DNA from: an uncultured bacterium
GTDB taxonomy: Bacteria; Acidobacteriota; Aminicenantia; Aminicenantales; CALLJL01
Length of the DNA: 64,000 nt
Assembly (NCBI GenBank): GCA_938092135.1
Contig: CALLJL010000003.1
Span: 124,001 to 188,000 of the forward strand
Direction of reading: 5' to 3'
Positions 1-64,000 of the stretch are shown piece after piece (position 1 is the first letter of the stretch; each line of letters starts with the position of its first letter). The notes beneath the pieces were generated by a model that searched no databases, had not been told where the DNA came from, and saw only the letters and a program-made list of their open reading frames with translations. The position numbers were made by a program, and so were the translations under genes.

Positions 1-134
1 ATTGGTTTTGATTAAGGGGTCATTCAATTTAAAAAATATGGTCCTCATCACCATTTCTTAATATCCCGCGTTTTTTATTTTTTAGTATAAAATTGAAATC
101 TGAAGGAAATAAAATATTAGGTCTTTGTTTTCAG

Positions 135-163
135 TTGACACTTCAGGGGAAGCTATCCATAAT
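135..163 (+). promoter_or_regulatory. Sigma70-like promoter for the C69 peptidase operon
   Basis: TTGACA at 135-140 and CATAAT at 158-163 are separated by 17 bases, a near-consensus arrangement. Transcription would begin near 170, just ahead of the AGGAGGT ribosome site at 183-189 and the ATG at 194. Seen by eye only; no start-site data. Confidence 0.55.
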
Positions 164-193
164 TAATTAACTTTGAAGAGTTAGGAGGTATCC

Positions 194-1810
194 ATGGGAG
201 CTAAAAAATCTTTATTTATTTTTAGCTTAATATTCGTCTTAATATTAACTACGTCTTTTCTAATTGTTTTCCCGCGAGCTGAAAATATATCTTTTATTCC
301 TGAGGAAACGGGCTGCACAAGTATCATGGCGGGTCGCTTAGCAACAGTTGATGGCTCGGTAATTACGGCTCATTCCTGTGATGGTAATTATCGTAATTGG
401 CTGAATATTGTCCCTCGAAAGAAAAATCCAACTGGAGCAACAACCAAAATTTACTCAGGCCTCATGCACACCGAAACTCCTTGGGATTCAAGAAATGTGA
501 CAGTTCGGGGCGAAATTCCTGATATTGAAGAAACCTTTTCTTTCTTAAACACTGCCTATCCCTGTTTAAATGAATATCAACTGGCCATTGGGGAAACAAC
601 TATCGGTGGTCGCCGGGAGCTTTACAATCCTCAGGGTCTATTTGTCATAGAGGAACTTGAGAGAATCATGCTCCAGAGATGTCGGACAGCCCGGGAAGCT
701 ATCAAGCTGGCCGGAGAGCTGGTTAAGACCTATGGCTATGGCGATATGGGCGAATGCCTGACCATTGCTGATCCAAAAGAGGTCTGGCATTTTGAAATTT
801 TTGGCGCAGGCCTTGGGCAAAAAGGGGCTGTCTGGGCTGCGGTTCGTATTCCCGATGATCATATTGGCGTCTCAGCCAATATTCCTCGGATTGGGGAAAT
901 TAACCTCAATGATCCCAATAATTATATGGCTTCAGATAACGTTATTTCTTTGGCTGTTGAAAAGGGCTGGTATGATCCTAAAAGTGGACGGCCTTTTCGT
1001 TTCTGGGAAGCTTACAGTGGCCGCAAACCCTTTGGAATAAGAGAATATTTTATTTTTAAAACTTTAGCGCCATCATTGAAAATTAGTCTTGATGATGAGG
1101 CTTTGCCCTTTTCTATCAAGCCTGAGAAAAAAGTTTCTGTCAGGGATATTTTAAAACTTTACCGGGAAACTTACGCCGGAACTGAATTTGATATGACTAA
1201 AAATCTCCTTGTTAAGGACCCTCGAACTGGGGAAATGGTCAAAAGTCCTGTGGCTAATCCCTGGATGTCACGGGATATGATGCTTCTTTTAAATACACTC
1301 AAACCCGGGGTTGTGGAATATCAACGGCCCATAGCCATTGCCGCCTGCGCTTACGCCCATGTCATCCAGTGCCGCAGCTGGCTACCCGATCCTGTGGGAG
1401 CTGTCTGCTGGTTTGCCTTTGATAATCCTGGCCAGAGCGCTCGTATTCCCATTTTTGCCGGAGTAACTGAACTCCCGCCGGGTTTTGAGATTTGTTCCCA
1501 GCATGAATTCAGACCTGATTCTGCTGCCTGGGCTTTCAGAAGAGCCAATCGTTTGGCTACAGTTAGATGGGGGGAAGCTGGCCGATTTATTGAAGAAGCT
1601 ATCAAGGAGTTTGAGGATAAAGCCTTTGAAGAACTTCCTGACGTCGAAAAGAGGGTTCTTCAGTTTTACAAAACCTTGCCGGCTGAGGAAGCAGCCGTTA
1701 AAGCCAAGGCTTATTTAACCAAATACACTAATGACTTTGCCCGAGCGGCTATCCAGAAATACTGGGAGCTGGGCAATAAGTTTTGGGCCATGTTTGCCCG
1801 CGGTTTTTAA
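194..1810 (+). CDS. Exported C69 (U34) family dipeptidase
   Basis: Predicted secreted peptidase of the C69/U34 dipeptidase family, Ntn hydrolases that expose an N-terminal catalytic cysteine after propeptide removal. Residues 1-29 form a signal sequence with a long hydrophobic stretch. The candidate nucleophile is Cys41 in the motif GCTSIMAGRLATVDGS, matching the family start (C-T-S-hydrophobic, then DGS). The length of 538 aa is normal for the family. The ATG at 194 follows an AGGAGGT site by 4 bases. It heads a tight run with the FAD oxidase (14 bases downstream), SDR and DHOD-like genes. Role inferred: cleavage of dipeptides in the periplasm or outside the cell. Exact substrate preference cannot be read from the sequence. 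Confidence 0.85.
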   Translation: MGAKKSLFIFSLIFVLILTTSFLIVFPRAENISFIPEETGCTSIMAGRLATVDGSVITAHSCDGNYRNWLNIVPRKKNPTGATTKIYSGLMHTETPWDSRNVTVRGEIPDIEETFSFLNTAYPCLNEYQLAIGETTIGGRRELYNPQGLFVIEELERIMLQRCRTAREAIKLAGELVKTYGYGDMGECLTIADPKEVWHFEIFGAGLGQKGAVWAAVRIPDDHIGVSANIPRIGEINLNDPNNYMASDNVISLAVEKGWYDPKSGRPFRFWEAYSGRKPFGIREYFIFKTLAPSLKISLDDEALPFSIKPEKKVSVRDILKLYRETYAGTEFDMTKNLLVKDPRTGEMVKSPVANPWMSRDMMLLLNTLKPGVVEYQRPIAIAACAYAHVIQCRSWLPDPVGAVCWFAFDNPGQSARIPIFAGVTELPPGFEICSQHEFRPDSAAWAFRRANRLATVRWGEAGRFIEEAIKEFEDKAFEELPDVEKRVLQFYKTLPAEEAAVKAKAYLTKYTNDFARAAIQKYWELGNKFWAMFARGF

Positions 1811-1823
1811 CCTGAAAGAGAAA

Positions 1824-3260
1824 ATGAGTTCAACCTTTAAGTCAGAAAAAAAATCAGCTCTCAATTATCTTAATCAAATTAAAGAAATTGTTGGACCTGA
1901 AAATGTCTTGATTGATCCAGAAAGAATTATCGATTATAGCCATGATGAATCCACTCAGACTGAATGGCCCAGGTTACCGGAAGTAGTGGTTACGCCTACC
2001 TCAACCCAAGAAGTGGCCTCTTTAATGAAATTTGCTTTTGAAGCCGAAATTCCAGTAACGCCTAGGGGAGGAGGAACTGGACTTTCCGGTGGCTGCATTC
2101 CCCTGAAAGGTGGTATTGTCCTTTCACTGGAAAAGATGAATCGAATTCTTCAAGTTGATCTAGCCAATCAGATGGCTTCGGTTGAAGCTGGAGTAACCCT
2201 AGGTGAACTTATTCAGGCAGCAGAGGAGGCTGGTTTAGCCTTTCCACCTCATCCGGGTGATGAGAGTGCCCAGATAGGTGGCTTGATTGCTACTAACGCT
2301 GGCGGTAGCCGAGCGGTAAAATATGGAGGTATTCGAAATTATGTTCGAGGCCTCGAAGTTGTTCTCCCTTCTGGAGAAATCCTTCATCTTGGAGGCAAAA
2401 TAGTTAAAAGCAGTAGTGGCTATAATCTCATGCACCTTTTTATTGGGTCAGAGGGAACTTTAGGAATAATCACTCAAGCGATAATTCAACTGTTGCCAGC
2501 GCCTGCTCTTTGCCGCTCTCTTGTCATTCCCTATGATGACCTCGAGAAAGCTATTGAAACTGTTCCAGCCATCATTCAGGCCAAAATTCTTCCCCTGGCA
2601 ATAGAATTTATGGAAAAGGATGTAATAAACATAACGGAAGAATATCTTAAAAAAACCTGGCCTTCGCGGATTGGTCAAACGGACCTGTTGATTATTCTGG
2701 AAGCTTCAGACGAAGATGAACTTGATCGTCTTTCTCAGAAAGTGGCCGATGTGTGTTTAAATCGAGGGGCCTTGGATATTCTTGTTGCTGATACCTCTTC
2801 CAAACAGCAGCAAATTCTTGAAATAAGAAGCAAGATCTATGAGGCTATCAAACCAGTAACTGTAGAGATTCTCGATATTGCTTTGCCAAGATCAGAAATT
2901 TCGGCTCATGTACGGCGGGTGAAAGAAATTGAATCTGAAGTTTCCCTTTGGCTACCAACCTTTGGACATGCCGGGGATGGCAATGTCCATACTCATATAA
3001 CTAAAGTATACCGCCAGGGAAATCAGCTTGTTCAGCTCGAAGAGTCGATTTGGAAAGAGAAAGCAGCTCGGGTGAAGAAAATGATTTATGAAGACGGACT
3101 CAGCCGAGGGGGAGTTCTTTCCGGCGAACATGGCATAGGCGTTATAAAAAAAGCTGAATTTCTCCAATTTACTGAGACGGCTCAACTTGAATTCATGAGA
3201 CAAATTAAAAAGATTTTTGATCCCAAAGGCATTCTTAATCCCGGAAAGATTTTGGACTAA
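1824..3260 (+). CDS. FAD-binding oxidoreductase, GlcD/D-lactate dehydrogenase type
   Basis: Flavoprotein of the vanillyl-alcohol-oxidase fold that oxidises 2-hydroxy acids such as glycolate or D-lactate. The FAD-binding PP-loop is PRGGGTGLSGG (residues 80-90). The C-terminal cap carries FGHAGDGNVH (about 380), SGEHGIG (about 433) and the family tail FDPKGILNPGKI. The frame is open from 1731, inside the upstream gene, but the ATG at 1824 fits best: it lies after the C69 stop, gives 478 aa (E. coli GlcD is about 499) and begins where the homologous region begins. No GlcE or GlcF partner is next to it, so the electron acceptor is unknown. Substrate choice among glycolate, D-lactate and D-2-hydroxyglutarate is undecided. 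Confidence 0.87.
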   Translation: MSSTFKSEKKSALNYLNQIKEIVGPENVLIDPERIIDYSHDESTQTEWPRLPEVVVTPTSTQEVASLMKFAFEAEIPVTPRGGGTGLSGGCIPLKGGIVLSLEKMNRILQVDLANQMASVEAGVTLGELIQAAEEAGLAFPPHPGDESAQIGGLIATNAGGSRAVKYGGIRNYVRGLEVVLPSGEILHLGGKIVKSSSGYNLMHLFIGSEGTLGIITQAIIQLLPAPALCRSLVIPYDDLEKAIETVPAIIQAKILPLAIEFMEKDVINITEEYLKKTWPSRIGQTDLLIILEASDEDELDRLSQKVADVCLNRGALDILVADTSSKQQQILEIRSKIYEAIKPVTVEILDIALPRSEISAHVRRVKEIESEVSLWLPTFGHAGDGNVHTHITKVYRQGNQLVQLEESIWKEKAARVKKMIYEDGLSRGGVLSGEHGIGVIKKAEFLQFTETAQLEFMRQIKKIFDPKGILNPGKILD

Positions 3261-3263
3261 ACC

Positions 3264-4313
3264 ATGAAAATTCTAATTATTGGAGGAACAAGGTTTTTGG
3301 GCTACCATCTTGTTCATAAGCTTTTGGATCAAGGGCATGAAATAACCATTTTTAATCGAGGTTTAACTCCCGATGATTTTGGTTATCGAGTGAGGCGTTT
3401 AAAAGGCGACCGGACACGGCCTGAAGAAATGAAAGAAGCCCTTAAAAATCTGGAATTTGAGGCCGTTATTGATATGATTGCTTACAGAGGAGAGGAAAGT
3501 CAAAAGGCCGTTGAGATTTTCTTAGACCGAACAGGTCATTATATTCATATAAGCAGTGGGGCAGTTTATATCGTCACCCGAAATTATCCCTGTCCTTTGC
3601 AAGAAGAAGATTTTGATCGGGAAGTCATAGAGGAGCCGAAGGCACCAGATAATCTTTGGTCATATGGACTTGGGAAGCGCGAGTGTGAGCTGGTTTTAAG
3701 GCAGGCTTATCAGGAGAAAGGATTTCCGGCGACAATATTTCGCTTGCCTATCGTTATTGGCGAAAGAGATTATACTCTGAGGGCTTATTCCTATTTTATT
3801 CGCATTAGGGATGGTGGTCCAATTCTAATGCCTGATGGTGGCCTCAATGTTTTTACTTATGTTTATCAGGGCGATGTTATCGAAACTATAGCCAACAATT
3901 TATTAAATCCTCGTACTTTTGGCCAGGCTTATAATCTAGCCATGGAGGAAATTATTAGCTTAAGGAGCTTTGTACAAACTGTAGCCCAAATTATGGGTCG
4001 GGAAATAGAAATGATTGATATTCCTTCTCGGCTTCTTCAGTCTCTTCCCTGTGGGCTTTCAATTTCACCTTTTTCAAGTCGTCGACCTTTTGTCTTGTCT
4101 GTGAATAAAGCTAAAAGGGAACTAAGCTATCGCTCAACTTCTTTTATCATCTGGCTAGAAAAGACAATTAACTGGTTTTTTTCCAGTTATTCTGGAATGC
4201 CTCCTGATAATTACCGCTGGCGTTCCCTCGAAATTTCCTTAGCCAATCTATTTGTTTTGAAAGTGGAAGAGGTGAGGAAGCAACTGCTTGAACAGGAGGT
4301 GAAAAATGGCTGA
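3264..4313 (+). CDS. NAD-dependent epimerase/dehydratase (extended SDR)
   Basis: Rossmann-fold nucleotide-sugar-type SDR of 349 aa. The N-terminal GGTRFLG (7-13) is the atypical dinucleotide-binding motif of isoflavone-reductase/CSP41-like epimerases, and YGLGK near 134-138 provides the Tyr-x3-Lys pair. It starts three bases after the FAD oxidase stop and overlaps the next gene by 8 bases, so it is translated in the same operon. The substrate cannot be told from sequence. A sugar or small-ketone oxidoreductase is likeliest by family. Confidence 0.8.
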   Translation: MKILIIGGTRFLGYHLVHKLLDQGHEITIFNRGLTPDDFGYRVRRLKGDRTRPEEMKEALKNLEFEAVIDMIAYRGEESQKAVEIFLDRTGHYIHISSGAVYIVTRNYPCPLQEEDFDREVIEEPKAPDNLWSYGLGKRECELVLRQAYQEKGFPATIFRLPIVIGERDYTLRAYSYFIRIRDGGPILMPDGGLNVFTYVYQGDVIETIANNLLNPRTFGQAYNLAMEEIISLRSFVQTVAQIMGREIEMIDIPSRLLQSLPCGLSISPFSSRRPFVLSVNKAKRELSYRSTSFIIWLEKTINWFFSSYSGMPPDNYRWRSLEISLANLFVLKVEEVRKQLLEQEVKNG

Positions 4314-5325
4314 TTTAAGGACCAAATATCTTGGCTTTGAATTACGCAATCCGATTATTCTGGCCAGTTCTGATCTTTCCATGTCCTTGGATAATCTCCT
4401 GCGAGCCGAAGAAGCTGGGGTCGCAGCGATTGTTTTAAAATCAATTTTTGAAGAGCAATTTCTACTGGAGGGCGGTCTGGACTCGATGGATAAAATTCCT
4501 TTTCCCGAGGCAAGAGATTATCTTCAAAGTCGGGGTTTATTGTCTTATGCCCCAGCCGAAATGTTGAGGCTTATAGAACAGGCTAAGAAAAGAATTGCAA
4601 TTCCGATTATTGCCAGCCTTAATTGTCAAAGTCTCGAGGTCTGGCCCAAATTCGCCCGGCAGCTAGCTGAGGCTGGGGCTGATGCGCTTGAGCTTAATAT
4701 TTACTTCTTACCCTTCGAAAAAGAAGTTTCCAGTCAGGAAATTGAAAAAAGGATGGAGCAGGTTGTTGCTTCCTGCCATCAGGTTGTTTCCATTCCCTTA
4801 GCCGTTAAACTTCCCTTCCAGATTACATCTTTACCGCACCTGGCTTATCGCTTGCAACAAGCTGGAGCTAAGGGGCTGGTTCTTTTTAATTGGTTTCTGG
4901 AAACAGAGATAAACCTGGCTAAAAGAAAATTACACTATTTTCGCGGCCATGGCCAGTTTTCTCAAGTCTTGCGCTGGATAGGACTTCTCGCCGGACGGTT
5001 TGGCTGTGATCTTGCTGCCTCGGGAGGAATAATGACCGCCGAAGCTGCCATAAAAGTACTTCTGGCCGGCGCCAGGGCTGTTCAGGTTTGTCGTCTTGTT
5101 TTGGAGAAAGGATTCCCGGCTCTTAAAAGCCTCATTGAAGGCATCGAAAGGTGGATGATTGGCGAGGGTTATACTCGCTTAGATGAATTTATCGGCGAGC
5201 TTTCCTGGAAAGAATTGAGCTTGACCTATCCTGATGAACAAGCTGCTTCTGGCTATTTTCGTCTTCAGTATATGAAAGCTTATACAGGACGCTTTAATGC
5301 CAGGAATAAATCTGATTCCCAATGA
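4306..5325 (+). CDS. Dihydroorotate-dehydrogenase-like TIM-barrel flavoprotein
   Basis: 339-aa protein resembling the group annotated as dihydroorotate dehydrogenase-like. It opens with TKYLGFELRNPIILAS, the class 1 DHOD opening, has VLKSIFEEQ where DHODs bind FMN and orotate, ALELNIYF mid-barrel, and ASGGI with GARAVQV phosphate-binding loops near the end. CAGGAGGT precedes the ATG at 4306, within the 3' end of the SDR gene. The neighbours are a peptidase, FAD oxidase and SDR rather than pyr genes, so a role outside pyrimidine synthesis is likely. The true substrate is unknown. The 158 bases downstream include a weak six-pair AT hairpin (5392-5414) running into T residues, a possible operon end. 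Confidence 0.8.
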   Translation: MADLRTKYLGFELRNPIILASSDLSMSLDNLLRAEEAGVAAIVLKSIFEEQFLLEGGLDSMDKIPFPEARDYLQSRGLLSYAPAEMLRLIEQAKKRIAIPIIASLNCQSLEVWPKFARQLAEAGADALELNIYFLPFEKEVSSQEIEKRMEQVVASCHQVVSIPLAVKLPFQITSLPHLAYRLQQAGAKGLVLFNWFLETEINLAKRKLHYFRGHGQFSQVLRWIGLLAGRFGCDLAASGGIMTAEAAIKVLLAGARAVQVCRLVLEKGFPALKSLIEGIERWMIGEGYTRLDEFIGELSWKELSLTYPDEQAASGYFRLQYMKAYTGRFNARNKSDSQ

Positions 5326-5483
5326 TTAGATATTTGATTTAGGAGGATTAAATTCAAATAGTTTTTAAAAGTCAAAACAGAGCCATAATTTAAGATTTTC
5401 TTTAAGATAATCTTTTTTGCTGAAAATCAAAGCTTAGGTGAGAAATTTTAGGCTAAAATGGCTCTTAATTGGAGGAATTAAAT

Positions 5484-6602
5484 ATGGAAAGGAAAAAGAG
5501 GTTAAAGCTGCTTTTATTGGGCACTTTTATTTTATCTTGGCTACCAAATTTAATTTATGGTCAGGAATGGTTAAATATTCTCGACAGGATTTACCCCTTT
5601 GGTTCACCTTCTGGTTATGAGCATGCGATTATTAATGAGATCAAATCCCTTTTGCCTACTGGTTGGTCAGTTCGGATTGATAATCTGGGTTCCTTGATTG
5701 TTTTTTCGGGCGAAAAAATTGAGTTTCTTTTAGCTTCTCCGGTCGATGAGATTGGTTATTTTGTGAGTGGTTTGACCTGCGATGGCTATATTCGGATTGA
5801 TCGAGCGCTAAATGCGCCCTATCGTCTTTTTGATAATCATCTCATGGGACACGGCGTAATTATCTGGACAAAGAATGGGCCGATTAGGGGAATTGTCGCC
5901 CAGCCCGCGGTGCATATTCTGACCCGAGACAGAAGAGAGCAACTCGAAAGAGGCGTGAGCCTTGATGATATTTATATTGATGTTGGGGCGCGAAGCGACG
6001 CTGAAGCTAAAGCTAAGGGAATACGAATTCTTGATGCTGTGACGAGAGAAAGAAAACTGACTCTCCTCGGTTTCCGGCGTCTCAGTGGCCTGGCCTTAAG
6101 TGATAAACTTTTTCCTTCGCTCTTAATATCGGCAATTTCCACAATTCAAAATTCGGCGCAAACTAAAGGACTGAGCTTTGCCTGGGTGGCTCAAGCGAGA
6201 GTAAATGCCAGAGGCGTTAAAGGAGCTCAATCTTTGGGTCTTTTAAATATAAAAAATCGCTTTCCTTTAAAAAAAGCCATTATTTTGACCGGCTGGCCTG
6301 AAGATGAGACCAAAGAAGGAGCAAAACTAGGTCAAGGCCCGGTTGTTATTTTTGCCGAGCCTAGTCCATCCGCCCTGGCCGAGTCTTTTATAAAGCTAGC
6401 TTCAGCTGAGAAAATTGAACTTCAGGTTTTATCAGGCAAGGAAAATTCTTGGCTCCGGCCATTTCAGAGCGAAGGCGTGGAAGCAATCATTTTGGGAGTA
6501 AGTATCAGAGATATTTTTACTCCGGCAGAAACAGTTTCTTTAAATGATGTTAATAATTTATTTAAATTGATAACTTTCTGGATAAAAAGGAGACCCCAAT
6601 GA
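5484..6602 (+). CDS. M42-like exported protein lacking the metal-binding residues (pseudoenzyme)
   Basis: 372-aa exported relative of M42 glutamyl aminopeptidases, homologous along its length to the next gene. The ATG at 5484 follows GGAGG by 8 bases; a TTG 15 bases earlier overlaps that site and was rejected. Residues 1-26 are a signal peptide ending NLIYGQ. The fold is kept (fold-equivalent ASPVDEIGYF, 84-93), but the zinc ligands are gone: His is Pro86, the DDRAG loop is absent (ALSDKL), the catalytic EE pair is replaced in AQARVNARG (236-244), and the C-terminal AHS is lost. The reading frame is intact, so it is probably maintained. M42 enzymes form large tetrahedral shells, so a structural or regulatory partner role for the active paralogue is plausible inference. 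Confidence 0.75.
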   Translation: MERKKRLKLLLLGTFILSWLPNLIYGQEWLNILDRIYPFGSPSGYEHAIINEIKSLLPTGWSVRIDNLGSLIVFSGEKIEFLLASPVDEIGYFVSGLTCDGYIRIDRALNAPYRLFDNHLMGHGVIIWTKNGPIRGIVAQPAVHILTRDRREQLERGVSLDDIYIDVGARSDAEAKAKGIRILDAVTRERKLTLLGFRRLSGLALSDKLFPSLLISAISTIQNSAQTKGLSFAWVAQARVNARGVKGAQSLGLLNIKNRFPLKKAIILTGWPEDETKEGAKLGQGPVVIFAEPSPSALAESFIKLASAEKIELQVLSGKENSWLRPFQSEGVEAIILGVSIRDIFTPAETVSLNDVNNLFKLITFWIKRRPQ

Positions 6603-7711
6603 AATTATTATTTGAGCCTAAAATAAATTGGAAAGCTAAAGTGGTCATATTTCTGATAGCTCTTGTTTCCATTTTTCTTCCTCTTTTAGCGCAAGAAGTT
6701 TCTCCCTGGAATCTGCTTAAGGAATTGATTCTTTTGCCTGGAGTTTCTGGCCGAGAAGAAAGGGTGGCCGAAGTAATAGCTTCCAAGATACCAGCAGGGC
6801 TTAAGTGGCAGAAAGATGAAATGGGCAATGTTTATTTTACCTATGGTAATGGGAAACCCCATCTTCTTTTCGTGGCTCATATGGATGAACTTGGCTTTTT
6901 TGTTCAGGAAATTACACCTCAGGGAACTTTAAAATTAAGGTCGACGGGTGGCTTCTTGCTCTGGAATTATGAGGGCGAAGGCGTGACGATCTGGACAAAA
7001 AAAGGAAAGGTTGAGGGTATTGTCAGACCGAGAAAGGGTTATCTTGCGGCTGAAGCCCCGCCTTTTAATTTGGAAAATTTAGAGGTCGAGGTTGGCGCTG
7101 AAAGTAGTAACGAAGTTCAGGAAATGGGAATCCAAATCGGCGACATGGTAACAATAAACAAAAGAATTATTGAGCTTCGAACTGATATTCTTGCTTCTCG
7201 AGCTGTAGATGATCGAGCTGGCTGTGCCGCTCTTCTGGCAGCAGCCAAAAAAATAGTCTGGTCTAAAATTAAATCGAAGAAGATTACTTTCGCCTGGAGT
7301 GTTCAAGAAGAAATTGGCTTGAGAGGAGCAGCCAGCTTAGCCGAGAAGATGATGGTTGATTATGTTTTTGCCATTGATACTTTTGTTTCCACAGATTCAC
7401 CCCTTGAAAATCAACGGTTTGGTTTGGCTAGGGTTGGGGAAGGAGCGGTTGTTAGGGCTATTGATTCCTCCACTATTGTGCCTCATCATGAACTGGAGAA
7501 AGTAATTAAAATTGCCTCTGCCCGAGGAATTTCATTGCAACTCGCCAATTCCCGAGGTGGCAATGATGGTTCAGTTTTCATTTCTAAGGGAGCGGTCAAC
7601 ATCCCCCTTTCTTGGCCCGGTGCTTATGCCCATTCTTTTATTGAAAAAATTCATCGTTCGGACCTTGAATCTTTAACTAATTTAATTATTGCTATTGTTG
7701 AGGATTGGTAG
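6599..7711 (+). CDS. Exported M42 family aminopeptidase (active-site complete)
   Basis: 370-aa M42 metallopeptidase with an N-terminal signal or anchor (about residues 14-31, ending LLAQ). All family ligands are visible: His94 and Asp96 in AHMDELG, Asp204/205 in VDDRAG, the catalytic and ligand pair Glu237-Glu238 in VQEEIG, Asp260 in AID, and His345 in AHS. It is translationally coupled to the inactive paralogue by an ATGA overlap. It likely trims amino-terminal residues from peptides. M42 enzymes are usually cytoplasmic, so export is notable, though consistent with the other secreted peptidases here. Confidence 0.87.
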   Translation: MKLLFEPKINWKAKVVIFLIALVSIFLPLLAQEVSPWNLLKELILLPGVSGREERVAEVIASKIPAGLKWQKDEMGNVYFTYGNGKPHLLFVAHMDELGFFVQEITPQGTLKLRSTGGFLLWNYEGEGVTIWTKKGKVEGIVRPRKGYLAAEAPPFNLENLEVEVGAESSNEVQEMGIQIGDMVTINKRIIELRTDILASRAVDDRAGCAALLAAAKKIVWSKIKSKKITFAWSVQEEIGLRGAASLAEKMMVDYVFAIDTFVSTDSPLENQRFGLARVGEGAVVRAIDSSTIVPHHELEKVIKIASARGISLQLANSRGGNDGSVFISKGAVNIPLSWPGAYAHSFIEKIHRSDLESLTNLIIAIVEDW

Positions 7712-7975
7712 AAATCAAAGAATGGATTCTCTATCCTGAGAAGAAGGGAAATTATCTTTTGAGATAAAAAATCGCTTTACCCATGTCCATAATATCTCGA
7801 ATTATCTAGAAAAGTTAATATGAAGGAAGAAAAATAGCGGTAAGTAAATTTTGTTCTTTCTGGTAATCAGGAGATAAAACAGCAACTGGTCTTAATATTA
7901 ATAAGAAAAATTGATGGTCAATAAAGTTTCAAAGTGGAGCTCATAGAGGCGATTTTAATTGGTAAGCCATAGAAC
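7712..7975. other. AT-rich spacer with no recognised feature
   Basis: These 264 bases separate the M42 pair from the regulator remnant. I see no convincing reading frame, promoter pair, hairpin with T-run or repeat. It may hold further eroded sequence from the decayed locus that follows. Confidence 0.4.
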
Positions 7976-8378
7976 CTAATTTTGGGCAAGGCTTGTCTGA
8001 AGCATTTTTAAAGTGATGGGGTCTATTTGGTCAAAAACATTGAAAATAGGTTTTTGTGGAGGGCAGAGCTCACTTATAACGGCTAAAGCTGCTCGTATGG
8101 CCCGAATGACTTCAGCTGAATTAATATTTTTTTAATTTATCTTTTTCTTCCATGAGGCAGGTTGTAGGAAAAATGTCTTCTCCAAGTTCTGCTCTTAATA
8201 GATCTTCATAAAGGGTTATGGTCTCCTTGTCTTTACAAATAAAGGCAAGCCGGGTTTTTTTATCAAGCGAAGCCAGTTTCCGCCAGGTTGCAGGCGACAT
8301 TTGGTTAATAAGAATATGAATATCTCTGGGCATGTTCGCTGTAATTTTCCTAACTTCATTGAGGTGGAAACCAGCTCA
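7976..8378 (-). pseudogene. Remnant of a regulator-like protein, frameshifted and lacking its N-terminus
   Basis: Reading the minus strand from 8375, a protein-like frame runs through NEVRKITANMPRDIHILINQ and stops at 8121. A second frame from 8125 gives INSAEVIRAIRAALAVISEL and ends at 7976. The two join perfectly if one base is added to the run of seven A residues (plus-strand T at 8127-8133). The joined piece, about 134 aa, has the layout I recall for the effector half of some GntR-type regulators: a nucleotide-like fold opening and an IDP-x-TLKML-type end. No DNA-binding domain is present. Its upstream end meets the TonB receptor frame at about 8376. The family assignment is tentative; the broken state is directly visible. 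Confidence 0.6.
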
Positions 8379-10194
8379 GATAACGCCAGAAAGAAAAATT
8401 GTTGGCCGCGTAGCCGATGATCAGGGAAATCCTCTTCCTGGTGTTTCGGTTGAGCCGACAAGTCCCAAAATGGTTGGAGCCGCCTATTCCGTTACCGATA
8501 AAAATGGAACGTACCGCTTGATGACTCTTCCTTCCGGAACCTATGATATAACTTTCTCTCTTCCTGGATTTGAAAAGGTTGTCCGCAAGGGTATTTCCCT
8601 TGTATTAGCGCAAACCATAGTTCTGAATGTAATCATGGAAGTGGCTACGTTAGAAGAAGAGGTGGTAGTAGTTGGCAAAAGCCCGCTTATTGATGTTAAA
8701 AGTACGGTTAAAGGACAGGTAATGGCAAGGGATGTCATCATGAGTCTTCCCCGAGGGCGAAACTTCGACTCTTTAATCAACCTGGTTCCCGGTGTTCATT
8801 ATGAAAGTAAAATTGGTGGCTTTACTACTGACGGGGCTTCCGGAGCTGAGAATATCTGGCCCGTTGATGGCACTGATGTTACCAGTATTCACGTGGGGAC
8901 AAGAGCTCAAAATGTCGTCCTCGAGCTGGTCGATGAAGTTAAGGTAACTGCTTCCGGATATAATGCAGAATTCGGCGGGTCAATGGGCGGAGTTATCAAT
9001 GTAATTACCCGATCAGGTGGTAACACCTTTCACGGAGATTTTATTGCTTATTATAAAAACAATAAGCTGTGGATGAAAGGAAAAGCCCATGATTATTTAA
9101 CGCAGAGCCCTTATAATGTCGATGTTTATGAATATGTCAATGATGATGACCTTTATTTTGATGGTGGAAAGAAAAGAGATTCCTATTATCGAACGGAGTT
9201 CGCCATAAGCCTTGGTGGTTATATTATTAAGGATAGACTATGGTTCTTTGGTGCCTTTAATCCTATTAAGTCTCAGACCAAGGCTTTAAGGGATTTTAAT
9301 TCCCGTAAAGGGCCATTTAGCGAATTTTTAACCAAAAGCTATTATTACAATGGTTCTTTCAAGCTAACAGCTGCTCCTTTGAAAAATCTTCGTCTATCAG
9401 CTAGCTTGGTTAACAATTTTTATAAATACAGAGGTGCTCTGCCGAGAATCAGTGGCACTTCATCAGCTACCTACGATTGGGGAAAAGAAGGCTATGATTA
9501 TCCCGATAATTCCACCGCTTTTCTGGCCGATTATCATCGAGGCAATAATCTCCTCATCAGTCTGCGTGGCGGCTGGCACAAGCAGAATATAACCAATCAG
9601 CAGATAAAACCTCCCGACAGATCAACCTATTATTTTTACACCTCAAATTATATTTATCAAAATGACCCCTTTTTCCAATCTAGGCCTGATTTGCTCCATT
9701 ATGCCTACTGGACCGACTCACCCATTTATCTTGAAACTCAAAAAAGACTCTATGAAAAGTTCAGTAGCAACCTTGATTTTACCTACTATATGAGCTGGAT
9801 GGGCGAGCATGCCTGGAAGGCCGGGATTCAATACATCTGGTTGCATGAGGATGTCCTTGACTGGTCGCCTCACCCCCGAGTTTATATCTACTGGGGAAGA
9901 ACAAGCTATGCCCTTGGTTTCCCTGTCGGCGTAGGTGCGCCCAAGGATAGCCCCTATTATGGACCCTATGGCTATTACTATATCCGGAGCAGCTGGACAG
10001 GTCTCTATGGTGGTGTCTGGAACGCCAGCAGCAATAACTGGGCTCTCTATTTGCAGGATTCCTGGACGATAAAGGATAGATTAACAATCAATGCGGGGAT
10101 CAGGGCAGAAAGTGAATATATTCCTTCCTTTACCGACGACCCGATGTATGCTCATGTAAAAAACCTGTCGACTTTAGTTTTAATGAGAAAATAG
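8332..10194 (+). pseudogene. TonB-dependent receptor, N-terminal piece (5'-truncated and frameshifted)
   Basis: Outer-membrane TonB-dependent receptor of the CarboxypepD_reg type. After the start come a regulatory-like domain (KIVGRVADDQGNPLPGVSVE, about 22-100), a short VVVVGKSP linker, a plug domain (about 105-230, with LPRGRNFDSLINLVPGV) and the first part of the barrel. The start is unsound: the only ATG at 8332 has no ribosome site and gives 16 residues (MFAVIFLTSLRWKPAQ) that are a poor signal peptide, while the region before 8376 belongs to a minus-strand remnant. The true signal peptide and promoter seem deleted. The frame ends early at 10194 because one A is missing at 10158-10163. 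It could be a dead gene or partly an assembly error. Confidence 0.8.
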
Positions 10195-11420
10195 CCCCTC
10201 GGGTCGGGATTATTTATGATGTCTTCGGTGATTCAAGCCTCAAGATTTTTGGCAGTTACGGAATTTATTATGATGTCATGAAGCTTTATATTGCCGTCCT
10301 GAGTTTCGGCGGATGGAAACACAAAAGAGATTTTTACGCCCTTAAGGATCCAGACTGGACAAAGATTGCCTCCAGTGGGCAGATCAATGACCGGGCCAGC
10401 CAGGAAGCCAATAACACCTATGCTGGTACTCTCGATTATTTGCCATCTTCCTTTGACCGGATAGACCCTGATTTAAAGCCTGCCTGTCAAAGTGAGCTTT
10501 CCTTCGGAGCGGAGAAAAAACTAGCTGAAAATGTTTCCCTTTCATTGCGTCTGGTTTATAAGCATCTCATTAGAACCATTGAGGATGTGGGTGCTTTGGA
10601 GTGGGTAGTTGATCCTCAGACAGGCTCCAAAACCTTGGAAGAAATTTTCTACATAACTAATCCTGGCTATGGCTATTCCCGGCCTGTTTCCCAGGGCGGC
10701 AAATTTGCTGATGAGTACTGGCCATGTCCAAAGGCTAAAAGAGATTATTATGCCCTTAATCTATCCCTTGAAAAGAAATTGAGCGATCGTTGGCAAGCGG
10801 GTATAAATTATACCCTCAGCCGAGTGGCCGGCAATTATTCAGGCTTGAATAGTGCTGATGAGGATGGACGTAATGCTCCCAATGTGACTTTGTATTACGA
10901 TGACTGGTTTATTGCCTATGACGTTTATGGAAAGGTTCTGGATGAGCCTTTGCCCCATGATCGAACCCACTACATTAAGGCTTTTGGTTCCTATGTTTTT
11001 CCCTTCGGTTTAACTATTGACTTTACTGCCTATGGTCGAAGCGGGTTGCCCCTTTCAACGAGACTTTATATGAATAATCGCTACATTTATCCTGAAAACC
11101 GTGGCGATTTGGGCCGTCTTCCCTTTACCTTCTGGGCTGATATTTTTATCGAGTATGCCTTGAGGTTGCCTAACAAAACTTCGCTGGCCATAAACTTGCA
11201 GATAGACAATGTTACGAACACTAAAACAATTCAAAGTAAGATCACTGAACTCAATAGGACCTCAATCTGGGCTGATGATAAAGAAATCCTTGATGGCACT
11301 TTAGCCCGAAACTATCGCACCTGGGTACAGACTAAGGGGAATCCCCATCCGGCTTTCGGCCAGTGGTCAACTCGTTTTTCACCCTGGTCAGCCCGCCTTG
11401 GTTTCAAGTTTGCTTTTTGA
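10164..11420 (+). pseudogene. TonB-dependent receptor, C-terminal barrel piece (shifted frame)
   Basis: Continuation of the preceding receptor in the next frame. From 10164 it reads PVDFSFNEKIAPRVGIIYDV, a typical mid-barrel block, through YYALNLSLEKKLSDRWQAG and FTAYGRSG to a terminal LGFKFAF, the aromatic-ended strand recognised by the BAM machinery. The first ATG in this frame is at 10278, but homology clearly begins before it, so 10278 is not a natural start. With one base restored, the receptor would be about 1029 aa from 8332, normal for this class. It meets the DsrE-like gene tail to tail. Confidence 0.82.
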
Positions 11421-11432
11421 AGTTAAGCGGTT

Positions 11433-11915
11433 TCAGATGAAAAGAGTGATGTCTGCTTCCCTGGCTATGGACAGGAAATGGGCAACTCCGACGCAAGCTT
11501 TTATTTCTGGAATCAGATCTTCATGGGATATTTCCATTACTTGAAGACTCATCTCGCAGGCATAAAATTTGACGCCTAAGTCTATGGCTGTTTGTCGGAG
11601 CTCCTTTAGGCTAGGCACGCGGTGAGAGCGCATCATTTTCCTAAATAGCCATCTTCCGAGACCGAAAAAGGAGTAGCGACTGGGCGACGCTCGATTTAGA
11701 TCACCTCTTTCCATAAAACCAATCAATCGCCCGAGAAAGCTCCGTCCTGTTGCCCGGCCAGATTTAATGGCTCTTAAACCCCAAAAAGTAAAAAACATGG
11801 AAACTTCCATGCCCGAAGCAGCCGCTCCTGTGGCGATGATAAAAGCGCCAAAAAGGCGTTCTAAATCGCCGCTCATAACAATTAAGGCGACTTTGTTTGA
11901 TTTTTTTTCATCCAT
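11433..11915 (-). CDS. DsrE/DsrF/DrsH-like family protein
   Basis: 160-aa cytoplasmic or membrane-associated protein of the DsrE/F/H-like sulfur-relay group. The N-terminal strand KVALIVMSGDLERLFGAFII and GMEVSMFFTFWGLRAIK match the large DsrE-like subgroup, and a conserved cysteine lies in FYACEMSLQVMEI. The ATG at 11915 follows AGGAGGA. A TATAAT lies just upstream (11938-11943, minus). The family shuttles persulfide or acts as peroxiredoxin-like proteins. No dsr, tus or rhodanese partner is nearby, so the role is open. Confidence 0.8.
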   Translation of the reverse strand: MDEKKSNKVALIVMSGDLERLFGAFIIATGAAASGMEVSMFFTFWGLRAIKSGRATGRSFLGRLIGFMERGDLNRASPSRYSFFGLGRWLFRKMMRSHRVPSLKELRQTAIDLGVKFYACEMSLQVMEISHEDLIPEIKACVGVAHFLSIAREADITLFI

Positions 11916-11937
11916 ACGACCTGTCCTCCTTTATTTC

Positions 11938-11943
11938 ATTATA
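11938..11943 (-). promoter_or_regulatory. Possible -10 element for the DsrE-like gene
   Basis: A perfect TATAAT on the minus strand about 23 bases before the start codon, with no good -35 element at the usual spacing. The rest of the 228-base spacer 11916-12143 shows nothing recognisable. Confidence 0.3.
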
Positions 11944-12143
11944 TCGGGGAGAAAAGAGAGATATATCCCTTTGAATTATCGGGCTTGCTAAATGAGTCGT
12001 TTCTTAATTATTAGCCGAAAATTTCGTCCGCTTTTTATCAGATCGTCTTAATTTAAATGAGGAATTTTTTCTCCCTTAGCTTTAATGAGATTACTTTTTC
12101 TAAATCTGCCAATTATTTAAGTCCTTGCTTTTTACCTCTAACC

Positions 12144-14753
12144 CTAATTCATTTCAGGATAAAGGAGAGAATTCAGGATGAATTTATAGGTACCATGGGA
12201 CTGGGCTCTGTGCTGAGAGCGGATACCAATGAGAATTATTTTCCCTTTTTTATAGGATAAATCAACGACCGCGGCTTTGCGAACAATTAAATCTTCTCCC
12301 AAAAGCCAGCCACTCAGAAGAATATTTTTCTCCCCGAAGCTGGCCACTACTTTCCTCTCCCATTCTGCCGGTGGGATTCTGGTTTCAAAGGCAAGACTGT
12401 TAACAAACATGGCGGCTATTTTTTCAGGAAAGCCGTATCCAAGAGGCGTTGTATTATCCACATTGAGCTCGAGAAGGGAAGTGGGGCAGAAAAAGCGGGT
12501 TCTTTCCACCCGATCAAGGACATTACGAACCGGTGCCTCTAACTCCCTTATAGCCAGTTCACAGGCCCGATTGAGGGTCACTAAAAGACCACCTTGTTCC
12601 ACAAAAGATTTTAAGGCGTCAATACCTTCTTTTTCTATGCCACCTTCATATTCAGGCGGATAAATGGCAGCCACCATTTGGGGTCTTTCTGGGGATGGCG
12701 TTATTCTACCCGATTTAATTATGTCAGCACTTTCATCAGCGAAAATAATGACATCAAAATCAGCCCTGAGATTAACTTTCTTTTCTTTCATTCCTTTAAA
12801 ATCAGCATTTTTCAAAGTCTTGTAAGGAATGCCGAAATCATCAAACAAATAGCGCGTCCACCCTTCATCCATGTTGCCTCGCCAAGATTGATAAAGGCCG
12901 ATTCGGGGAAATTTAATTTTTGCCTGAGGAATAGATGCAATTTCTTTTAAGCCATAGGCCGGAAGGTGCCATTTCTCGAGCAAAGGTTTTAAAATTTTCT
13001 GAAGATCAGGATTATTGGCCAGAAGAAAGCTACCGGCTGCAAGGTTAAAGCCTTCGCCTTTTACTATTTCTTTGCTTCTCGTGACTTCTACTTTTTCCTT
13101 GAGCAAAGCTATGGCTACCGCAAAGGATGCATTATGGCGGCTATCCAGGGCAAGGAATGGCGATGTTTTTGGATCAGGAACAGTGATTGTTGGATAAGGA
13201 ATGCTTTCAAGCTTAATTAGCTTAGCTTCGAAGGGCTCCTGGATTTCATCACAGCTAACGCCCATTTGCAAGGGAAGTGTCCAGGCAGCATTGTCATAGG
13301 GTGGAACGGGAGGGCCGCCAGGGTACTGACGAATATCTGGATATTCCTGTTTTTCAAGTAAAGCCCAGGCATAGGCCTTATAAGGCTGGCTCATCAAAAC
13401 AACAAAGGAACCGGCCGGATAAAATTTTCCTTGAGCAATAAAATCCTGCTGAGCTTGGTGAATTTCGACCCCACCAAGACGTAAAATTTCTAGCATTCTT
13501 AGGGTGGTAGGATAATCATGTTGCTGGGCGGGGATAACAAAGGCAAAGGGTTCATCCTTCGCCCATTTTTTTTCGATGGCGTCGCGATTCATTAAATAGA
13601 AGTTGAAAAGAAAATCTTCTTTATAAAGAGAGCAGGCTTTGATCAAACTTAAAGAAAGGGTAAGCTCATAGTCGACAATATCGCGCAGACGCCACCAGCC
13701 ACCTTTCCAGGGATCAATGAATTCCATACTTTTTTCATAATAATCTTTGGGAATTTCTGTGGGCTCAATATAAATGGGAGTGGCTACTCGCACTGAGGCT
13801 GCTTCTGAAAGCAAACCAATGGCGTTATGCAACCAAGAAGTATCATCACAGGCGCCAATCCACCAGCCAGTATAGCTTCGGCCATGAACAACTCCCGAAT
13901 AGCCCTTCTGCTGTAGATCATAAGCCATCGCCGTGCCCAGAAGGTTTACTCCTCGCCAGACAAGGGGATGAATATTGGGCAAGGGAGGATTCATATAGGG
14001 AGGAACAAAAAGGCGAGCCCCCGTTGAGCCCATCTGGTGTTCATCGATATGCACCTGGGGAATCCAGGTATGATATTGAACCTGGGCGACGGCTCTTGTT
14101 TCCGCCAGATTAAACATGAAAAAATCACGGTTATTGTCGTGGCCAGCATAATGGTGATAGAGCCAGGGCATGGGGCCTCCTTCATATTTTGTCCCCACAT
14201 ATTTTTTGTACCAGTCGACAACCATTTGGTGGCCATCAGGATTAATAGTGGGTATCAAGAGAACAATAACCTCTTTCAGGACTCTCTCGGCATCAAAGGG
14301 AGTCTGCCCAGTAACAAGTTTGTAGGCAAGTTCCAAGGACATCTGCGAGGCAGCAATTTCAGTGGAATGGAGACTACAGGTTATTAGCAAAATGACCTTA
14401 CCCTCCCTAGACAGCTGTTTCGCCTGCTCTTCGCTCAGACCTCGGGCGTCCCGCAACATCCTGGATATTTCCCGGTAGCGGTCAAGCTTGGCCATATTTT
14501 CTTCTGAAGTAATTACAGCCATGATCATTGGCTTTCTTAGCGTGGTCAGGCCAATTTCCACAACCTTTAACCGAGGCGATTCCTCATCGAGCTTTTGAAA
14601 ATAAGCCTTAATTTGGTTGTAATCGGCCAGCTTTCGATCTTCCCCAACCTTAAAACCTAAGAATTTTTCAGGAGGCGTCTGAGCCGCCAAAGTCAAAGAA
14701 AAATTGAGGATTATAAAAGTCGCGACCAAGCTAATTATCAGACGTTTAGCCAT
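12144..14753 (-). CDS. Large exported M14 family zinc carboxypeptidase
   Basis: 869-aa secreted M14 metallopeptidase. A signal peptide (1-24) ends TLAAQ. The zinc motif is H129-S-T-E132 in CSLHSTEIA, with NPDG at 171-174, NNRD at 207-210 and the third ligand region VHIDEHQ (234-240). The ATG at 14753 follows GAGGAGGT; an ATG 21 bases earlier would place that site inside the coding region. The M14 domain occupies the first ~370 residues. The long C-terminal half contains a glutamine-amidotransferase-like fold (DVIIFADES, LVTLNRACELAIREL), as in other large bacterial M14 proteins. A TTGACA/TAGAAA promoter sits upstream. It likely degrades extracellular peptides. Confidence 0.86.
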   Translation of the reverse strand: MAKRLIISLVATFIILNFSLTLAAQTPPEKFLGFKVGEDRKLADYNQIKAYFQKLDEESPRLKVVEIGLTTLRKPMIMAVITSEENMAKLDRYREISRMLRDARGLSEEQAKQLSREGKVILLITCSLHSTEIAASQMSLELAYKLVTGQTPFDAERVLKEVIVLLIPTINPDGHQMVVDWYKKYVGTKYEGGPMPWLYHHYAGHDNNRDFFMFNLAETRAVAQVQYHTWIPQVHIDEHQMGSTGARLFVPPYMNPPLPNIHPLVWRGVNLLGTAMAYDLQQKGYSGVVHGRSYTGWWIGACDDTSWLHNAIGLLSEAASVRVATPIYIEPTEIPKDYYEKSMEFIDPWKGGWWRLRDIVDYELTLSLSLIKACSLYKEDFLFNFYLMNRDAIEKKWAKDEPFAFVIPAQQHDYPTTLRMLEILRLGGVEIHQAQQDFIAQGKFYPAGSFVVLMSQPYKAYAWALLEKQEYPDIRQYPGGPPVPPYDNAAWTLPLQMGVSCDEIQEPFEAKLIKLESIPYPTITVPDPKTSPFLALDSRHNASFAVAIALLKEKVEVTRSKEIVKGEGFNLAAGSFLLANNPDLQKILKPLLEKWHLPAYGLKEIASIPQAKIKFPRIGLYQSWRGNMDEGWTRYLFDDFGIPYKTLKNADFKGMKEKKVNLRADFDVIIFADESADIIKSGRITPSPERPQMVAAIYPPEYEGGIEKEGIDALKSFVEQGGLLVTLNRACELAIRELEAPVRNVLDRVERTRFFCPTSLLELNVDNTTPLGYGFPEKIAAMFVNSLAFETRIPPAEWERKVVASFGEKNILLSGWLLGEDLIVRKAAVVDLSYKKGKIILIGIRSQHRAQSHGTYKFILNSLLYPEMN

Positions 14754-14799
14754 TACTACCTCCTCTACTTTCATTTTTAATATTTTAATGGTTTGGCTT

Positions 14800-14828
14800 T
14801 TTCTATCACCTTGCTATCTAAGTGTCAA
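14800..14828 (-). promoter_or_regulatory. Sigma70-like promoter for the M14 peptidase
   Basis: On the minus strand TTGACA (14828-14823) and TAGAAA (14805-14800) are 17 bases apart. The predicted start near 14793 leaves a leader of about 40 bases. Confidence 0.45.
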
Positions 14829-14853
14829 GATGGGTTAAAATGAATTTTTTTAA

Positions 14854-15522
14854 TTAGAGTTCTTGATTGAGCTGATTAGCTATAAGTAGCCTAGGAATGA
14901 TAGGGGGAAGCCCCAATCTTTTGGCTATCCTTTGAGATAAGGATATTGAATAGCCAAAGCAGTCAAAGATGATAAGATTGGCCATTTTATAGGTCAAAGA
15001 CGATGCTAATTTCTCTAGATCGTTGAATTTTTCATAGGGATTTAAAACCTCAATTGAGACCTCGTCTTGGAGGCAAAGCCACTTTTCTCTGACCCCATCT
15101 TTCTGTTCTTTTAAAGGAATAAAGACAATGACCTTGGCTGGCGAAAGATTAATTACCTCTTTTTTTATCAGCTCAAAGGGCAAGATTAAATTTCCTTTCG
15201 AAGTTAATTCAACGAAATTTTCAGTACAGAGAAGGACAATCAAATCAATCTTTTTTGTCTTGAGCTCATTTATTTTGTTCAGCAGCAAGGGAAGGATTTT
15301 TTTCCGACCAATAATGACTGATTTTCCGTCCCTGAGTCGGGTAATCAAAGGAAGATCGTCCTGGTCCGGTCTTAAACTAAATATTTCTTTTGAGTTTAGA
15401 TCGTCTAAAGCGCCCGCCTGATAGATTTCAATCCCTGGAGAAAGTAAAGGTTGAATTTCTGCTATGATATCATCGCGGGGCGATTGACCGATAGTTAAAA
15501 AACCAGCTTTCTTCTTTTTCAT
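14854..15522 (-). CDS. AroM family protein
   Basis: 222-aa cytoplasmic protein of the AroM family, named after an E. coli gene in the aroL region. The opening KAGFLTIGQSPRDD is the family signature. It continues with EIYQAGALDDL and ends FDCFGYSISLSQRIAKRLGLP. The fold is related to Asp/Glu/hydantoin racemases. The ATG at 15522 overlaps the DUF917 stop as ATGA, showing translational coupling. An upstream in-frame ATG at 15540 would overlap by 22 bases and was not preferred. Biochemical function is unproven. The pairing with DUF917 suggests amino-acid or hydantoin chemistry. Confidence 0.83.
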   Translation of the reverse strand: MKKKKAGFLTIGQSPRDDIIAEIQPLLSPGIEIYQAGALDDLNSKEIFSLRPDQDDLPLITRLRDGKSVIIGRKKILPLLLNKINELKTKKIDLIVLLCTENFVELTSKGNLILPFELIKKEVINLSPAKVIVFIPLKEQKDGVREKWLCLQDEVSIEVLNPYEKFNDLEKLASSLTYKMANLIIFDCFGYSISLSQRIAKRLGLPPIIPRLLIANQLNQEL

Positions 15523-16610
15523 TCTTTGAGAAAATGGCAATATTTTATTATTTCCTGACCAGTGACCTTTTCAATTTTTTTTAACAGCAACAGATCTTTA
15601 ACCCCAGCTCCGAGAATTAGTTTAGAAGCTGGGATGGACAAAATAAATATTTCCATTCCTTCTTTTATTGCGGCACTGATTAAAGGCAAACCTGTTTCGG
15701 CTTCAAAGGTCATAATTAGGTCAGGAAAGGTAGCGACTCTTTGGCCATTTATATCCCAAGTAATATATTCATTCCAGAAAAAAAGCTCGCCATGAAGATC
15801 ATCGGTTTTGATTATCATCTTCCCGATATCGAAATCACCTTGTTGTTGGAGATTGAATTTTTCCACTCGGCCGAACAAAAAATCCCCGGCTTGAAAATAA
15901 CAAATAATTATCTCCATTTTCTTTTCAGTCGAAAGGCCTTTTTCTTTAATCAAAATATTTCCAAGAGAGAGAGCCTGGCGAATGGCCCCAGATGCCCCTT
16001 TCAATTTTACATAGCCAGCCTCAACGGGATTACGGGCGACAGCTACAGGACTGCCCAGTTTAGCGGCCATCTTTCTAACCGCCCTGGCTGTTTCTTCAAT
16101 AGGTCCAATAAAAAATTTTTCAATGGTTCTTCCTTTTTTGTCCCGGCCGACAGCTGCTTGTTGAGAGATGTAAGGCTCAATTTTATGCAAGCCCATGGAG
16201 CCCATTAGCCCTAACGGATGGGCTCGACCATTAGCGGGAGCATCAACTACAGGAATTCCAAGTAAGGCTGATTGAACCCAGCCATTGACAATAGCCATGG
16301 CACCTATTTCACTCGAAATAAGACCAATAATTTTGGCCTGACTATTTTCAAGAAAAATTTCAACTGCCCGGGCATAGTTTTCAGGCAAAAGATGGTTGGC
16401 TCCAGCTGAAGGTGCCCCGACAGCTGAAACGGTCAACAGAAGAGACGAGGGGTCAATGAGTTCTAAAGATAAAATCTCTCTAAAACCTATTTTGATGGCC
16501 TCCTCGGCCAATTTTTTCCCTTCTTCTATCCACCCACCACCGCCGCCACCGAGAATGGCCCCTCCCATGACCATAGCCTCAATCATTGTTTCATTGATGG
16601 TTATTTTCAT
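15519..16610 (-). CDS. DUF917 family protein (S-methyl-thiohydantoin desulfurase-like)
   Basis: 363-aa DUF917 protein. The N-terminus AMVMGGAILGGGGGGWIEEG is the glycine-rich signature, followed by SAVGAPSAGANHL and VDAPANGRAHPLGLMGSMGL. The family shares its fold with hydantoinase/acetone-carboxylase-type proteins and often occurs beside AroM and transport genes. The ATG at 16610 has a weak GGGAAAA ribosome site that is itself part of a 7-bp inverted repeat (16626-16649). First gene of a two-gene operon with aroM. The substrate is unknown; cyclic amides or modified amino acids are plausible by family. Confidence 0.83.
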   Translation of the reverse strand: MKITINETMIEAMVMGGAILGGGGGGWIEEGKKLAEEAIKIGFREILSLELIDPSSLLLTVSAVGAPSAGANHLLPENYARAVEIFLENSQAKIIGLISSEIGAMAIVNGWVQSALLGIPVVDAPANGRAHPLGLMGSMGLHKIEPYISQQAAVGRDKKGRTIEKFFIGPIEETARAVRKMAAKLGSPVAVARNPVEAGYVKLKGASGAIRQALSLGNILIKEKGLSTEKKMEIIICYFQAGDFLFGRVEKFNLQQQGDFDIGKMIIKTDDLHGELFFWNEYITWDINGQRVATFPDLIMTFEAETGLPLISAAIKEGMEIFILSIPASKLILGAGVKDLLLLKKIEKVTGQEIIKYCHFLKE

Positions 16611-16625
16611 TTTCTTTTTCCCAAT

Positions 16626-16649
16626 TTTTCCCTTTTTTGCCAGGGAAAA
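16626..16649 (-). promoter_or_regulatory. Inverted repeat over the DUF917 ribosome-binding region
   Basis: TTTTCCC and GGGAAAA arms (16626-16632 and 16643-16649) flank a 10-base loop and end 15 bases before the DUF917 ATG. On mRNA it would form a hairpin close to the ribosome site; on DNA it could be an operator. Suggestive only. Confidence 0.35.
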
Positions 16650-16736
16650 GTTAATCTAATTTGCCTTGTTTTTGAGAAAAATTTTAAAGAGGAAGGACAT
16701 TTCTTTTTGGGAATAAATTTTACCACCTTTTTTCTA

Positions 16737-16776
16737 AAATAAAAAAATCGTTATTTAAAAAGCTATTTTTTTATTT
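16737..16776. terminator. 12-bp AT-only hairpin, possible bidirectional terminator
   Basis: Perfect arms AAATAAAAAAAT (16737-16748) and ATTTTTTTATTT (16765-16776) around a 16-base loop. It lies downstream of the YugP-like gene on the minus strand. There are no G-C pairs, so stability is doubtful, but the T-rich arm could release RNA polymerase. Confidence 0.35.
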
Positions 16777-16971
16777 GGCTAAAGAAAACCAGATAGCCTT
16801 ACCTTTCTTTATTGAGCTTCCAGCTTGATTTCAGAATTTTTTTCTTAGCTTTTTCTTTGAATCCAGGACATCAGCCAAAGGACTCTCTTTTTAATGATTT
16901 CTTAAAACCACATGAAATAATCGGTCAAAAAATTGATAAAAGAAGCAAATTAAAAGCAATGAAAATCTTTT

Positions 16972-17661
16972 TCAATCTCGCGATTGACGAATAAGAAAAA
17001 GACGTAACAGCTGCATAACGGCCATAGCTGTTGCGGCTACATAAGTCAAAGCAGCGGCCGAAAGCACCTGGCGGGCTCCATCGAGTTCTTCGGGCGTAAG
17101 ATAATTCCCTTCCCGGAGAACAGCCAGAGCCCGGCGTGATGCATTAAATTCAACGGGTAAAGTTATGACGGTAAAAGCAACCGCCCCTGCAAAGAGTAAA
17201 ATGCCCAAATCCATGAGGAAGTGGGGGCGGCCTTGGCTCAAAATAAGTCCGATGAAGAAAAGTGGAAAAGCCAGGGTTGAGCCAAGATTAGCTATAGGGT
17301 AAATGGCGTTACGAAGATGAAGAGGAGCGTAATGGAAGTGATCCTGAAGAGCGTGTCCAGCCTCATGAGCAGCCACCCCAAGGGCCGCAATTGAGCTGCT
17401 TTCATAAACGGCTTCCGATAAGCGAAGCACCTTTCGCCTGGGGTCATAATGGTCAGTTAGCCTCCCAGGTATTTTTTCAATTCCAACCCGACCGGCCCCA
17501 CTTGTTCGAAGAATTTGAGCAGCTACTTCAGCTCCCGTCAAGTTCCGGCGGGCCAGGCGCCGGCTAAAGCGAGCATAGGTGGATTGAACTTTGGCCTGAG
17601 CATATAAAGCTAAAAGAAGAGGTGGTAATAGGAGCACAAAGGTATAATCCCAGAAAAACAT
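16972..17661 (-). CDS. Membrane zinc metallopeptidase, YugP family
   Basis: 229-aa integral-membrane protease of the neutral zinc metallopeptidase YugP group (Zn_peptidase_2). A first transmembrane segment spans about 4-22, the zinc motif is HEAGH at 99-103 (AAHEAGHALQDHF), and further hydrophobic segments lie near 130-145, 152-172 and 195-220. AAGGAGG precedes the ATG at 17661 and a strong promoter lies upstream. Transcribed alone. The family is widespread and poorly characterised; a role in membrane protein turnover is the usual guess. Confidence 0.85.
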   Translation of the reverse strand: MFFWDYTFVLLLPPLLLALYAQAKVQSTYARFSRRLARRNLTGAEVAAQILRTSGAGRVGIEKIPGRLTDHYDPRRKVLRLSEAVYESSSIAALGVAAHEAGHALQDHFHYAPLHLRNAIYPIANLGSTLAFPLFFIGLILSQGRPHFLMDLGILLFAGAVAFTVITLPVEFNASRRALAVLREGNYLTPEELDGARQVLSAAALTYVAATAMAVMQLLRLFLIRQSRD

Positions 17662-17678
17662 TTTTTTCCTCCTTTTTT

Positions 17679-17707
17679 ATCTTAAATTTTCAAAGGCTTA
17701 TTGTCAA
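17679..17707 (-). promoter_or_regulatory. Sigma70-like promoter for the YugP-like protease
   Basis: Minus-strand TTGACA (17707-17702) and TAAGAT (17684-17679) with a 17-base spacer, placing transcription start near 17672 just upstream of the AAGGAGG site. Confidence 0.55.
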
Positions 17708-17889
17708 TTGATACCCTTCGAAAGAAAAAGCAAGGATTGAATCTTTTAGGTTTTAGCCATATGTCAGAAAGAGTAAGGCCTTAAATAAGCTTGGCCAATA
17801 AATTTTAACCTCCATTATGACTATCATGGGGGGACAATGATAAAATAGTTCATAAAAAAACAATCAATTGGTTAAATCGAAGAAAAGCT

Positions 17890-17919
17890 TTGACAAGAGC
17901 AAAATAATCCAGGTACTAT
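17890..17919 (+). promoter_or_regulatory. Promoter-like pair overlapping the first ATG of the next gene
   Basis: TTGACA (17890-17895) and TACTAT (17914-17919) are 18 bases apart. If real, transcription would start near 17926, after the ATG at 17918, and the gene would start at the ATG at 17936 on a very short leader. Confidence 0.35.
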
Positions 17920-19207
17920 GGGAAAGAAGTCTCTAATGATCAAAGAAATAAGCCAATTTTTTAAGTTAAAATTTGTTTTTAGACTCCTTTTATTAATTCT
18001 ATTTCCCCTCATTTGCCTAGCCCAGGAAAACAAGGTTGAGGCTCTACTTTCTCAGGCCGATGTTTTTTACATCCAAGGAAATTACGTGGCTGCTCGCCAT
18101 CTCTATCTTGAGGTTAGTGGACTCACCGATAGGAAGATTTATCTTTCCCGGGCCTTTTTTGGTGCCGCTCTCTGCTCTTTTAACCTTGGGGATAAAGGGA
18201 TGACTAAAAATTATTTACAAAAGCTTTTTTCTATTGATCCCCAAAAGGAAATTTCGGCTCTTTTTTATCCCCAGTCCTTTTTAGAAATTTTTCAAAAAGT
18301 TAAAAGGGAGGCGATGGGGAATGAAAAAAAGGATTATCCTCTTAAATCAGCTGAATCGGAAAAGGCCGAGCAAGCAATAAAGAGCGCCCAGGATAAAGAA
18401 AAGAGAGTTGAGTCGCTAGGGGCGAAAGAGCCAGCCGAAAGAATTGAAGATAAAAATCAAGAGCCTAGGTTATCGATGAAGAATTCTTTTTTTGGAGGTT
18501 ACTGGGAAATTGAAATTCATTATGGCCGCTGGGGTCTTCAGCCAGCTCTGGCTCTTTTTGAAAAGAATCTAAAGAAGAGAATCGGCTCCGAGGTAAGACA
18601 GGAATTGACCCGATTTTTATCTTCCCGCTATGGAGTTCTTGAGCCATCAGCCTATGAGCAGAAACTTTCTCTTGAGGCTGAGGGATGGAACGAGGGCTTA
18701 GGGGTGCGATATTTTTCCCTAGGAGCCGAAGGTTCATTCAGCTTAGGTTTTTCTCTGGAAAGAACGCATTTACGCCTAAAAAGCTTCGGGACTATTCATC
18801 AGACCTATGGCAATGGCTCAAAGGCAGAGGTAGAGGCGGAAGCATTTATTCAAGCAGATTCCTTTTGTGGCCATGTCAGTTTTCGCTGGGATTTCAATCC
18901 GCGCTGGCAGCTTTCTCCCTATTTTATTTTTGGCCTGGGATTTGGCCCTTTAAATGGAAAGATGGGATATAGTTATACTGGCATTTATAGTTATCTTGGT
19001 TTTCAAGATTACATCCATGATTCTAAGGATAAGACTTTTAAGGAATGGCAGGAAGAGGAAGAAAGCCATATTAGCTTACAAAAAATGATTTTGCTTCAAG
19101 CCTGTTTAGGTTTGCGAATCAGAGCATTTCGTGGCCTGAATTTTCTCTTAGAAGCTGGGATTTGGGATGGGTTTCTTGGCCGAGGAAGTCTTGCTTTTCG
19201 GTTCTGA
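17918..19207 (+). CDS. Exported protein with TPR-like N-terminus and beta-rich C-terminus, unrecognised
   Basis: I do not recognise this 429-aa protein. Residues about 19-36 are hydrophobic and end CLAQ, a signal peptide. The next ~100 residues resemble tetratricopeptide helices (QADVFYIQGNYVAARHLYLE, then FFGAALCSFNLGD), followed by a charged, low-complexity linker rich in Lys and Glu (about 127-185). The C-terminal half alternates aromatic and polar residues (YWEIEIHYGRWG, GVRYFSLGAEGSFSLGFSLE) and ends GRGSLAFRF, typical of an outer-membrane beta-barrel. The start could instead be the ATG at 17936, because a promoter-like pair overlaps 17918. Likely sits in the outer membrane. The SRP RNA begins only 17 bases after its stop. 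Confidence 0.65.
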   Translation: MGKKSLMIKEISQFFKLKFVFRLLLLILFPLICLAQENKVEALLSQADVFYIQGNYVAARHLYLEVSGLTDRKIYLSRAFFGAALCSFNLGDKGMTKNYLQKLFSIDPQKEISALFYPQSFLEIFQKVKREAMGNEKKDYPLKSAESEKAEQAIKSAQDKEKRVESLGAKEPAERIEDKNQEPRLSMKNSFFGGYWEIEIHYGRWGLQPALALFEKNLKKRIGSEVRQELTRFLSSRYGVLEPSAYEQKLSLEAEGWNEGLGVRYFSLGAEGSFSLGFSLERTHLRLKSFGTIHQTYGNGSKAEVEAEAFIQADSFCGHVSFRWDFNPRWQLSPYFIFGLGFGPLNGKMGYSYTGIYSYLGFQDYIHDSKDKTFKEWQEEEESHISLQKMILLQACLGLRIRAFRGLNFLLEAGIWDGFLGRGSLAFRF

Positions 19208-19224
19208 TTATGGCATTTAACTAA

Positions 19225-19500
<276 letters not shown>

Positions 19501-19674
19501 TTTTTAGTAATTCTTTAAAGTGAGAGCAAAACTTTAAATCAAGAGCGAAATAAGTAAACCCATTGTTTGCTAAAAAGGGAATAAAATTGTTTGCTTTTAA
19601 GCTAACGAATTAATCTATTTGACAAATCAATTAGGTTTTTTGCTATTAAAATTTTTTTGAATATTTTCGATCTT

Positions 19675-20583
19675 TTAAGGAGTCTTTTCTTTTAAATTAA
19701 GGCCCAAGCTTTTTAATAAGGAATAAATCTGTTGTTTTTCCTCCACGGAAAGAGGAAGGAGGGGAAGCCGAGGCTCACCCCCATAAAGTCCGATAAGGTC
19801 AAGGGCATATTTAATTGCGGAGATGCCAAAAGTCTGAGTTAAAGCCCGGTTCAAGGGAATTATTTTGAGCTGCCATTCCATAGCTTCCTGATATTTTCCT
19901 TCAAGAAAAAGCTTATAAATACGGCAACATATTTCGGGAATCACTGTGGCTACAGCCAGAATAGCACCGCAGGCCCCCATCATCAGGGAAGGCAAAAGGA
20001 TACTTCCAGCCCCAGTCAAAAAACAAAAATCGGATTTAACTGAAGGCACAACTTCACCGACAGTGGCCAAATTACCTGAACTGTCCTTGAGGCCAATTAT
20101 TCTTGGATGCTTTGCAAGCTCGATAATTAATTCAGAATCAAGGGGAATGCCTGTATTCTGGGGAATATGGTAAATAAGGAGGGGAATTTTACTTTTATCA
20201 GCCACTGCCAGAAAAAAGGCTCGGACAGCCTCCCGATTCATTTTTGATTTGTAATAATAAGGAGGCTTGACCAAAGCAGCTTCGGCTCCTAAATCGGCGA
20301 GGTGATTAATAAAATTGACGGCTTCCTGAACTGATTCCCTTGAAGCACCAGCAATCAGCTTTTTTCCTGGACTGATATTTTTTCTGGCCAGCGTTACTAA
20401 AATTTCGGCTTCTTTTTCTCCTAGCAAAACAGCCTCTCCAGTTGAGCCGAGAACGACAAAGCCAGAAAGACTCGTTTGATTATAGGAGTTCAGGTTAGCC
20501 ACAAAAAGATCAGGGGCTAGCTCTCCATTCTGGAAAGGGGTAGTCAGAGCTGCAAAAATGCCTTCAAATCTTTTTTCTTTCAT
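19675..20583 (-). CDS. DapA-family aldolase, closest in motifs to 4-hydroxy-2-oxoglutarate aldolase
   Basis: 302-aa class I aldolase of the dihydrodipicolinate synthase/N-acetylneuraminate lyase superfamily. The Schiff-base lysine is Lys166 in GLKDSSG, the catalytic Tyr is Tyr138 in YHIPQNTG, and the GSTGE loop is at 46-50. The C-terminal block IPLNRALTQTFGISAIKYAL and YGGEPRLPLLPLS strongly recalls mitochondrial HOGA1-type enzymes, which split 4-hydroxy-2-oxoglutarate to pyruvate and glyoxylate in hydroxyproline breakdown. No other lysine or hydroxyproline gene is adjacent, so true DapA cannot be excluded. AAAGGAG precedes the ATG. Followed downstream by an unannotated 174-base spacer ending at the SRP RNA. 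Confidence 0.8.
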   Translation of the reverse strand: MKEKRFEGIFAALTTPFQNGELAPDLFVANLNSYNQTSLSGFVVLGSTGEAVLLGEKEAEILVTLARKNISPGKKLIAGASRESVQEAVNFINHLADLGAEAALVKPPYYYKSKMNREAVRAFFLAVADKSKIPLLIYHIPQNTGIPLDSELIIELAKHPRIIGLKDSSGNLATVGEVVPSVKSDFCFLTGAGSILLPSLMMGACGAILAVATVIPEICCRIYKLFLEGKYQEAMEWQLKIIPLNRALTQTFGISAIKYALDLIGLYGGEPRLPLLPLSVEEKQQIYSLLKSLGLNLKEKTP

Positions 20584-20650
20584 CTCTTTAACTCCTTTTT
20601 TATTGGTTCCGTTTTATCCATTTTCCCATTTTTTATTAATGCCGTTATCT

Positions 20651-21067
20651 TTATTTCTTATTTTTTAAAGCGATATTATATCTTCCTTTAGTCTTTTTTT
20701 CCTTTATCTCAGTTCTTATTTCTCTTTCGATTTCGTCCAATTTAGCTTCGCTCAAGCCAAAATAATGGCCTATCTCATGGAAAACGACCTCCTTAACTTT
20801 TTCTTCAACCTCTTCTTCGGAATGACAGAGAGTCTCAATTGGTCCTTGATAAATAACAATGAGATCGGGGGTTACATTTCCATAAAAAGGCCCACGATGA
20901 GGGAAGGGAACACCATGGTAAAAACCAAGAATCATTTTTCCTCGATCTTTTTCAGACGGCCAGGATTCAACCATAATCGAGAGATTTTTTATTCTTTTTC
21001 GGAAAGCCCTGGGCAAAGAGCTAACAACTTTTTCGATAATAGCCTCGAATTTTTCCCGAGGCATCAT
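20651..21067 (-). CDS. Small zincin-like metallopeptidase family protein
   Basis: 138-aa protein of the zincin_1 metallopeptidase family. The HExxH motif is HEIGH at 97-101 (FHEIGHYFGLSEAKLDEIE), with the distal Glu inside SEAKLDE. It also has the family block PDLIVIYQGPIET. The start codon overlaps the cobO stop (ATGATG; either ATG is possible), so the two are translated together. The function of this small soluble family is unknown. The link to cobO may be operon convenience only. Confidence 0.82.
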   Translation of the reverse strand: MMPREKFEAIIEKVVSSLPRAFRKRIKNLSIMVESWPSEKDRGKMILGFYHGVPFPHRGPFYGNVTPDLIVIYQGPIETLCHSEEEVEEKVKEVVFHEIGHYFGLSEAKLDEIEREIRTEIKEKKTKGRYNIALKNKK

Positions 21068-21606
21068 TTTTCAATGCCCTTTCTTGCTCTAACCCCTTGT
21101 TGATAATAATGCTTTTTTTCTTTCATTTCGGTGACGAGGTCAGCCCGACGAACGATGGAGGCAGGAGCGTAGCGACCAGTCAAAACTACCTCAACTGATT
21201 CGGGTTTTTTAGCTAAGAAATCGAGCACTTCTTTTTCAGTTAAGAGGCCAAGGTACATGGCCACATTAATTTCATCTAAAATTATGATCTGAAATTTACC
21301 TGAGAGCATAACCTCAAGGGAGCGCTTTAAAGCATGACGGGCCCTAGCAATATCTTCTTCATCGGGATTTTCGGTTATATGAATAAAGCCTTTGCGACCA
21401 AATTGCTCAATGACGATTGTGCCTCCAAGCTTCTTGACAGCTTCTATTTCTCCATAGGGTTGTCCCTTAAGGAACTGGGCAATATAGGATCGAAAACCAT
21501 AGCCAGCAGCCCTTAAGGCCAGACCAAGAGCTGCTGTTGTCTTCCCTTTGCCATTACCAGTATAAACATGAATATATCCTTTTTTTAATTGGGCTAATTT
21601 TGACAT
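21064..21606 (-). CDS. cobO: Cob(I)yrinic acid a,c-diamide adenosyltransferase
   Basis: 180-aa CobO/BtuR-type corrinoid adenosyltransferase, which moves the adenosyl group of ATP to cob(I)alamin to make adenosylcobalamin. The P-loop is GNGKGKTTAALG (17-28), with the family blocks IAQFLKGQPYGE, IILDEINVAMYLGLL, VVLTGRYAP and ADLVTEM. The length is typical. AAGGAG precedes the ATG at 21606. An upstream palindrome (21640-21656) may be regulatory. Its product would supply the methylmalonyl-CoA mutase encoded near 48-50 kb. Confidence 0.9.
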   Translation of the reverse strand: MSKLAQLKKGYIHVYTGNGKGKTTAALGLALRAAGYGFRSYIAQFLKGQPYGEIEAVKKLGGTIVIEQFGRKGFIHITENPDEEDIARARHALKRSLEVMLSGKFQIIILDEINVAMYLGLLTEKEVLDFLAKKPESVEVVLTGRYAPASIVRRADLVTEMKEKKHYYQQGVRARKGIEK

Positions 21607-21639
21607 CTTGCGGATTTTTTTCTCCTTAAATTTTTTATT

Positions 21640-21656
21640 TTCTCCAGTTAGGAGAA
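21640..21656 (-). promoter_or_regulatory. 17-bp palindrome upstream of cobO
   Basis: TTCTCC-AGTTA-GGAGAA, perfect 6-bp arms with a 5-base centre, 34-50 bases before the cobO start. No T-run follows on either strand, so an operator or RNA stem is likelier than a terminator. Weak evidence. Confidence 0.3.
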
Positions 21657-21692
21657 GTTAAAAAAATTTCCTCTATGTTCTCAAGCACATTT

Positions 21693-22127
21693 TTATTCAT
21701 GGGAATCAAAGTCATTGCTACCAGAGGAAGGAGGTGGTTTTATCGTCCCTTTTGCCTCTTTTATTTCAAAGAGATGACCATCAAAGTCGCTGATAAAGAT
21801 CACTTCTTTATCTTCTTTGATTAATCTTTTTACGGTTATTCCTGAAGCTAAGCACTTATTTAAAAAGTTTTCCCTATCTTCAACCTCAAGACAAAGGTGA
21901 TTAGGCGAGAATTCCTTCTTTAAATCGGGCAAAATAAATATTTCGAATCGAATATTATCGTTAAAATAATTGATATAGGTTATGAATGAATTTAGATTGA
22001 AGAAAAGTTTAGCCACCGAAGCTTCAATTGTCTTGGGTGAAGATTTTTTTAAGCCTAAAATGTCTCTATAAAATCTATCAGCTAAATCCTCAGAGCTGGC
22101 GCCCAATCCCACATGAACAATTTTCAT
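21693..22127 (-). CDS. VOC (glyoxalase/bleomycin-resistance fold) family protein
   Basis: 144-aa vicinal-oxygen-chelate protein with two beta-alpha-beta-beta-beta modules. Metal-ligand positions look preserved: His in IVHVGLG near the start, His in NHLCLEV in the middle and Glu in HLFEIKEA at the end; DRFYRDILGL is the usual helix. The C-terminal ~18 residues are a Pro/Ser/Asp tail. AGGAAAGGACA precedes the ATG. It could be a glyoxalase-, epimerase- or dioxygenase-type enzyme. It does not carry the full set of methylmalonyl-CoA epimerase motifs, so that label is not supported despite the B12 context. Confidence 0.72.
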   Translation of the reverse strand: MKIVHVGLGASSEDLADRFYRDILGLKKSSPKTIEASVAKLFFNLNSFITYINYFNDNIRFEIFILPDLKKEFSPNHLCLEVEDRENFLNKCLASGITVKRLIKEDKEVIFISDFDGHLFEIKEAKGTIKPPPSSGSNDFDSHE

Positions 22128-22296
22128 TGTCCTTTCCTTTTTTAAAAAATTTTTTGTTAATTTCTTTCGAAAATATCGAGTTAACCATTTAGTTTTGCTT
22201 CTTCTATGGTTATAAAAATCAAAAAAATATAATAAACTTAAAATTATTGTAAGCTAATTTTAATGAAATTATATTATCATTCATATTTATCTGCCT

Positions 22297-23319
22297 TTAG
22301 GAAACATTTAATTGGGGTTTAATTATAACTTTTAGTGCCTCCTGGCCGGAGAGAACAAGTTTGTACGCAAGGGCTGTTTCTTCGAGGGGAAGGCGATGGG
22401 TAATCAGCCGGTTGACCTCAATTTTTTTCTCACTGAGAAGCCTGATGGCTTCCTGAATGTCAGGAGGGCCACAATAATAGGAAGTTATAATTTTGATTTC
22501 TTGAGTCCAGAAAGCGTTTAGGGGGATGATAACTTTCTTTTCAGGTCCAGGAACAGCAAAAAAGATAATTGTCCCCCCTTTATCAACACACTGCCAAGCC
22601 TGATCAATGGCCTCGAGGGAGGAAGTGCAGAGAATGACAAAATCGGCTTTCTTGCCAAAAAATAGCTGTATTCTTTCAGAAATATTATCAGTGGCCCTAA
22701 GAGCCAAATCTGCTCCCATTTCCTGAGCAAGTGATAGCTTCTTTTCAACTAAATCGGTTATAACCACATTACATTCTTTCCTTTTAGCCAACTGAAGTTG
22801 GAGAAGACCGGAAACACCGCTTCCCAAAATCAAAACAATCTGCTTCCTTTTAATTCCAGCCAAACGCTGACTGCGGATAACGCAGGCCAGGGGTTCAATA
22901 AAGGTACTTTCGTCGAAACTAATATTATCAGGGAGAAGATAGGTTCCGCGATCAACGATTGCTTCGGGGACAAGGATATATTCAGCAAAACCTCCAGGTA
23001 GCCTCTCCTTTATTTCCGTGCATTGAGGAAAATGGCCATGATGGCAATAATAGCACTGGCCACAGGGAACTTTAGGAGCAATAAAGACACGGTCACCACG
23101 CTTGTATTGAGTTATGTCTTGACCTACCTCAACAACTTCAGCTCCTATTTCATGGCCCGGAATGAGGGGGGCTCTGGGTAGCCGATACCACTCAATTACA
23201 TCGCTTCCGCAGAGACCGCAAGAAATTACCTTGACCAACATCTCTTTAGGGCCAGGAACAGGGAGAGGAATATCAACAAGGCGGATATCATTATTATTAA
23301 ACCAAAGAATGGCTTTCAT
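22297..23319 (-). CDS. Zinc-dependent alcohol/polyol dehydrogenase (MDR family)
   Basis: 340-aa medium-chain dehydrogenase. The catalytic zinc site comes from Cys37 (CGLCGSD) and His56-Glu57 (PGHEIGAEVVEVG). The structural zinc cysteines are 86, 89, 92 and 100 (CGQCYYCHHGHFPQC). The NAD(P) fold carries GSGVSGLLQLQLAK. It resembles threonine/sorbitol-type dehydrogenases. It lies 34 bases after the LsrF-like aldolase on the same strand, so the two probably work on linked sugar or keto-alcohol intermediates. The substrate cannot be read from sequence. Confidence 0.83.
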   Translation of the reverse strand: MKAILWFNNNDIRLVDIPLPVPGPKEMLVKVISCGLCGSDVIEWYRLPRAPLIPGHEIGAEVVEVGQDITQYKRGDRVFIAPKVPCGQCYYCHHGHFPQCTEIKERLPGGFAEYILVPEAIVDRGTYLLPDNISFDESTFIEPLACVIRSQRLAGIKRKQIVLILGSGVSGLLQLQLAKRKECNVVITDLVEKKLSLAQEMGADLALRATDNISERIQLFFGKKADFVILCTSSLEAIDQAWQCVDKGGTIIFFAVPGPEKKVIIPLNAFWTQEIKIITSYYCGPPDIQEAIRLLSEKKIEVNRLITHRLPLEETALAYKLVLSGQEALKVIIKPQLNVS

Positions 23320-23353
23320 TTTGATTTTATGGCTTCATAGATTTAATGGAAGA

Positions 23354-24250
23354 TCAATTCTTTATTTTCTTTTTTGAAACTTCAGCCAGCTCTTGGTAAA
23401 GAGCAAAGGCTTTTTCTGGCGTTTCCCCTTGATGGACCACAGCCCGCACCGCCTGAATCATGGCTTCAGGGTTTTCAGACTGAAAAATGTTTCGGCCCAT
23501 ATCAACCCCAGCAGCTCCTTCTTGGATAGCTCGGTAGGCCATTCGTAGCGCCTCGATTTCAGGGATCTTTTTTCCGCCAGCGATAACGATGGGGACAGGA
23601 CAAGAAGCGGTTACTGTTTCAAAACCCTCATCAACATAGTAGGTTTTGATGAAATGAGCTCCGAGTTCGGCGCAAATGCGGCAGGCTAAACGAAAATAGC
23701 GAGCATCCCTTTGCATTTCCCGGCCAACAGCCGTAACGGCCAAAGTAGGAATTCCATACCTTGTGCCCAAGTCAACAAGTTTGGTCATGTTCAGGACAGT
23801 TTCCTTTTCATATTCACCACCTATAAAAACCTGTACAGCCATGGCGCAGGCATTTAAACGGATGGCCTCCTCAATATCCACGGCCAAACCTTCGTTGGAA
23901 AGTTCCTTAAGGATACTGGGTCCACCTGAGACTCTCAAAACTACAGACTTGGGAGTTGAAGCTGGAATTATAGCTCTGAGGATTCCCCTGGTAAGCATAA
24001 TTGAGTCAGCATAGGGAATCAGAGGGAGGATTTTCAGGTCAATTCTTTCAAGTCCTGAGGTAGGTCCCTGGAAATAACCATGATCAAAAGCCAACATTAC
24101 GGTTCTGCCCGTTGAGGGATTAAAAATATGGGCAAGTCTGTTTTTCATTCCCCAATCAAGGGAATTGCAGCCTTTAAGAAAAAAGAGCTCTGCTTTTTGG
24201 GGAATTTCGGCATAAAAAGCATTGGCTATTTTTTCGTCCTTTTCAGCCAT
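23354..24250 (-). CDS. LsrF/class I aldolase-family protein (DeoC/FbaB-like)
   Basis: 298-aa TIM-barrel aldolase of the DeoC/FbaB/LsrF group. Key blocks are [48 protein letters not shown] (Schiff-base lysine candidate in IKTYY) and PIVIAGGKK. It is closest in look to 3-hydroxy-5-phosphonooxypentane-2,4-dione thiolase, LsrF. The ATG at 24250 follows TTGGAGGAAAAA; an open extension to 24319 has no ribosome site and low-complexity lysine/isoleucine sequence. There is no lsrK, lsrG or transporter here, so AI-2 breakdown is doubtful and a sugar-phosphate aldolase role with the adjacent dehydrogenase is as likely. Confidence 0.82.
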
Positions 24251-24289
24251 TTTTTCCTCCAATTTAATTATTTTATTTTTAATTTTATT

Positions 24290-24319
24290 TTTATGGCAAA
24301 TAATATTCGTTTTGGTCAA
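24290..24319 (-). promoter_or_regulatory. Possible promoter for the LsrF-like/dehydrogenase pair
   Basis: Minus-strand TTGACC (24319-24314) and CATAAA (24295-24290) with an 18-base spacer. The leader to the ATG at 24250 would be about 35 bases and contains the TTGGAGG site. Confidence 0.35.
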
Positions 24320-24440
24320 TGATTTCTATTTCTAAATAAACATTTAAAATTGAAGATAAAAAGGTTTAGGAAAAGTCTTTTTGAGTACTCGTTCTAGCTT
24401 AAATGTTCATTTTTTAAAGTTATATGACAGGAACAAAAAT

Positions 24441-24470
24441 TTGAAGAAAATCGGGCATTAATTTTAAAAT
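24441..24470 (+). promoter_or_regulatory. Possible promoter for the cyclase-nadC-nadB run
   Basis: TTGAAG (24441-24446) and TAAAAT (24465-24470) with an 18-base spacer, giving a start near 24477 and a leader of about 50 bases to the ATG at 24526. Confidence 0.38.
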
Positions 24471-24525
24471 AGGTTAAAAAAATGTGTTTAAAATGAAACC
24501 AATAAAAAATGGGAGGGACAAAAAA

Positions 24526-25347
24526 ATGTTATTTTTAAAATTAAAAACAAGGCTTAGAACCATTGAAAATTATTTTATATTCTTTACTTTAATTTTTTTG
24601 TTTTTCCTTGGCTGCCGTCCCCAGCCTCAGCTAAAGGTAAAAATTCTGGAAATGACTTACCCCTTTGATGAAAATTCCATTTATTGGCCAACAGCTAAGC
24701 CTTTTCAGCTTAGCAAGGTTTTCTGGGGTAAAACAGAGGGTGGTTATTGGTATGCTTCCAACGAATTTGCCGCCTCGGAGCATGGGGGAACCCATGTCGA
24801 TGCTCCGGTCCACTTTGCTGACGGCGGAAGAACAATTGACCAGATTCCTCTCGAAGAATGGATTGGCCCGGCCGTTAAAATTGATGTTACCTCTAAATGT
24901 TCGGCCGATAGAAATTATCTTCTTCAAATTGATGATGTTTTCGAATGGGAAAAAAGAAATGGCCGAATCAAGCCTGGTTCTTGGGTAATAATGTATACAG
25001 GTTTAGGTACAGTTCATTATCCAGACAAAAAAGCAGTTTTAGGTACGGATAAAAGCGGGCCTGAAGCTTTGCCCGAATTGAGTTTTCCTGGCTTCAGTCC
25101 TGAAGTTACCGAATTTCTTATCAAGGAAAGAAATATAAAAGGAATAGCCATCGATACGCCTTCCATTGATTATGGTCAGTCAAAGGATTTTAAGGTTCAC
25201 CAAATCCTTTGTAAAGCTGAAAAGCTAGCTCTCGAAAATATCGCCAATCTCGATGAGTTGCCTGAAAAAGGCGCAATTCTTTATGTTATTCCTATGCTAA
25301 TAAAAAATGGGACTGGAGCTCCAGCCAGGGTTTTTGCTATTTTATAG
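24526..25347 (+). CDS. Putative cyclase family lipoprotein (kynurenine formamidase-like)
   Basis: 273-aa exported member of the putative cyclase (PF04199) fold. The metal motif is H86-GGTH90-V-D92-APV-H96 (HGGTHVDAPVHF). Residues 16-30 (hydrophobic, then FFLGC) form a signal with lipobox Cys30, so it is likely membrane-anchored outside the cytoplasm. The ATG at 24526 follows GGGAGGG; a GTG at 24484 and an ATG at 24493 lie upstream without a site. It sits 32 bases before nadC. The family hydrolyses N-formylkynurenine and other amides; an exported lipid-anchored form suggests an amide or lactone hydrolase in the periplasm. The substrate is unknown. Confidence 0.8.
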   Translation: MLFLKLKTRLRTIENYFIFFTLIFLFFLGCRPQPQLKVKILEMTYPFDENSIYWPTAKPFQLSKVFWGKTEGGYWYASNEFAASEHGGTHVDAPVHFADGGRTIDQIPLEEWIGPAVKIDVTSKCSADRNYLLQIDDVFEWEKRNGRIKPGSWVIMYTGLGTVHYPDKKAVLGTDKSGPEALPELSFPGFSPEVTEFLIKERNIKGIAIDTPSIDYGQSKDFKVHQILCKAEKLALENIANLDELPEKGAILYVIPMLIKNGTGAPARVFAIL

Positions 25348-25379
25348 TGATTTAGGCTGGATTTTTGAGGGAAGGAAAA

Positions 25380-26240
25380 ATGTTTGTGTCCCCATTTTGG
25401 GAGGAAATTGACCGAAAAATAAGGGAGGCCCTTGCCGAAGATATGCCTTCAGGGGATATTACGACGGAAGCAATTATTGCCCCTGAAATCAAAGTGAAGG
25501 CAGTTATAATAGCCAAAGAAAGGGGGGTTTTGGCCGGGATCGATGTGGCCCATCGAGTTTTTGAGCTTCTTGACCCTTCCATTTTATTTTTTAAGCAGAA
25601 AGAAGATGGGCAAACTTTCAAGGCCGGCGAAATTTTAGCTTGTCTTGAAGGAAAAGCTCAATCCATTTTGAAGGGAGAAAGAACTGCCCTTAATTTTCTT
25701 CAGCGGCTCAGTGGAATTGCCACCATAACCAGTCGCTATGTGGCGGCCACAGCTGGCACAAGAACAAGAATTCTTGACACCCGAAAAACAACTCCTAATC
25801 TTCGGGTCCTTGAAAAATATGCTGTTCGTATGGGCGGTGGATTTAATCATCGCCAGAATCTTTCGGATATGGTTCTTATTAAGGATAATCATTTAAAAGT
25901 AATTGGTTCAATCCGGGAAGCAATTGAAAGGGCAAGGGAGACTCTTCCTCCTGGGACCAAAATTGAGGTTGAAGTTACCTCTCTTTCTGAAGCCCAAGAG
26001 GCCTTGCAGGCGGGAGCGTCGGAACTTCTTCTTGATAATATGCCTTTAAGAGAAATGCGAAAAGTCGTCCAAATGGTCGAAGGTCGGGTACCTATTGAGG
26101 TTTCAGGAAAAATAGATTTGCGACGGGCGCGAAAGATTGCCTCTCTTGGTGTGGATTATATTTCGGTTGGACGGCTGACTCATTCGTATAAATCAATTGA
26201 TATAAGCCTAGAAATAGAGGAGAAAAAAGTTGACTCATAA
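25380..26240 (+). CDS. nadC: Nicotinate-nucleotide pyrophosphorylase (carboxylating)
   Basis: 286-aa NadC, which converts quinolinate and PRPP to nicotinate mononucleotide in de novo NAD synthesis. Clear blocks are EDMPSGDITTEA, GERTALNFLQRLSGIAT, ILDTRKTTPNLR, RMGGGFNHRQNLSD, IKDNH, LLLDNM and GVDYISVGRLTHS. The ATG at 25380 follows GAGGGAAGG; a TTG at 25365 overlaps that site and was rejected. It overlaps nadB by 11 bases. nadA is not in the window. Confidence 0.94.
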   Translation: MFVSPFWEEIDRKIREALAEDMPSGDITTEAIIAPEIKVKAVIIAKERGVLAGIDVAHRVFELLDPSILFFKQKEDGQTFKAGEILACLEGKAQSILKGERTALNFLQRLSGIATITSRYVAATAGTRTRILDTRKTTPNLRVLEKYAVRMGGGFNHRQNLSDMVLIKDNHLKVIGSIREAIERARETLPPGTKIEVEVTSLSEAQEALQAGASELLLDNMPLREMRKVVQMVEGRVPIEVSGKIDLRRARKIASLGVDYISVGRLTHSYKSIDISLEIEEKKVDS

Positions 26241-27804
26241 TCTGAAAGAATATGCCGATATTTTAATCTTAGGTTGCGGCATTGCTGGCTCTAGTGCGGC
26301 CTTGGAGGCGGCTAAACATGGTTTTCAGATAATAATTGTCACCCGCTATTCAAGGCTTGAGGAATCCAACACTTATTACGCTCAGGGAGGCATTGTTTCT
26401 TTAGGCAAGGACGATCATCCAGAAATTCTCAAAGAAGATATTATTAAAACTGGGGCCGGAATTAATAATCCCGAAGCTGTAGATATCCTGACCAGAGAAG
26501 GCAAGAAGCTCATTGATGAAATTTTAATTAAAGAGCTCAAAATTCCCTTCACCCGCAGCAGTGCCGAATCCGTTGATTATGCTCAAGAGGCGGGCCATTC
26601 AAGACGCCGGATTCTCCATGTCAAGGATACAACAGGTCGAACAATTGAAGAAGCCTTTATTAATGCCCTCAAGAAATTTCCTAATATTCGCTTTTTATCT
26701 GACCATACAGCCGTTGACCTCTTAACCATTCCCCACCATTCGAAAAATCCTCTTGCTATTTATAAAGAGCCTCAATGCATAGGTGCCTATGTTCTCGATA
26801 ATCAAACGGGACTTGTGAAAAGTATCTTTGCGCCTTATACCATATTAGCCACAGGAGGCTGTGGAGCCCTTTTCCTCTATACTTCCAATCCTAAGGGCGC
26901 CATCGGAGCTGGCTACGCTATGGCCGCTCGAGCCGGAGCCCGGCTGGTTAACATGGAATATATTCAATTTCATCCAACTTCTCTTTACCATCGTGATGCC
27001 GATGGCTTCCTCATTTCCGAAACAGTTAGGGGAGAGGGGGCAAGATTGAAAACCAAGGATGGTCGAACCTTCATGGAAAAATACAGCGATAAAGGTGATC
27101 TTGCCCCCCGAGATGAAGTTACCAGGGCTATATATGAAGAAATGATTAATACTAATTCCAATTATGTTCTTTTAGATCTCGCTTCCTATGCTAAATGTGA
27201 CATAAAGGAAAGATTTCCTCATATTTACCGAACCTGTCTTCAATATGGCATTGATATTACTAAAGAGCCAATTCCTGTTGTCCCAGCGGCCCATTATTGT
27301 TGCGGTGGGGTTCTGGTTGATAGCTGGGGGCGAACCTCTCTCAAAGGCTTATATGCTGTAGGGGAGGTAGCCTGTACAGGTGTTCATGGAGCAAATCGCC
27401 TGGCCTCTACCTCTTTACTCGAAGGGTTGGTTTGGGGAACGAGAGCTTCGCGGCATATTGCTTCTCATTTTGACCCAACCCCTCCTTATAAAGAGTCTGA
27501 GATTCATCCTTGGTATTATCCTGAAACCCAGGAAGAGGTAGATCCTGCCTTGATCCAGCAGGACTGGTTAATGATTAGATCAACCCTGTGGAATTATGCA
27601 GGCATCATCCGGACAAAGAAAAGGCTCGAAAGGGCCAAGGCAGACTTAGAATATTTGCAGCATCGTATTGAAAAATTTTATCGTGAGGCCAGAATGGACC
27701 CTCAGCTTGTCGACTTGAAACACGGCATCCAGACCGCTATTATGATTACCCGGGCAGCCCTTATGAATCCTATAAGTCTTGGGGCCCATTACCGAAAAGA
27801 TTAA
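26230..27804 (+). CDS. nadB: L-aspartate oxidase
   Basis: 524-aa flavoprotein that oxidises L-aspartate to iminoaspartate, the first step of quinolinate synthesis. FAD motif GCGIAGSSAALEAA lies near the N-terminus. Family blocks are SNTYYAQGGI, HVKDTTGRTIEEAF, ATGGCGALFLYTSNP, EYIQFHPTSLY, LISETVRGEGA and AAHYCCGGV, then GANRLASTSLLEGLVWG. The frame has no early ATG; a TTG at 26230 preceded by GAGGAG and inside the nadC end is the start. NadB and NadC together indicate the bacterial aspartate route to NAD. Confidence 0.93.
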   Translation: MTHNLKEYADILILGCGIAGSSAALEAAKHGFQIIIVTRYSRLEESNTYYAQGGIVSLGKDDHPEILKEDIIKTGAGINNPEAVDILTREGKKLIDEILIKELKIPFTRSSAESVDYAQEAGHSRRRILHVKDTTGRTIEEAFINALKKFPNIRFLSDHTAVDLLTIPHHSKNPLAIYKEPQCIGAYVLDNQTGLVKSIFAPYTILATGGCGALFLYTSNPKGAIGAGYAMAARAGARLVNMEYIQFHPTSLYHRDADGFLISETVRGEGARLKTKDGRTFMEKYSDKGDLAPRDEVTRAIYEEMINTNSNYVLLDLASYAKCDIKERFPHIYRTCLQYGIDITKEPIPVVPAAHYCCGGVLVDSWGRTSLKGLYAVGEVACTGVHGANRLASTSLLEGLVWGTRASRHIASHFDPTPPYKESEIHPWYYPETQEEVDPALIQQDWLMIRSTLWNYAGIIRTKKRLERAKADLEYLQHRIEKFYREARMDPQLVDLKHGIQTAIMITRAALMNPISLGAHYRKD

Positions 27805-28027
27805 GACCTCTAACCAAACTTTTTTCGAGTTCATTGTAATTTTCAAAGTTGTTTTCTATTCAATTTTACTTCCAGGGCTAATTAATTTAAAAAATTAAGG
27901 CGACTGATTTTTCTTGGGGATAATTTGATAATTGAATAACAGAAAAGGTGAGATGACCTTTAGCCTTGCAGGCAAAAATATTCTATAATATGCTAATTCA
28001 AATTAAGATAAACCAGAGGAGTTACTG

Positions 28028-30796
28028 ATGTCATCAAGGGATTTTAGAGAAACCCTTAATTTACCAAAAACCAATTTTCCCATGAAGGCTCAGCTTGCCC
28101 AAAAGGAGCCGGAGATTTTAAAGAAATGGGAAAGCCAGGGACTTTACCAGAAAATTTTGGCCAAAAGGCAGGGAAGTCCCGTTTTTGTTCTTCATGATGG
28201 CCCTCCTTACGCTAATGGACATATTCATCTCGGAACGGCTCTAAATAAAATCCTTAAAGATTTCATTGTCAAATCTAAGACCATGCAGGGCTACCTTGTT
28301 CCTTTTCTTCCTGGTTGGGACTGCCATGGTCTGCCTATTGAAATTAAAGTAGACCAACTTCTGGGAGAAAAAAAGAAACATCTGTCAGTTATTGAGATCA
28401 GAGAGGAATGTCGCCGTTACGCTCTTAAATTTATTGATATCCAGAGAGAGGAATTCAAACGCCTTGGAGTATTTGGTGAATGGGAGAAGCCATACCTCAC
28501 GATGGATCCTGAATACGAAGCCGATATTATCCGCTATGTGGCAGCCTTCTTAGCTTCGGGCAACATTTATAAAGGATTGCGTCCAGTCCACTGGTGCCCC
28601 CACTGCCAGACAGCCTTGGCCGAAGCAGAAATTGAATATCATGATAGGGTTTCTCCTTCAATTTATGTTAAATTTCCTCTAATAAGCAACCTTGGATCAG
28701 TATTTCCTTCGCTCAAGGGGAAAAAAATTTCTATTATTATTTGGACAACCACTCCCTGGACTCTTCCTGCTAATTTAGCTATAGCTCTTCATCCAGAGTA
28801 TGAATATGTGGCCTTTGAATCGGGCGAAGAAGTTTTTATTGTGGCTGGAAGGTTGATGCCTGTAATTGTTGAAGAGCTGGGCTTGGCCGAGCCGAAAATT
28901 CTGGCTAAATTTCCTGGGAAAAAACTCGAAGGAATTAAAGCCCGTCATCCCTGGATTAACCGAGAATCGCTAGTTGTCCTGGCTGATTATGTTACTCTTG
29001 AAGACGGCACTGGCTGTGTTCATACAGCTCCTGGCCATGGCTATGAAGACTATTTAACCGGAATTCACTATGGCCTTGAAATTTATACGCCTGTTGATGG
29101 GGAAGGCCGATTTATTCCTCAGGTGGAAAGATATGGAGGACTCAATGTCTTTGAGGCGAATTCTCGCATCATTGATGATATGAAGAGGGATGGAACACTC
29201 CTTAAAGAGGGTCAGGTGACCCATTCTTATCCCCATTGCTGGCGCTGCAAAAATCCTGTTATTTTCCGAGCCACTTCTCAGTGGTTCATTTCGTTAGATA
29301 AGAATAACCTCAGGCAAAGGGCCCTTGAAGAAATTCGTCGGATCAAATGGATACCTCCTTGGGGAGAAGAAAGAATTGCCAATATGGTGGCCTCTAGGCC
29401 TGATTGGTGTATTTCTCGGCAGAGATTGTGGGGGGTGCCTATTCCGGCCTTTATCTGTGAAAATTGTGGCCAGATAATTATTTCAGAAAAAATTGCTCTC
29501 CATGTGGCCGAGATTTTTTCTCGAGAAGGTTCAAATGCGTGGTATTTAAGACCAGCATCTGAACTTGTTCCGCCTGATACAGTCTGTTCAAATTGCGGTT
29601 CTAATCGTCTGGAAAAGGAAAATAATATCCTCGATGTCTGGTTTGAATCAGGAGCTAGCCACAGTGTTCTCGGCAAAAGACCCGATCTGCCTTGGCCCGC
29701 CGATGTTTATATTGAAGGTCATGACCAGTATCGTGGATGGTTCAACAGTTCTTTGGTTGTGGGTGTCGGTGTGCGCCAAGGAGCTCCTTATAAAACTTGT
29801 ATTACCCATGGTTTTGTCCTTGATGAGCAGGGTCGAGGGATGTCGAAATCCCTTGGAAATTATATAGAGCCAGAAGAAATTGTTTCGGTTAATGGAGCTG
29901 AGGTTCTGCGTCTCTGGGTAGCCATGCTCAACTATAAGGAAGACGCTCGTTTTGGCTGGGAAATTGTCCAGCGCTTAGTTGAAGCTTATAGAAAAATTCG
30001 CAATACCTGGCGTTTTCTCCTGGGCAATCTCTATGATTTTTCCCCCGATACAGAATTGATGTCCAAAGAGGAGCTTCTGCTTATTGACCGATGGGCGTTA
30101 CAGCGCCTGACTGAGGTTGGCCAAAGGATTCTCAAGGCTTATGATGAATACGAATATCATGTTATTTTCCATACTTTATCCCAATTCTTTACCAACGATC
30201 TCAGTGCCTTTTATCTTGACGTCCTCAAAGACAGACTTTATTGCTCTTCAGCCCGGTCAAAACTACGAAAATCGGCTCAAACGGCTCTTTTCCTTATCCT
30301 TCGAGACACTCTTCTGCTGGCTGCTCCCATTTTACCCTTTACCACAGAAGAAGCCTGGGAATTTTTGCCCCCTTTTAAAGGCAAAGAAGAATCAGTTCAT
30401 TTGAGCCTTTTCCCTCATTTTATCGAGCAATGGCTTGAACCTCAGGAAAGCCTTGAATTTGAAACCCTTCTGGATCTTAGAGATAAGGTCCTCAAGGCTC
30501 TTGAAGAGGCCCGGGCGTCGAAATTGATTGGCAATTCTCTTGAGGCCAAAGTTATTCTCTTTTTTCCTGATAATTTGGGGCCTCTTTTAAGAAAATACTT
30601 AGTCGATTTGCCGGCTCTATTTATTGTTTCCTCCGTTGAGCTTGAAAAGGGTAGGGAAGAAGTGGAGGTAAAAGTGGAACGGGCCTCTGGTCAAAAATGT
30701 CTTCGCTGTTGGAATTATTCTCCCTACGTTGGAAAAAGCCCAGACTATCCCGAACTTTGTCCCCGATGTGAAGCTGTTGTCCGAGGAGAACAATGA
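28028..30796 (+). CDS. ileS: Isoleucyl-tRNA synthetase
   Basis: 922-aa class I synthetase with the bacterial domain order. The HIGH motif is HIHLG (65-69, in PYANGHIHLGT). The editing domain carries TTTPWTLPANLAIA and GTGCVHTAPGHG. The KMSKS loop near 603-607 reads GRGMSKSLGN, with Gly replacing the first Lys. The C-terminal zinc finger has CLRCWNY and CPRCEAVV. CCAGAGGAG precedes the ATG at 28028. In the 223-base spacer before it a TATAAT occurs at 27984-27989, but no -35 fits and I see no T-box. It overlaps lspA by ATGA and heads an operon of lipoprotein-processing genes. Confidence 0.95.
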   Translation: MSSRDFRETLNLPKTNFPMKAQLAQKEPEILKKWESQGLYQKILAKRQGSPVFVLHDGPPYANGHIHLGTALNKILKDFIVKSKTMQGYLVPFLPGWDCHGLPIEIKVDQLLGEKKKHLSVIEIREECRRYALKFIDIQREEFKRLGVFGEWEKPYLTMDPEYEADIIRYVAAFLASGNIYKGLRPVHWCPHCQTALAEAEIEYHDRVSPSIYVKFPLISNLGSVFPSLKGKKISIIIWTTTPWTLPANLAIALHPEYEYVAFESGEEVFIVAGRLMPVIVEELGLAEPKILAKFPGKKLEGIKARHPWINRESLVVLADYVTLEDGTGCVHTAPGHGYEDYLTGIHYGLEIYTPVDGEGRFIPQVERYGGLNVFEANSRIIDDMKRDGTLLKEGQVTHSYPHCWRCKNPVIFRATSQWFISLDKNNLRQRALEEIRRIKWIPPWGEERIANMVASRPDWCISRQRLWGVPIPAFICENCGQIIISEKIALHVAEIFSREGSNAWYLRPASELVPPDTVCSNCGSNRLEKENNILDVWFESGASHSVLGKRPDLPWPADVYIEGHDQYRGWFNSSLVVGVGVRQGAPYKTCITHGFVLDEQGRGMSKSLGNYIEPEEIVSVNGAEVLRLWVAMLNYKEDARFGWEIVQRLVEAYRKIRNTWRFLLGNLYDFSPDTELMSKEELLLIDRWALQRLTEVGQRILKAYDEYEYHVIFHTLSQFFTNDLSAFYLDVLKDRLYCSSARSKLRKSAQTALFLILRDTLLLAAPILPFTTEEAWEFLPPFKGKEESVHLSLFPHFIEQWLEPQESLEFETLLDLRDKVLKALEEARASKLIGNSLEAKVILFFPDNLGPLLRKYLVDLPALFIVSSVELEKGREEVEVKVERASGQKCLRCWNYSPYVGKSPDYPELCPRCEAVVRGEQ

Positions 30797-31293
30797 AGAA
30801 GTCAGTTTGGTTTTATCATTTACTGATAATCCTTCTCGTCAGTCTTGATCAGCTTACGAAAGCTCTGGTGGTTAAATCCTTATTTTTATTTCAACAGATT
30901 GAGATCATTCCTGGTTTTTTCAACTTAACCAGGATTCATAATCGCGGCATTATTTTTGGCGCCTTTTCTAATTTGGATCAACCTGCCGGTCGTATTATTC
31001 TGACAATAGCCTCCCTTATGGCCTTGATTGTGGTGCTCATTTTTTATCTTAAAACTCCAAAAACTGAAATAATGATTAAATTTTTCTTTTCTTTAATATT
31101 AGCTGGCGCTTTGGGTAATCTGATTGACCGGCTAACGAGAGGATATGTCGTTGATTTCATTGATCTGCATATTGGCCGCCATCACTGGCCTTATTTTAAT
31201 TTAGCCGATACTTTTATATCTGTTGGCGGCTTGTTACTTCTTTTTTCTATTTTTATGCCTTTAGGGAGAAAAAAGTGTTTCCTATCCTCTTGA
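30793..31293 (+). CDS. lspA: Lipoprotein signal peptidase (signal peptidase II)
   Basis: 166-aa four-helix membrane aspartyl protease that removes signal peptides from diacylglyceryl prolipoproteins. Conserved blocks are DQLTKALV, NRGIIFGAF and GALGNLIDRLTRGYVVDFID; the catalytic pair is Asp121 (VVDFI) and Asp139 (FNLADTFI). Start overlaps the ileS stop (ATGA), the common ileS-lspA arrangement. It works with Lgt, encoded next. Confidence 0.93.
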   Translation: MKKSVWFYHLLIILLVSLDQLTKALVVKSLFLFQQIEIIPGFFNLTRIHNRGIIFGAFSNLDQPAGRIILTIASLMALIVVLIFYLKTPKTEIMIKFFFSLILAGALGNLIDRLTRGYVVDFIDLHIGRHHWPYFNLADTFISVGGLLLLFSIFMPLGRKKCFLSS

Positions 31294-32093
31294 AGATTGG
31301 CCCACTAACTATCCATACCTATGGCGTTATGATGGCTTTAGGTGTTGGTATGGCTCTATGGTTTATTCTGGTCCAGGCTAAGAGGCAAGGACTAAATACA
31401 AGAATTCTTGCCGATGGCGCTTTTTATACTCTCCTCGTCTCCCTAATCGGAGCTAAATTAGTTTTATTGATGGCTCATTTTTCTGAATATATCCGATCTC
31501 CAGCCAATCTTCTTAGCTTGGCTCGTTCTGGGGGCATCTTTCAGGGTGGATTAACCTTTGGCGTTATTTTCGCTCTTTGGTATTTCCATCGCTATCGGCT
31601 TCCAACCTTGAAGACGGCCGATATAATTGCTCCAGCCTTGGCTCTCGGCCATGGTTTTGGCCGCATTGGTTGTTTTTCCGCCAGCTGCTGTTATGGACGA
31701 GCAAGTTCTCTTCCCTGGGCAGTAACTTTTACCAACCCCTATTCTCACGAGCTGACCGGAGTCCCGCTCCAAATAGCCCTTCATCCAGTTCAGCTCTATG
31801 AGGCTGGTCTGAATTTTTTTAATTTCTTAATCCTTTGGTTCATTTTCAAAAAGAAAACCTTTAACGGTCAGGTTTTTTCTTTTTATATCATTAATTACTC
31901 TATAATTCGGTATTTCACTGAATTATACCGGGGAGATCATTCTCCACAAGCTTTTCTTATTCTTGGATCATCACCTTATTTAAGTCTTTCTTTTCCCCAG
32001 CTTTTCTGTCTTCTTGGGTTAGTTGTTGGCCTCACCCTCCTTCTGATCCTTAGAGTGAGGAGAGACCGTGGAGAAGCGATTCATCGTTCTTGA
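31275..32093 (+). CDS. lgt: Prolipoprotein diacylglyceryl transferase
   Basis: 272-aa polytopic inner-membrane enzyme that moves diacylglycerol from phosphatidylglycerol to the lipobox cysteine. Visible blocks are the N-terminal HTYGVMMALG, SGGIFQGG, the Lgt signature region HGFGRIGCFSASCCYG, and HPVQLYEA. In the signature, a cysteine-rich variant replaces the usual GRIGNFINGE; this variant is known in other phyla. GTG start at 31275 within the lspA end (19-base overlap), preceded by AGGGAGAA. It overlaps rluD by 26 bases. Confidence 0.92.
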   Translation: MFPILLKIGPLTIHTYGVMMALGVGMALWFILVQAKRQGLNTRILADGAFYTLLVSLIGAKLVLLMAHFSEYIRSPANLLSLARSGGIFQGGLTFGVIFALWYFHRYRLPTLKTADIIAPALALGHGFGRIGCFSASCCYGRASSLPWAVTFTNPYSHELTGVPLQIALHPVQLYEAGLNFFNFLILWFIFKKKTFNGQVFSFYIINYSIIRYFTELYRGDHSPQAFLILGSSPYLSLSFPQLFCLLGLVVGLTLLLILRVRRDRGEAIHRS

Positions 32094-32985
32094 TGAAGAT
32101 GCCGGTCAAAGACTTGACGTGTATTTGACAAGACGAATAGGCTTTCTAAGCCGCTCTCAGGTAAGAAAACTCATCGATTTAGGCCAGGTGCGAGTTGAAG
32201 GGAAAGAGTTAAAGGCAGGATATCGACTTAAGGGAGGGGAAACAATTGAAGCTAAAATTGATTTGCCTCCACCAGAATTTTCCCTCGAACCAGAAAATAT
32301 TCCTCTTGATATTATTTATGCCGACGAAGAGATAATTGTTATTAATAAACCAGCCGGTTTAATTGTTCATCCGGGAGCAGGTCGTCGAAAGGGAACCTTA
32401 CTTAACGCCTTACTCTTTCATTTTCCTGAAATCGCTACTGTTGGTTCAAGGGAAAGGCCCGGGATTGTTCATCGCCTTGATGGTGATACCTCAGGGGTAA
32501 TGGTTGTGGCTAGAACGGACCTCGCCTATAAATCTCTTCAGCGTCAATTTAAAAATAGAGAAGTCGATAAAACCTACATTGGCCTTGTCTGGGGGAAATT
32601 TTCCCAAAAAGGAGGAAAAATTGAATGGGCCATTGGCCGGCATCCCCATGATCGGCAGAGGTTTTCAGTAAGGTCAAGGCATCCTAAAGAAGCTATCACT
32701 TTTTTTTCAGTTCTTCACGAGGGAAAGGATTTTTCGGTTCTTGAAATTAAGCCCATAACCGGTCGAACTCACCAGATCAGGGTTCATCTGGCCGCTGCCG
32801 GCCATCCCATTATTGGCGATCGTCGATATGGCCGCAAAGAAAAGTCCCCAAGGCGACTTTTTTTACATGCCCATCGGCTTGCCTTCATTCATCCTTCAAA
32901 AAAGGTTTGGATGGAATTTGAAGCCCCAATCCCTGAAGAATTCAGATCTTTTTGGTCACAGAACCATGGAGGCAAAGATAAATAA
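32068..32985 (+). CDS. rluD: RluD-type 23S rRNA pseudouridine synthase
   Basis: 305-aa RluA-family pseudouridine synthase with an S4 RNA-binding domain (about 14-65, QRLDVYLTRRI and SRSQVRKLIDLGQVRV) and a catalytic domain. The nucleophile is Asp138 in HRLDGDTSGVMVVA; the family also shows GRTHQIRVHLA near the end. It starts with GTG at 32068 after GAGGAGA and overlaps lgt. The family modifies helix 69 of 23S rRNA or related sites; which uridines are targeted is not certain from sequence. Confidence 0.88.
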   Translation: MEKRFIVLDEDAGQRLDVYLTRRIGFLSRSQVRKLIDLGQVRVEGKELKAGYRLKGGETIEAKIDLPPPEFSLEPENIPLDIIYADEEIIVINKPAGLIVHPGAGRRKGTLLNALLFHFPEIATVGSRERPGIVHRLDGDTSGVMVVARTDLAYKSLQRQFKNREVDKTYIGLVWGKFSQKGGKIEWAIGRHPHDRQRFSVRSRHPKEAITFFSVLHEGKDFSVLEIKPITGRTHQIRVHLAAAGHPIIGDRRYGRKEKSPRRLFLHAHRLAFIHPSKKVWMEFEAPIPEEFRSFWSQNHGGKDK

Positions 32986-33011
32986 ATGGCTTCTTTCGAA
33001 ATTTCCAAGGC

Positions 33012-33040
33012 TTGAGAGAGGGTGGCTTATTGTGTATCAT
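33012..33040 (+). promoter_or_regulatory. Sigma70-like promoter for the EF-G paralogue
   Basis: TTGAGA (33012-33017) and TATCAT (33035-33040) with a 17-base spacer. Start near 33047 gives a leader of about 60 bases with a CTGGAGG site before the ATG at 33107. Confidence 0.45.
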
Positions 33041-33106
33041 ATAAATCCATTTTCATTAAGCTGCTTCACCTCGGGGCAGAGAAGTTGACTTAATCTGGAG
33101 GAAAAA

Positions 33107-35200
33107 ATGAAAGATTATACTTCTGATCAAATTCGAAATCTTGCCTTAGTGGGGCATGGCTCCTGTGGCAAAACATCTTTAGCTGCTGCCTTTCTTTTCG
33201 TTGGAGGAATTACCCCTCGCCTTACTCGGGTAGACAAGGGTAATACAATCACTGATTTTGAGCCCGAAGAAATAGATCGCCGTATTTCCATCAGTTCGGC
33301 CTGCTGTTTTCTAGAATGGAAGGGTTGCCGACTGAATATAATTGATACCCCTGGTTACCACAACTTTCTTTGGGACACAAGAGCAAGCTTGCGAGCCGTT
33401 GATGCTGCAGCCATTATAGTGTGTGGGGTTGCTGGCGTAGAAGTTGGTACTGAAAAGGTTTGGGACATGCTTGAAGAGATGGAATACCCGCGGCTTTTTA
33501 TAATCAATAAACTTGATCGTGAAAATGCCAATTTTTATCGTACCCTTGAAGATATTCATCAGTTTTTTGGTCGGAGGGCGGTGCCTATTCAAATTCCCCT
33601 TGGTGAAGAAAAGGATTTCAGTGGGATAATTGATTTAATCAGGCAGCGGGCCTTGATTTTTGCCCGAGATGAAAGCGGACAATTCCGAGAAGAAGATATA
33701 CCTTCCTCCCTCCAGGAAGAAGCAAAAAAAAGAAGGGAGCAATTGATTGAAATGATTGCCGAAAATGACGAAGCCCTCATGGAAATTTATTTTGAAAGAG
33801 GAGATCTAAGTGAAGATGAAATTAAAAGTGGTCTCAAAAAGGCTATGATGGAAAGACAGATTTTTCCAGTCATGGCCTGCTCAGCTCTTTTCAATATAGC
33901 CACCCAGCCTATCCTTGATACTTTTGTTGATCTTTTACCTTCGCCTCTTCAAAGGCCGCCGCTAAAAATCCTGCGCCAAGGGGTTGAGGAAGTCTGGAAA
34001 CCTTCTTTGGATTCACCCTTTGCTTCATTAGTCTTTAAAACCATTTCTGACCCTTATGCCGGAAGAATTTCGGTCATGCGGGTTTTCTCAGGAAGAATTA
34101 ATCCTGATGTTACGGTGATTAACACAACCCGGGATGTGGAGGAAAAGCTTGGTGGGCTTTTTTATCTTCAGGGGAAAGAACAAATACCTGCCGGTCAGGC
34201 TAAGCTTGGCGATATAGTAGCCACAACCAAATTAAAATCGACCTTAACTGGAGACACTTTGGCTTCGAAGGGATCAGAAATTATATTCCCAAAAATTAAA
34301 TTTCCTGAGCCGGCGATTTCTTTTGCCATCGAACCTAAAACAAGGGCAGATGAGGATCGAATTTCTCAGGCCACTCACCGGATTACCGAAGAAGATCCCA
34401 CTGTTAGGATTGAGCGAGATGCCGAAACGGGTCAGTTGCTAATCTCAGGTAACGGCCAGCTTCACGTGGAGATCACTACGGAGAAGCTCAAAAAGAGATA
34501 TAACGTGGATGTTATACTTAAGCCTCCAAAAATTCCTTATCGAGAAACAATTAAAGGGAAATCTGATGTTCAGGGTAAGTATAAAAAGCAAACCGGCGGT
34601 CGGGGACAGTATGGTGATGTTAAAATCAAAATGGAGCCGTTGCCGAGAGGAGCTGATTTTGAATTTGAAGACAAGATTTTTGGAGGAGCTATTCCTAAAA
34701 ATTATATTCCAGCTATAGAAAAGGGAATACAGGAAGCCAGGAAAAAAGGGGTTTTGGCTGGTTATCCCACTGTTGATTTCAAGGTGATTCTCTATGATGG
34801 TAGTTATCATGAAGTGGATTCTTCTGACCTTGCCTTTAAAATTGCTGCCTCTATGGCTTTCAAGAAGGGAGCCAAAGAAGCTAAGCCAACGCTTCTTGAG
34901 CCTATTATGAATGTTGAAGTCTATACTCCAGAAGCTTACCTTGGAGATATCATGGGTAATCTCAATGGCCGGCGGGGACGCCTTCAAGGAGTTGAACAGA
35001 AAGGTAACATGAGAATCATTAAAGCCCAAGTTCCTATGGCCGAGATGCTTGATTTTGAGCCTGCCTTAACTTCAATTACTGGCGGTCGAGGCTCGTTTAT
35101 TATGGAATTCTCCCACTATGAAGAAGTACCGGCTCATCTCCAGCAAAAAATAATTGCTGAAGCCATTAAAGAAGGCAGGGTGAAACCTGAAGAGGAATGA
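33107..35200 (+). CDS. Elongation factor G paralogue (EF-G-like GTPase)
   Basis: 697-aa translational GTPase with EF-G domain order. The P-loop is GHGSCGKT (16-23, the alternative to GHVDHGKT-like forms), G3 is DTPGY (80-84), and G4 is NKLD (134-137). Domain IV/V blocks GGRGQYGDV and EPIMNVEVYTPE, then MGNLNGRRG, are present. The histidine that normally activates GTP hydrolysis in DTPGH is Tyr84 here, as in the EF-G-2 subfamily of Thermus and relatives. Likely not the main EF-G: no rpsL, rpsG or tuf is adjacent. A ribosome recycling or stress role is inference. CTGGAGG precedes the ATG. Confidence 0.88.
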   Translation: MKDYTSDQIRNLALVGHGSCGKTSLAAAFLFVGGITPRLTRVDKGNTITDFEPEEIDRRISISSACCFLEWKGCRLNIIDTPGYHNFLWDTRASLRAVDAAAIIVCGVAGVEVGTEKVWDMLEEMEYPRLFIINKLDRENANFYRTLEDIHQFFGRRAVPIQIPLGEEKDFSGIIDLIRQRALIFARDESGQFREEDIPSSLQEEAKKRREQLIEMIAENDEALMEIYFERGDLSEDEIKSGLKKAMMERQIFPVMACSALFNIATQPILDTFVDLLPSPLQRPPLKILRQGVEEVWKPSLDSPFASLVFKTISDPYAGRISVMRVFSGRINPDVTVINTTRDVEEKLGGLFYLQGKEQIPAGQAKLGDIVATTKLKSTLTGDTLASKGSEIIFPKIKFPEPAISFAIEPKTRADEDRISQATHRITEEDPTVRIERDAETGQLLISGNGQLHVEITTEKLKKRYNVDVILKPPKIPYRETIKGKSDVQGKYKKQTGGRGQYGDVKIKMEPLPRGADFEFEDKIFGGAIPKNYIPAIEKGIQEARKKGVLAGYPTVDFKVILYDGSYHEVDSSDLAFKIAASMAFKKGAKEAKPTLLEPIMNVEVYTPEAYLGDIMGNLNGRRGRLQGVEQKGNMRIIKAQVPMAEMLDFEPALTSITGGRGSFIMEFSHYEEVPAHLQQKIIAEAIKEGRVKPEEE

Positions 35201-35236
35201 CCCGAGCCTAAAAAATCTTGGAGGGGAGGCAAAAAT

Positions 35237-36931
35237 ATGAGGGCCATAAGGAGAGCATTAGTAATAATTTTTTTCTTGCTGGGCTATTACAATTTAATTT
35301 TTTCCCAGCCAATCAAAATTTTAACACCGGCTGAAGAAGCTAATTTTCTTCGGTATACTCAGACAGCCGAGATTGAGAGATTTTTAAGTTCCCTTGATTA
35401 TTTTTCTCCTGAACTTAACGTGGTTATTGCAGGACGAACCAAACCCGTAGCCTCCTTTGATTCTCGTTATCTTTATCTAGCTATCATTAATGAAGAAGGT
35501 TTGGCTTCCCCGGAAAAACTTAATCGAAATAAACCTACGGTCTTCATCTTTGCTTCTCAGCATGGTAATGAACAATCAGGTAAAGAGGCTGCTTTACAGC
35601 TTATCCGCGATTTGTCTCTGGGAGAATTAAAGCCTCTTCTGAAGAAGCTTAACTTCTTAATTCTGCCTCAGGCCAATCCCTATGGCAATTGGTTTGATGT
35701 TAGAGTGAATGAGCAAAACCTTGATTTAAATAGGGACCACGTCAAATTAGAAGCTGAGGCGACTGCGACCATTCATCGCATTTTTATGACCTGGCTGCCT
35801 GAAGTTACCCTCGATCTCCACGAAAAGGGAGATGATTATTATCGTGTTTCCCTTGGCTGTGTTTCCAACTTGAATATCAGTCCTGAACTTCAGCAATTCT
35901 CCCGTCAAATCCTTTTTCCTGAAATCAATAAAGCCTTAGATAAGAGAAGAATTACCTTTTTTGAATATTTGGTGAGCCAGGAAATGGGGATAGATTCTTC
36001 AGCGGGCGTGAGATACTCCCCTCAAGAATTAGCCGGTCGGGAAATTATGTGGCGCTATTCGACAACGGACCTCAATGATGGTCGAAATAGCCTGGGTATT
36101 TTTGAGACTTTGTCTTTTATTCAGGAATGCTCCTCCCGCCATGATTTGCCAACCTTGGCCGAAAGAACTCGCTGGCAGTATTATGGGGTAAGGAGCCTGC
36201 TAGAAGCCGTAGCCAATCATGGTGATGAAGTCCTAAAGATGGTAAACCGGTTGCGGAAGAATTTGATTGAGAAAGCTTCAGTTTTTCAACCTGATGATAT
36301 TATCCATTTGCGGATGAGTTATGCTCGAGATGACAAAAATCCTACCTTGACAATTAAGAGATTTGAGAGGCCAGAAAGCCCAATCAGGGGAATTCTCAAA
36401 GTAGATAAAAAGGCAGGCGATTATCTTCTGGCTAATGAAATTGAACCTGCGCCGGCTCCGACTCAGTTTAAAATTATCACTGAAGTAATTAAAAATTGGT
36501 TTCCCCTGGTCAAATCGGAGCTGAGTGTGCCAAGGCCTCTTGGTTATATAATTCCAGCCCAACATTCAAATATCATTGAAACCTTGCTTCGCCACCGAAT
36601 TAAAGTTGAAATGGTCACCCAGGACCGAATGATTGAAGTTGAGGCTTATGAAATTATCGATATTGAACCTTCTCGTTATGATTATTTGCCCCCTGAAAAG
36701 ATTGAAGTCAGACCAAAGACAATCCAGACTCTTGTGCGTAAAGGTGATTTTTATGTTTCCTGTGCTCAACTAGCCGCTAATCTTATTCCTTGTCTTCTCG
36801 AGCCTCAATCCCAATATGGTTTGATTCGCTATTGGAGTTATAATTTAGTTCCAGAAAAAGGAAATATTTATGCTCTTTTTAGAGTCATCAAACCAGTCGA
36901 TCTCTCACTTCTTCCTTACCGTCCCTGGTAA
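35237..36931 (+). CDS. Exported M14 family zinc carboxypeptidase
   Basis: 564-aa secreted M14 peptidase. Signal peptide 1-24 ends LIFSQ. Zinc motif H109-G-N-E112 (ASQHGNEQSGKEA), substrate-binding block LDLNRDH (162-168) and third ligand His195 in TLDLHEKGDD. The second half (about 380-560) has a beta-rich extension without a name I recognise. GGAGGGG precedes the ATG at 35237. It stands alone between the EF-G paralogue and the REP-like element. Function by family: trimming of extracellular peptides. Confidence 0.85.
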   Translation: MRAIRRALVIIFFLLGYYNLIFSQPIKILTPAEEANFLRYTQTAEIERFLSSLDYFSPELNVVIAGRTKPVASFDSRYLYLAIINEEGLASPEKLNRNKPTVFIFASQHGNEQSGKEAALQLIRDLSLGELKPLLKKLNFLILPQANPYGNWFDVRVNEQNLDLNRDHVKLEAEATATIHRIFMTWLPEVTLDLHEKGDDYYRVSLGCVSNLNISPELQQFSRQILFPEINKALDKRRITFFEYLVSQEMGIDSSAGVRYSPQELAGREIMWRYSTTDLNDGRNSLGIFETLSFIQECSSRHDLPTLAERTRWQYYGVRSLLEAVANHGDEVLKMVNRLRKNLIEKASVFQPDDIIHLRMSYARDDKNPTLTIKRFERPESPIRGILKVDKKAGDYLLANEIEPAPAPTQFKIITEVIKNWFPLVKSELSVPRPLGYIIPAQHSNIIETLLRHRIKVEMVTQDRMIEVEAYEIIDIEPSRYDYLPPEKIEVRPKTIQTLVRKGDFYVSCAQLAANLIPCLLEPQSQYGLIRYWSYNLVPEKGNIYALFRVIKPVDLSLLPYRPW

Positions 36932-36932
36932 T

Positions 36933-37012
36933 TGGGGACACATACATTTTTTGCTTAGAAAACAGGTAACTGGTGACGCGTAAGGAAAAGGATGAAGCTG
37001 TTGTTCCCCCCC
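36933..37012. repeat. REP-like element or fragment between convergent genes
   Basis: An imperfect inverted pair, GGGGACA (36934-36940) and TGTTCCCC (37002-37009), bounds about 80 bases including GGTAACTGGTGACGCGT. The core ACTGGTGACGCGT style and the GGGGACACAT end recall dispersed REP-type repeats linked to TnpA-REP transposases in other bacteria. No second copy was seen in this window, so the call rests on resemblance. Confidence 0.3.
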
Positions 37013-37097
37013 TCTTTCTTTTTTTTATAATTATCGAATTTACAAGAGGGAATTTCAACTTGATTTAAATTCTGTTTTACGGTAGCGTCAAAGGTCT

Positions 37098-37964
37098 TTA
37101 CTTCTTTTCCGTTAACTCAAGATAAATAATTTCAACTAAACTCGGTCGTCTTGGTCTTCCTGAAACTTCAGGCGCTTCCTTAACATTAAGAGCTGCTTTT
37201 ATTTCCTCAAGTGATTTTCCCTGGTCAACTAGGGCTTTGACTTGGGCTTGCTTTGTCTCCAAATCAGCAATTGCTTTCTCGATTCCGGTGCGATCGATGA
37301 CCTCACCATGACCATGGATGAAGGAGGTGGCATCAAGTTTGAGAACCTCTTTTAAAATTTTTACCACTCCAAAGGAGTTACCTCCTTTTTGACGGTGGAT
37401 CAATGGTTCCCGCCCAATAAAAATAAGATCACCCAGGAAGGCCACTTTTTCTTTAGACAAATATATAACCGAGTCGCCACTTGTATGACCGGGACCGAAA
37501 TAAAGCACCTGAACAGTTGTTTGACCTGAGCGAATCAACAATTCCTGTTTATAAGTAATCCAAGGAAGATAATTCAAAATAGGGCCTTCAGTTATTGCTT
37601 GCCTCATCTCCTGATAAGTGTTTTCATGAGCGATGATTGTGACCGTTTCCTCAAGACCTGGCAATCCATTAACATGATCTCCGTCGCTATGGGTAAGAAT
37701 AACTGCCTGGAGTGGTAAAGGTGTTACCTTTGCTATAGCGGCTAGCATTTCTTTGGCTGACTGCGGCGTCATTTTGGCATCGATAAGAAAATAGCCTTTC
37801 TCGCCGATAATAAGCCCAGCATTAGCTCCACTCCCTCCAACTATTTCGTAAACATTTGATCTAATCTGTTTAAGCTCAATCGGTGAGGGAGAAGATGGCT
37901 GCTGAGCTCTTAAATAAATAAAAGATATCAAGAAAAATAAAATAAAAAAAAAGATATTAGCCAA
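37098..37964 (-). CDS. Exported MBL-fold metallo-hydrolase (signal peptide frame broken by one base)
   Basis: 288-aa (as read) metallo-beta-lactamase-fold hydrolase. The metal motif is HSDGDH (92-97 in LTHSDGDHVNGLPG), where Asp replaces the second His of HxHxDH. Later ligands are in GPGHTSGDS, FLGDLIF and FIHGHGEVID. The intact frame starts only at a TTG at 37964 without a ribosome site. A proper start, ATG at 38000-38002 after AAGGAG, encodes the positively charged beginning of a signal peptide (MKANSEFRLKRLFWLIS) in another frame; one extra base in the A9 run at 37944-37952 joins the two. So the gene either has a frameshift or the sequence misses one base. Confidence 0.82.
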   Translation of the reverse strand: MANIFFFILFFLISFIYLRAQQPSSPSPIELKQIRSNVYEIVGGSGANAGLIIGEKGYFLIDAKMTPQSAKEMLAAIAKVTPLPLQAVILTHSDGDHVNGLPGLEETVTIIAHENTYQEMRQAITEGPILNYLPWITYKQELLIRSGQTTVQVLYFGPGHTSGDSVIYLSKEKVAFLGDLIFIGREPLIHRQKGGNSFGVVKILKEVLKLDATSFIHGHGEVIDRTGIEKAIADLETKQAQVKALVDQGKSLEEIKAALNVKEAPEVSGRPRRPSLVEIIYLELTEKK

Positions 37965-38233
37965 AATAGTCTTTTAAGTCGAAACTCGGAGTTTGCCTTC
38001 ATTTTTATTTCTCCTTTTTTTCCCTTTTATTTTTAAGGACGTGGCAATTATAATCATTCTTTTTCTAAGTTTCAAATTAAAGGACAGGATTAGTTTGAAT
38101 TTTTATTTGTTTTGATTCTAAGATCAAAATAAAGTTTCATTCAAAAATTCGAAGAGAGGCGAAGTCTTTTTTTAAACCAGGTGGAAAAGTCAGTTAAAAT
38201 GGCTTCTTTTCTTTAAGACTTTGAAAAGAGAGG

Positions 38234-38926
38234 TCAAATGTGAAGGGGTAATTTAAACTTATCAGCAAGGATAAAGTTAGTCATAATTCGGGCCATGGTC
38301 ATAAGCTGAAGGGGCCGGCTGCAGATTTTAATTCGATTTTTCTTAATTGCCTGAATTATATCTTTGCCTGAACGTTCAGCTTCCACTAAGGTAAAAGATG
38401 TTCCTAGCTGCCAAAGATTATGGGCGTCAGAACTGGCAATTAGGGGTTTACTGTATTTCTGGCTGGCTTCAATAGCTTTGATATTAGGATTAAAAAAATT
38501 GTTATAAAAAGCAGAAAATTCGATAGCATCAAAAAGGTGGTTATATTTATCTAATAATTGAAAGAGAGACTTGAATCCTGGGAAATAAGGATGGGGAGCA
38601 ATAATAAGACTATCATCGGTCCTCATGGCTTCTAGATCAAACCAGGTAAGTTTTCTTTGAGAAGGGTTAAAGGGGGGATTAAGGACTAGAACGTGTCTCC
38701 CTTCACAGTTAACTTCAGTTCCAGGAATAAGAATTAGATTAAGTTTTGAAGCCTCGTCTTTTAGTTCCGAATTGAGAGTTATCCGGTTATGATTGGTTAT
38801 GGCTATTGCATCAAAGCCAAGAGAGGCGGCTCGAGCAATGAGTTCAAAGGCATTATATGTGATATTATCTTTTGGGTCTTCTCGGGTATGAATATGAAGG
38901 TCAACTTTGAGCCATTTTTTGGACAA
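38234..38926 (-). CDS. PHP-domain metal-dependent phosphoesterase
   Basis: 230-aa stand-alone PHP protein. Motifs I-IV are visible: VDLHIHTRED at the N-terminus, AITNHN, PGTEVNC and IIAPHPY, with IASSDAHNL near the end. It is the short type whose relatives are nucleoside-3',5'-phosphate or Trp-operon-RNA phosphatases (YciV-like), but the target cannot be told. It lies 16 bases after sucD on the same strand, so it is probably co-transcribed with the TCA genes. Confidence 0.8.
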   Translation of the reverse strand: MSKKWLKVDLHIHTREDPKDNITYNAFELIARAASLGFDAIAITNHNRITLNSELKDEASKLNLILIPGTEVNCEGRHVLVLNPPFNPSQRKLTWFDLEAMRTDDSLIIAPHPYFPGFKSLFQLLDKYNHLFDAIEFSAFYNNFFNPNIKAIEASQKYSKPLIASSDAHNLWQLGTSFTLVEAERSGKDIIQAIKKNRIKICSRPLQLMTMARIMTNFILADKFKLPLHI

Positions 38927-38942
38927 TTCAAGTCCCGGTTAA

Positions 38943-39818
38943 TCAGTGAGCTTCCACAGCTTCTTTAACCTTTAAACCAATTTCAGCTGGAGACTTAGCC
39001 ACAAAGACCCCAGCCTTTTCAAGAGCCTCCATTTTTTCCTTGGCCGTTCCCTTTCCTCCAGCGATGATAGCTCCAGCGTGGCCCATACGGCGACCAGGTG
39101 GTGCGGTTTGGCCAGCGATGAAGCTGACTACTGGCTTATTAAATTCCGCTTTTATATAGGCAGCCGCTTCTTCTTCAGCTGTGCCACCAATTTCCCCAAT
39201 CAAAATCACTGCTTCCGTTTCTTGATCTTCTTTAAAGAGTTTGAGGAGATCAATAAAACTCATGCCGACAATGGGGTCACCACCAATGCCCACAGCAGTT
39301 GACTGTCCATAGCCGAGCTTACTTACTTGGTCGACAGCCTCATAGGTAAGAGTTCCTGATCGCGAGATGATACCAATCTTTCCTGGTTTATGAATATGAC
39401 CGGGCATTATGCCTATTTTGCATTTGCCAGGAGAAATAATACCTGGAGTGTTGGGACCGATAAGGCGGGAGGTTTTATTTTTGAGAAAGGCTTTTACTTT
39501 AATCATATCAAATGTGGGAATCCCTTCAGTGATACAAACAATAAGGGAAACGCCAGCATCGGCAGCTTCCATGATGGCATCTGCCGCTAAAAAAGGAGGA
39601 ACGAAGATGGCAGAAGCATTGGCTCCTTCCTGACGGACAGCTTCTTCTACTGTGTTAAAAACAGGAACGCCAAGATGAATTTGGCCTCCTTTTCCTGGAG
39701 TTACTCCAGCGACAATTTTGGTTCCGTATTCCTGCATTCTCTGGGTATGAAAAGTTCCTTCACTGCCAGTTATTCCTTGAACCACAACTCTTGTTTTTTC
39801 GTCTATCAAAATACTCAT
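38943..39818 (-). CDS. sucD: Succinyl-CoA synthetase alpha subunit
   Basis: 291-aa ADP- or GDP-forming succinyl-CoA ligase alpha chain. CoA-binding N-terminus [20 protein letters not shown], phosphohistidine candidate His247 in [18 protein letters not shown] and block [10 protein letters not shown]. Starts inside the sucC stop (ATGA overlap at 39815-39818), giving equal translation with the beta subunit. Confidence 0.95.
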
Positions 39819-40984
39819 TGGTTTTCTCCTTTCACCAGGCTGACAACTTTTTCAGCCGCTTCTTTCATTGTTTCAGCCGAATAGAATTGAAGTCCCGATT
39901 CGGCCAGAATTTTTCGACCTTCTTCCATATTTGTACCTTGAAGACGGACGACCATGGGTACCTTGAGTCCAACCTCTTTGGCTGCTTTAACTATTCCTCT
40001 GGCAACTAAATCGCAACGAACAATGCCACCAAAAATGTTGATAAGGGCAGCCTTGACGTCCTTATCGGCTACCAGAATTTTAAAAGCATTGGTTACGGCT
40101 TCTTCTGAAACACCACCACCTACATCCAGAAAATTAGCCGGCATACCGCCAGAATGCATGATGATATCCATAGTAGCCATAGCCAGACCAGCACCATTAA
40201 CCATGCAGCCCACGTTGCCGTCGAGCTTAATGTAATTTAAGTTATATTTAGAAGCTTCAACCTCAAGGGGAGATTCCTCATAGATATCGCGCATCGCCTG
40301 AATTTCTGGATGGCGAGGAAGGGCATTGTCGTCAAAGTTCATTTTGGCGTCAAGGGCGAGAACATCACCTTTGGTCGTAACTATCAGGGGATTAATTTCA
40401 GCCAGGGAGGCATCAGTGGCTTCAAAGGCCTTATAAAGAGAAGAGATAAATTTTACTGCTTGCTTATGGGTTTCTCCGCTCAAGCCCAGCTTGTAGGCAA
40501 GTTTGCGCGCTTGAAAGGGTAGAAAACCCGTGGCGGGATTAACGTATTCTTTAAAAATGAGCTCAGGTTTTTCAGCGGCTACTTTTTCAATTTCTACTCC
40601 CCCTTCTGGAGAAGCCATAACTACCGCTGCCTCCTTGGCTCGATCAATAACAACTCCCAAATAAAGTTCTTTTTCCACTTCGAGAGCCTCCTCGACGAGA
40701 AGCTTGCGAACGATTCGACCTTCCGGTCCAGTTTGATAAGTTACAAGCTTCATGCCTAACATCTCGCGGGCAAGTTTCTCGGCTTCTTCAGGAGAATTGG
40801 CTACTCTTATGCCGCCGGCTTTTCCCCGGCCGCCGGCATGAATCTGGGCTTTAAGAACTACTTTCCCGCCGATCTTAGTGGCAATCTCCCTGGCCTGTTC
40901 GGGAGTTTCAACAACCTCACCCCTAGGAACCTGAACCCCAAATTTGGCTAGAATCTGTTTAGCTTGATATTCATGGATTTTCAT
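39815..40984 (-). CDS. sucC: Succinyl-CoA synthetase beta subunit
   Basis: 389-aa beta chain with ATP-grasp fold ([38 protein letters not shown]) and the C-terminal flavodoxin-like domain ([23 protein letters not shown]). The enzyme makes ATP or GTP while converting succinyl-CoA to succinate, which also receives product from the methylmalonyl-CoA mutase. GAAAGGA precedes the ATG at 40984. 99 bases separate it from the fumarase gene. Confidence 0.95.
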
Positions 40985-41083
40985 TTATTTATCCTTTCAA
41001 ACAGAAATTAATTAATTTATTTCTCTCCGTAAATTTTAATAGTTTATTTTTCAAATCGGGACGAAAAATCTTCAGTTTAAGGT

Positions 41084-41638
41084 CTAATCAATTCTATACT
41101 TTTTCTTTCCTTCCTCGTAAAGATCTCCACCATACATATCATTGATTACAATACAGGGGAAATCTTTAACCTTAAGACGGATGATGGCCTCTGGACCGAG
41201 TTCAGGATAGGCCACAACTTCTTGAGCTTCAATGCTTTTAGAGATAAGAGCTCCGGCTCCACCGACCGCAGCCATATAAACAGCTTTATATTTTTTCAGA
41301 GCTTCCTTTACTTCTTGGCTTCGAGAACCCTTGCCAATAGTTCCTTTGAGGCCCAACGAATGAAGAAGAGGAGTATAGGAATCCATACGATAGCTTGTTG
41401 TTGGGCCTGCAGATCCTATAGCCTTTCCAGGTCTGGCTGGAGTTGGACCTACGTAATAAATAATCTGGCCACGAATGTCAATGGGCAGTTCTTTACCCTC
41501 CTTAATCAAATCAACCAGTTTTTTGTGGGCGGCATCGCGGGCAGTAAGAAGGTAACCAGTAATGAAAACCCGATCCCCGGCCCTCATCTTTTCAATAGTT
41601 TCATCAGAAAGAGGAGTTGTTATTCTATGTTCAGCCAT
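41084..41638 (-). CDS. Class I fumarate hydratase, beta (C-terminal) subunit
   Basis: 184-aa protein matching the C-terminal domain of iron-sulfur class I fumarases (two-subunit form). Blocks are RITTPLSDETIEKMRAGD, VFITGYLLTARDAAHK, YVGPTPARPGKAIGSAGPTT and FPCIVINDMYGGDLYEEGKK. The alpha subunit, which carries the [4Fe-4S] cysteines, is not in this window, though it usually adjoins. L(+)-tartrate dehydratase beta is the alternative, but the TCA neighbours favour fumarase. It begins 24 bases after the mdh stop. Confidence 0.86.
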   Translation of the reverse strand: MAEHRITTPLSDETIEKMRAGDRVFITGYLLTARDAAHKKLVDLIKEGKELPIDIRGQIIYYVGPTPARPGKAIGSAGPTTSYRMDSYTPLLHSLGLKGTIGKGSRSQEVKEALKKYKAVYMAAVGGAGALISKSIEAQEVVAYPELGPEAIIRLKVKDFPCIVINDMYGGDLYEEGKKKYRID

Positions 41639-41662
41639 TGCTTAACCCTTCGTTAATGAATA

Positions 41663-42604
41663 TTAGTAGCCAAGGGCTTTACACTCATTAACTGTTTTTG
41701 TGACCGAAGCCACTGTCTTTTCGAACATAGCTCTTTCCTCTTCAGTCAATTTGATTTCGATGATCTTTTCAACTCCTTTAGCACTGATCAGGGCTGGCAC
41801 TCCGATGAAAAGGCCATTAACGCCATATTCACCTTCGCAGAGAGCGGCGCAAGGGAGAATGCGACGTTTGTCTTTTAGATAAGCTTCGGCCATAACAATG
41901 GCACTCCAAGCTGGACTGAAGAAAGCAGATCCCTTACCAAAAAGTTTAACTATTTCAGTACCTGCTTCTCTCGTTCGGTGGACCAATCGTTCAATCTGTT
42001 CAGGAGTGGCTAATTCCGTTAGAGGGATACCACCGACTGTGGTCAAACGGGGGAGGGGAACCATATCAGGGCCATGACCACCAAGGACGATGCCGGCTAC
42101 ATCAGCGACTGAAACATTAAGCTCCATAGCAATAAAGGCTCGCCAGCGGGCTGTATCCAAAGTACCGGCCATGCCGCAAACTTGATTCTTAGGGAATCCA
42201 GTAAGTTTATGGAAAACATAAACCATGGCATCCAAGGGATTGGTAACAACGATGCAAAAAGCATTAGGAGCGTGTTTTTTAATTCCTTCGGCCACTTCCT
42301 TGATAATTTGAATATTCACGTTAAGCAAATCTTCACGGGTCATCCCGGCTTCCCTAGGTTTGCCAGCAGTAATGATAGCCACATCAGCGCCAGCGACGTC
42401 GGTATAATCGGTAGTTGCAGTTATATTGGCATCGTAATCACCGTGAGGCGCCATTTCCATCAAGTCAAGAGCTTTACCTTTAACGACATTTACATAGGAG
42501 GGAACATCAAGAATGACTATATCACCAAGTTCTTTCATCGCGGCCAACATAGCTAAAATTTGACCTATCTGGCCGCCACCAATGAGAGCGATTTTTTTTC
42601 TCAT
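41663..42604 (-). CDS. mdh: Malate dehydrogenase
   Basis: 313-aa LDH-like malate dehydrogenase. NAD motif IGGGQIGQ, substrate-specificity arginine in AGMTREDLL, the VTNPLDAMVY and MAGTLDTARWRAFIA blocks and the catalytic histidine in VLGGHGPDMVPLPR. AAGGAGG precedes the ATG at 42604. It has its own promoter-like site in the 148-base gap after icd. Confidence 0.95.
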   Translation of the reverse strand: MRKKIALIGGGQIGQILAMLAAMKELGDIVILDVPSYVNVVKGKALDLMEMAPHGDYDANITATTDYTDVAGADVAIITAGKPREAGMTREDLLNVNIQIIKEVAEGIKKHAPNAFCIVVTNPLDAMVYVFHKLTGFPKNQVCGMAGTLDTARWRAFIAMELNVSVADVAGIVLGGHGPDMVPLPRLTTVGGIPLTELATPEQIERLVHRTREAGTEIVKLFGKGSAFFSPAWSAIVMAEAYLKDKRRILPCAALCEGEYGVNGLFIGVPALISAKGVEKIIEIKLTEEERAMFEKTVASVTKTVNECKALGY

Positions 42605-42702
42605 ATATAACCTCCTTTTTTAAATTGAATTATTAATTTTCATTACCTTTTGACTGACTTTTACTGATCGCAGACCACTTCTCCTTTCGTCCAGGATTCT
42701 TC

Positions 42703-42732
42703 ACTATATGAAATTGATTAAAAATTAGTCAA
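42703..42732 (-). promoter_or_regulatory. Sigma70-like promoter for mdh and downstream TCA genes
   Basis: Minus-strand TTGACT (42732-42727) and TATAGT (42708-42703) with an 18-base spacer. The leader would be about 90 bases. No terminator is obvious after icd, so this may add to read-through. Confidence 0.5.
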
Positions 42733-42752
42733 GCCTATTTCGATTAATTATT

Positions 42753-43952
42753 TCATCCTTTTATATAGCTTTGCCATCTAGTTTCAAGATTTGGATCTTG
42801 AATGGTTTCAAGCAAATAATCAGCAAATTGGGCTCCAGTGGCTCCGTTAGGTCGGCCGGTTACCACGAGCTTTTTTTCATACTGGCCACAGATATCCAAG
42901 GCCATTTCAAGCTTCTTGCCCTTATAAGCAAAGCCAATATGATTGAGAAGCATGGCCGCTGCCCGGATCATGCTCGAAGGATCAGCATAAATGGCCCTTC
43001 CTTCTTGGACCATTCGAGGAGCTGAGCCATGAATAGCTTCGAACATGGCGTATTGTTTACCGATGTTAGCAGAGCCAGCCGTGCCTACACCCCCCTGAAA
43101 TTCGGCGGCTTCGTCAGTGAGGATATCTCCATAAAGATTGGGAAGGACAAAAACTTGAAATTCCCGACGCCTCTTTTCATCAATAAGTTTTGCCGTCATG
43201 ATGTCAATATACCAGTCGTCAGCCTGAATTTCTGGATACTCCTTAGCAATCCGGTAGAAATTTTCCAGGAAACGGCCATCAGTTGTTTTAACGACATTAG
43301 CTTTAGTAACACAGGTGACCCTGGTTTTACCTGTTTTACGAGCATGTTCAAAAGCCAGGCGGCAGATGCGATCCGCACCGGGAGTACTTATAAGCCTGAA
43401 ATCAATGGCAATGTCCTCATCGACTTCGATACCATAAGGTCCAAGGGCATAGACATCTTCGGTATTTTCTCGGAAAAAAATCCAGTCTATTCCCTGTTGC
43501 GGTACCCTAACGGGACGGACATTGGCAAAGAGGTCAAGTTCTTTCCGCATGGCCACATTGGCTGATTCAATATTAGGCCAAGGATCACCCTTTCGGGGGG
43601 TTGTCGTCGGCCCTTTTAAAATGACATGGCATTTTTTGATTTCTTCAAGGACATCATCGGGAATTGGCTTCATGCAGGCTGCCCGATTTTCAATGGTTAA
43701 TCCTTCAATTACTCGGAATTCTACCTTGCCCCTTTTGACTTCATCTTGAAGCAAAAATTCCAAGACTCGCTGGGCTTCCTTGGCAATATAGGGACCAATC
43801 CCGTCGCCACCGACAACACCAATTATAATAGGTTCTAATTTAGAATAATCAATCCAGTCTGGAGCTGCTTTTATTTTGGCGACACGCTCCATTTGCTTTT
43901 CCAGAAGAAGGCCGAAATGTTCCTTAGCTCTTTCAATCGCGGCTTTATTCAT
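42753..43952 (-). CDS. icd: Isocitrate dehydrogenase (NAD(P)+)
   Basis: 399-aa isocitrate/isopropylmalate dehydrogenase family member. Blocks are VVGGDGIGPYI, LKGPTTTPRKGDPWPNIESANVAMRKELDLFANVRP without interruption in the substrate site, FRENTEDVYA, LPNLYGDILTDEAAEFQGGVG and EAIHGSAPR. The ATG at 43952 follows CAGGAGGA; an upstream ATG 33 bases earlier has no site. NADP or NAD use is uncertain from inspection. Transcribed divergently from acnB, with a palindrome between the promoters. Confidence 0.92.
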   Translation of the reverse strand: MNKAAIERAKEHFGLLLEKQMERVAKIKAAPDWIDYSKLEPIIIGVVGGDGIGPYIAKEAQRVLEFLLQDEVKRGKVEFRVIEGLTIENRAACMKPIPDDVLEEIKKCHVILKGPTTTPRKGDPWPNIESANVAMRKELDLFANVRPVRVPQQGIDWIFFRENTEDVYALGPYGIEVDEDIAIDFRLISTPGADRICRLAFEHARKTGKTRVTCVTKANVVKTTDGRFLENFYRIAKEYPEIQADDWYIDIMTAKLIDEKRRREFQVFVLPNLYGDILTDEAAEFQGGVGTAGSANIGKQYAMFEAIHGSAPRMVQEGRAIYADPSSMIRAAAMLLNHIGFAYKGKKLEMALDICGQYEKKLVVTGRPNGATGAQFADYLLETIQDPNLETRWQSYIKG

Positions 43953-43986
43953 GAGGTCCTCCTGCTTAATATTAATATGAGTCATG

Positions 43987-44015
43987 ATTTTAACTTTTTA
44001 CGCCAAGAAAATCAA
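43987..44015 (-). promoter_or_regulatory. Sigma70-like promoter for icd
   Basis: Minus-strand TTGATT (44015-44010) and TAAAAT (43992-43987) with a 17-base spacer. Its -35 lies inside the palindrome at 44005-44022. Confidence 0.48.
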
Positions 44016-44022
44016 TTTTCTT
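44005..44022. promoter_or_regulatory. 18-bp perfect palindrome between icd and acnB, candidate operator
   Basis: AAGAAAATCAATTTTCTT has perfect 8-bp arms around CA. It overlaps the icd -35 element and ends five bases before the acnB -35 element, the position expected for a site controlling both TCA genes. No regulator is identified. Confidence 0.45.
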
Positions 44023-44026
44023 CTCT

Positions 44027-44055
44027 TTGACAAATTAGCCTCAACCTAATAAAAA
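44027..44055 (+). promoter_or_regulatory. Sigma70-like promoter for acnB
   Basis: Consensus TTGACA (44027-44032) and a weaker TAAAAA (44050-44055) with a 17-base spacer; start near 44062, followed by AAGGAG at 44075-44080. Confidence 0.45.
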
Positions 44056-44088
44056 ATAAATTAATCTAAGAAAAAAGGAGAATTGACA

Positions 44089-46638
44089 ATGCTTGAGAGC
44101 TATTTTCAAAAAGAAAAGGAGCGTGAGGCCCTGGGTATACCAGCTCCTCCTTTAACGCCTGAAGAAGTGGCCGAAGTTTGTTCTGGTCTTGAAAACCCAC
44201 CGCCCGGCTTAGAGGAAAAGCTCCTGGATTTAATCAAGAACCGAGTTGCTCCCGGCGTTGATGCAGGAGCTAAGGTTAAAGCTGACTGGCTGGCCAAAAT
44301 TGCTCGCGGTGAGCTAAAATCGCCTCTTATTTCTCCATCTAAGGCCGTTGAACTTCTTGGAACCATGATTGGTGGTTATAATGTTGACCCTCTTATAAGC
44401 TTCCTAGACGATCCTGAGTTGGCTCCGGTAGCGGCTTCAGCTTTAAAAAAGATTATTCTTGTTTATGGAGCCTTTCAGACAATTGTAGAGAAAGCGAAGA
44501 CTAATCCCTATGCCCGCGAGGTTCTGGAATCTTGGGCCAAAGGTGAATGGTTTTTTTCTCAACCGGAGATACCTGAAAAAATTGTCGTCAAGGTTTTCAA
44601 AGTTGATGGCGAAATAAATACTGATGATCTTTCGCCGGCGAAACATGCCTGGAGTCGACCAGATATTCCTTTGCATGCTCTATCGATGGGAGAAACGCGA
44701 TTTCCAGGGGGGATTAAAATAATTAAGCAATTTCGGGATGAGGGCTTCAAAGTGGCTTTTGTGGGCGACGTGGTTGGCACCGGTTCAAGCCGAAAATCAG
44801 CCTGTAATTCTTTAATGTGGCATATTGGCGAAGATATTCCCTTTGTGCCCAATAAGAGAAGGGGAGGGATAATTCTGGCTGGTTTGATTGCTCCGATATT
44901 TTTTAATACTGCTGAAGATTCGGGAGGATTGCCTTTAATGACGGATGTCACTTCCCTGAGGACGGGCGATGTCATTACTCTGAATACAAAATTGGGGACT
45001 ATTATCAATGATAAAGGTGAGGTTATCGCTCGCTTTGAATTCAAGCCGCCTACTCTAAAGGATGAATTTAGAGCTGGAGGCCGTCTCAATTTGATTATCG
45101 GCCGGGATTTAACCAATCGAGCTAGAAAAGCCCTTGGCCTGGACGAGGCTGATTTCTTCACTAAGGTTGAAAACCCTAAACCAAAGCCAGGGCAGGGTTA
45201 TACTTTGGCCCAAAAGATTGTTGGCCGCGCCTGTGGTCTTGAGGGAGTTTTACCTGGAACGGCCTGTGAGCCAAAAATGACCACCGTTGGCTCTCAGGAT
45301 ACTACTGGCCCGATGACCATGGATGAGCTTAAGGAGCTGGCTTGCCTTCAATTTCAGACTGAATTTTTCATGCAATCCTTCTGCCATACCGCTGCCTATC
45401 CTAAACCAGCTGATGTTAAAATGCATCGGATTTTACCTGAATTTATCATTTCTCGAGGAGGAGTCGCTCTCCGTCCTGGAGATGGAGTTATCCACTCCTG
45501 GATTAATCATTTCATTTTGCCTGATACAGTTGGTACCGGAGCCGATTCTCACACTCGTTTTCCCTTAGGTTTGAGCTTTCCTGCCGGCTCAGGATTGGTT
45601 GCCTTTGCCGGTGCTCTTGGTTTCATGCCCCTTGATATGCCCGAATCGGTTTTAATTAGATTTAAGGGCCAATTACAACCCGGTATTACGCTCCGAGACG
45701 TTGTTAATGCCATTCCCTATTTTGCCATTAAACAAGGGCTATTAACTGTAGCCAAAAAAGGCAAAAAGAATATTTTCAATGGTCGTATTATTGAAATTGA
45801 AGGTCTTGAAGATCTGACCGTTGAGCAGGCCTATGAGTTAACCAATGCTAGTGCTGAAAGGTCGGCCGCTGGAGCAGTGATTTCCCTAAAAGAGGAGAAT
45901 GTCATTCGCTTTGTCCGAAGCAATGTCGCTCTTATGGAAAAAATGATTGAGGAGGGTTATCAATCATCTGAGACCTTACGCCGAAGGATTGAAGCTTGCC
46001 AAGCTTGGCTTGCCAATCCTAGACTTCTCCGCCGGGATGAAAACGCTGAATATGCTGCAGTTATTGAAATCAACTTAGATGAAATTACTCAACCTATTTT
46101 GGCTTGTCCCAATGACCCTGACGATGTCCGTCTGCTGAGCGAAGTAGCCGGAGATAGAATCGATGAAGTTTTCATAGGTTCGTGCATGACCAATATTGGC
46201 CATTTTCGAGCCGTGGGAAAATTATTGGAAGGGGCCCCCTATCTAGCCACGAAGATCTGGCTTGCTCCGCCCACAAAAATGGATGCGGCCCAATTGATGA
46301 GGGAAGGTTATTTTGCCATTTTTGCTTCCGTTGGTGCTAGAATTGAAATCCCAGGATGTTCTCTCTGTATGGGCAATCAAGCCAGGGTAAGACCAAAATC
46401 AACCGTCTTTTCCACCTCAACGAGGAATTTTGATGATCGCATGGGGGACGGTGCCCGTGTTTATCTTGGATCGGCTGAGCTCGGTGCTATCTGTGCGCTC
46501 AAAGGAGAAATTCCTTCGCCAGAAGAATATTTGGCCCTAATGAAGCAAAAGATTTTGCCCGAAGCCGATAAGATTTATCGCTATCTCGACTTTATGGAAA
46601 TGAAGGATCTTCCGCTTCATTATTCTTCTCAATATTAG
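44089..46638 (+). CDS. acnB: Aconitate hydratase B / 2-methylisocitrate dehydratase
   Basis: 849-aa AcnB-type aconitase with the HEAT-like N-terminal domain (1-150), swivel domain ([36 protein letters not shown]) and catalytic domains. The [4Fe-4S] cysteines lie in [13 protein letters not shown] and [24 protein letters not shown] and [13 protein letters not shown] are substrate-site blocks. The ATG at 44089 follows AAGGAG by 8 bases; a TTG six bases earlier was rejected. AcnB can also act in the methylcitrate cycle, but the mutase nearby suggests propionate goes through methylmalonyl-CoA. Confidence 0.95.
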
Positions 46639-46778
46639 ATGAATTTAAAAGCTTCAAAGGAAAAAGTTAAAATAAAAAAAGAAACCAAGATTAGAGAAAT
46701 TAAGTTAAGTTTAAATATAAAAAGAGAAAGGATGATTTCAAAAAAAATTTGGCCAGCCTTTGATTAAGGAGAAGAGGG

Positions 46779-47540
46779 ATGATTCAACTTGAAGGGAAGA
46801 AGTCGCTTGTAACCGGAGGCAGTCGGGGTATAGGTCGAGCCACAGCCTTGCTTCTTGCCCAAGCAGGGGCAGATGTAGCCATCAATTATGTTCGAAATGA
46901 GGGAGCAGCCGAAGAAGTGAGAAAGAGGATAGAAAATTTAGGGCGAGAATGTTTGGCTATCAAGGCAGATATTTCTCATGAAAAGGAAGCCAAAAGGCTT
47001 ATTGAGGAAGTTATCAATGCCTGGGGTAGGATTGATTTAGTGGTAAATAACGCCGGTATCTGGACTTATGGCGAGATGGGCAAAATGAGCTCCGAAGTTT
47101 GGCACGAAACAATGCGGCTTAATCTTGATGCTGTTTTTTATATCATAAACTCCGTTGTTCCCTATATGCAAAAACAAGGTGGTGGCGTCATTGTTAATGT
47201 TTCTTCGACGGCTGGGGTAAGGGGAGAGGCTTATCATTCCCATTATGCTGCCAGCAAAGGAGCCCTCCATGCTTTGACCAAATCCCTTGCTGTGGAGTTG
47301 GCTCCCTACGGTATTAGAATAAACTGTGTAGCCCCAGGCTGGGTTGATACCGACATGTGTGCTGAAGTTTTTTCTGATCCTAAATTTCGAGAATCAGTCA
47401 AAAATTCCATTCCGTTAAAAAGAATACCTCCACCTGAAGATATAGCTGGTCCTATTCTTTTTCTCGTTTCCGATTTAGCTCGACACATAACGGGTACTGT
47501 GCTCCATGTCAATGGGGGCTCTGTTCTTTGTGGTTCTTAG
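46779..47540 (+). CDS. SDR family oxidoreductase, FabG-like
   Basis: 253-aa classical short-chain dehydrogenase. Cofactor motif GGSRGIGRATALL, NNAG in VVNNAGIW, catalytic serine in NVSSTAG and Tyr-x3-Lys in HYAASKGAL; C-terminus ends with TGTVLHVNGG. The N-terminal Arg pattern (INYVRNEGA) suggests NADP preference. GGAGAAGAGGG precedes the ATG. It sits 57 bases before the EF-like gene and the mutase operon, so a role in CoA-ester or acid reduction is possible, but the substrate is unknown. Confidence 0.85.
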   Translation: MIQLEGKKSLVTGGSRGIGRATALLLAQAGADVAINYVRNEGAAEEVRKRIENLGRECLAIKADISHEKEAKRLIEEVINAWGRIDLVVNNAGIWTYGEMGKMSSEVWHETMRLNLDAVFYIINSVVPYMQKQGGGVIVNVSSTAGVRGEAYHSHYAASKGALHALTKSLAVELAPYGIRINCVAPGWVDTDMCAEVFSDPKFRESVKNSIPLKRIPPPEDIAGPILFLVSDLARHITGTVLHVNGGSVLCGS

Positions 47541-47597
47541 CTTGCTAATCTCTTCTTTTTTTGATAAGAAAATAGCCATCAAAAAGGAGGCTAAAAA

Positions 47598-47855
47598 ATG
47601 GAAGAAGAGATTGGCCGGATAACTCATTATTTTTCAAGGATTGGGGTGGGTGTTCTAGAGATAACTGCAGGCGAGCTTAGGATAGGAGATACTATTCATA
47701 TTAAGGGTCACACAACGGATTTTTATCAGAAAGTAGATTCGATGCAGATTGAGCATCAGCCTGTCAGTTTGGCAAAAAAGGGAGATTCGGTGGGTTTAAA
47801 GGTAATTGACCACGTCAGGGAGAACGATAGGGTATTTCGAGTAATTGAAGGCTAA
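47598..47855 (+). CDS. EF-Tu-domain-2-like small protein
   Basis: 85-aa stand-alone beta-barrel resembling domain 2 of translational GTPases. The pattern [18 protein letters not shown], then [13 protein letters not shown] and [13 protein letters not shown], is that of an OB-like barrel, with no GTPase domain. AAGGAGG precedes the ATG at 47598. Such proteins are annotated as translation elongation factor-like and have no proven function. It lies 47 bases before the mutase large subunit in the same direction. Confidence 0.75.
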
Positions 47856-47902
47856 TTAAATTTTTTTGTTTTTTGAGCTTAGGCCGGCAGGAGGATTTGT
47901 CT

Positions 47903-49600
47903 ATGGGCTCATCAAGAAAAGAAAATTTCAAGAATGCGGAGAAAGCCAGAGCCTTCCATCGGGGCCTCAAAAAATGGGAGAAGGATTATCAAAAAGAATC
48001 TAAATTATGTGGGCGAGAGGGAAAAACCTTTACTTCAATTTCAGGTAGAGTGATTAAAGCCCTCTATACCCCCCAGGATTTGAAAAACTTTGATTATCTC
48101 CGTGATCTCGGTTTTCCTGGGCAATATCCTTTTACTCGGGGTATCCACCCAACGATGTACCGGGGAAGGCTCTGGACGATGCGGCAATTTTCCGGTTTCG
48201 GTACGGCTGAGGATACCAATCGGCGCTATAAATATCTTCTATCTCAAGGGCAAACAGGGTTAAGTGTGGCTTTTCATTTGCCAACTCTCATGGGCATTGA
48301 TTCTGATCATCCCATGGCCAAAGGAGAAGTCGGCAAGTGCGGGGTGGCAGTTGATACTTTAGCGGACATGGAAATCCTCTTTGACGGAATTCCCTTGGAT
48401 AAAGTTACAACCTCAATGACCATTAATCCCCCAGCAGCTATTTTGTGGGCTATGTATATCGCTGTGGCTGAAAAACAGGGAGTTTCACCAAAAATCATTT
48501 CAGGAACAATACAGAATGATATTTTAAAAGAATATATTGCTCAGAAGACATTTGTTTTTCCCCCTCGGCCGTCGATGAAGCTAGTTATAGACACTTTCGA
48601 ATACGGGGCGAAAGAGGTTCCCCGGTGGAACACAATTTCCATCTCTGGTTATCATATCCGGGAAGCAGGGGCTACCGCTGTTCAGGAACTGGCTTTTACT
48701 CTTAGGGACGGCATTGAATATGTGGAGTGGGCTTTAAAGCGGGGTTTAAAGATCGATGATTTTGCGCCTAGGCTTTCCTTTTTTTTCAATGCCCACAATG
48801 ACTTTTTTGAGGAAATTGCTAAATTCCGTGCAGCCAGAAAAATCTGGGCTGAGGTCATGAGAGAAAGATTTGGGGCCAAAAATGAACGCTCCTGGTGGCT
48901 TCGCTTTCACACTCAAACTTCCGGTGTTTCCCTTGTGGCCCAGCAGCCATATAACAATATTATCAGAGTAACTATCCAGGCCTTAGCCGCTGTTCTTGGG
49001 GGAACCCAATCTCTCCATACCAATTCCCTTGATGAAACCTATGCTTTGCCAACTGAAAAAGCTGTGACCATTGCATTAAGAACCCAACAGATAATTGCCT
49101 TTGAAAGCGGGGTGGCTAATACCATAGACCCTCTCGGTGGCAGCTATTATGTTGAAAAATTAACGCAGGATATGGAAAGGGAGGCTAAAGCTTATATTAA
49201 GAAAATTGATGAACTTGGGGGAATGGTTAAGGCTATAGAACTTGGATTCCCCCAGAAGGAAATTGCCGATAGCGCCTATCGTTATCAACAGGAGGTTGAG
49301 AGGAAAGAAAAAATAATTGTCGGGGTTAATGCTTTTGAAATGGAACATGAACCTATCCCTATATTAGAAGTTGACCCGGCTGTCGAACGACACCAGTTAA
49401 ACCGATTAAGAGAGGTGAAAAAGACGCGAAATAAAAGGCTGGTTAAGCGAACATTGAGCGATTTGAAAAAAGCAGCTCAGGATGAAGTCAATCTCATGCC
49501 CTTTATTCTTAACTGTGTTCGGGCTTATGCCACAGTTGGCGAAATAATGGACGCTTTAAAAGAAGTCTATGGAGTTTATGAAGAGCCAATTACTTATTAA
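47903..49600 (+). CDS. Methylmalonyl-CoA mutase, large (substrate-binding) subunit
   Basis: 565-aa catalytic TIM-barrel subunit of a split methylmalonyl-CoA mutase. Family blocks are [83 protein letters not shown] and [13 protein letters not shown]. The B12 domain is separate, encoded next. The ATG at 47903 follows AGGAGG; the frame is open from 47873 without a site. Interconverts (R)-methylmalonyl-CoA and succinyl-CoA, linking propionate and branched amino acid breakdown to the TCA cycle. No MeaB-type chaperone gene or epimerase is adjacent. Confidence 0.93.
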
Positions 49601-49612
49601 AAGGAGATTACA

Positions 49613-50095
49613 ATGGTTCGACAGAAGAAAAAGGAAAGACTTAACCAAGAATCAATCTCTGAAGCCTGGCCTTCTTTTAAACAGCCTCGTTTGAGAGTTC
49701 TTATTGCCAAGCCAGGACTCGATGGCCACGACCGAGGAGCTAAAATTATTTGCCGGGCTCTGCGAGATGCCGGCATGGAGGTAATATATACCGGATTGAG
49801 ACGAACGCCAGAAGAAATTGTCAATGCAGCCATTCAAGAGGATGTTGACCTTATTGGTTTGAGTATTTTAAGTGGGGCTCATAATGTTCTTTTTCCAAAA
49901 ATAATGAAATTGCTTCGGAAAAAGGGCGCTGGTGACATTCCGGTTATTGCGGGTGGAATCATCCCCGAAAAAGATATTCCTCGCCTCAAAAAGATTGGCC
50001 TTGCCGAAATCTTCTTACCTGGGACTTCTACCCAAGAAATTATTGACTGGATTCAGAAGAACATTAAAATTAGAGCAAAAAAAAGAGATACTTGA
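49613..50095 (+). CDS. Methylmalonyl-CoA mutase, cobalamin-binding small subunit
   Basis: 160-aa B12-binding domain. The motif D37-x-H39-x2-G42 ([10 protein letters not shown]) gives His39 as lower cobalt ligand, with [11 protein letters not shown] and [13 protein letters not shown] lining the tail pocket. GGAGATTACA precedes the ATG at 49613, 12 bases after the large subunit stop, so both are made together. The N-terminal ~25 residues are an unusual basic extension (KKKERLNQE). Confidence 0.93.
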
Positions 50096-50120
50096 CATCT
50101 TTTTTTCAATTTGATAAGCA
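50092..50120 (+). promoter_or_regulatory. Possible promoter for the M23 protein gene
   Basis: TTGACA (50092-50097) and TAAGCA (50115-50120) with a 17-base spacer. The start would fall about six bases before the ATG at 50133, which has no ribosome site, suggesting a nearly leaderless message. Confidence 0.35.
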
Positions 50121-50132
50121 AAAGACATATTA

Positions 50133-51041
50133 ATGGCTGAAAAGAAATATTTATCGTTAATTATTATTCCTCATAAAAGAGGAAAAGCTAAAACGATTAC
50201 TATTTCCCATCAAGCTAGTCGTATCATCATTTCCTTTTTTGTTACCTTTCTGGTTATTTTTATTTATTTTCTAGCAGATTATTTTAGTATGAATATAACC
50301 AGGGCTAAATTTAATCAGTTAAAAAGTGAAAATCAGGAACAGAAAAAAGTCATTGCCAGTTATGAAAGCTCAATTAAGCAGCTTACAGCTAAAATTCAAA
50401 CTTTTGAAAATTATGCTCGAAAACTAAATATTATGGCCGGTTTGCGTTCACCTGAAGCTCTTAAAGAAGCTGGAGTCGGATCAGGAAACGAAGCCGAAGA
50501 GCTCTCGACTGGTCAAGCTAACTTGACCGGAAGCCTTAGGTCGACCAATTGGCCTCTGAACCAGGTTCATAGGAAAGTTGAACAACTCGAACAGAATCTA
50601 AGCACCTTGCTAAATTTTTTTGAACAACAACGAACTCGCCTGGCCCAAACCCCAACAATCTGGCCTACGGTTGGTTTTATAACTTCAGGTTATGGCTGGC
50701 GAATTGATCCTTTCACCGGTAAACAGACCTTCCATAAAGGTATTGATATTGCTACTAATTTAGGCAACCCAGTCGTGGCCACAGCTGATGGGGTAGTGGT
50801 AGAAACCAGAAATGACCGAATTGGCGGAAAAACTATTTTAATCAGCCATGGTGCCGGCCTTAGCACCATTTTTTATCATCTCGATAAAATTCTTGTTCGG
50901 CCTGGCCAGAAGGTAAAAAGAGGCGATATAATAGGTCTTGTTGGTAAAACAGGTAAGGCCTTAGGGCCCCATCTTCATTATGAAGTTCACCTTAATGGTA
51001 AGGCGGTTAATCCTCTTCAATATATACTTGAAGAAGAGTAA
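50133..51041 (+). CDS. Membrane-anchored M23 family metallopeptidase
   Basis: 302-aa envelope peptidoglycan endopeptidase-type protein. Cytoplasmic basic head (KRGKAKTITIS), transmembrane helix about 30-50, coiled coil about 57-100 and 144-172, then an M23/LytM domain. The zinc and catalytic residues are His201 and Asp205 (FHKGIDIA) and His280/His282 (GPHLHYEVHLNG). The SGYGWRIDPFTGKQ block is typical. All active-site positions are kept, so it may hydrolyse cross-links or act in cell-wall growth. Starts without a clear ribosome site. Confidence 0.87.
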   Translation: MAEKKYLSLIIIPHKRGKAKTITISHQASRIIISFFVTFLVIFIYFLADYFSMNITRAKFNQLKSENQEQKKVIASYESSIKQLTAKIQTFENYARKLNIMAGLRSPEALKEAGVGSGNEAEELSTGQANLTGSLRSTNWPLNQVHRKVEQLEQNLSTLLNFFEQQRTRLAQTPTIWPTVGFITSGYGWRIDPFTGKQTFHKGIDIATNLGNPVVATADGVVVETRNDRIGGKTILISHGAGLSTIFYHLDKILVRPGQKVKRGDIIGLVGKTGKALGPHLHYEVHLNGKAVNPLQYILEEE

Positions 51042-51046
51042 AAATT

Positions 51047-52000
51047 TTAATCCTTCCTGAATTTATCTTCGCCAAAGCCATCACCTGGTTTGATCCTTAA
51101 GCCAAGGGAGGCGTCATAGGCTCTCATTTCCTGACGATTTTCCCTTTTTAGCCTCTGAATACGATACAAAAGGCCATCGCCACAGCAAACATCAAGACCT
51201 TCCGGGCTTATTTTTACAATTTCGCCTGGATTTAACCTGGAGGATGTTTCAGCCAAAGGTATACCGCGAGTAATTTTTATCATCTCCTTGCGAAAGAAAG
51301 TGAAGGTTCCAGGCGAAGGATTAAAAGCTCTCACTAGGCAATCAATTTTTCGGGCTGGCCATAGCCAGTCAATTTTCCCCATAATTTTATCTATTTTTGG
51401 AGCATAAGTGGCCAAAAAATGGTTTTGAGGTATAGGAGAAATTTGGTCAATCTTCGAAAGTGTTTCCATTAAAAGTTCAGCGCCAATTGAAGCCAGGCGC
51501 CTTTCCAATTCGCCGGCATTTTCCTCAGGTTGAATAGGCACTTCTTTCTGAGTTAAAATATCGCCTTCATCCATTCTTTCATTAAGCTGAAAAATAGTTA
51601 CTCCAGTTTTTTCTTCGCCATTAAGAATTGCCCAAGCAACAGGGCAGGCACCTCGATATTTAGGCAAAAGAGAAAAATGAACATTTATCGCGCCGTAAGG
51701 GGGAAAATAAATAATTTCTGGAGGTAAAATTTGGCCATAAGCCACAACAACAATGATATCAGGGGAAAGATTATGGATTAATTCCAGAGCAGCTTTGTCA
51801 TGCCTGATCTTTTCAGGCTGAATCAAAGACAAACCATGTTTTAAGGCGAATGTTTTAACTGGAGGTGGTGTAAGTTTCTGGCCACGGCCGGCTGGACGAT
51901 CCGGCTGAGTGACGATTAATTGGATTTTATGCTCGGAATAGAGAAGTTTCTCTAAGCTAGGTAGGGCCGCTTCAGGTGTTCCAAAAAAAATAATGTTCAT
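51047..52000 (-). CDS. fmt: Methionyl-tRNA formyltransferase
   Basis: 317-aa enzyme that formylates initiator Met-tRNA. N-terminal MNIIFFGTPEAALPSL, TQPDRPAGRGQKL, and the signature INVHFSLLPKYRGACPVAWAI cover the formyltetrahydrofolate site; the C-terminal domain (from about 205) has GTFTFF and LRIKPGDG. It overlaps def by ATGA at 51997-52000. It meets the M23 gene tail to tail with only 5 bases between. Confidence 0.93.
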   Translation of the reverse strand: MNIIFFGTPEAALPSLEKLLYSEHKIQLIVTQPDRPAGRGQKLTPPPVKTFALKHGLSLIQPEKIRHDKAALELIHNLSPDIIVVVAYGQILPPEIIYFPPYGAINVHFSLLPKYRGACPVAWAILNGEEKTGVTIFQLNERMDEGDILTQKEVPIQPEENAGELERRLASIGAELLMETLSKIDQISPIPQNHFLATYAPKIDKIMGKIDWLWPARKIDCLVRAFNPSPGTFTFFRKEMIKITRGIPLAETSSRLNPGEIVKISPEGLDVCCGDGLLYRIQRLKRENRQEMRAYDASLGLRIKPGDGFGEDKFRKD

Positions 52001-52512
52001 GAAGGAGAAGTAAGACCAAATTGCTTTTTCAATCGACGATAAATTAAACTTCGTTTTAAAGGGGAAAGGCGATCAATGAAGAATTTACCTTCAAGATGAT
52101 CGAATTCATGGGAAAAGACTCTAGCCAAAAGACCGTAAGCTTCCATTTCAATTTCTTTTCCCTCGAGATTGAATCCCCGAATTTTAAGACGATCTGGCCG
52201 ACGAACCTTTTCCCTTATTTCCGGAACCGAAAGACATCCTTCTTCTTCAATTGCTTCGCCCTCTTCTTCCAAAATTTCAGGATTAATTAGAATGATTAGT
52301 TCGTCTGGTTTTTCCCCTAGGGATAAATCTACAGTAATTAGCCTTTGACTAACCCCAACTTGAGGCGCGGCCAAACCAATTCCAGGGGCAAGATACATCG
52401 TCTCGACCATGTCTCGAGCCAAAGTAACTATTTCCTCATTAATATTTATAATTGGTTCAGCTCGGCGGTGAAGAACTGGATGACCAAACTTGATTATTTT
52501 TCTTGCAGCCAT
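51997..52512 (-). CDS. def: Peptide deformylase
   Basis: 171-aa iron/zinc deformylase. The three family motifs are GIGLAAPQVG (44-53), EEGCLSVP with ligand Cys93, and HEFDHLEG with His135 and His139. It removes the formyl group added through Fmt, encoded next. No Shine-Dalgarno is visible before the ATG at 52512, but TAAAAT lies about 11 bases upstream, so the message may have a very short leader. Confidence 0.93.
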   Translation of the reverse strand: MAARKIIKFGHPVLHRRAEPIININEEIVTLARDMVETMYLAPGIGLAAPQVGVSQRLITVDLSLGEKPDELIILINPEILEEEGEAIEEEGCLSVPEIREKVRRPDRLKIRGFNLEGKEIEMEAYGLLARVFSHEFDHLEGKFFIDRLSPLKRSLIYRRLKKQFGLTSPS

Positions 52513-52682
52513 AATTCCATTTTATCAGACAAACCCGATTTTTTAAAACTAATCTGTCGGCTTAATGCTTATTGCCAGCATGATTGGAGCAACGATCTTT
52601 TATCCCGCACCATTTTTTAAAAGCCAATAATCATGAAGGCCTAAATTTATAAGTATTTTTTTATCTGTTTTAAGAAATTCTC

Positions 52683-54689
52683 TTAAATTACGGCTGAAGG
52701 TGGAGCCGGTTCTTCAGCTTTACCGGCATTTTTAAGGGGAACAGCGACCAGATAAATTCCGATTATAAACAGAAAAACCAAGCCAAATAAATAGCTGGGA
52801 GCGGTCATGATTCCAGGAATAGGAATATTAAAAAAGGTCAGGGCTGCCCTCACCAATCCAGTTAAAGCCTCGCCAGCAATCAGACCAGAAGCAAGCAAAA
52901 TGCCGGTATTTTCCACCCTGGTCTTCTGAGCTTCGTTGAAGTTTCTTTTAGCGGCTAATCTGTCAATTATGGCTCTAATGAGGCCGCCACAAAAGATGGC
53001 AAAAGTTGTTTCAAGGGGAAGATACATGCCAACCGCAACAAGCATAGGTGACCGAACTTGAACGAGAATTAAAGCAAATCCCATAAACATCCCGACAATA
53101 ACTAAGGGCCAAGCCATTTCACCGCCAACAATCCCTTGAGCTAAAGCGGCCATTAATCCAGCCTGAGGGGCGGGCAACTCTTTGCTACCAAAAGTGAAGG
53201 CGCCATGAAGGATCATTAGAGGAAAGAAAAGGACTAAAGAGGAAATTAGAATACCAATGATATCTCCAACTTGCATTTTCCATGGGGTTCCGCCTAAAAG
53301 GTGGCCAACTTTTAAGTCTTGAAGCATTTCCCCGGCAACAGCTGAAGAAACACAAACAACCGCCGCAACGCCCAAGACAGCGGCTACACCACTTATTCCG
53401 GTAGCCCCTATTAAAACCATAAGAATGGCAGCAATAATCAGAGTTGATAAGGTGAGGCCAGAAATGGGGTTATTGGAGGAACCGATGGTGCCTACAAGAT
53501 TTCCGGAAACAGCAGCAAAGAAGAAGCCAGCCAGGGCCATAACTGTGGCGGCCACAATGGCTGCACCATAGGTGCCAGCAAAAACATGATAAACAAAAAT
53601 CATGAGAATAAAACAAAGAATCAATCCAGAAAAAACGTAACGGAAATCCAAGTCCTTTTCGAGTCTTGAAACTTGCTCGACTTTGCCAGCTGCCTTTTTA
53701 GCGTCAGAGATAGATCTTCTCAACCCAGCCATTAAATTTTTTCTCATTCGATAGAGGGTGAAGCAAGCTCCAACAAGCATTCCGCCTACAGCAATTGGGC
53801 GGATTATGAAGCGCCAAACATGGCCAACTAAGGATTCCCAGCTTACATCGGCCATGGTTACCTCAGGGCCATAGAAGCTTGTGACAAGCTGAGGACCAAG
53901 AAAATAAATGAGAAGGGGGGCAAAAAGACCCCAGGCTAGAACGCCGCCAGCAAAATTGAGAGAAGCCAGCCTTGGTCCGATAATGTAGCCAACTCCAATG
54001 TAAGCAGGATATATTCCTGGTCCAGTGACAGCAATTGTACCCCCTGTGCCCACCGTCGGCGAAGTTTTAGTTGTTCCTAGCCTTACAAAACTTGATCCAA
54101 TAGTCCCCACCTTGATGATGAAATCCTTTGAAGCGGCAAAGAGCTTCAATACGCCTAAAGCATAAATTAGAGCCCCAACACCCATCGCCTGAAAGAGGAA
54201 TCGAGCGCCAGCACTTCCTTTCTGGCCTGCCTTGTGAATTTCGGCTGCGGCTACGGATTCAGGGAAGGGAAGTTCAGGATCAGTTACCATAACCCTTCGC
54301 AAGAAAGTAACAAAAAGGATACCAAGGAGACCACCTACAAACATTAAAGCTGAGGACTTAATATAAGCATCAACTGTATTAAAATTTGTCCAGGCTCCGA
54401 CGATAAGAAAGGCAGGAATGGTGAAAATAGCTCCTGCCGCCACCGATTCGCCAATGGAGCCAACGGTTCGGGCAAAATTTTCTTCTAAAATTGAACCCCT
54501 CATTAATTTAAGTACAGCCATACCAATTACAGCGGCAGGGTAAGTGGCTGCAATTGTCATTCCCGCCCTTAGACCAAGGTAGGCATTGGCAGCTCCCAGG
54601 ATGACCGTCATGATTAACCCTAAAATCAGTGCCCTAAGCGTAAATTCTCTTAACTCGGTTTTTTCGGGCACAAAAGGTCTTTCTTTCAT
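52683..54689 (-). CDS. OPT family oligopeptide transporter
   Basis: 668-aa polytopic inner-membrane protein of the OPT/YSL family, moving short peptides or metal chelates with protons. Characteristic stretches are GAANAYLGLRAGMTIAATYP, SNNPISGLTLSTLI, GEMLQDLKVGHLLGGTPW and PMLVAVGMYLPLETTFAIF. Around 14-16 hydrophobic segments. AAAGGAG precedes the ATG at 54689. Given the many exported peptidases here, peptide uptake is the likely role, but substrate class cannot be told from sequence alone. Confidence 0.9.
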   Translation of the reverse strand: MKERPFVPEKTELREFTLRALILGLIMTVILGAANAYLGLRAGMTIAATYPAAVIGMAVLKLMRGSILEENFARTVGSIGESVAAGAIFTIPAFLIVGAWTNFNTVDAYIKSSALMFVGGLLGILFVTFLRRVMVTDPELPFPESVAAAEIHKAGQKGSAGARFLFQAMGVGALIYALGVLKLFAASKDFIIKVGTIGSSFVRLGTTKTSPTVGTGGTIAVTGPGIYPAYIGVGYIIGPRLASLNFAGGVLAWGLFAPLLIYFLGPQLVTSFYGPEVTMADVSWESLVGHVWRFIIRPIAVGGMLVGACFTLYRMRKNLMAGLRRSISDAKKAAGKVEQVSRLEKDLDFRYVFSGLILCFILMIFVYHVFAGTYGAAIVAATVMALAGFFFAAVSGNLVGTIGSSNNPISGLTLSTLIIAAILMVLIGATGISGVAAVLGVAAVVCVSSAVAGEMLQDLKVGHLLGGTPWKMQVGDIIGILISSLVLFFPLMILHGAFTFGSKELPAPQAGLMAALAQGIVGGEMAWPLVIVGMFMGFALILVQVRSPMLVAVGMYLPLETTFAIFCGGLIRAIIDRLAAKRNFNEAQKTRVENTGILLASGLIAGEALTGLVRAALTFFNIPIPGIMTAPSYLFGLVFLFIIGIYLVAVPLKNAGKAEEPAPPSAVI

Positions 54690-54790
54690 GGCCTAACTCC
54701 TTTGAAAGGATGCCTTATGTATATTCAAAAAACAAGAGGCAAGTCAAGCCAAAAAAGCTAATCCAGATTTTGAAAAAAAGGTAAAATTTC

Positions 54791-54818
54791 TTGCTTTATA
54801 TTTAAAATAAGATAAAAT
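54791..54818 (+). promoter_or_regulatory. Sigma70-like promoter for the mre/rod operon
   Basis: TTGCTT (54791-54796) and TAAAAT (54813-54818) with a 16-base spacer. Start near 54825 leaves only about 15 leader bases to the mreB ATG, with a weak AAAGAAAAGAA in place of a normal ribosome site. Confidence 0.45.
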
Positions 54819-54839
54819 ATTGAACTGAAAAGAAAAGAA

Positions 54840-55871
54840 ATGGGTCTAATCGATTGGCTTAAAAGAAGCTTTTTTTGTGATTTAGCTGTTGATCTTGGAA
54901 CAGCCAATACTCTAGTTTTTGTTAAAGGTAAAGGGATTGTCCTTAATGAACCTTCTATTGTTGTGGTTAATAAAGTAACCGGAAAGGTTGAGGCTGTAGG
55001 CCTGAGAGCCAAGGAGATGCTGGGTAAAACTCCAGCTAATGTGGTTGCAATAAAACCCCTTCGAGATGGCGTGATTGCTGATTTTGAGATTGCTGAAAAG
55101 ATGCTTGATTATTTTATCCGGAAGGCTACAAACAACCGAGCTTTCCTTATTCGCCCTCGCATTGTTATTGGAATACCTACAGGTATAACCCAGGTGGAAA
55201 GAAGAGCGGTTAAAGATGTAGCCTTAAGGGCCAAAGCCTCAGAAGTTTATCTAATAGAACAACCCATGTCAGCTGCTGTAGGGGCGGATCTCCCTATTTC
55301 GGAGCCTACGGGAAATATGGTGGTTGACATTGGAGGCGGGACAACCGATATTGCTGTTATCTCTCTTAACGGAATTGTCTTTAATCATTCAATCAGAATT
55401 GGCGGCAATGAAATGGATGAACAGATAATTCAGTATGTTAAGAAAAAATATAACCTTCTTATTGGCGAAAAGACAGCCGAACAAGTTAAAATTCAAATAG
55501 GATCAGCTTATCCGCTGGATGAGCCTTTAACCATGGAAATCAAGGGACGGGATTTAAGAGAAGGTATTCCCAAGACAGTGATCGTGGACGATCAGGAGAT
55601 TCGCGAAGCCTTGGAAGATGTAATTGCTGCGATTATTAATGCTATTCGAGTGGCTCTCGAAAGGACTCCGCCTGAGCTTTCGGCCGATATAATTGATAGG
55701 GGAATAATTCTGACAGGAGGCGGGGCTCTTCTAAGAAATTTTGATAAAAGAATTAGAGAAGAAACTCAGCTTCCCGTTTTCCTTACTGAAGATCCTATGT
55801 CGACCGTGGTTATAGGGGCTGGCAAACTTCTTGATGATATGGACTTGTTGAAGAAAATTGCCATTAATTAA
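54840..55871 (+). CDS. mreB: Rod-shape-determining actin MreB
   Basis: 343-aa bacterial actin. Phosphate 1 block DLAVDLGTANTLVFVKGKG, IGIPTGITQVERRAVKDVA, the phosphate 2 block VVDIGGGTTDIAVIS and adenosine block ILTGGGALLRNFD. The N-terminal MGLIDWLKRSF is an amphipathic membrane helix. Assembles under the inner membrane and guides the elongasome encoded downstream. Confidence 0.95.
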   Translation: MGLIDWLKRSFFCDLAVDLGTANTLVFVKGKGIVLNEPSIVVVNKVTGKVEAVGLRAKEMLGKTPANVVAIKPLRDGVIADFEIAEKMLDYFIRKATNNRAFLIRPRIVIGIPTGITQVERRAVKDVALRAKASEVYLIEQPMSAAVGADLPISEPTGNMVVDIGGGTTDIAVISLNGIVFNHSIRIGGNEMDEQIIQYVKKKYNLLIGEKTAEQVKIQIGSAYPLDEPLTMEIKGRDLREGIPKTVIVDDQEIREALEDVIAAIINAIRVALERTPPELSADIIDRGIILTGGGALLRNFDKRIREETQLPVFLTEDPMSTVVIGAGKLLDDMDLLKKIAIN

Positions 55872-55895
55872 GCGCCATTATAAGCTGGAATTTCT

Positions 55896-56729
55896 ATGGT
55901 CCTTCAAACAAGAGAGAAAAGGAGTTTCCATTTCTTTTTATTCTTGATTATTATAAATTTAATTTTGCTTTCCCTCCAGGTCCCTCTGAGTCAGGACAAA
56001 ACTCTAATGAAGCAAGTTCTTTTGGGCTTATTTACTCCGTTGCAGGCTGGAGTCAACTGGATCTGGAAAGGAATTGAAAACTTATGGTTAGATTATATTT
56101 TTTTAAAAAATGTAAGGACCCAGAACGCTCAATTAGCAGCTGAAAATTTACTCCTTCGTCAAGAAAATATTCTTCTGCGACATGTTCTGGAGAAATTAGA
56201 GAAGGAGCAGGAGATAAAAGAAAGGCTTGAGCCTTTAAAATTTCCTATCGTTGTTGCCGCTGTTATTGGGGTTGATGCTGGCAATATTTTCCAATCTATT
56301 ATTATCAACAGGGGAGCTCATCATGGGATTAAAGCTAATATGGTTGTTCTTGATCCGGAAGGGAACCTCGTTGGTCGGATAATTGACCCTGTTCTTCCAT
56401 GGTCCTGTCGGGTTCAACTTATTACTGATGAAACGAGCGGCACCGGCGTGATTACTTCTCGTCAAGCTGTCTCTGGAATTCTACGAGGTGATGGCCAAGG
56501 CCGATGTTACCTTGATTATGTTTTGATATCCTCTCCAGAGGTCTTTATAGGTGAGAAGGTGTTGACTTCAGGTCTTGATGGCATTTATCCAGCAGGGCTT
56601 CAAGTTGGCCAGGTAATTTCAGTTTCAACAGAAGATGCTCTGTTTAAAAAAATCGAGGTCGAACCTTTTTTCCAATTGAATGGTCTAAGACAGGTAGCCG
56701 TTATCTGCTTCGATTTTAGCAGGTTATAA
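55896..56729 (+). CDS. mreC: Rod-shape-determining protein MreC
   Basis: 277-aa periplasmic elongasome scaffold. One transmembrane helix (about 11-30), a coiled coil (about 65-110, NAQLAAENLLLRQENILLR) and beta domains with IINRGAHHGIKANMVVLDP and TSGLDGIYPAGLQVGQV. Starts 24 bases after mreB and one base before mreD. Confidence 0.93.
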   Translation: MVLQTREKRSFHFFLFLIIINLILLSLQVPLSQDKTLMKQVLLGLFTPLQAGVNWIWKGIENLWLDYIFLKNVRTQNAQLAAENLLLRQENILLRHVLEKLEKEQEIKERLEPLKFPIVVAAVIGVDAGNIFQSIIINRGAHHGIKANMVVLDPEGNLVGRIIDPVLPWSCRVQLITDETSGTGVITSRQAVSGILRGDGQGRCYLDYVLISSPEVFIGEKVLTSGLDGIYPAGLQVGQVISVSTEDALFKKIEVEPFFQLNGLRQVAVICFDFSRL

Positions 56730-56730
56730 G

Positions 56731-57201
56731 GTGAAAGCATTAAGGAAATCCCTTATATCCCCGCTCATTGTCGCTTCGGCCATAATTCTTCAAATATGGT
56801 GGCGGTCCGTCCCCCATTATTATGGCGACCTCTTTAATTTTTTTTCTATAGCTGTGATTTTACTGGCTCTAAGGCATGGGGAGGAAATTGGAGCTTTGAG
56901 TGGTACTGTGGCTGGACTGATTCAGGATTCTCTTACTTTACATGTTTTTGGCTTAGCCGGTTTAACTAAGACCGGGTTGGGTTTTGTTGTTGGATTAGCC
57001 TATCGTAAACTTAACCTAACTCCCTTTATCAATCAACTTTTTTTTATTTTTATGGCTGCTTCGTTGGAGCATCTAATCTGGGCCGGTCTGGCTAATTTAA
57101 TCTTTAATTTTAATCCTGCGGTTAAATTAGGAGCTTTCTGGTTTCAGCCCCTAACCACCACTCTTATCGCCGGCTTTATTTTTAAATTAATAAAGTCTTG
57201 A
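56731..57201 (+). CDS. mreD: Rod-shape-determining protein MreD
   Basis: 156-aa inner-membrane protein with about five hydrophobic segments and the family block GAVLALIQDSLTLHVFG-like sequence (here GTVAGLIQDSLTLHVFGLAG). GTG start at 56731, one base after the mreC stop. Part of the elongasome with MreC. Confidence 0.87.
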   Translation: MKALRKSLISPLIVASAIILQIWWRSVPHYYGDLFNFFSIAVILLALRHGEEIGALSGTVAGLIQDSLTLHVFGLAGLTKTGLGFVVGLAYRKLNLTPFINQLFFIFMAASLEHLIWAGLANLIFNFNPAVKLGAFWFQPLTTTLIAGFIFKLIKS

Positions 57202-57225
57202 CTGAGATTAAATAAAATATAATTA

Positions 57226-59019
57226 ATGGCCAAAGAAAAAATTTATGAAGATTTTGATTTCCTCCATCGCCGGGTAAAAAAAGTTCTATTTTTATTTATT
57301 TTTATTTTTCTCCTTTTGGCCCTGAACTATTGGAAAGTCCAGATTCTTGATCATCGAAAATACTGGTCTTTATCTGAAGCGAATCGACTTAGAGAAATAG
57401 TTATTCCTGCTCCTCGAGGCCGTTTTTTTGATCGCCAAGGAATTGTCTTGGCCGATAATACAGTTGCCTTCAAAGCGTGCCTTTTGCGGGAAAACAATCA
57501 GCGCTGGAAAGAATCTCTTCAAGATATAAGCAAGCTCCTTAATCTTGATTTGTCCATTATTCAAGAAAGAATTGATAAGTTTATTTCTTGGCCATTTTTT
57601 TTACCGATAGTCATCAAAGACAATCTCAGCCTTGAGGAAATTGCCCGCATTGAAGCTCGAAAAGCTGAATTTCCCGAGCTTTACATTGACCGAGAACCAA
57701 GAAGATATTATCCCTTTGGCCCGATAACGGCCCATGTAACTGGGTATCTTCAAGAAATCTCTTCTGAAGAGCTCAAATCTGGTGAATTTAAAAAGAAAAC
57801 ATTAGGCGAACTTGTCGGAAAAATAGGTCTTGAGAGAAAATATGAGGACTGGCTTGTGGGTGAGAACGGAAAAAAAATGGAAATTGTCGATAGCCTTGGC
57901 CGAAGCCATGGGGAATACTCAAGGATTGAGGCCAAGCCTGGCCATGACCTCCATTTAACCTTAGACCTGGATTTACAGAAAAAGGCCTATGAACTCTTGG
58001 AAGGTAAGGAGGGGGTAATAATTGCTCTTGATCCAAAATCAGGCGAAGTTTTAGCCTTAGTAAGTTCTCCCTCTTTTGATCCCAATAAATTTGTTTCCCG
58101 ATTAAGTTTCAAAGAATGGGTTGAGCTTAGTACTAGGGTTGATAATCCTTTTGAAAATAGAGCTATTCGCGGGCTTTATCCTCCTGGATCTATTTTTAAG
58201 CTGGCCGTTGCACTTGGTGCTCTTAAAAAAGCCATAATTTCTCCTCAGACCGTTCATTTTTGTTCTGGAGAAGCTATTTTTTATGGACGCCCTTTTTCCT
58301 GTTGGCACCGGGGTGGCCATGGCTGGCTAAATCTGGCTGAAGCCATCAAAGTTTCCTGTAATATTTATTTTTATCACGTAGGTCGACAGCTGGGCATTGA
58401 ATCTATAGCCGAGACAGCTCGAGCGCTCGGGCTCGGTTTATTGACCGGTATTGATTTACCCGGTGAAAAAGCAGGAAATATACCCGATCCTGAATGGAAG
58501 AGACAAAGTAGGGGAACTGATTGGTTTCCTGGAGAAACTATTTCTGTTTCCATCGGCCAAGGTCCAATTCAGGTAACTCCGATTCAGATTGCCGTGTACA
58601 CAGCTTTAATTGCTAACCGTGGTCACAAAATAAGGCCCCATCTTATTAAGAATACTGACTTGCTATCCAAGGAACAGAATGGAGCTTTGGGCGCCGTCGA
58701 TATTGGAGCTGATTGTTTTGAAACCATAATTGAAGGCATGTGGCGCTCAGTTAATGAAAGAGGGACTGGCCATCTGGCTATGGTCGAAGGTTTTGATGTT
58801 TGTGGAAAAACCGGTTCATCTCAAATTATTAGCCGGGAAAAAGCTGAGAAAACAGGTCAAACGATAAAGCCCCATTCCTGGTTTACAGGTTTTGCCCCAA
58901 GGTATAATCCCCAGATTGTGGTCACTGTCCTCGTTGAATTTGGTGGTCTTGGCGGAGCTTCAGCGGCTCCTTTGGCCCGTGAAATTTTTGCTATTTATAA
59001 AAACAAAAATGGCCTATGA
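57226..59019 (+). CDS. mrdA: Penicillin-binding protein 2 (peptidoglycan transpeptidase)
   Basis: 597-aa class B PBP. Transmembrane segment about 20-37, then APRGRFFDRQG at the PBP dimerisation domain start. The transpeptidase motifs are S322-I-F-K325 (PPGSIFKLAV), SCN in VSCNIYFYH and KTG in VCGKTGSSQ. Cross-links lateral wall with RodA. Overlaps rodA by ATGA. Confidence 0.94.
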   Translation: MAKEKIYEDFDFLHRRVKKVLFLFIFIFLLLALNYWKVQILDHRKYWSLSEANRLREIVIPAPRGRFFDRQGIVLADNTVAFKACLLRENNQRWKESLQDISKLLNLDLSIIQERIDKFISWPFFLPIVIKDNLSLEEIARIEARKAEFPELYIDREPRRYYPFGPITAHVTGYLQEISSEELKSGEFKKKTLGELVGKIGLERKYEDWLVGENGKKMEIVDSLGRSHGEYSRIEAKPGHDLHLTLDLDLQKKAYELLEGKEGVIIALDPKSGEVLALVSSPSFDPNKFVSRLSFKEWVELSTRVDNPFENRAIRGLYPPGSIFKLAVALGALKKAIISPQTVHFCSGEAIFYGRPFSCWHRGGHGWLNLAEAIKVSCNIYFYHVGRQLGIESIAETARALGLGLLTGIDLPGEKAGNIPDPEWKRQSRGTDWFPGETISVSIGQGPIQVTPIQIAVYTALIANRGHKIRPHLIKNTDLLSKEQNGALGAVDIGADCFETIIEGMWRSVNERGTGHLAMVEGFDVCGKTGSSQIISREKAEKTGQTIKPHSWFTGFAPRYNPQIVVTVLVEFGGLGGASAAPLAREIFAIYKNKNGL

Positions 59020-60107
59020 TTAATCGAAGGCTGTTAAAAGAAATCGATTTTTTGACTTTAGCCATAGTTGTAGCTCTTTCTTTAATTGGCCTTCTCTTTA
59101 TTTATAGTGCCTCTTTTTGTATGTCAGGAAACTTTTTCCTTAAACAACTAGTCGCGCTAATTATAAGTTTAATTTCTTTGATTGTGGTTATTTCCATCGA
59201 TTATAGACGTCTTCTTCTTTTTTCTCTTCCTCTATTTATTCTGACCAACTTCCTTCTTGTTGCCACTATTTTTTTCAGCCGACGCATTGCTGGCACCAAG
59301 GGTTGGCTTGACATTTTTTCCTTCCGTTTTCAGCCAGCAGAGATTGCCAAAATCTCCCTTATTCTTGTCCTGGCTTATTTCTTCTCTGAGCACAGACAGG
59401 AAAGGCTGACCACGCAGGCAGCGATTGGAAGTTGCGGTCTTGCCGCTATTCCCTTTTTTCTTATCCTTCTACAACCCGATCTTGGAACAGCTGCCTGTTT
59501 TTTACCCATTCTAATATCTTCTCTTTTTTTAGCTGGGCTTAGTCGCCGAGCTATTGCCTTAATGGTGATTTTGGCCATTCTTTTAGGGGCAGCCAGTTGG
59601 CATTTTTATCTTAAGGACTACCAAAAGAAGAGATTGATTACAGTTATCTCTCCTTCTCATGACTTGAAGGGTTCAGGTTACCATGTTCTGCAGTCCAAAA
59701 TAGCTGTAGGTTCCGGTGGCTTTTTAGGCAAAGGTTTCAAGAAAGGCACTCAAAGCCAGCTTCGTTTTCTTCCGGCTCGGCATACTGATTTTATTTTTGC
59801 GGTGATTTCCGAAGAGGCCGGCTTCTTAGGCAGTTTTTTCGTCCTTGGACTTTTTGCTTGGCTTATTTGGCGCCTCCTAAAATCGGTTGAATTAGCTAGG
59901 GATAGACCGGGAAAATATATAATTTTTATGGTAGCTTCTTTAATTTCTGTAGAAGCAATTATTAATATATCAATGGTTATTGGCTTTTTCCCTGTTGTTG
60001 GAATTCCTCTTCCCTTTATCAGTTATGGTGGCTCGTCTCTTCTTGCCCATTATCTGGCAATTGGTTTAGTTCTGAATATTCGGATGAGGAGATTTGTCTA
60101 TGTTTGA
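59016..60107 (+). CDS. rodA: RodA SEDS peptidoglycan glycosyltransferase
   Basis: 363-aa SEDS-family membrane polymerase with about ten hydrophobic segments. Blocks are AGTKGWLDIFSFRFQPAEIAK-type (AGTKGWL and QPAEIAKI seen), LLQPDLGTA, the catalytic-loop region GSGGFLGKGFKKGTQSQLRF, LPARHTDFIFAVISEEAG and the closing GIPLPFISYGGSSLL. Coupled to mrdA by ATGA. Confidence 0.94.
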   Translation: MINRRLLKEIDFLTLAIVVALSLIGLLFIYSASFCMSGNFFLKQLVALIISLISLIVVISIDYRRLLLFSLPLFILTNFLLVATIFFSRRIAGTKGWLDIFSFRFQPAEIAKISLILVLAYFFSEHRQERLTTQAAIGSCGLAAIPFFLILLQPDLGTAACFLPILISSLFLAGLSRRAIALMVILAILLGAASWHFYLKDYQKKRLITVISPSHDLKGSGYHVLQSKIAVGSGGFLGKGFKKGTQSQLRFLPARHTDFIFAVISEEAGFLGSFFVLGLFAWLIWRLLKSVELARDRPGKYIIFMVASLISVEAIINISMVIGFFPVVGIPLPFISYGGSSLLAHYLAIGLVLNIRMRRFVYV

Positions 60108-62655
60108 GCCTTTTCCCTGGTTGGAGGAAAAAAAATTCTTTGATTTGCTTCGTCGAGTTCAAAAGCCTGGTCGATACATTGGGGGGGAATGGAATTGTCT
60201 CGCTAAGGACCCATCCACTGTCAAGACTAAAGTCGCCCTTGTTTTCCCTGATGTCTATGAAATCGGAATGTCCTATCTCGGACAGAAAATTCTCTATGAC
60301 CGGCTAAATGCTCAACCCGATGTACTCGCTGAAAGAGTCTTTGCTCCCTGGCCTGACATGGAAAGAGAGCTAAGACAGAGAGGCTGGCCTCTTTTTTCCC
60401 TTGAGAATAAATTGCCCCTGAAAAACTTTGATTTTATTGGCATTTCCCTTCTTTATGAGCTTAATTATGTCAATATTCTGACAATCCTTGATCTCGGTCG
60501 CATTCCCCTAAAAGCTGAAGAAAGAGGAGAAGAGGATCCTCTAGTTATTGGAGGCGGACCTGGGGCCTTGAATCCAGAGCCCCTGGCTCATTTTTTTGAT
60601 CTTTTTCTTCTTGGCGATGGCGAAGAGGCCTTCCTGGAAATAATTAGAAAATATCAGCATTTGAAGTCAGCTCGGGCCAGTCGCCTTTCTATATTAAAGC
60701 AACTTGCCACTGTAGAAGGGGTTTATGTTCCTATGTTTTATGAAGTTCATTCAATTAGCAATTCGCCGCTTCTTGTGGTAAGGCCCAAAGAGGGTTTTCC
60801 TCCATATATCCATAAAAGAATTTTGATGCCTTTTGATCTGGCGGACTTCCCCGTATCGATTGTTGTTCCTAATATCCAAATAATTCATGATCGAGTGGCT
60901 ATGGAAGTGGCCAGGGGGTGTCCCCAGAAATGTCGTTTTTGTCAGGCGACAGCTATTTATTTTCCCTTTCGAGTGCGCCATCCAGAGAAAGCTATTAATA
61001 CAATTTTGGCTAGCTTAGATAGCACTGGCTATGAAGACTGTTCTTTGACTGCCCTTTCGATTAGCGATTATCCCTATTTTAATGAAATTATTGATGCCTT
61101 AATGACTGAACTAGAAGAAAGGAAAATTTCCCTATCTCTTTCCTCTTTACGACCAGTCGGCTTAACTAAAGAGGCAGTTAAAAATATTCTCAAGGTCAGG
61201 AAGACTGGTTTTACTCTCGTTCCTGAGGCTGGAACTCAACGCCTTCGCCAAGTTATTAATAAGAACCTAAAAGATGAAGATATATTTAAAGCGGCTGAAT
61301 TGGCTTTTAAGCATGGATGGCGATTGCTCAAACTCTATTTCATGATTGGTTTACCTACAGAAAAGAGGGAAGATATAGAGGCTCTCATTACTCTAACAGA
61401 GGATATTTACAATTTAGGACGTAAAATACTTCATCATCCACCTCAGATTAATCTAAGTCTATCTCCTTTTATTCCCAAACCTCATACGCCCTTTCAGTGG
61501 CTGGCTATGGCCGAGCCTGAAGACCTTGAGGAGAAAATGTCTTTAATAAAATCGAGGCTCAAGCGCTTTCCCACCATAAAAATCAAAGATCGGCGAGTGG
61601 ACATGTCGATAATTGAAGCTGTGCTTTCTCGGGGTGACCGGCGTCTTGCCACTGTTATTGAAAAAGTTTGGAGAAAAGGAGCCAGATTCGACAGTTGGGG
61701 AGATAATTTTAATTTCTCTCTTTGGCAACAGGCCTTTAGAGAATCGGGGATATCAATGGACAATTATTTAGGTTCTCTAGATTTACAGGCTGAGCTTCCT
61801 TGGGATAGATTTTTAACGGGCTTGAAAAAGGAATTTTTAAAGGAAGAGCTTGAAAAGGCCTGGAGAGCAGAACCTACACCTTCTTGCTTTGACCATCAAT
61901 GTTCAATTTGTTTAGGATGCGAAGCCCCTAAAGAATTCAAGCCCCGAAGAATTAAAAATGCCTTGCCGATTTTTTCAGTAAAAAAGGAAAAAACTGTTGG
62001 AAAAAAGAAACAGAAATCCCTTCATCGATATCTGATCTTTTATGAAAAAACTGGCTTAGCCCGCTTTCTTTCTCATCTCGATACAATGAGAACAATTGAG
62101 CGAGCTTTACGTCGAGCCAAAATACAGTTAGCTTTTTCTCAGGGTTTTCATCCTAAGATGCTTTTAAGCTTTCCTCCTCCTCTTGCTCTCGGGATGGAAG
62201 GTTATGGAGAATGTTTTGAATTAAAATCGTGGCAACCATTGGACGATCAAATTGTGATCCAGTTGAACCGATTTCTGCCATCAGGTTTAAGATTTACGGC
62301 GATAAAGCAGGTTCCAGCTTCAGCTCCTTCTCTGACTAAAAGACTGAAGGCGGCTATTTATTTCCTTCCGCTCGATCGGCCTGAAATCAATGAAGCAATC
62401 AATAAAATTAAAACAGGTATGGATAAGGACAAAAATCTTCTGGTTTGGCTCGAAAAGAAAATAGGCGAATTTGCTTCAAATCTTGGACCTGAAGAAAAAA
62501 TATGGTTAGATTTATCCCGCTTAAGACTTTATTTTCAACTTTCCCCTACGGCTGCTTCTTTTCGGCCGCGAGATTTTATAGAGAAAAACCTTGGTCTTTC
62601 TGAGTTAAGTCTTTATCTAGTCAGGGAGAAAATCATATTTAATGATGGGCAATGA
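60100..62655 (+). CDS. Fused B12-binding radical SAM protein with C-terminal DUF2344 domain
   Basis: 851-aa two-part protein. The first ~620 residues match the TIGR03960 radical-SAM type: an N-terminal Rossmann-like (B12-binding-like) region (VALVFPDVYEIGMSYLG, VIGGGPGALNPEPLA) and the SAM cluster C274-x3-C278-x2-C281 in ARGCPQKCRFCQA. A CSICLGCEAP cysteine cluster links to the DUF2344/TIGR03936 domain (HRYLIFYEKTGLARFLSHLDTMR to the end). In many genomes the halves are separate or fused beside RNase G and rplU. Function is unknown; a link to RNA modification has been proposed. The ATG at 60100 follows GAGGAGA and overlaps rodA by 8 bases. Confidence 0.88.
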   Translation: MFEPFPWLEEKKFFDLLRRVQKPGRYIGGEWNCLAKDPSTVKTKVALVFPDVYEIGMSYLGQKILYDRLNAQPDVLAERVFAPWPDMERELRQRGWPLFSLENKLPLKNFDFIGISLLYELNYVNILTILDLGRIPLKAEERGEEDPLVIGGGPGALNPEPLAHFFDLFLLGDGEEAFLEIIRKYQHLKSARASRLSILKQLATVEGVYVPMFYEVHSISNSPLLVVRPKEGFPPYIHKRILMPFDLADFPVSIVVPNIQIIHDRVAMEVARGCPQKCRFCQATAIYFPFRVRHPEKAINTILASLDSTGYEDCSLTALSISDYPYFNEIIDALMTELEERKISLSLSSLRPVGLTKEAVKNILKVRKTGFTLVPEAGTQRLRQVINKNLKDEDIFKAAELAFKHGWRLLKLYFMIGLPTEKREDIEALITLTEDIYNLGRKILHHPPQINLSLSPFIPKPHTPFQWLAMAEPEDLEEKMSLIKSRLKRFPTIKIKDRRVDMSIIEAVLSRGDRRLATVIEKVWRKGARFDSWGDNFNFSLWQQAFRESGISMDNYLGSLDLQAELPWDRFLTGLKKEFLKEELEKAWRAEPTPSCFDHQCSICLGCEAPKEFKPRRIKNALPIFSVKKEKTVGKKKQKSLHRYLIFYEKTGLARFLSHLDTMRTIERALRRAKIQLAFSQGFHPKMLLSFPPPLALGMEGYGECFELKSWQPLDDQIVIQLNRFLPSGLRFTAIKQVPASAPSLTKRLKAAIYFLPLDRPEINEAINKIKTGMDKDKNLLVWLEKKIGEFASNLGPEEKIWLDLSRLRLYFQLSPTAASFRPRDFIEKNLGLSELSLYLVREKIIFNDGQ

Positions 62656-62724
62656 AATTGACATCAGAATAGAAATTAGTTATAAGCCAATAAGCTTTGG
62701 AACAAAAAATTAAAGGAGGCTAAA

Positions 62725-63873
62725 GTGATTGATTTTAGTTTGACAGAGGAACAATTGGCCCTTCAAGCTATGGCCAGGGAATTTGCCCTTAAAGAGATGA
62801 GGCCAAATGCTGCTCGATATGATCGGGGTGATGAATTTCCCTGGCCCATTATGAAAAAGGCTTTTGAAGCTGGCTTTTTAACCTGCAATATCCCTGAAGA
62901 GTATGGTGGGGGTGGCTTAGGCGAACTAGATACGGTCATTATTAGCGAAGAGCTTGCGGCTGGTTGTGCTGGTATGTTTACCACCATAATGGCCAATGGT
63001 TTAGCCTTTACGCCAATTATTCTTTTTGGGACTGAGGAGCAAAAAAAGAAATTTTTAACGCCCTTTACGCAGGAAATGGGTTTTGCCTCCTTTTGCCTGA
63101 CTGAAAGAGAGGCAGGCTCTGATGCTGGCTCTCTGAAAACGAGGGCTGAAAAGAAAGGCAATGAATATGTTATCAATGGTTCTAAATGCTTTATAACCAA
63201 CGGGGGCATTGCTAGACTATATGTTGTCTTTGCCAATACAGCCCCCGAGAAAGGAGCAAGGGGAATAAGTGCCTTTATTGTGCCGAGGGAAACTCCTGGG
63301 ATTACTATAGGCAAAGAAGAAGATAAGCTGGGCCATCGAGCTTCCAATACAGTAGAGCTTTTCTTTGAAGATGTTAGAGTTCCTGAAGAAAATCTTCTTG
63401 GAAGTGAGGGTTTGGGTTTTCTCATTGCCATGAAGACTCTGGATAAAACGAGAGTTTCCGTTGGAGCTGCAGGTGTCGGTTTGGCGAAAACAGCATTGGA
63501 ATATGCAATTAATTATGCTAAAACCAGAATTCAATTTGGCAAACCCATAGCTACTTTCCAACACATTGCCTTTAAAATTGCCCAACTGGCTATGGAGATA
63601 AATGCTGCCAGACAACTTGTTTATTATGCAGCTTGGCTGGCAGATCAGGGTAAGCCCTGTAGCAAAGAATCGGCAATGGCCAAATGCTTCGGATCTGATG
63701 TCGCTATGAAAGCCGCTTGCGAGTGCCTTCAAATCTTCGGCGGCTATGGTTACATGAAGGATTATCCGATGGAAAAACTTTTAAGAGACGCAAAGCTTCT
63801 TCAGATTTATGAAGGAACTAACGAAATTCAGCGACTAATCATTTCTAGGGAAGTAATTGGACCTATTAAATAA
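62725..63873 (+). CDS. Acyl-CoA dehydrogenase
   Basis: 382-aa flavoprotein of the short/branched-chain acyl-CoA dehydrogenase family. N-terminal FSLTEEQLALQAMAREFA, FAD-binding SFCLTEREAGSDAGSLKT and KCFITNGG, family block LGHRASNTVELFFEDVRVPEE, and catalytic base Glu363 in IYEGTNEIQRLI. GTG start at 62725 after AAAGGAGG. Oxidises acyl-CoA thioesters, with electron transfer flavoprotein as usual partner (not in window). Could act on butyryl-, isovaleryl- or glutaryl-CoA type substrates; branched amino acid breakdown fits the mutase. Confidence 0.93.
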   Translation: MIDFSLTEEQLALQAMAREFALKEMRPNAARYDRGDEFPWPIMKKAFEAGFLTCNIPEEYGGGGLGELDTVIISEELAAGCAGMFTTIMANGLAFTPIILFGTEEQKKKFLTPFTQEMGFASFCLTEREAGSDAGSLKTRAEKKGNEYVINGSKCFITNGGIARLYVVFANTAPEKGARGISAFIVPRETPGITIGKEEDKLGHRASNTVELFFEDVRVPEENLLGSEGLGFLIAMKTLDKTRVSVGAAGVGLAKTALEYAINYAKTRIQFGKPIATFQHIAFKIAQLAMEINAARQLVYYAAWLADQGKPCSKESAMAKCFGSDVAMKAACECLQIFGGYGYMKDYPMEKLLRDAKLLQIYEGTNEIQRLIISREVIGPIK

Positions 63874-63918
63874 AAAAGCAAAAAAATAAGTAATGCTTAA
63901 ATGATGAGAAAAAAAGAG

Positions 63919-63955
63919 AATTTAAATAAATTTAGAAATCTAATTTATTTAAATT
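63919..63955 (+). terminator. 14-bp AT inverted repeat downstream of the acyl-CoA dehydrogenase
   Basis: Perfect arms AATTTAAATAAATT (63919-63932) and AATTTATTTAAATT (63942-63955) with a 9-base loop whose TAGA/TCT ends extend the stem imperfectly, then TTT. Placed 45 bases after the stop codon, it may end the transcript; with no G-C pairs it could also be only an AT-rich palindrome. Confidence 0.42.
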
Positions 63956-64000
63956 TTTAAAAAATGATCGCTAATTGCCTTCTTCGGTGAAGTATTCTGG

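Follow-up and report, generated by a model that had tools for sequence, protein, structure and literature searches.

Two adjacent genes of an uncultured bacterium of the lineage “Candidatus Aminicenantes” (Acidobacteriota) very probably encode an obligate, asymmetric, exported M42 aminopeptidase with composite active sites, for which a heterodimer, a loop geometry, and a catalytic effect are predicted. The genes lie in a contig stretch of 64,000 nucleotides (the window). The upstream gene (positions 5484 to 6602, plus strand) encodes a 372-amino-acid (aa) M42 homolog that is a pseudo-subunit (the dead copy), while the downstream gene (6599 to 7711, plus strand) encodes a 370-aa M42 aminopeptidase with a complete metal and catalytic set (the live copy). 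Sequence comparisons across the phylum show a reciprocal pattern of residue retention and loss, co-occurrence, joint loss, purifying selection, a single duplication, and repeated fusions of the two genes. The reciprocal pattern of one loop histidine strongly implies that the inactive subunit contributes a residue for catalysis.

Gene pair and residue losses

The two genes are coupled by an ATGA stop/start overlap (6599 to 6602, plus strand), and a 4-bp ATGA or GTGA overlap recurs in 22 of 26 pairs from “Ca. Aminicenantes” relatives and in 6 of the 7 separate pairs elsewhere in the phylum in which the dead gene comes first. The dead copy starts at ATG 5484, which has a good Shine-Dalgarno sequence (ggagg at 5471); a TTG at 5469 is just the mechanical start of the open reading frame. 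Judged by eye, both N termini have the appearance of Sec signal peptides, which probably span 5484 to 5561 in the dead copy (MERKKRLKLLLLGTFILSWLPNLIYG) and 6599 to 6691 in the live copy, both on the plus strand.

Both proteins match nearly the whole Pfam profile PF05343 (Peptidase_M42; cut-off of 23 bits), the dead copy with 97 bits (residues 72 to 362 on profile positions 4 to 292) and the live copy with 226 bits. Pfam reported M42 only for the pair, plus M20/M28 side hits, and neither the M16 fold nor the HxxEH motif of the M16B/mitochondrial processing peptidase (MPP) family was found. Catalytic residues were assigned by alignment to PhTET1, MJ0555, and their relatives and are numbered as in PhTET2. 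In the dead copy (plus strand), the metal ligand His68 is replaced by P86 (5739 to 5741), the bridging Asp182 by S206 (6099 to 6101), the catalytic Glu212 and the ligand Glu213 by A238-R239 (6195 to 6200), the ligand Asp235 by T269 (6288 to 6290), and the ligand His323 by F345 (6516 to 6518). Because all five metal ligands and the catalytic Glu are replaced, the dead copy is a non-peptidase homolog and not an M42 peptidase. The live copy has the five ligands and the catalytic Glu of the family (H94, D204, E237, E238, D260, and H345) and lacks the conserved histidine of the Pro-Pro-His (PPH) loop, where it has Tyr148. Pfam and the alignment thus confirm an earlier note on this DNA, which had described an ATGA-overlapping tandem M42 pair whose first copy lacks the metal and catalytic residues and whose second copy has them all. 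The one exception is the auxiliary HxD aspartate (D88 in the window, D70 in PhTET2), which is kept in the dead copy and in 53 of 53 dead units; Glu at the position equivalent to Glu213 occurs in 0 of 54 dead units.

An AlphaFold2 model of the dead copy has a mean pLDDT of 90.2 and a pTM of 0.86, and its best fold matches in the PDB are M42 tetrahedral (TET) aminopeptidases, with TM-scores (target) of 0.76 to 0.88. The dead copy is confidently predicted to retain the M42 fold across its full length, as the earlier note had stated from the letters; the signal peptide that it also claimed for this copy is supported by eye.

Reciprocal loop histidine and proposed mechanism

M42 enzymes possess a flexible loop with a PPH motif, and in TET2 the loop residue H123 acts across the subunit interface, with mutants raising KM up to ten-fold (PMC8993905). 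In the M18 aspartyl aminopeptidase DNPEP, the active site of one subunit is completed by His170 of the other, and the H170F substitution abolishes activity; the authors proposed loop swapping for M42 as well (PMC3472314). In the cryo-EM structure of PhTET2 the loop His lies more than 20 Å from the active site, so the trans contact is transient even in known enzymes.

By alignment, the dead copy retains the trans-acting loop, PAVHILTRDRR (5904 to 5936, plus strand), whose H144 (codon 5913 to 5915) aligns with the PPH-loop His123 of PhTET2 (PMC8993905). The live copy has Y148 (7040 to 7042, plus strand) at the loop-His position of other M42 enzymes. The alignment places a loop His in all 53 of 53 dead units, in 2 of 55 live units, and in all 68 solitary M42 proteins, a set composed of sequences from Acidobacteriota, other bacteria, and archaea and of two PDB sequences. 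Tyr occupies the same column in 35 of the 39 separate live units. The complete catalytic set, for which Asp or Glu was allowed at the Asp235 position when solitary M42s were scored, is present in no dead unit, in all solitary M42s, and in every complete live unit but one, which is frame-broken at a contig end. Fisher tests of the reciprocal pattern gave 6e-26 and 2e-31, values that are descriptive only because the sequences are kin.

The same column emerged from an unsupervised scan of the whole alignment. Only one column, that of the loop His, is kept in solitary and dead units and lost in live units; the reverse scan, for columns kept in solitary and live units and lost in dead units, returned seven, namely His68, Asp182, Glu212, Glu213, His323, and two Gly. 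The loop His is also one of 8 fully invariant columns among 322 in the phylum-wide dead clade. Two fused chains of one genus (G059 and G089) carry His at the live loop position (PRLGHL and PRFGHL), so that the loss in live copies is not absolute; because both sit inside the live clade, a Tyr-to-His reversion is the probable explanation. Separately, the live copies of the f2 family (G018, G024, G030, and G044; L064:9125-10426, L066:9133-10401, L067:2103-3362, and L070:2538-3809) have a Pro/Gln/Ala-rich insert of ~50 to 70 residues directly after the lost-His loop, at the position where the live loop would face the dead pocket.

From this pattern of retention and loss, the most likely role of the dead copy is to complete the active site of the live copy in trans. 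The live subunit would provide the two-metal site and the catalytic Glu, and H144 of the dead subunit would cross the dimer interface and hold the substrate and the tetrahedral intermediate, a role modeled on those of His123 of PhTET2 and His170 of human DNPEP in their homo-oligomers. The ancestor would have been a symmetric M42 dimer, in which the loop His was given and received on both sides. One gene duplication would then have allowed labor to be split, with the dead copy losing its own metal site; as a dead subunit offers no active site, the live loop would have come to serve nothing and its His would have drifted away. The two halves would now be mutually dependent and produced 1:1 through ATGA coupling or fusion.

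As a modeling device, with no claim about the organism, a dead-W-live read-through chain was taken from the G047 contig (L154), where the two genes share one frame interrupted by a single TGA. Its AlphaFold2 model (pLDDT of 76.4, pTM of 0.76) was built on a shallow alignment of 24 rows, a subset chosen by testing since MAFFT otherwise placed rows of unfused dead proteins against the live half. The model fits a defined arrangement of the dead and live halves relative to each other, to which it lends weak support. In both AlphaFold2 models the loop has low confidence.

It is conceivable, though we consider it unlikely, that, in addition to its donation of the loop His, the emptied pocket of the dead copy is a second functional site, which would dock the live loop (PR-x-x-Y) or bind a peptide and would make the pair an allosterically gated or exosite-guided peptidase and not just a half-active one.

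Distribution, pairing, and history of the two copies

Relatives within the Acidobacteriota were gathered by a genome search and by a scan with the live alignment. The dead-copy profile hit 72 of 396 Acidobacteriota genomes, a count that includes ordinary solitary M42s. After the loci were read, separate dead and live genes were found outside the order in 10 genomes, and dead and live halves in one frame of ~710 to 800 aa (typically ~740 aa) in about 16 genomes, several of which are truncated where the contig ends; within the order, a fused pair occurs in G041. On the trees, the fused state implies no fewer than three changes for the live side and five for the dead side. In G251 (L120) and G368 (L122) the order is reversed, with the live gene followed by the dead gene and without the 4-bp overlap, and the reciprocal pattern is unchanged. 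Two other genomes (G047, L154:3603-3614, and G037, L175:4136-4147) have the dead and live genes in frame with one TGA and 9 bases between them, a near-fusion.

The fusions bear on a solely structural or gating role of the dead copy, in which homodimers of each kind would assemble together into a tetrahedral shell of mixed composition, with the dead copy shaping its pores or chamber and taking no part in catalysis. There is a precedent for such a shell, as heterododecamers of PhTET2 and PhTET3 form from their homodimers, albeit in vitro and with both homodimers active and complete in their sites (PMC4220976), and the intact M42 fold of the dead copy would suit it. However, this role explains neither the loss of the live loop His, which would harm a live:live dimer, nor the retention of the dead loop His as one of so few invariant columns, and the fusions favor a dead:live unit; we regard it as improbable. 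The earlier note had proposed equal production and a mixed shell with a structural, gating, or substrate-binding dead copy. Its conserved pseudoenzyme partner, made 1:1 and probably in a mixed assembly, is supported, while the trans-completion favored here assigns that partner the more specific role of donating a trans-acting loop His.

Among 59 relatives in the order, an intact live copy is always accompanied by a dead copy directly upstream or by the tail of one at a contig edge. G001, of the same genus, might have been taken to lack the dead copy, but its live gene lies at a contig end and is preceded by the final ~30 codons of a dead copy (...DMATPAEAVSLADVDSLAKLLALWYERRL), and this exception was rejected. 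Nine more “Ca. Aminicenantes” loci, from a separate collection, have the pair, with one dead copy cut by a contig end. In G011 and G036, where the live gene has been reduced to debris, the dead gene is likewise debris or absent altogether, so that the two genes have been lost jointly. The earlier note had suggested a search for the pair in other genomes and had said that relatives without the first copy, or with fragments of it, would point to simple decay, and the survey found no lone intact live copy.

This pairing leaves a very small probability for the dead copy being an independent exported peptide-binding protein that neighbors the peptidase gene by chance. Such a protein would account for its own probable signal peptide and for the residues that are invariant in dead copies within the order (D88, P141, R151, and R243). 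Yet a dead copy without a live gene was never found among the loci examined, the two are repeatedly fused and lost together, and the dead copy bears the very residue that is missing from the live copy.

A tree built with the trait columns removed resolves the dead units as one clade (100/100) and the live units as another (100/97), the two being sister clades. A solitary M42 of G129 (L124, G129:C86) groups with them to the exclusion of other M42s (100/99). Within this group, the G129 protein is the sister of the live clade (98/92); it has retained the loop His (PSTHL) as well as the catalytic set and is likely a relic of the state before labor was divided. This topology indicates that one duplication preceded the split of labor and that the live lineage lost its loop His after G129 had branched off. 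Loss and gain each map to a single branch, and the loop-His counts are therefore not independent events; the strength of the pattern is its long maintenance and its column specificity. That the pattern is an alignment artefact, or that the His is structural and non-catalytic, is scarcely credible. The loop is indeed flexible and of low confidence in the models, but the G-V-V-x-x-P framing around it aligns without gaps in every group, most live units have Tyr at the identical column, and a structural role would hold for the live copies too, which have nevertheless lost the His.

Selection has acted on both copies. In close pairs, dN/dS (NG86) is 0.10 to 0.35 for the dead copies and 0.07 to 0.27 for the live copies, values at pS above ~0.7 being saturated and excluded from inference. 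The dN/dS check proposed in the earlier note therefore came out for purifying selection on the dead copy. A decaying pseudogene, which the missing catalytic residues and the somewhat faster divergence of the dead copies (mean column identity of 49% versus 57% for live copies) might suggest, is refuted by these ratios, by open frames across the phylum, by the invariant loop His, and by the fusions, and we give it practically no credence.

Known systems and genomic neighborhood

With the M42 tetrahedral aminopeptidases (PhTET1, PhTET2, PhTET3, MJ0555, and TmPep1050) the pair shares a common fold, the metal site (live copy), and the PPH-type loop (dead copy), at 16 to 27% structure-based identity and TM-scores (target) of about 0.75 to 0.88. 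The known enzymes are homo-oligomers with a metal site and a loop His in every subunit, whereas here the two are split between paralogs. Known M42 TET aminopeptidases are also cytosolic, while the acidobacterial pair appears to be exported. In human DNPEP the site is likewise completed by a loop His of the other subunit, but in symmetric homodimers without an inactive partner and in a separate family of the MH clan. MPP and the bacterial two-gene M16B peptidases, which the proposed heterodimer would resemble in its way of working, offer another parallel, in which an inactive homolog gives needed elements to an active one, from two genes or in a fused chain (PMC11266112); they differ in having the unrelated M16 fold and an alpha subunit that supplies a glycine-rich loop and not a His in reciprocal loss. 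As in MPP, the inactive homolog described here is obligately paired with an active one, according to co-occurrence, joint loss, and fusions.

Literature searches of open-licence papers found no published M42 pseudoenzyme partner, in agreement with the earlier note, which could recall none, and a 2024 review of metallopeptidase pseudoenzymes makes no mention of M42 (PMC11266112). If the proposed trans-completion is correct, this would be the first M42 aminopeptidase found to need a pseudoenzyme as its partner, and an unusually clear example of reciprocal loss in which a trans-completed active site is split between paralogs. The pair would also provide natural evidence on an unsettled point, whether the His of the flexible M42 PPH loop truly acts across the interface, since that His is lost where the neighboring subunit has no active site and kept without exception where it has one. 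Furthermore, many proteins annotated as “M42 aminopeptidases” in Acidobacteriota are predicted to be misannotated.

Upstream of the pair, relatives often have in common a GlcD-type FAD oxidase and a dihydroorotate-dehydrogenase-like protein, neither with an obvious functional link to the pair. Downstream in the window, a gene resembling TonB-dependent receptors (8332 to 10194, plus strand) resumes in another frame at 10278 to 11420, which is open from about 10160; this split (10160 to 10280, plus strand) is a frameshift or an assembly error. C69 and M14 peptidases with exported-looking N termini lie at 194 to 1810 and 12144 to 14774 of the window, less than 7 kb from the M42 pair, which suggests a peptide-scavenging neighborhood.
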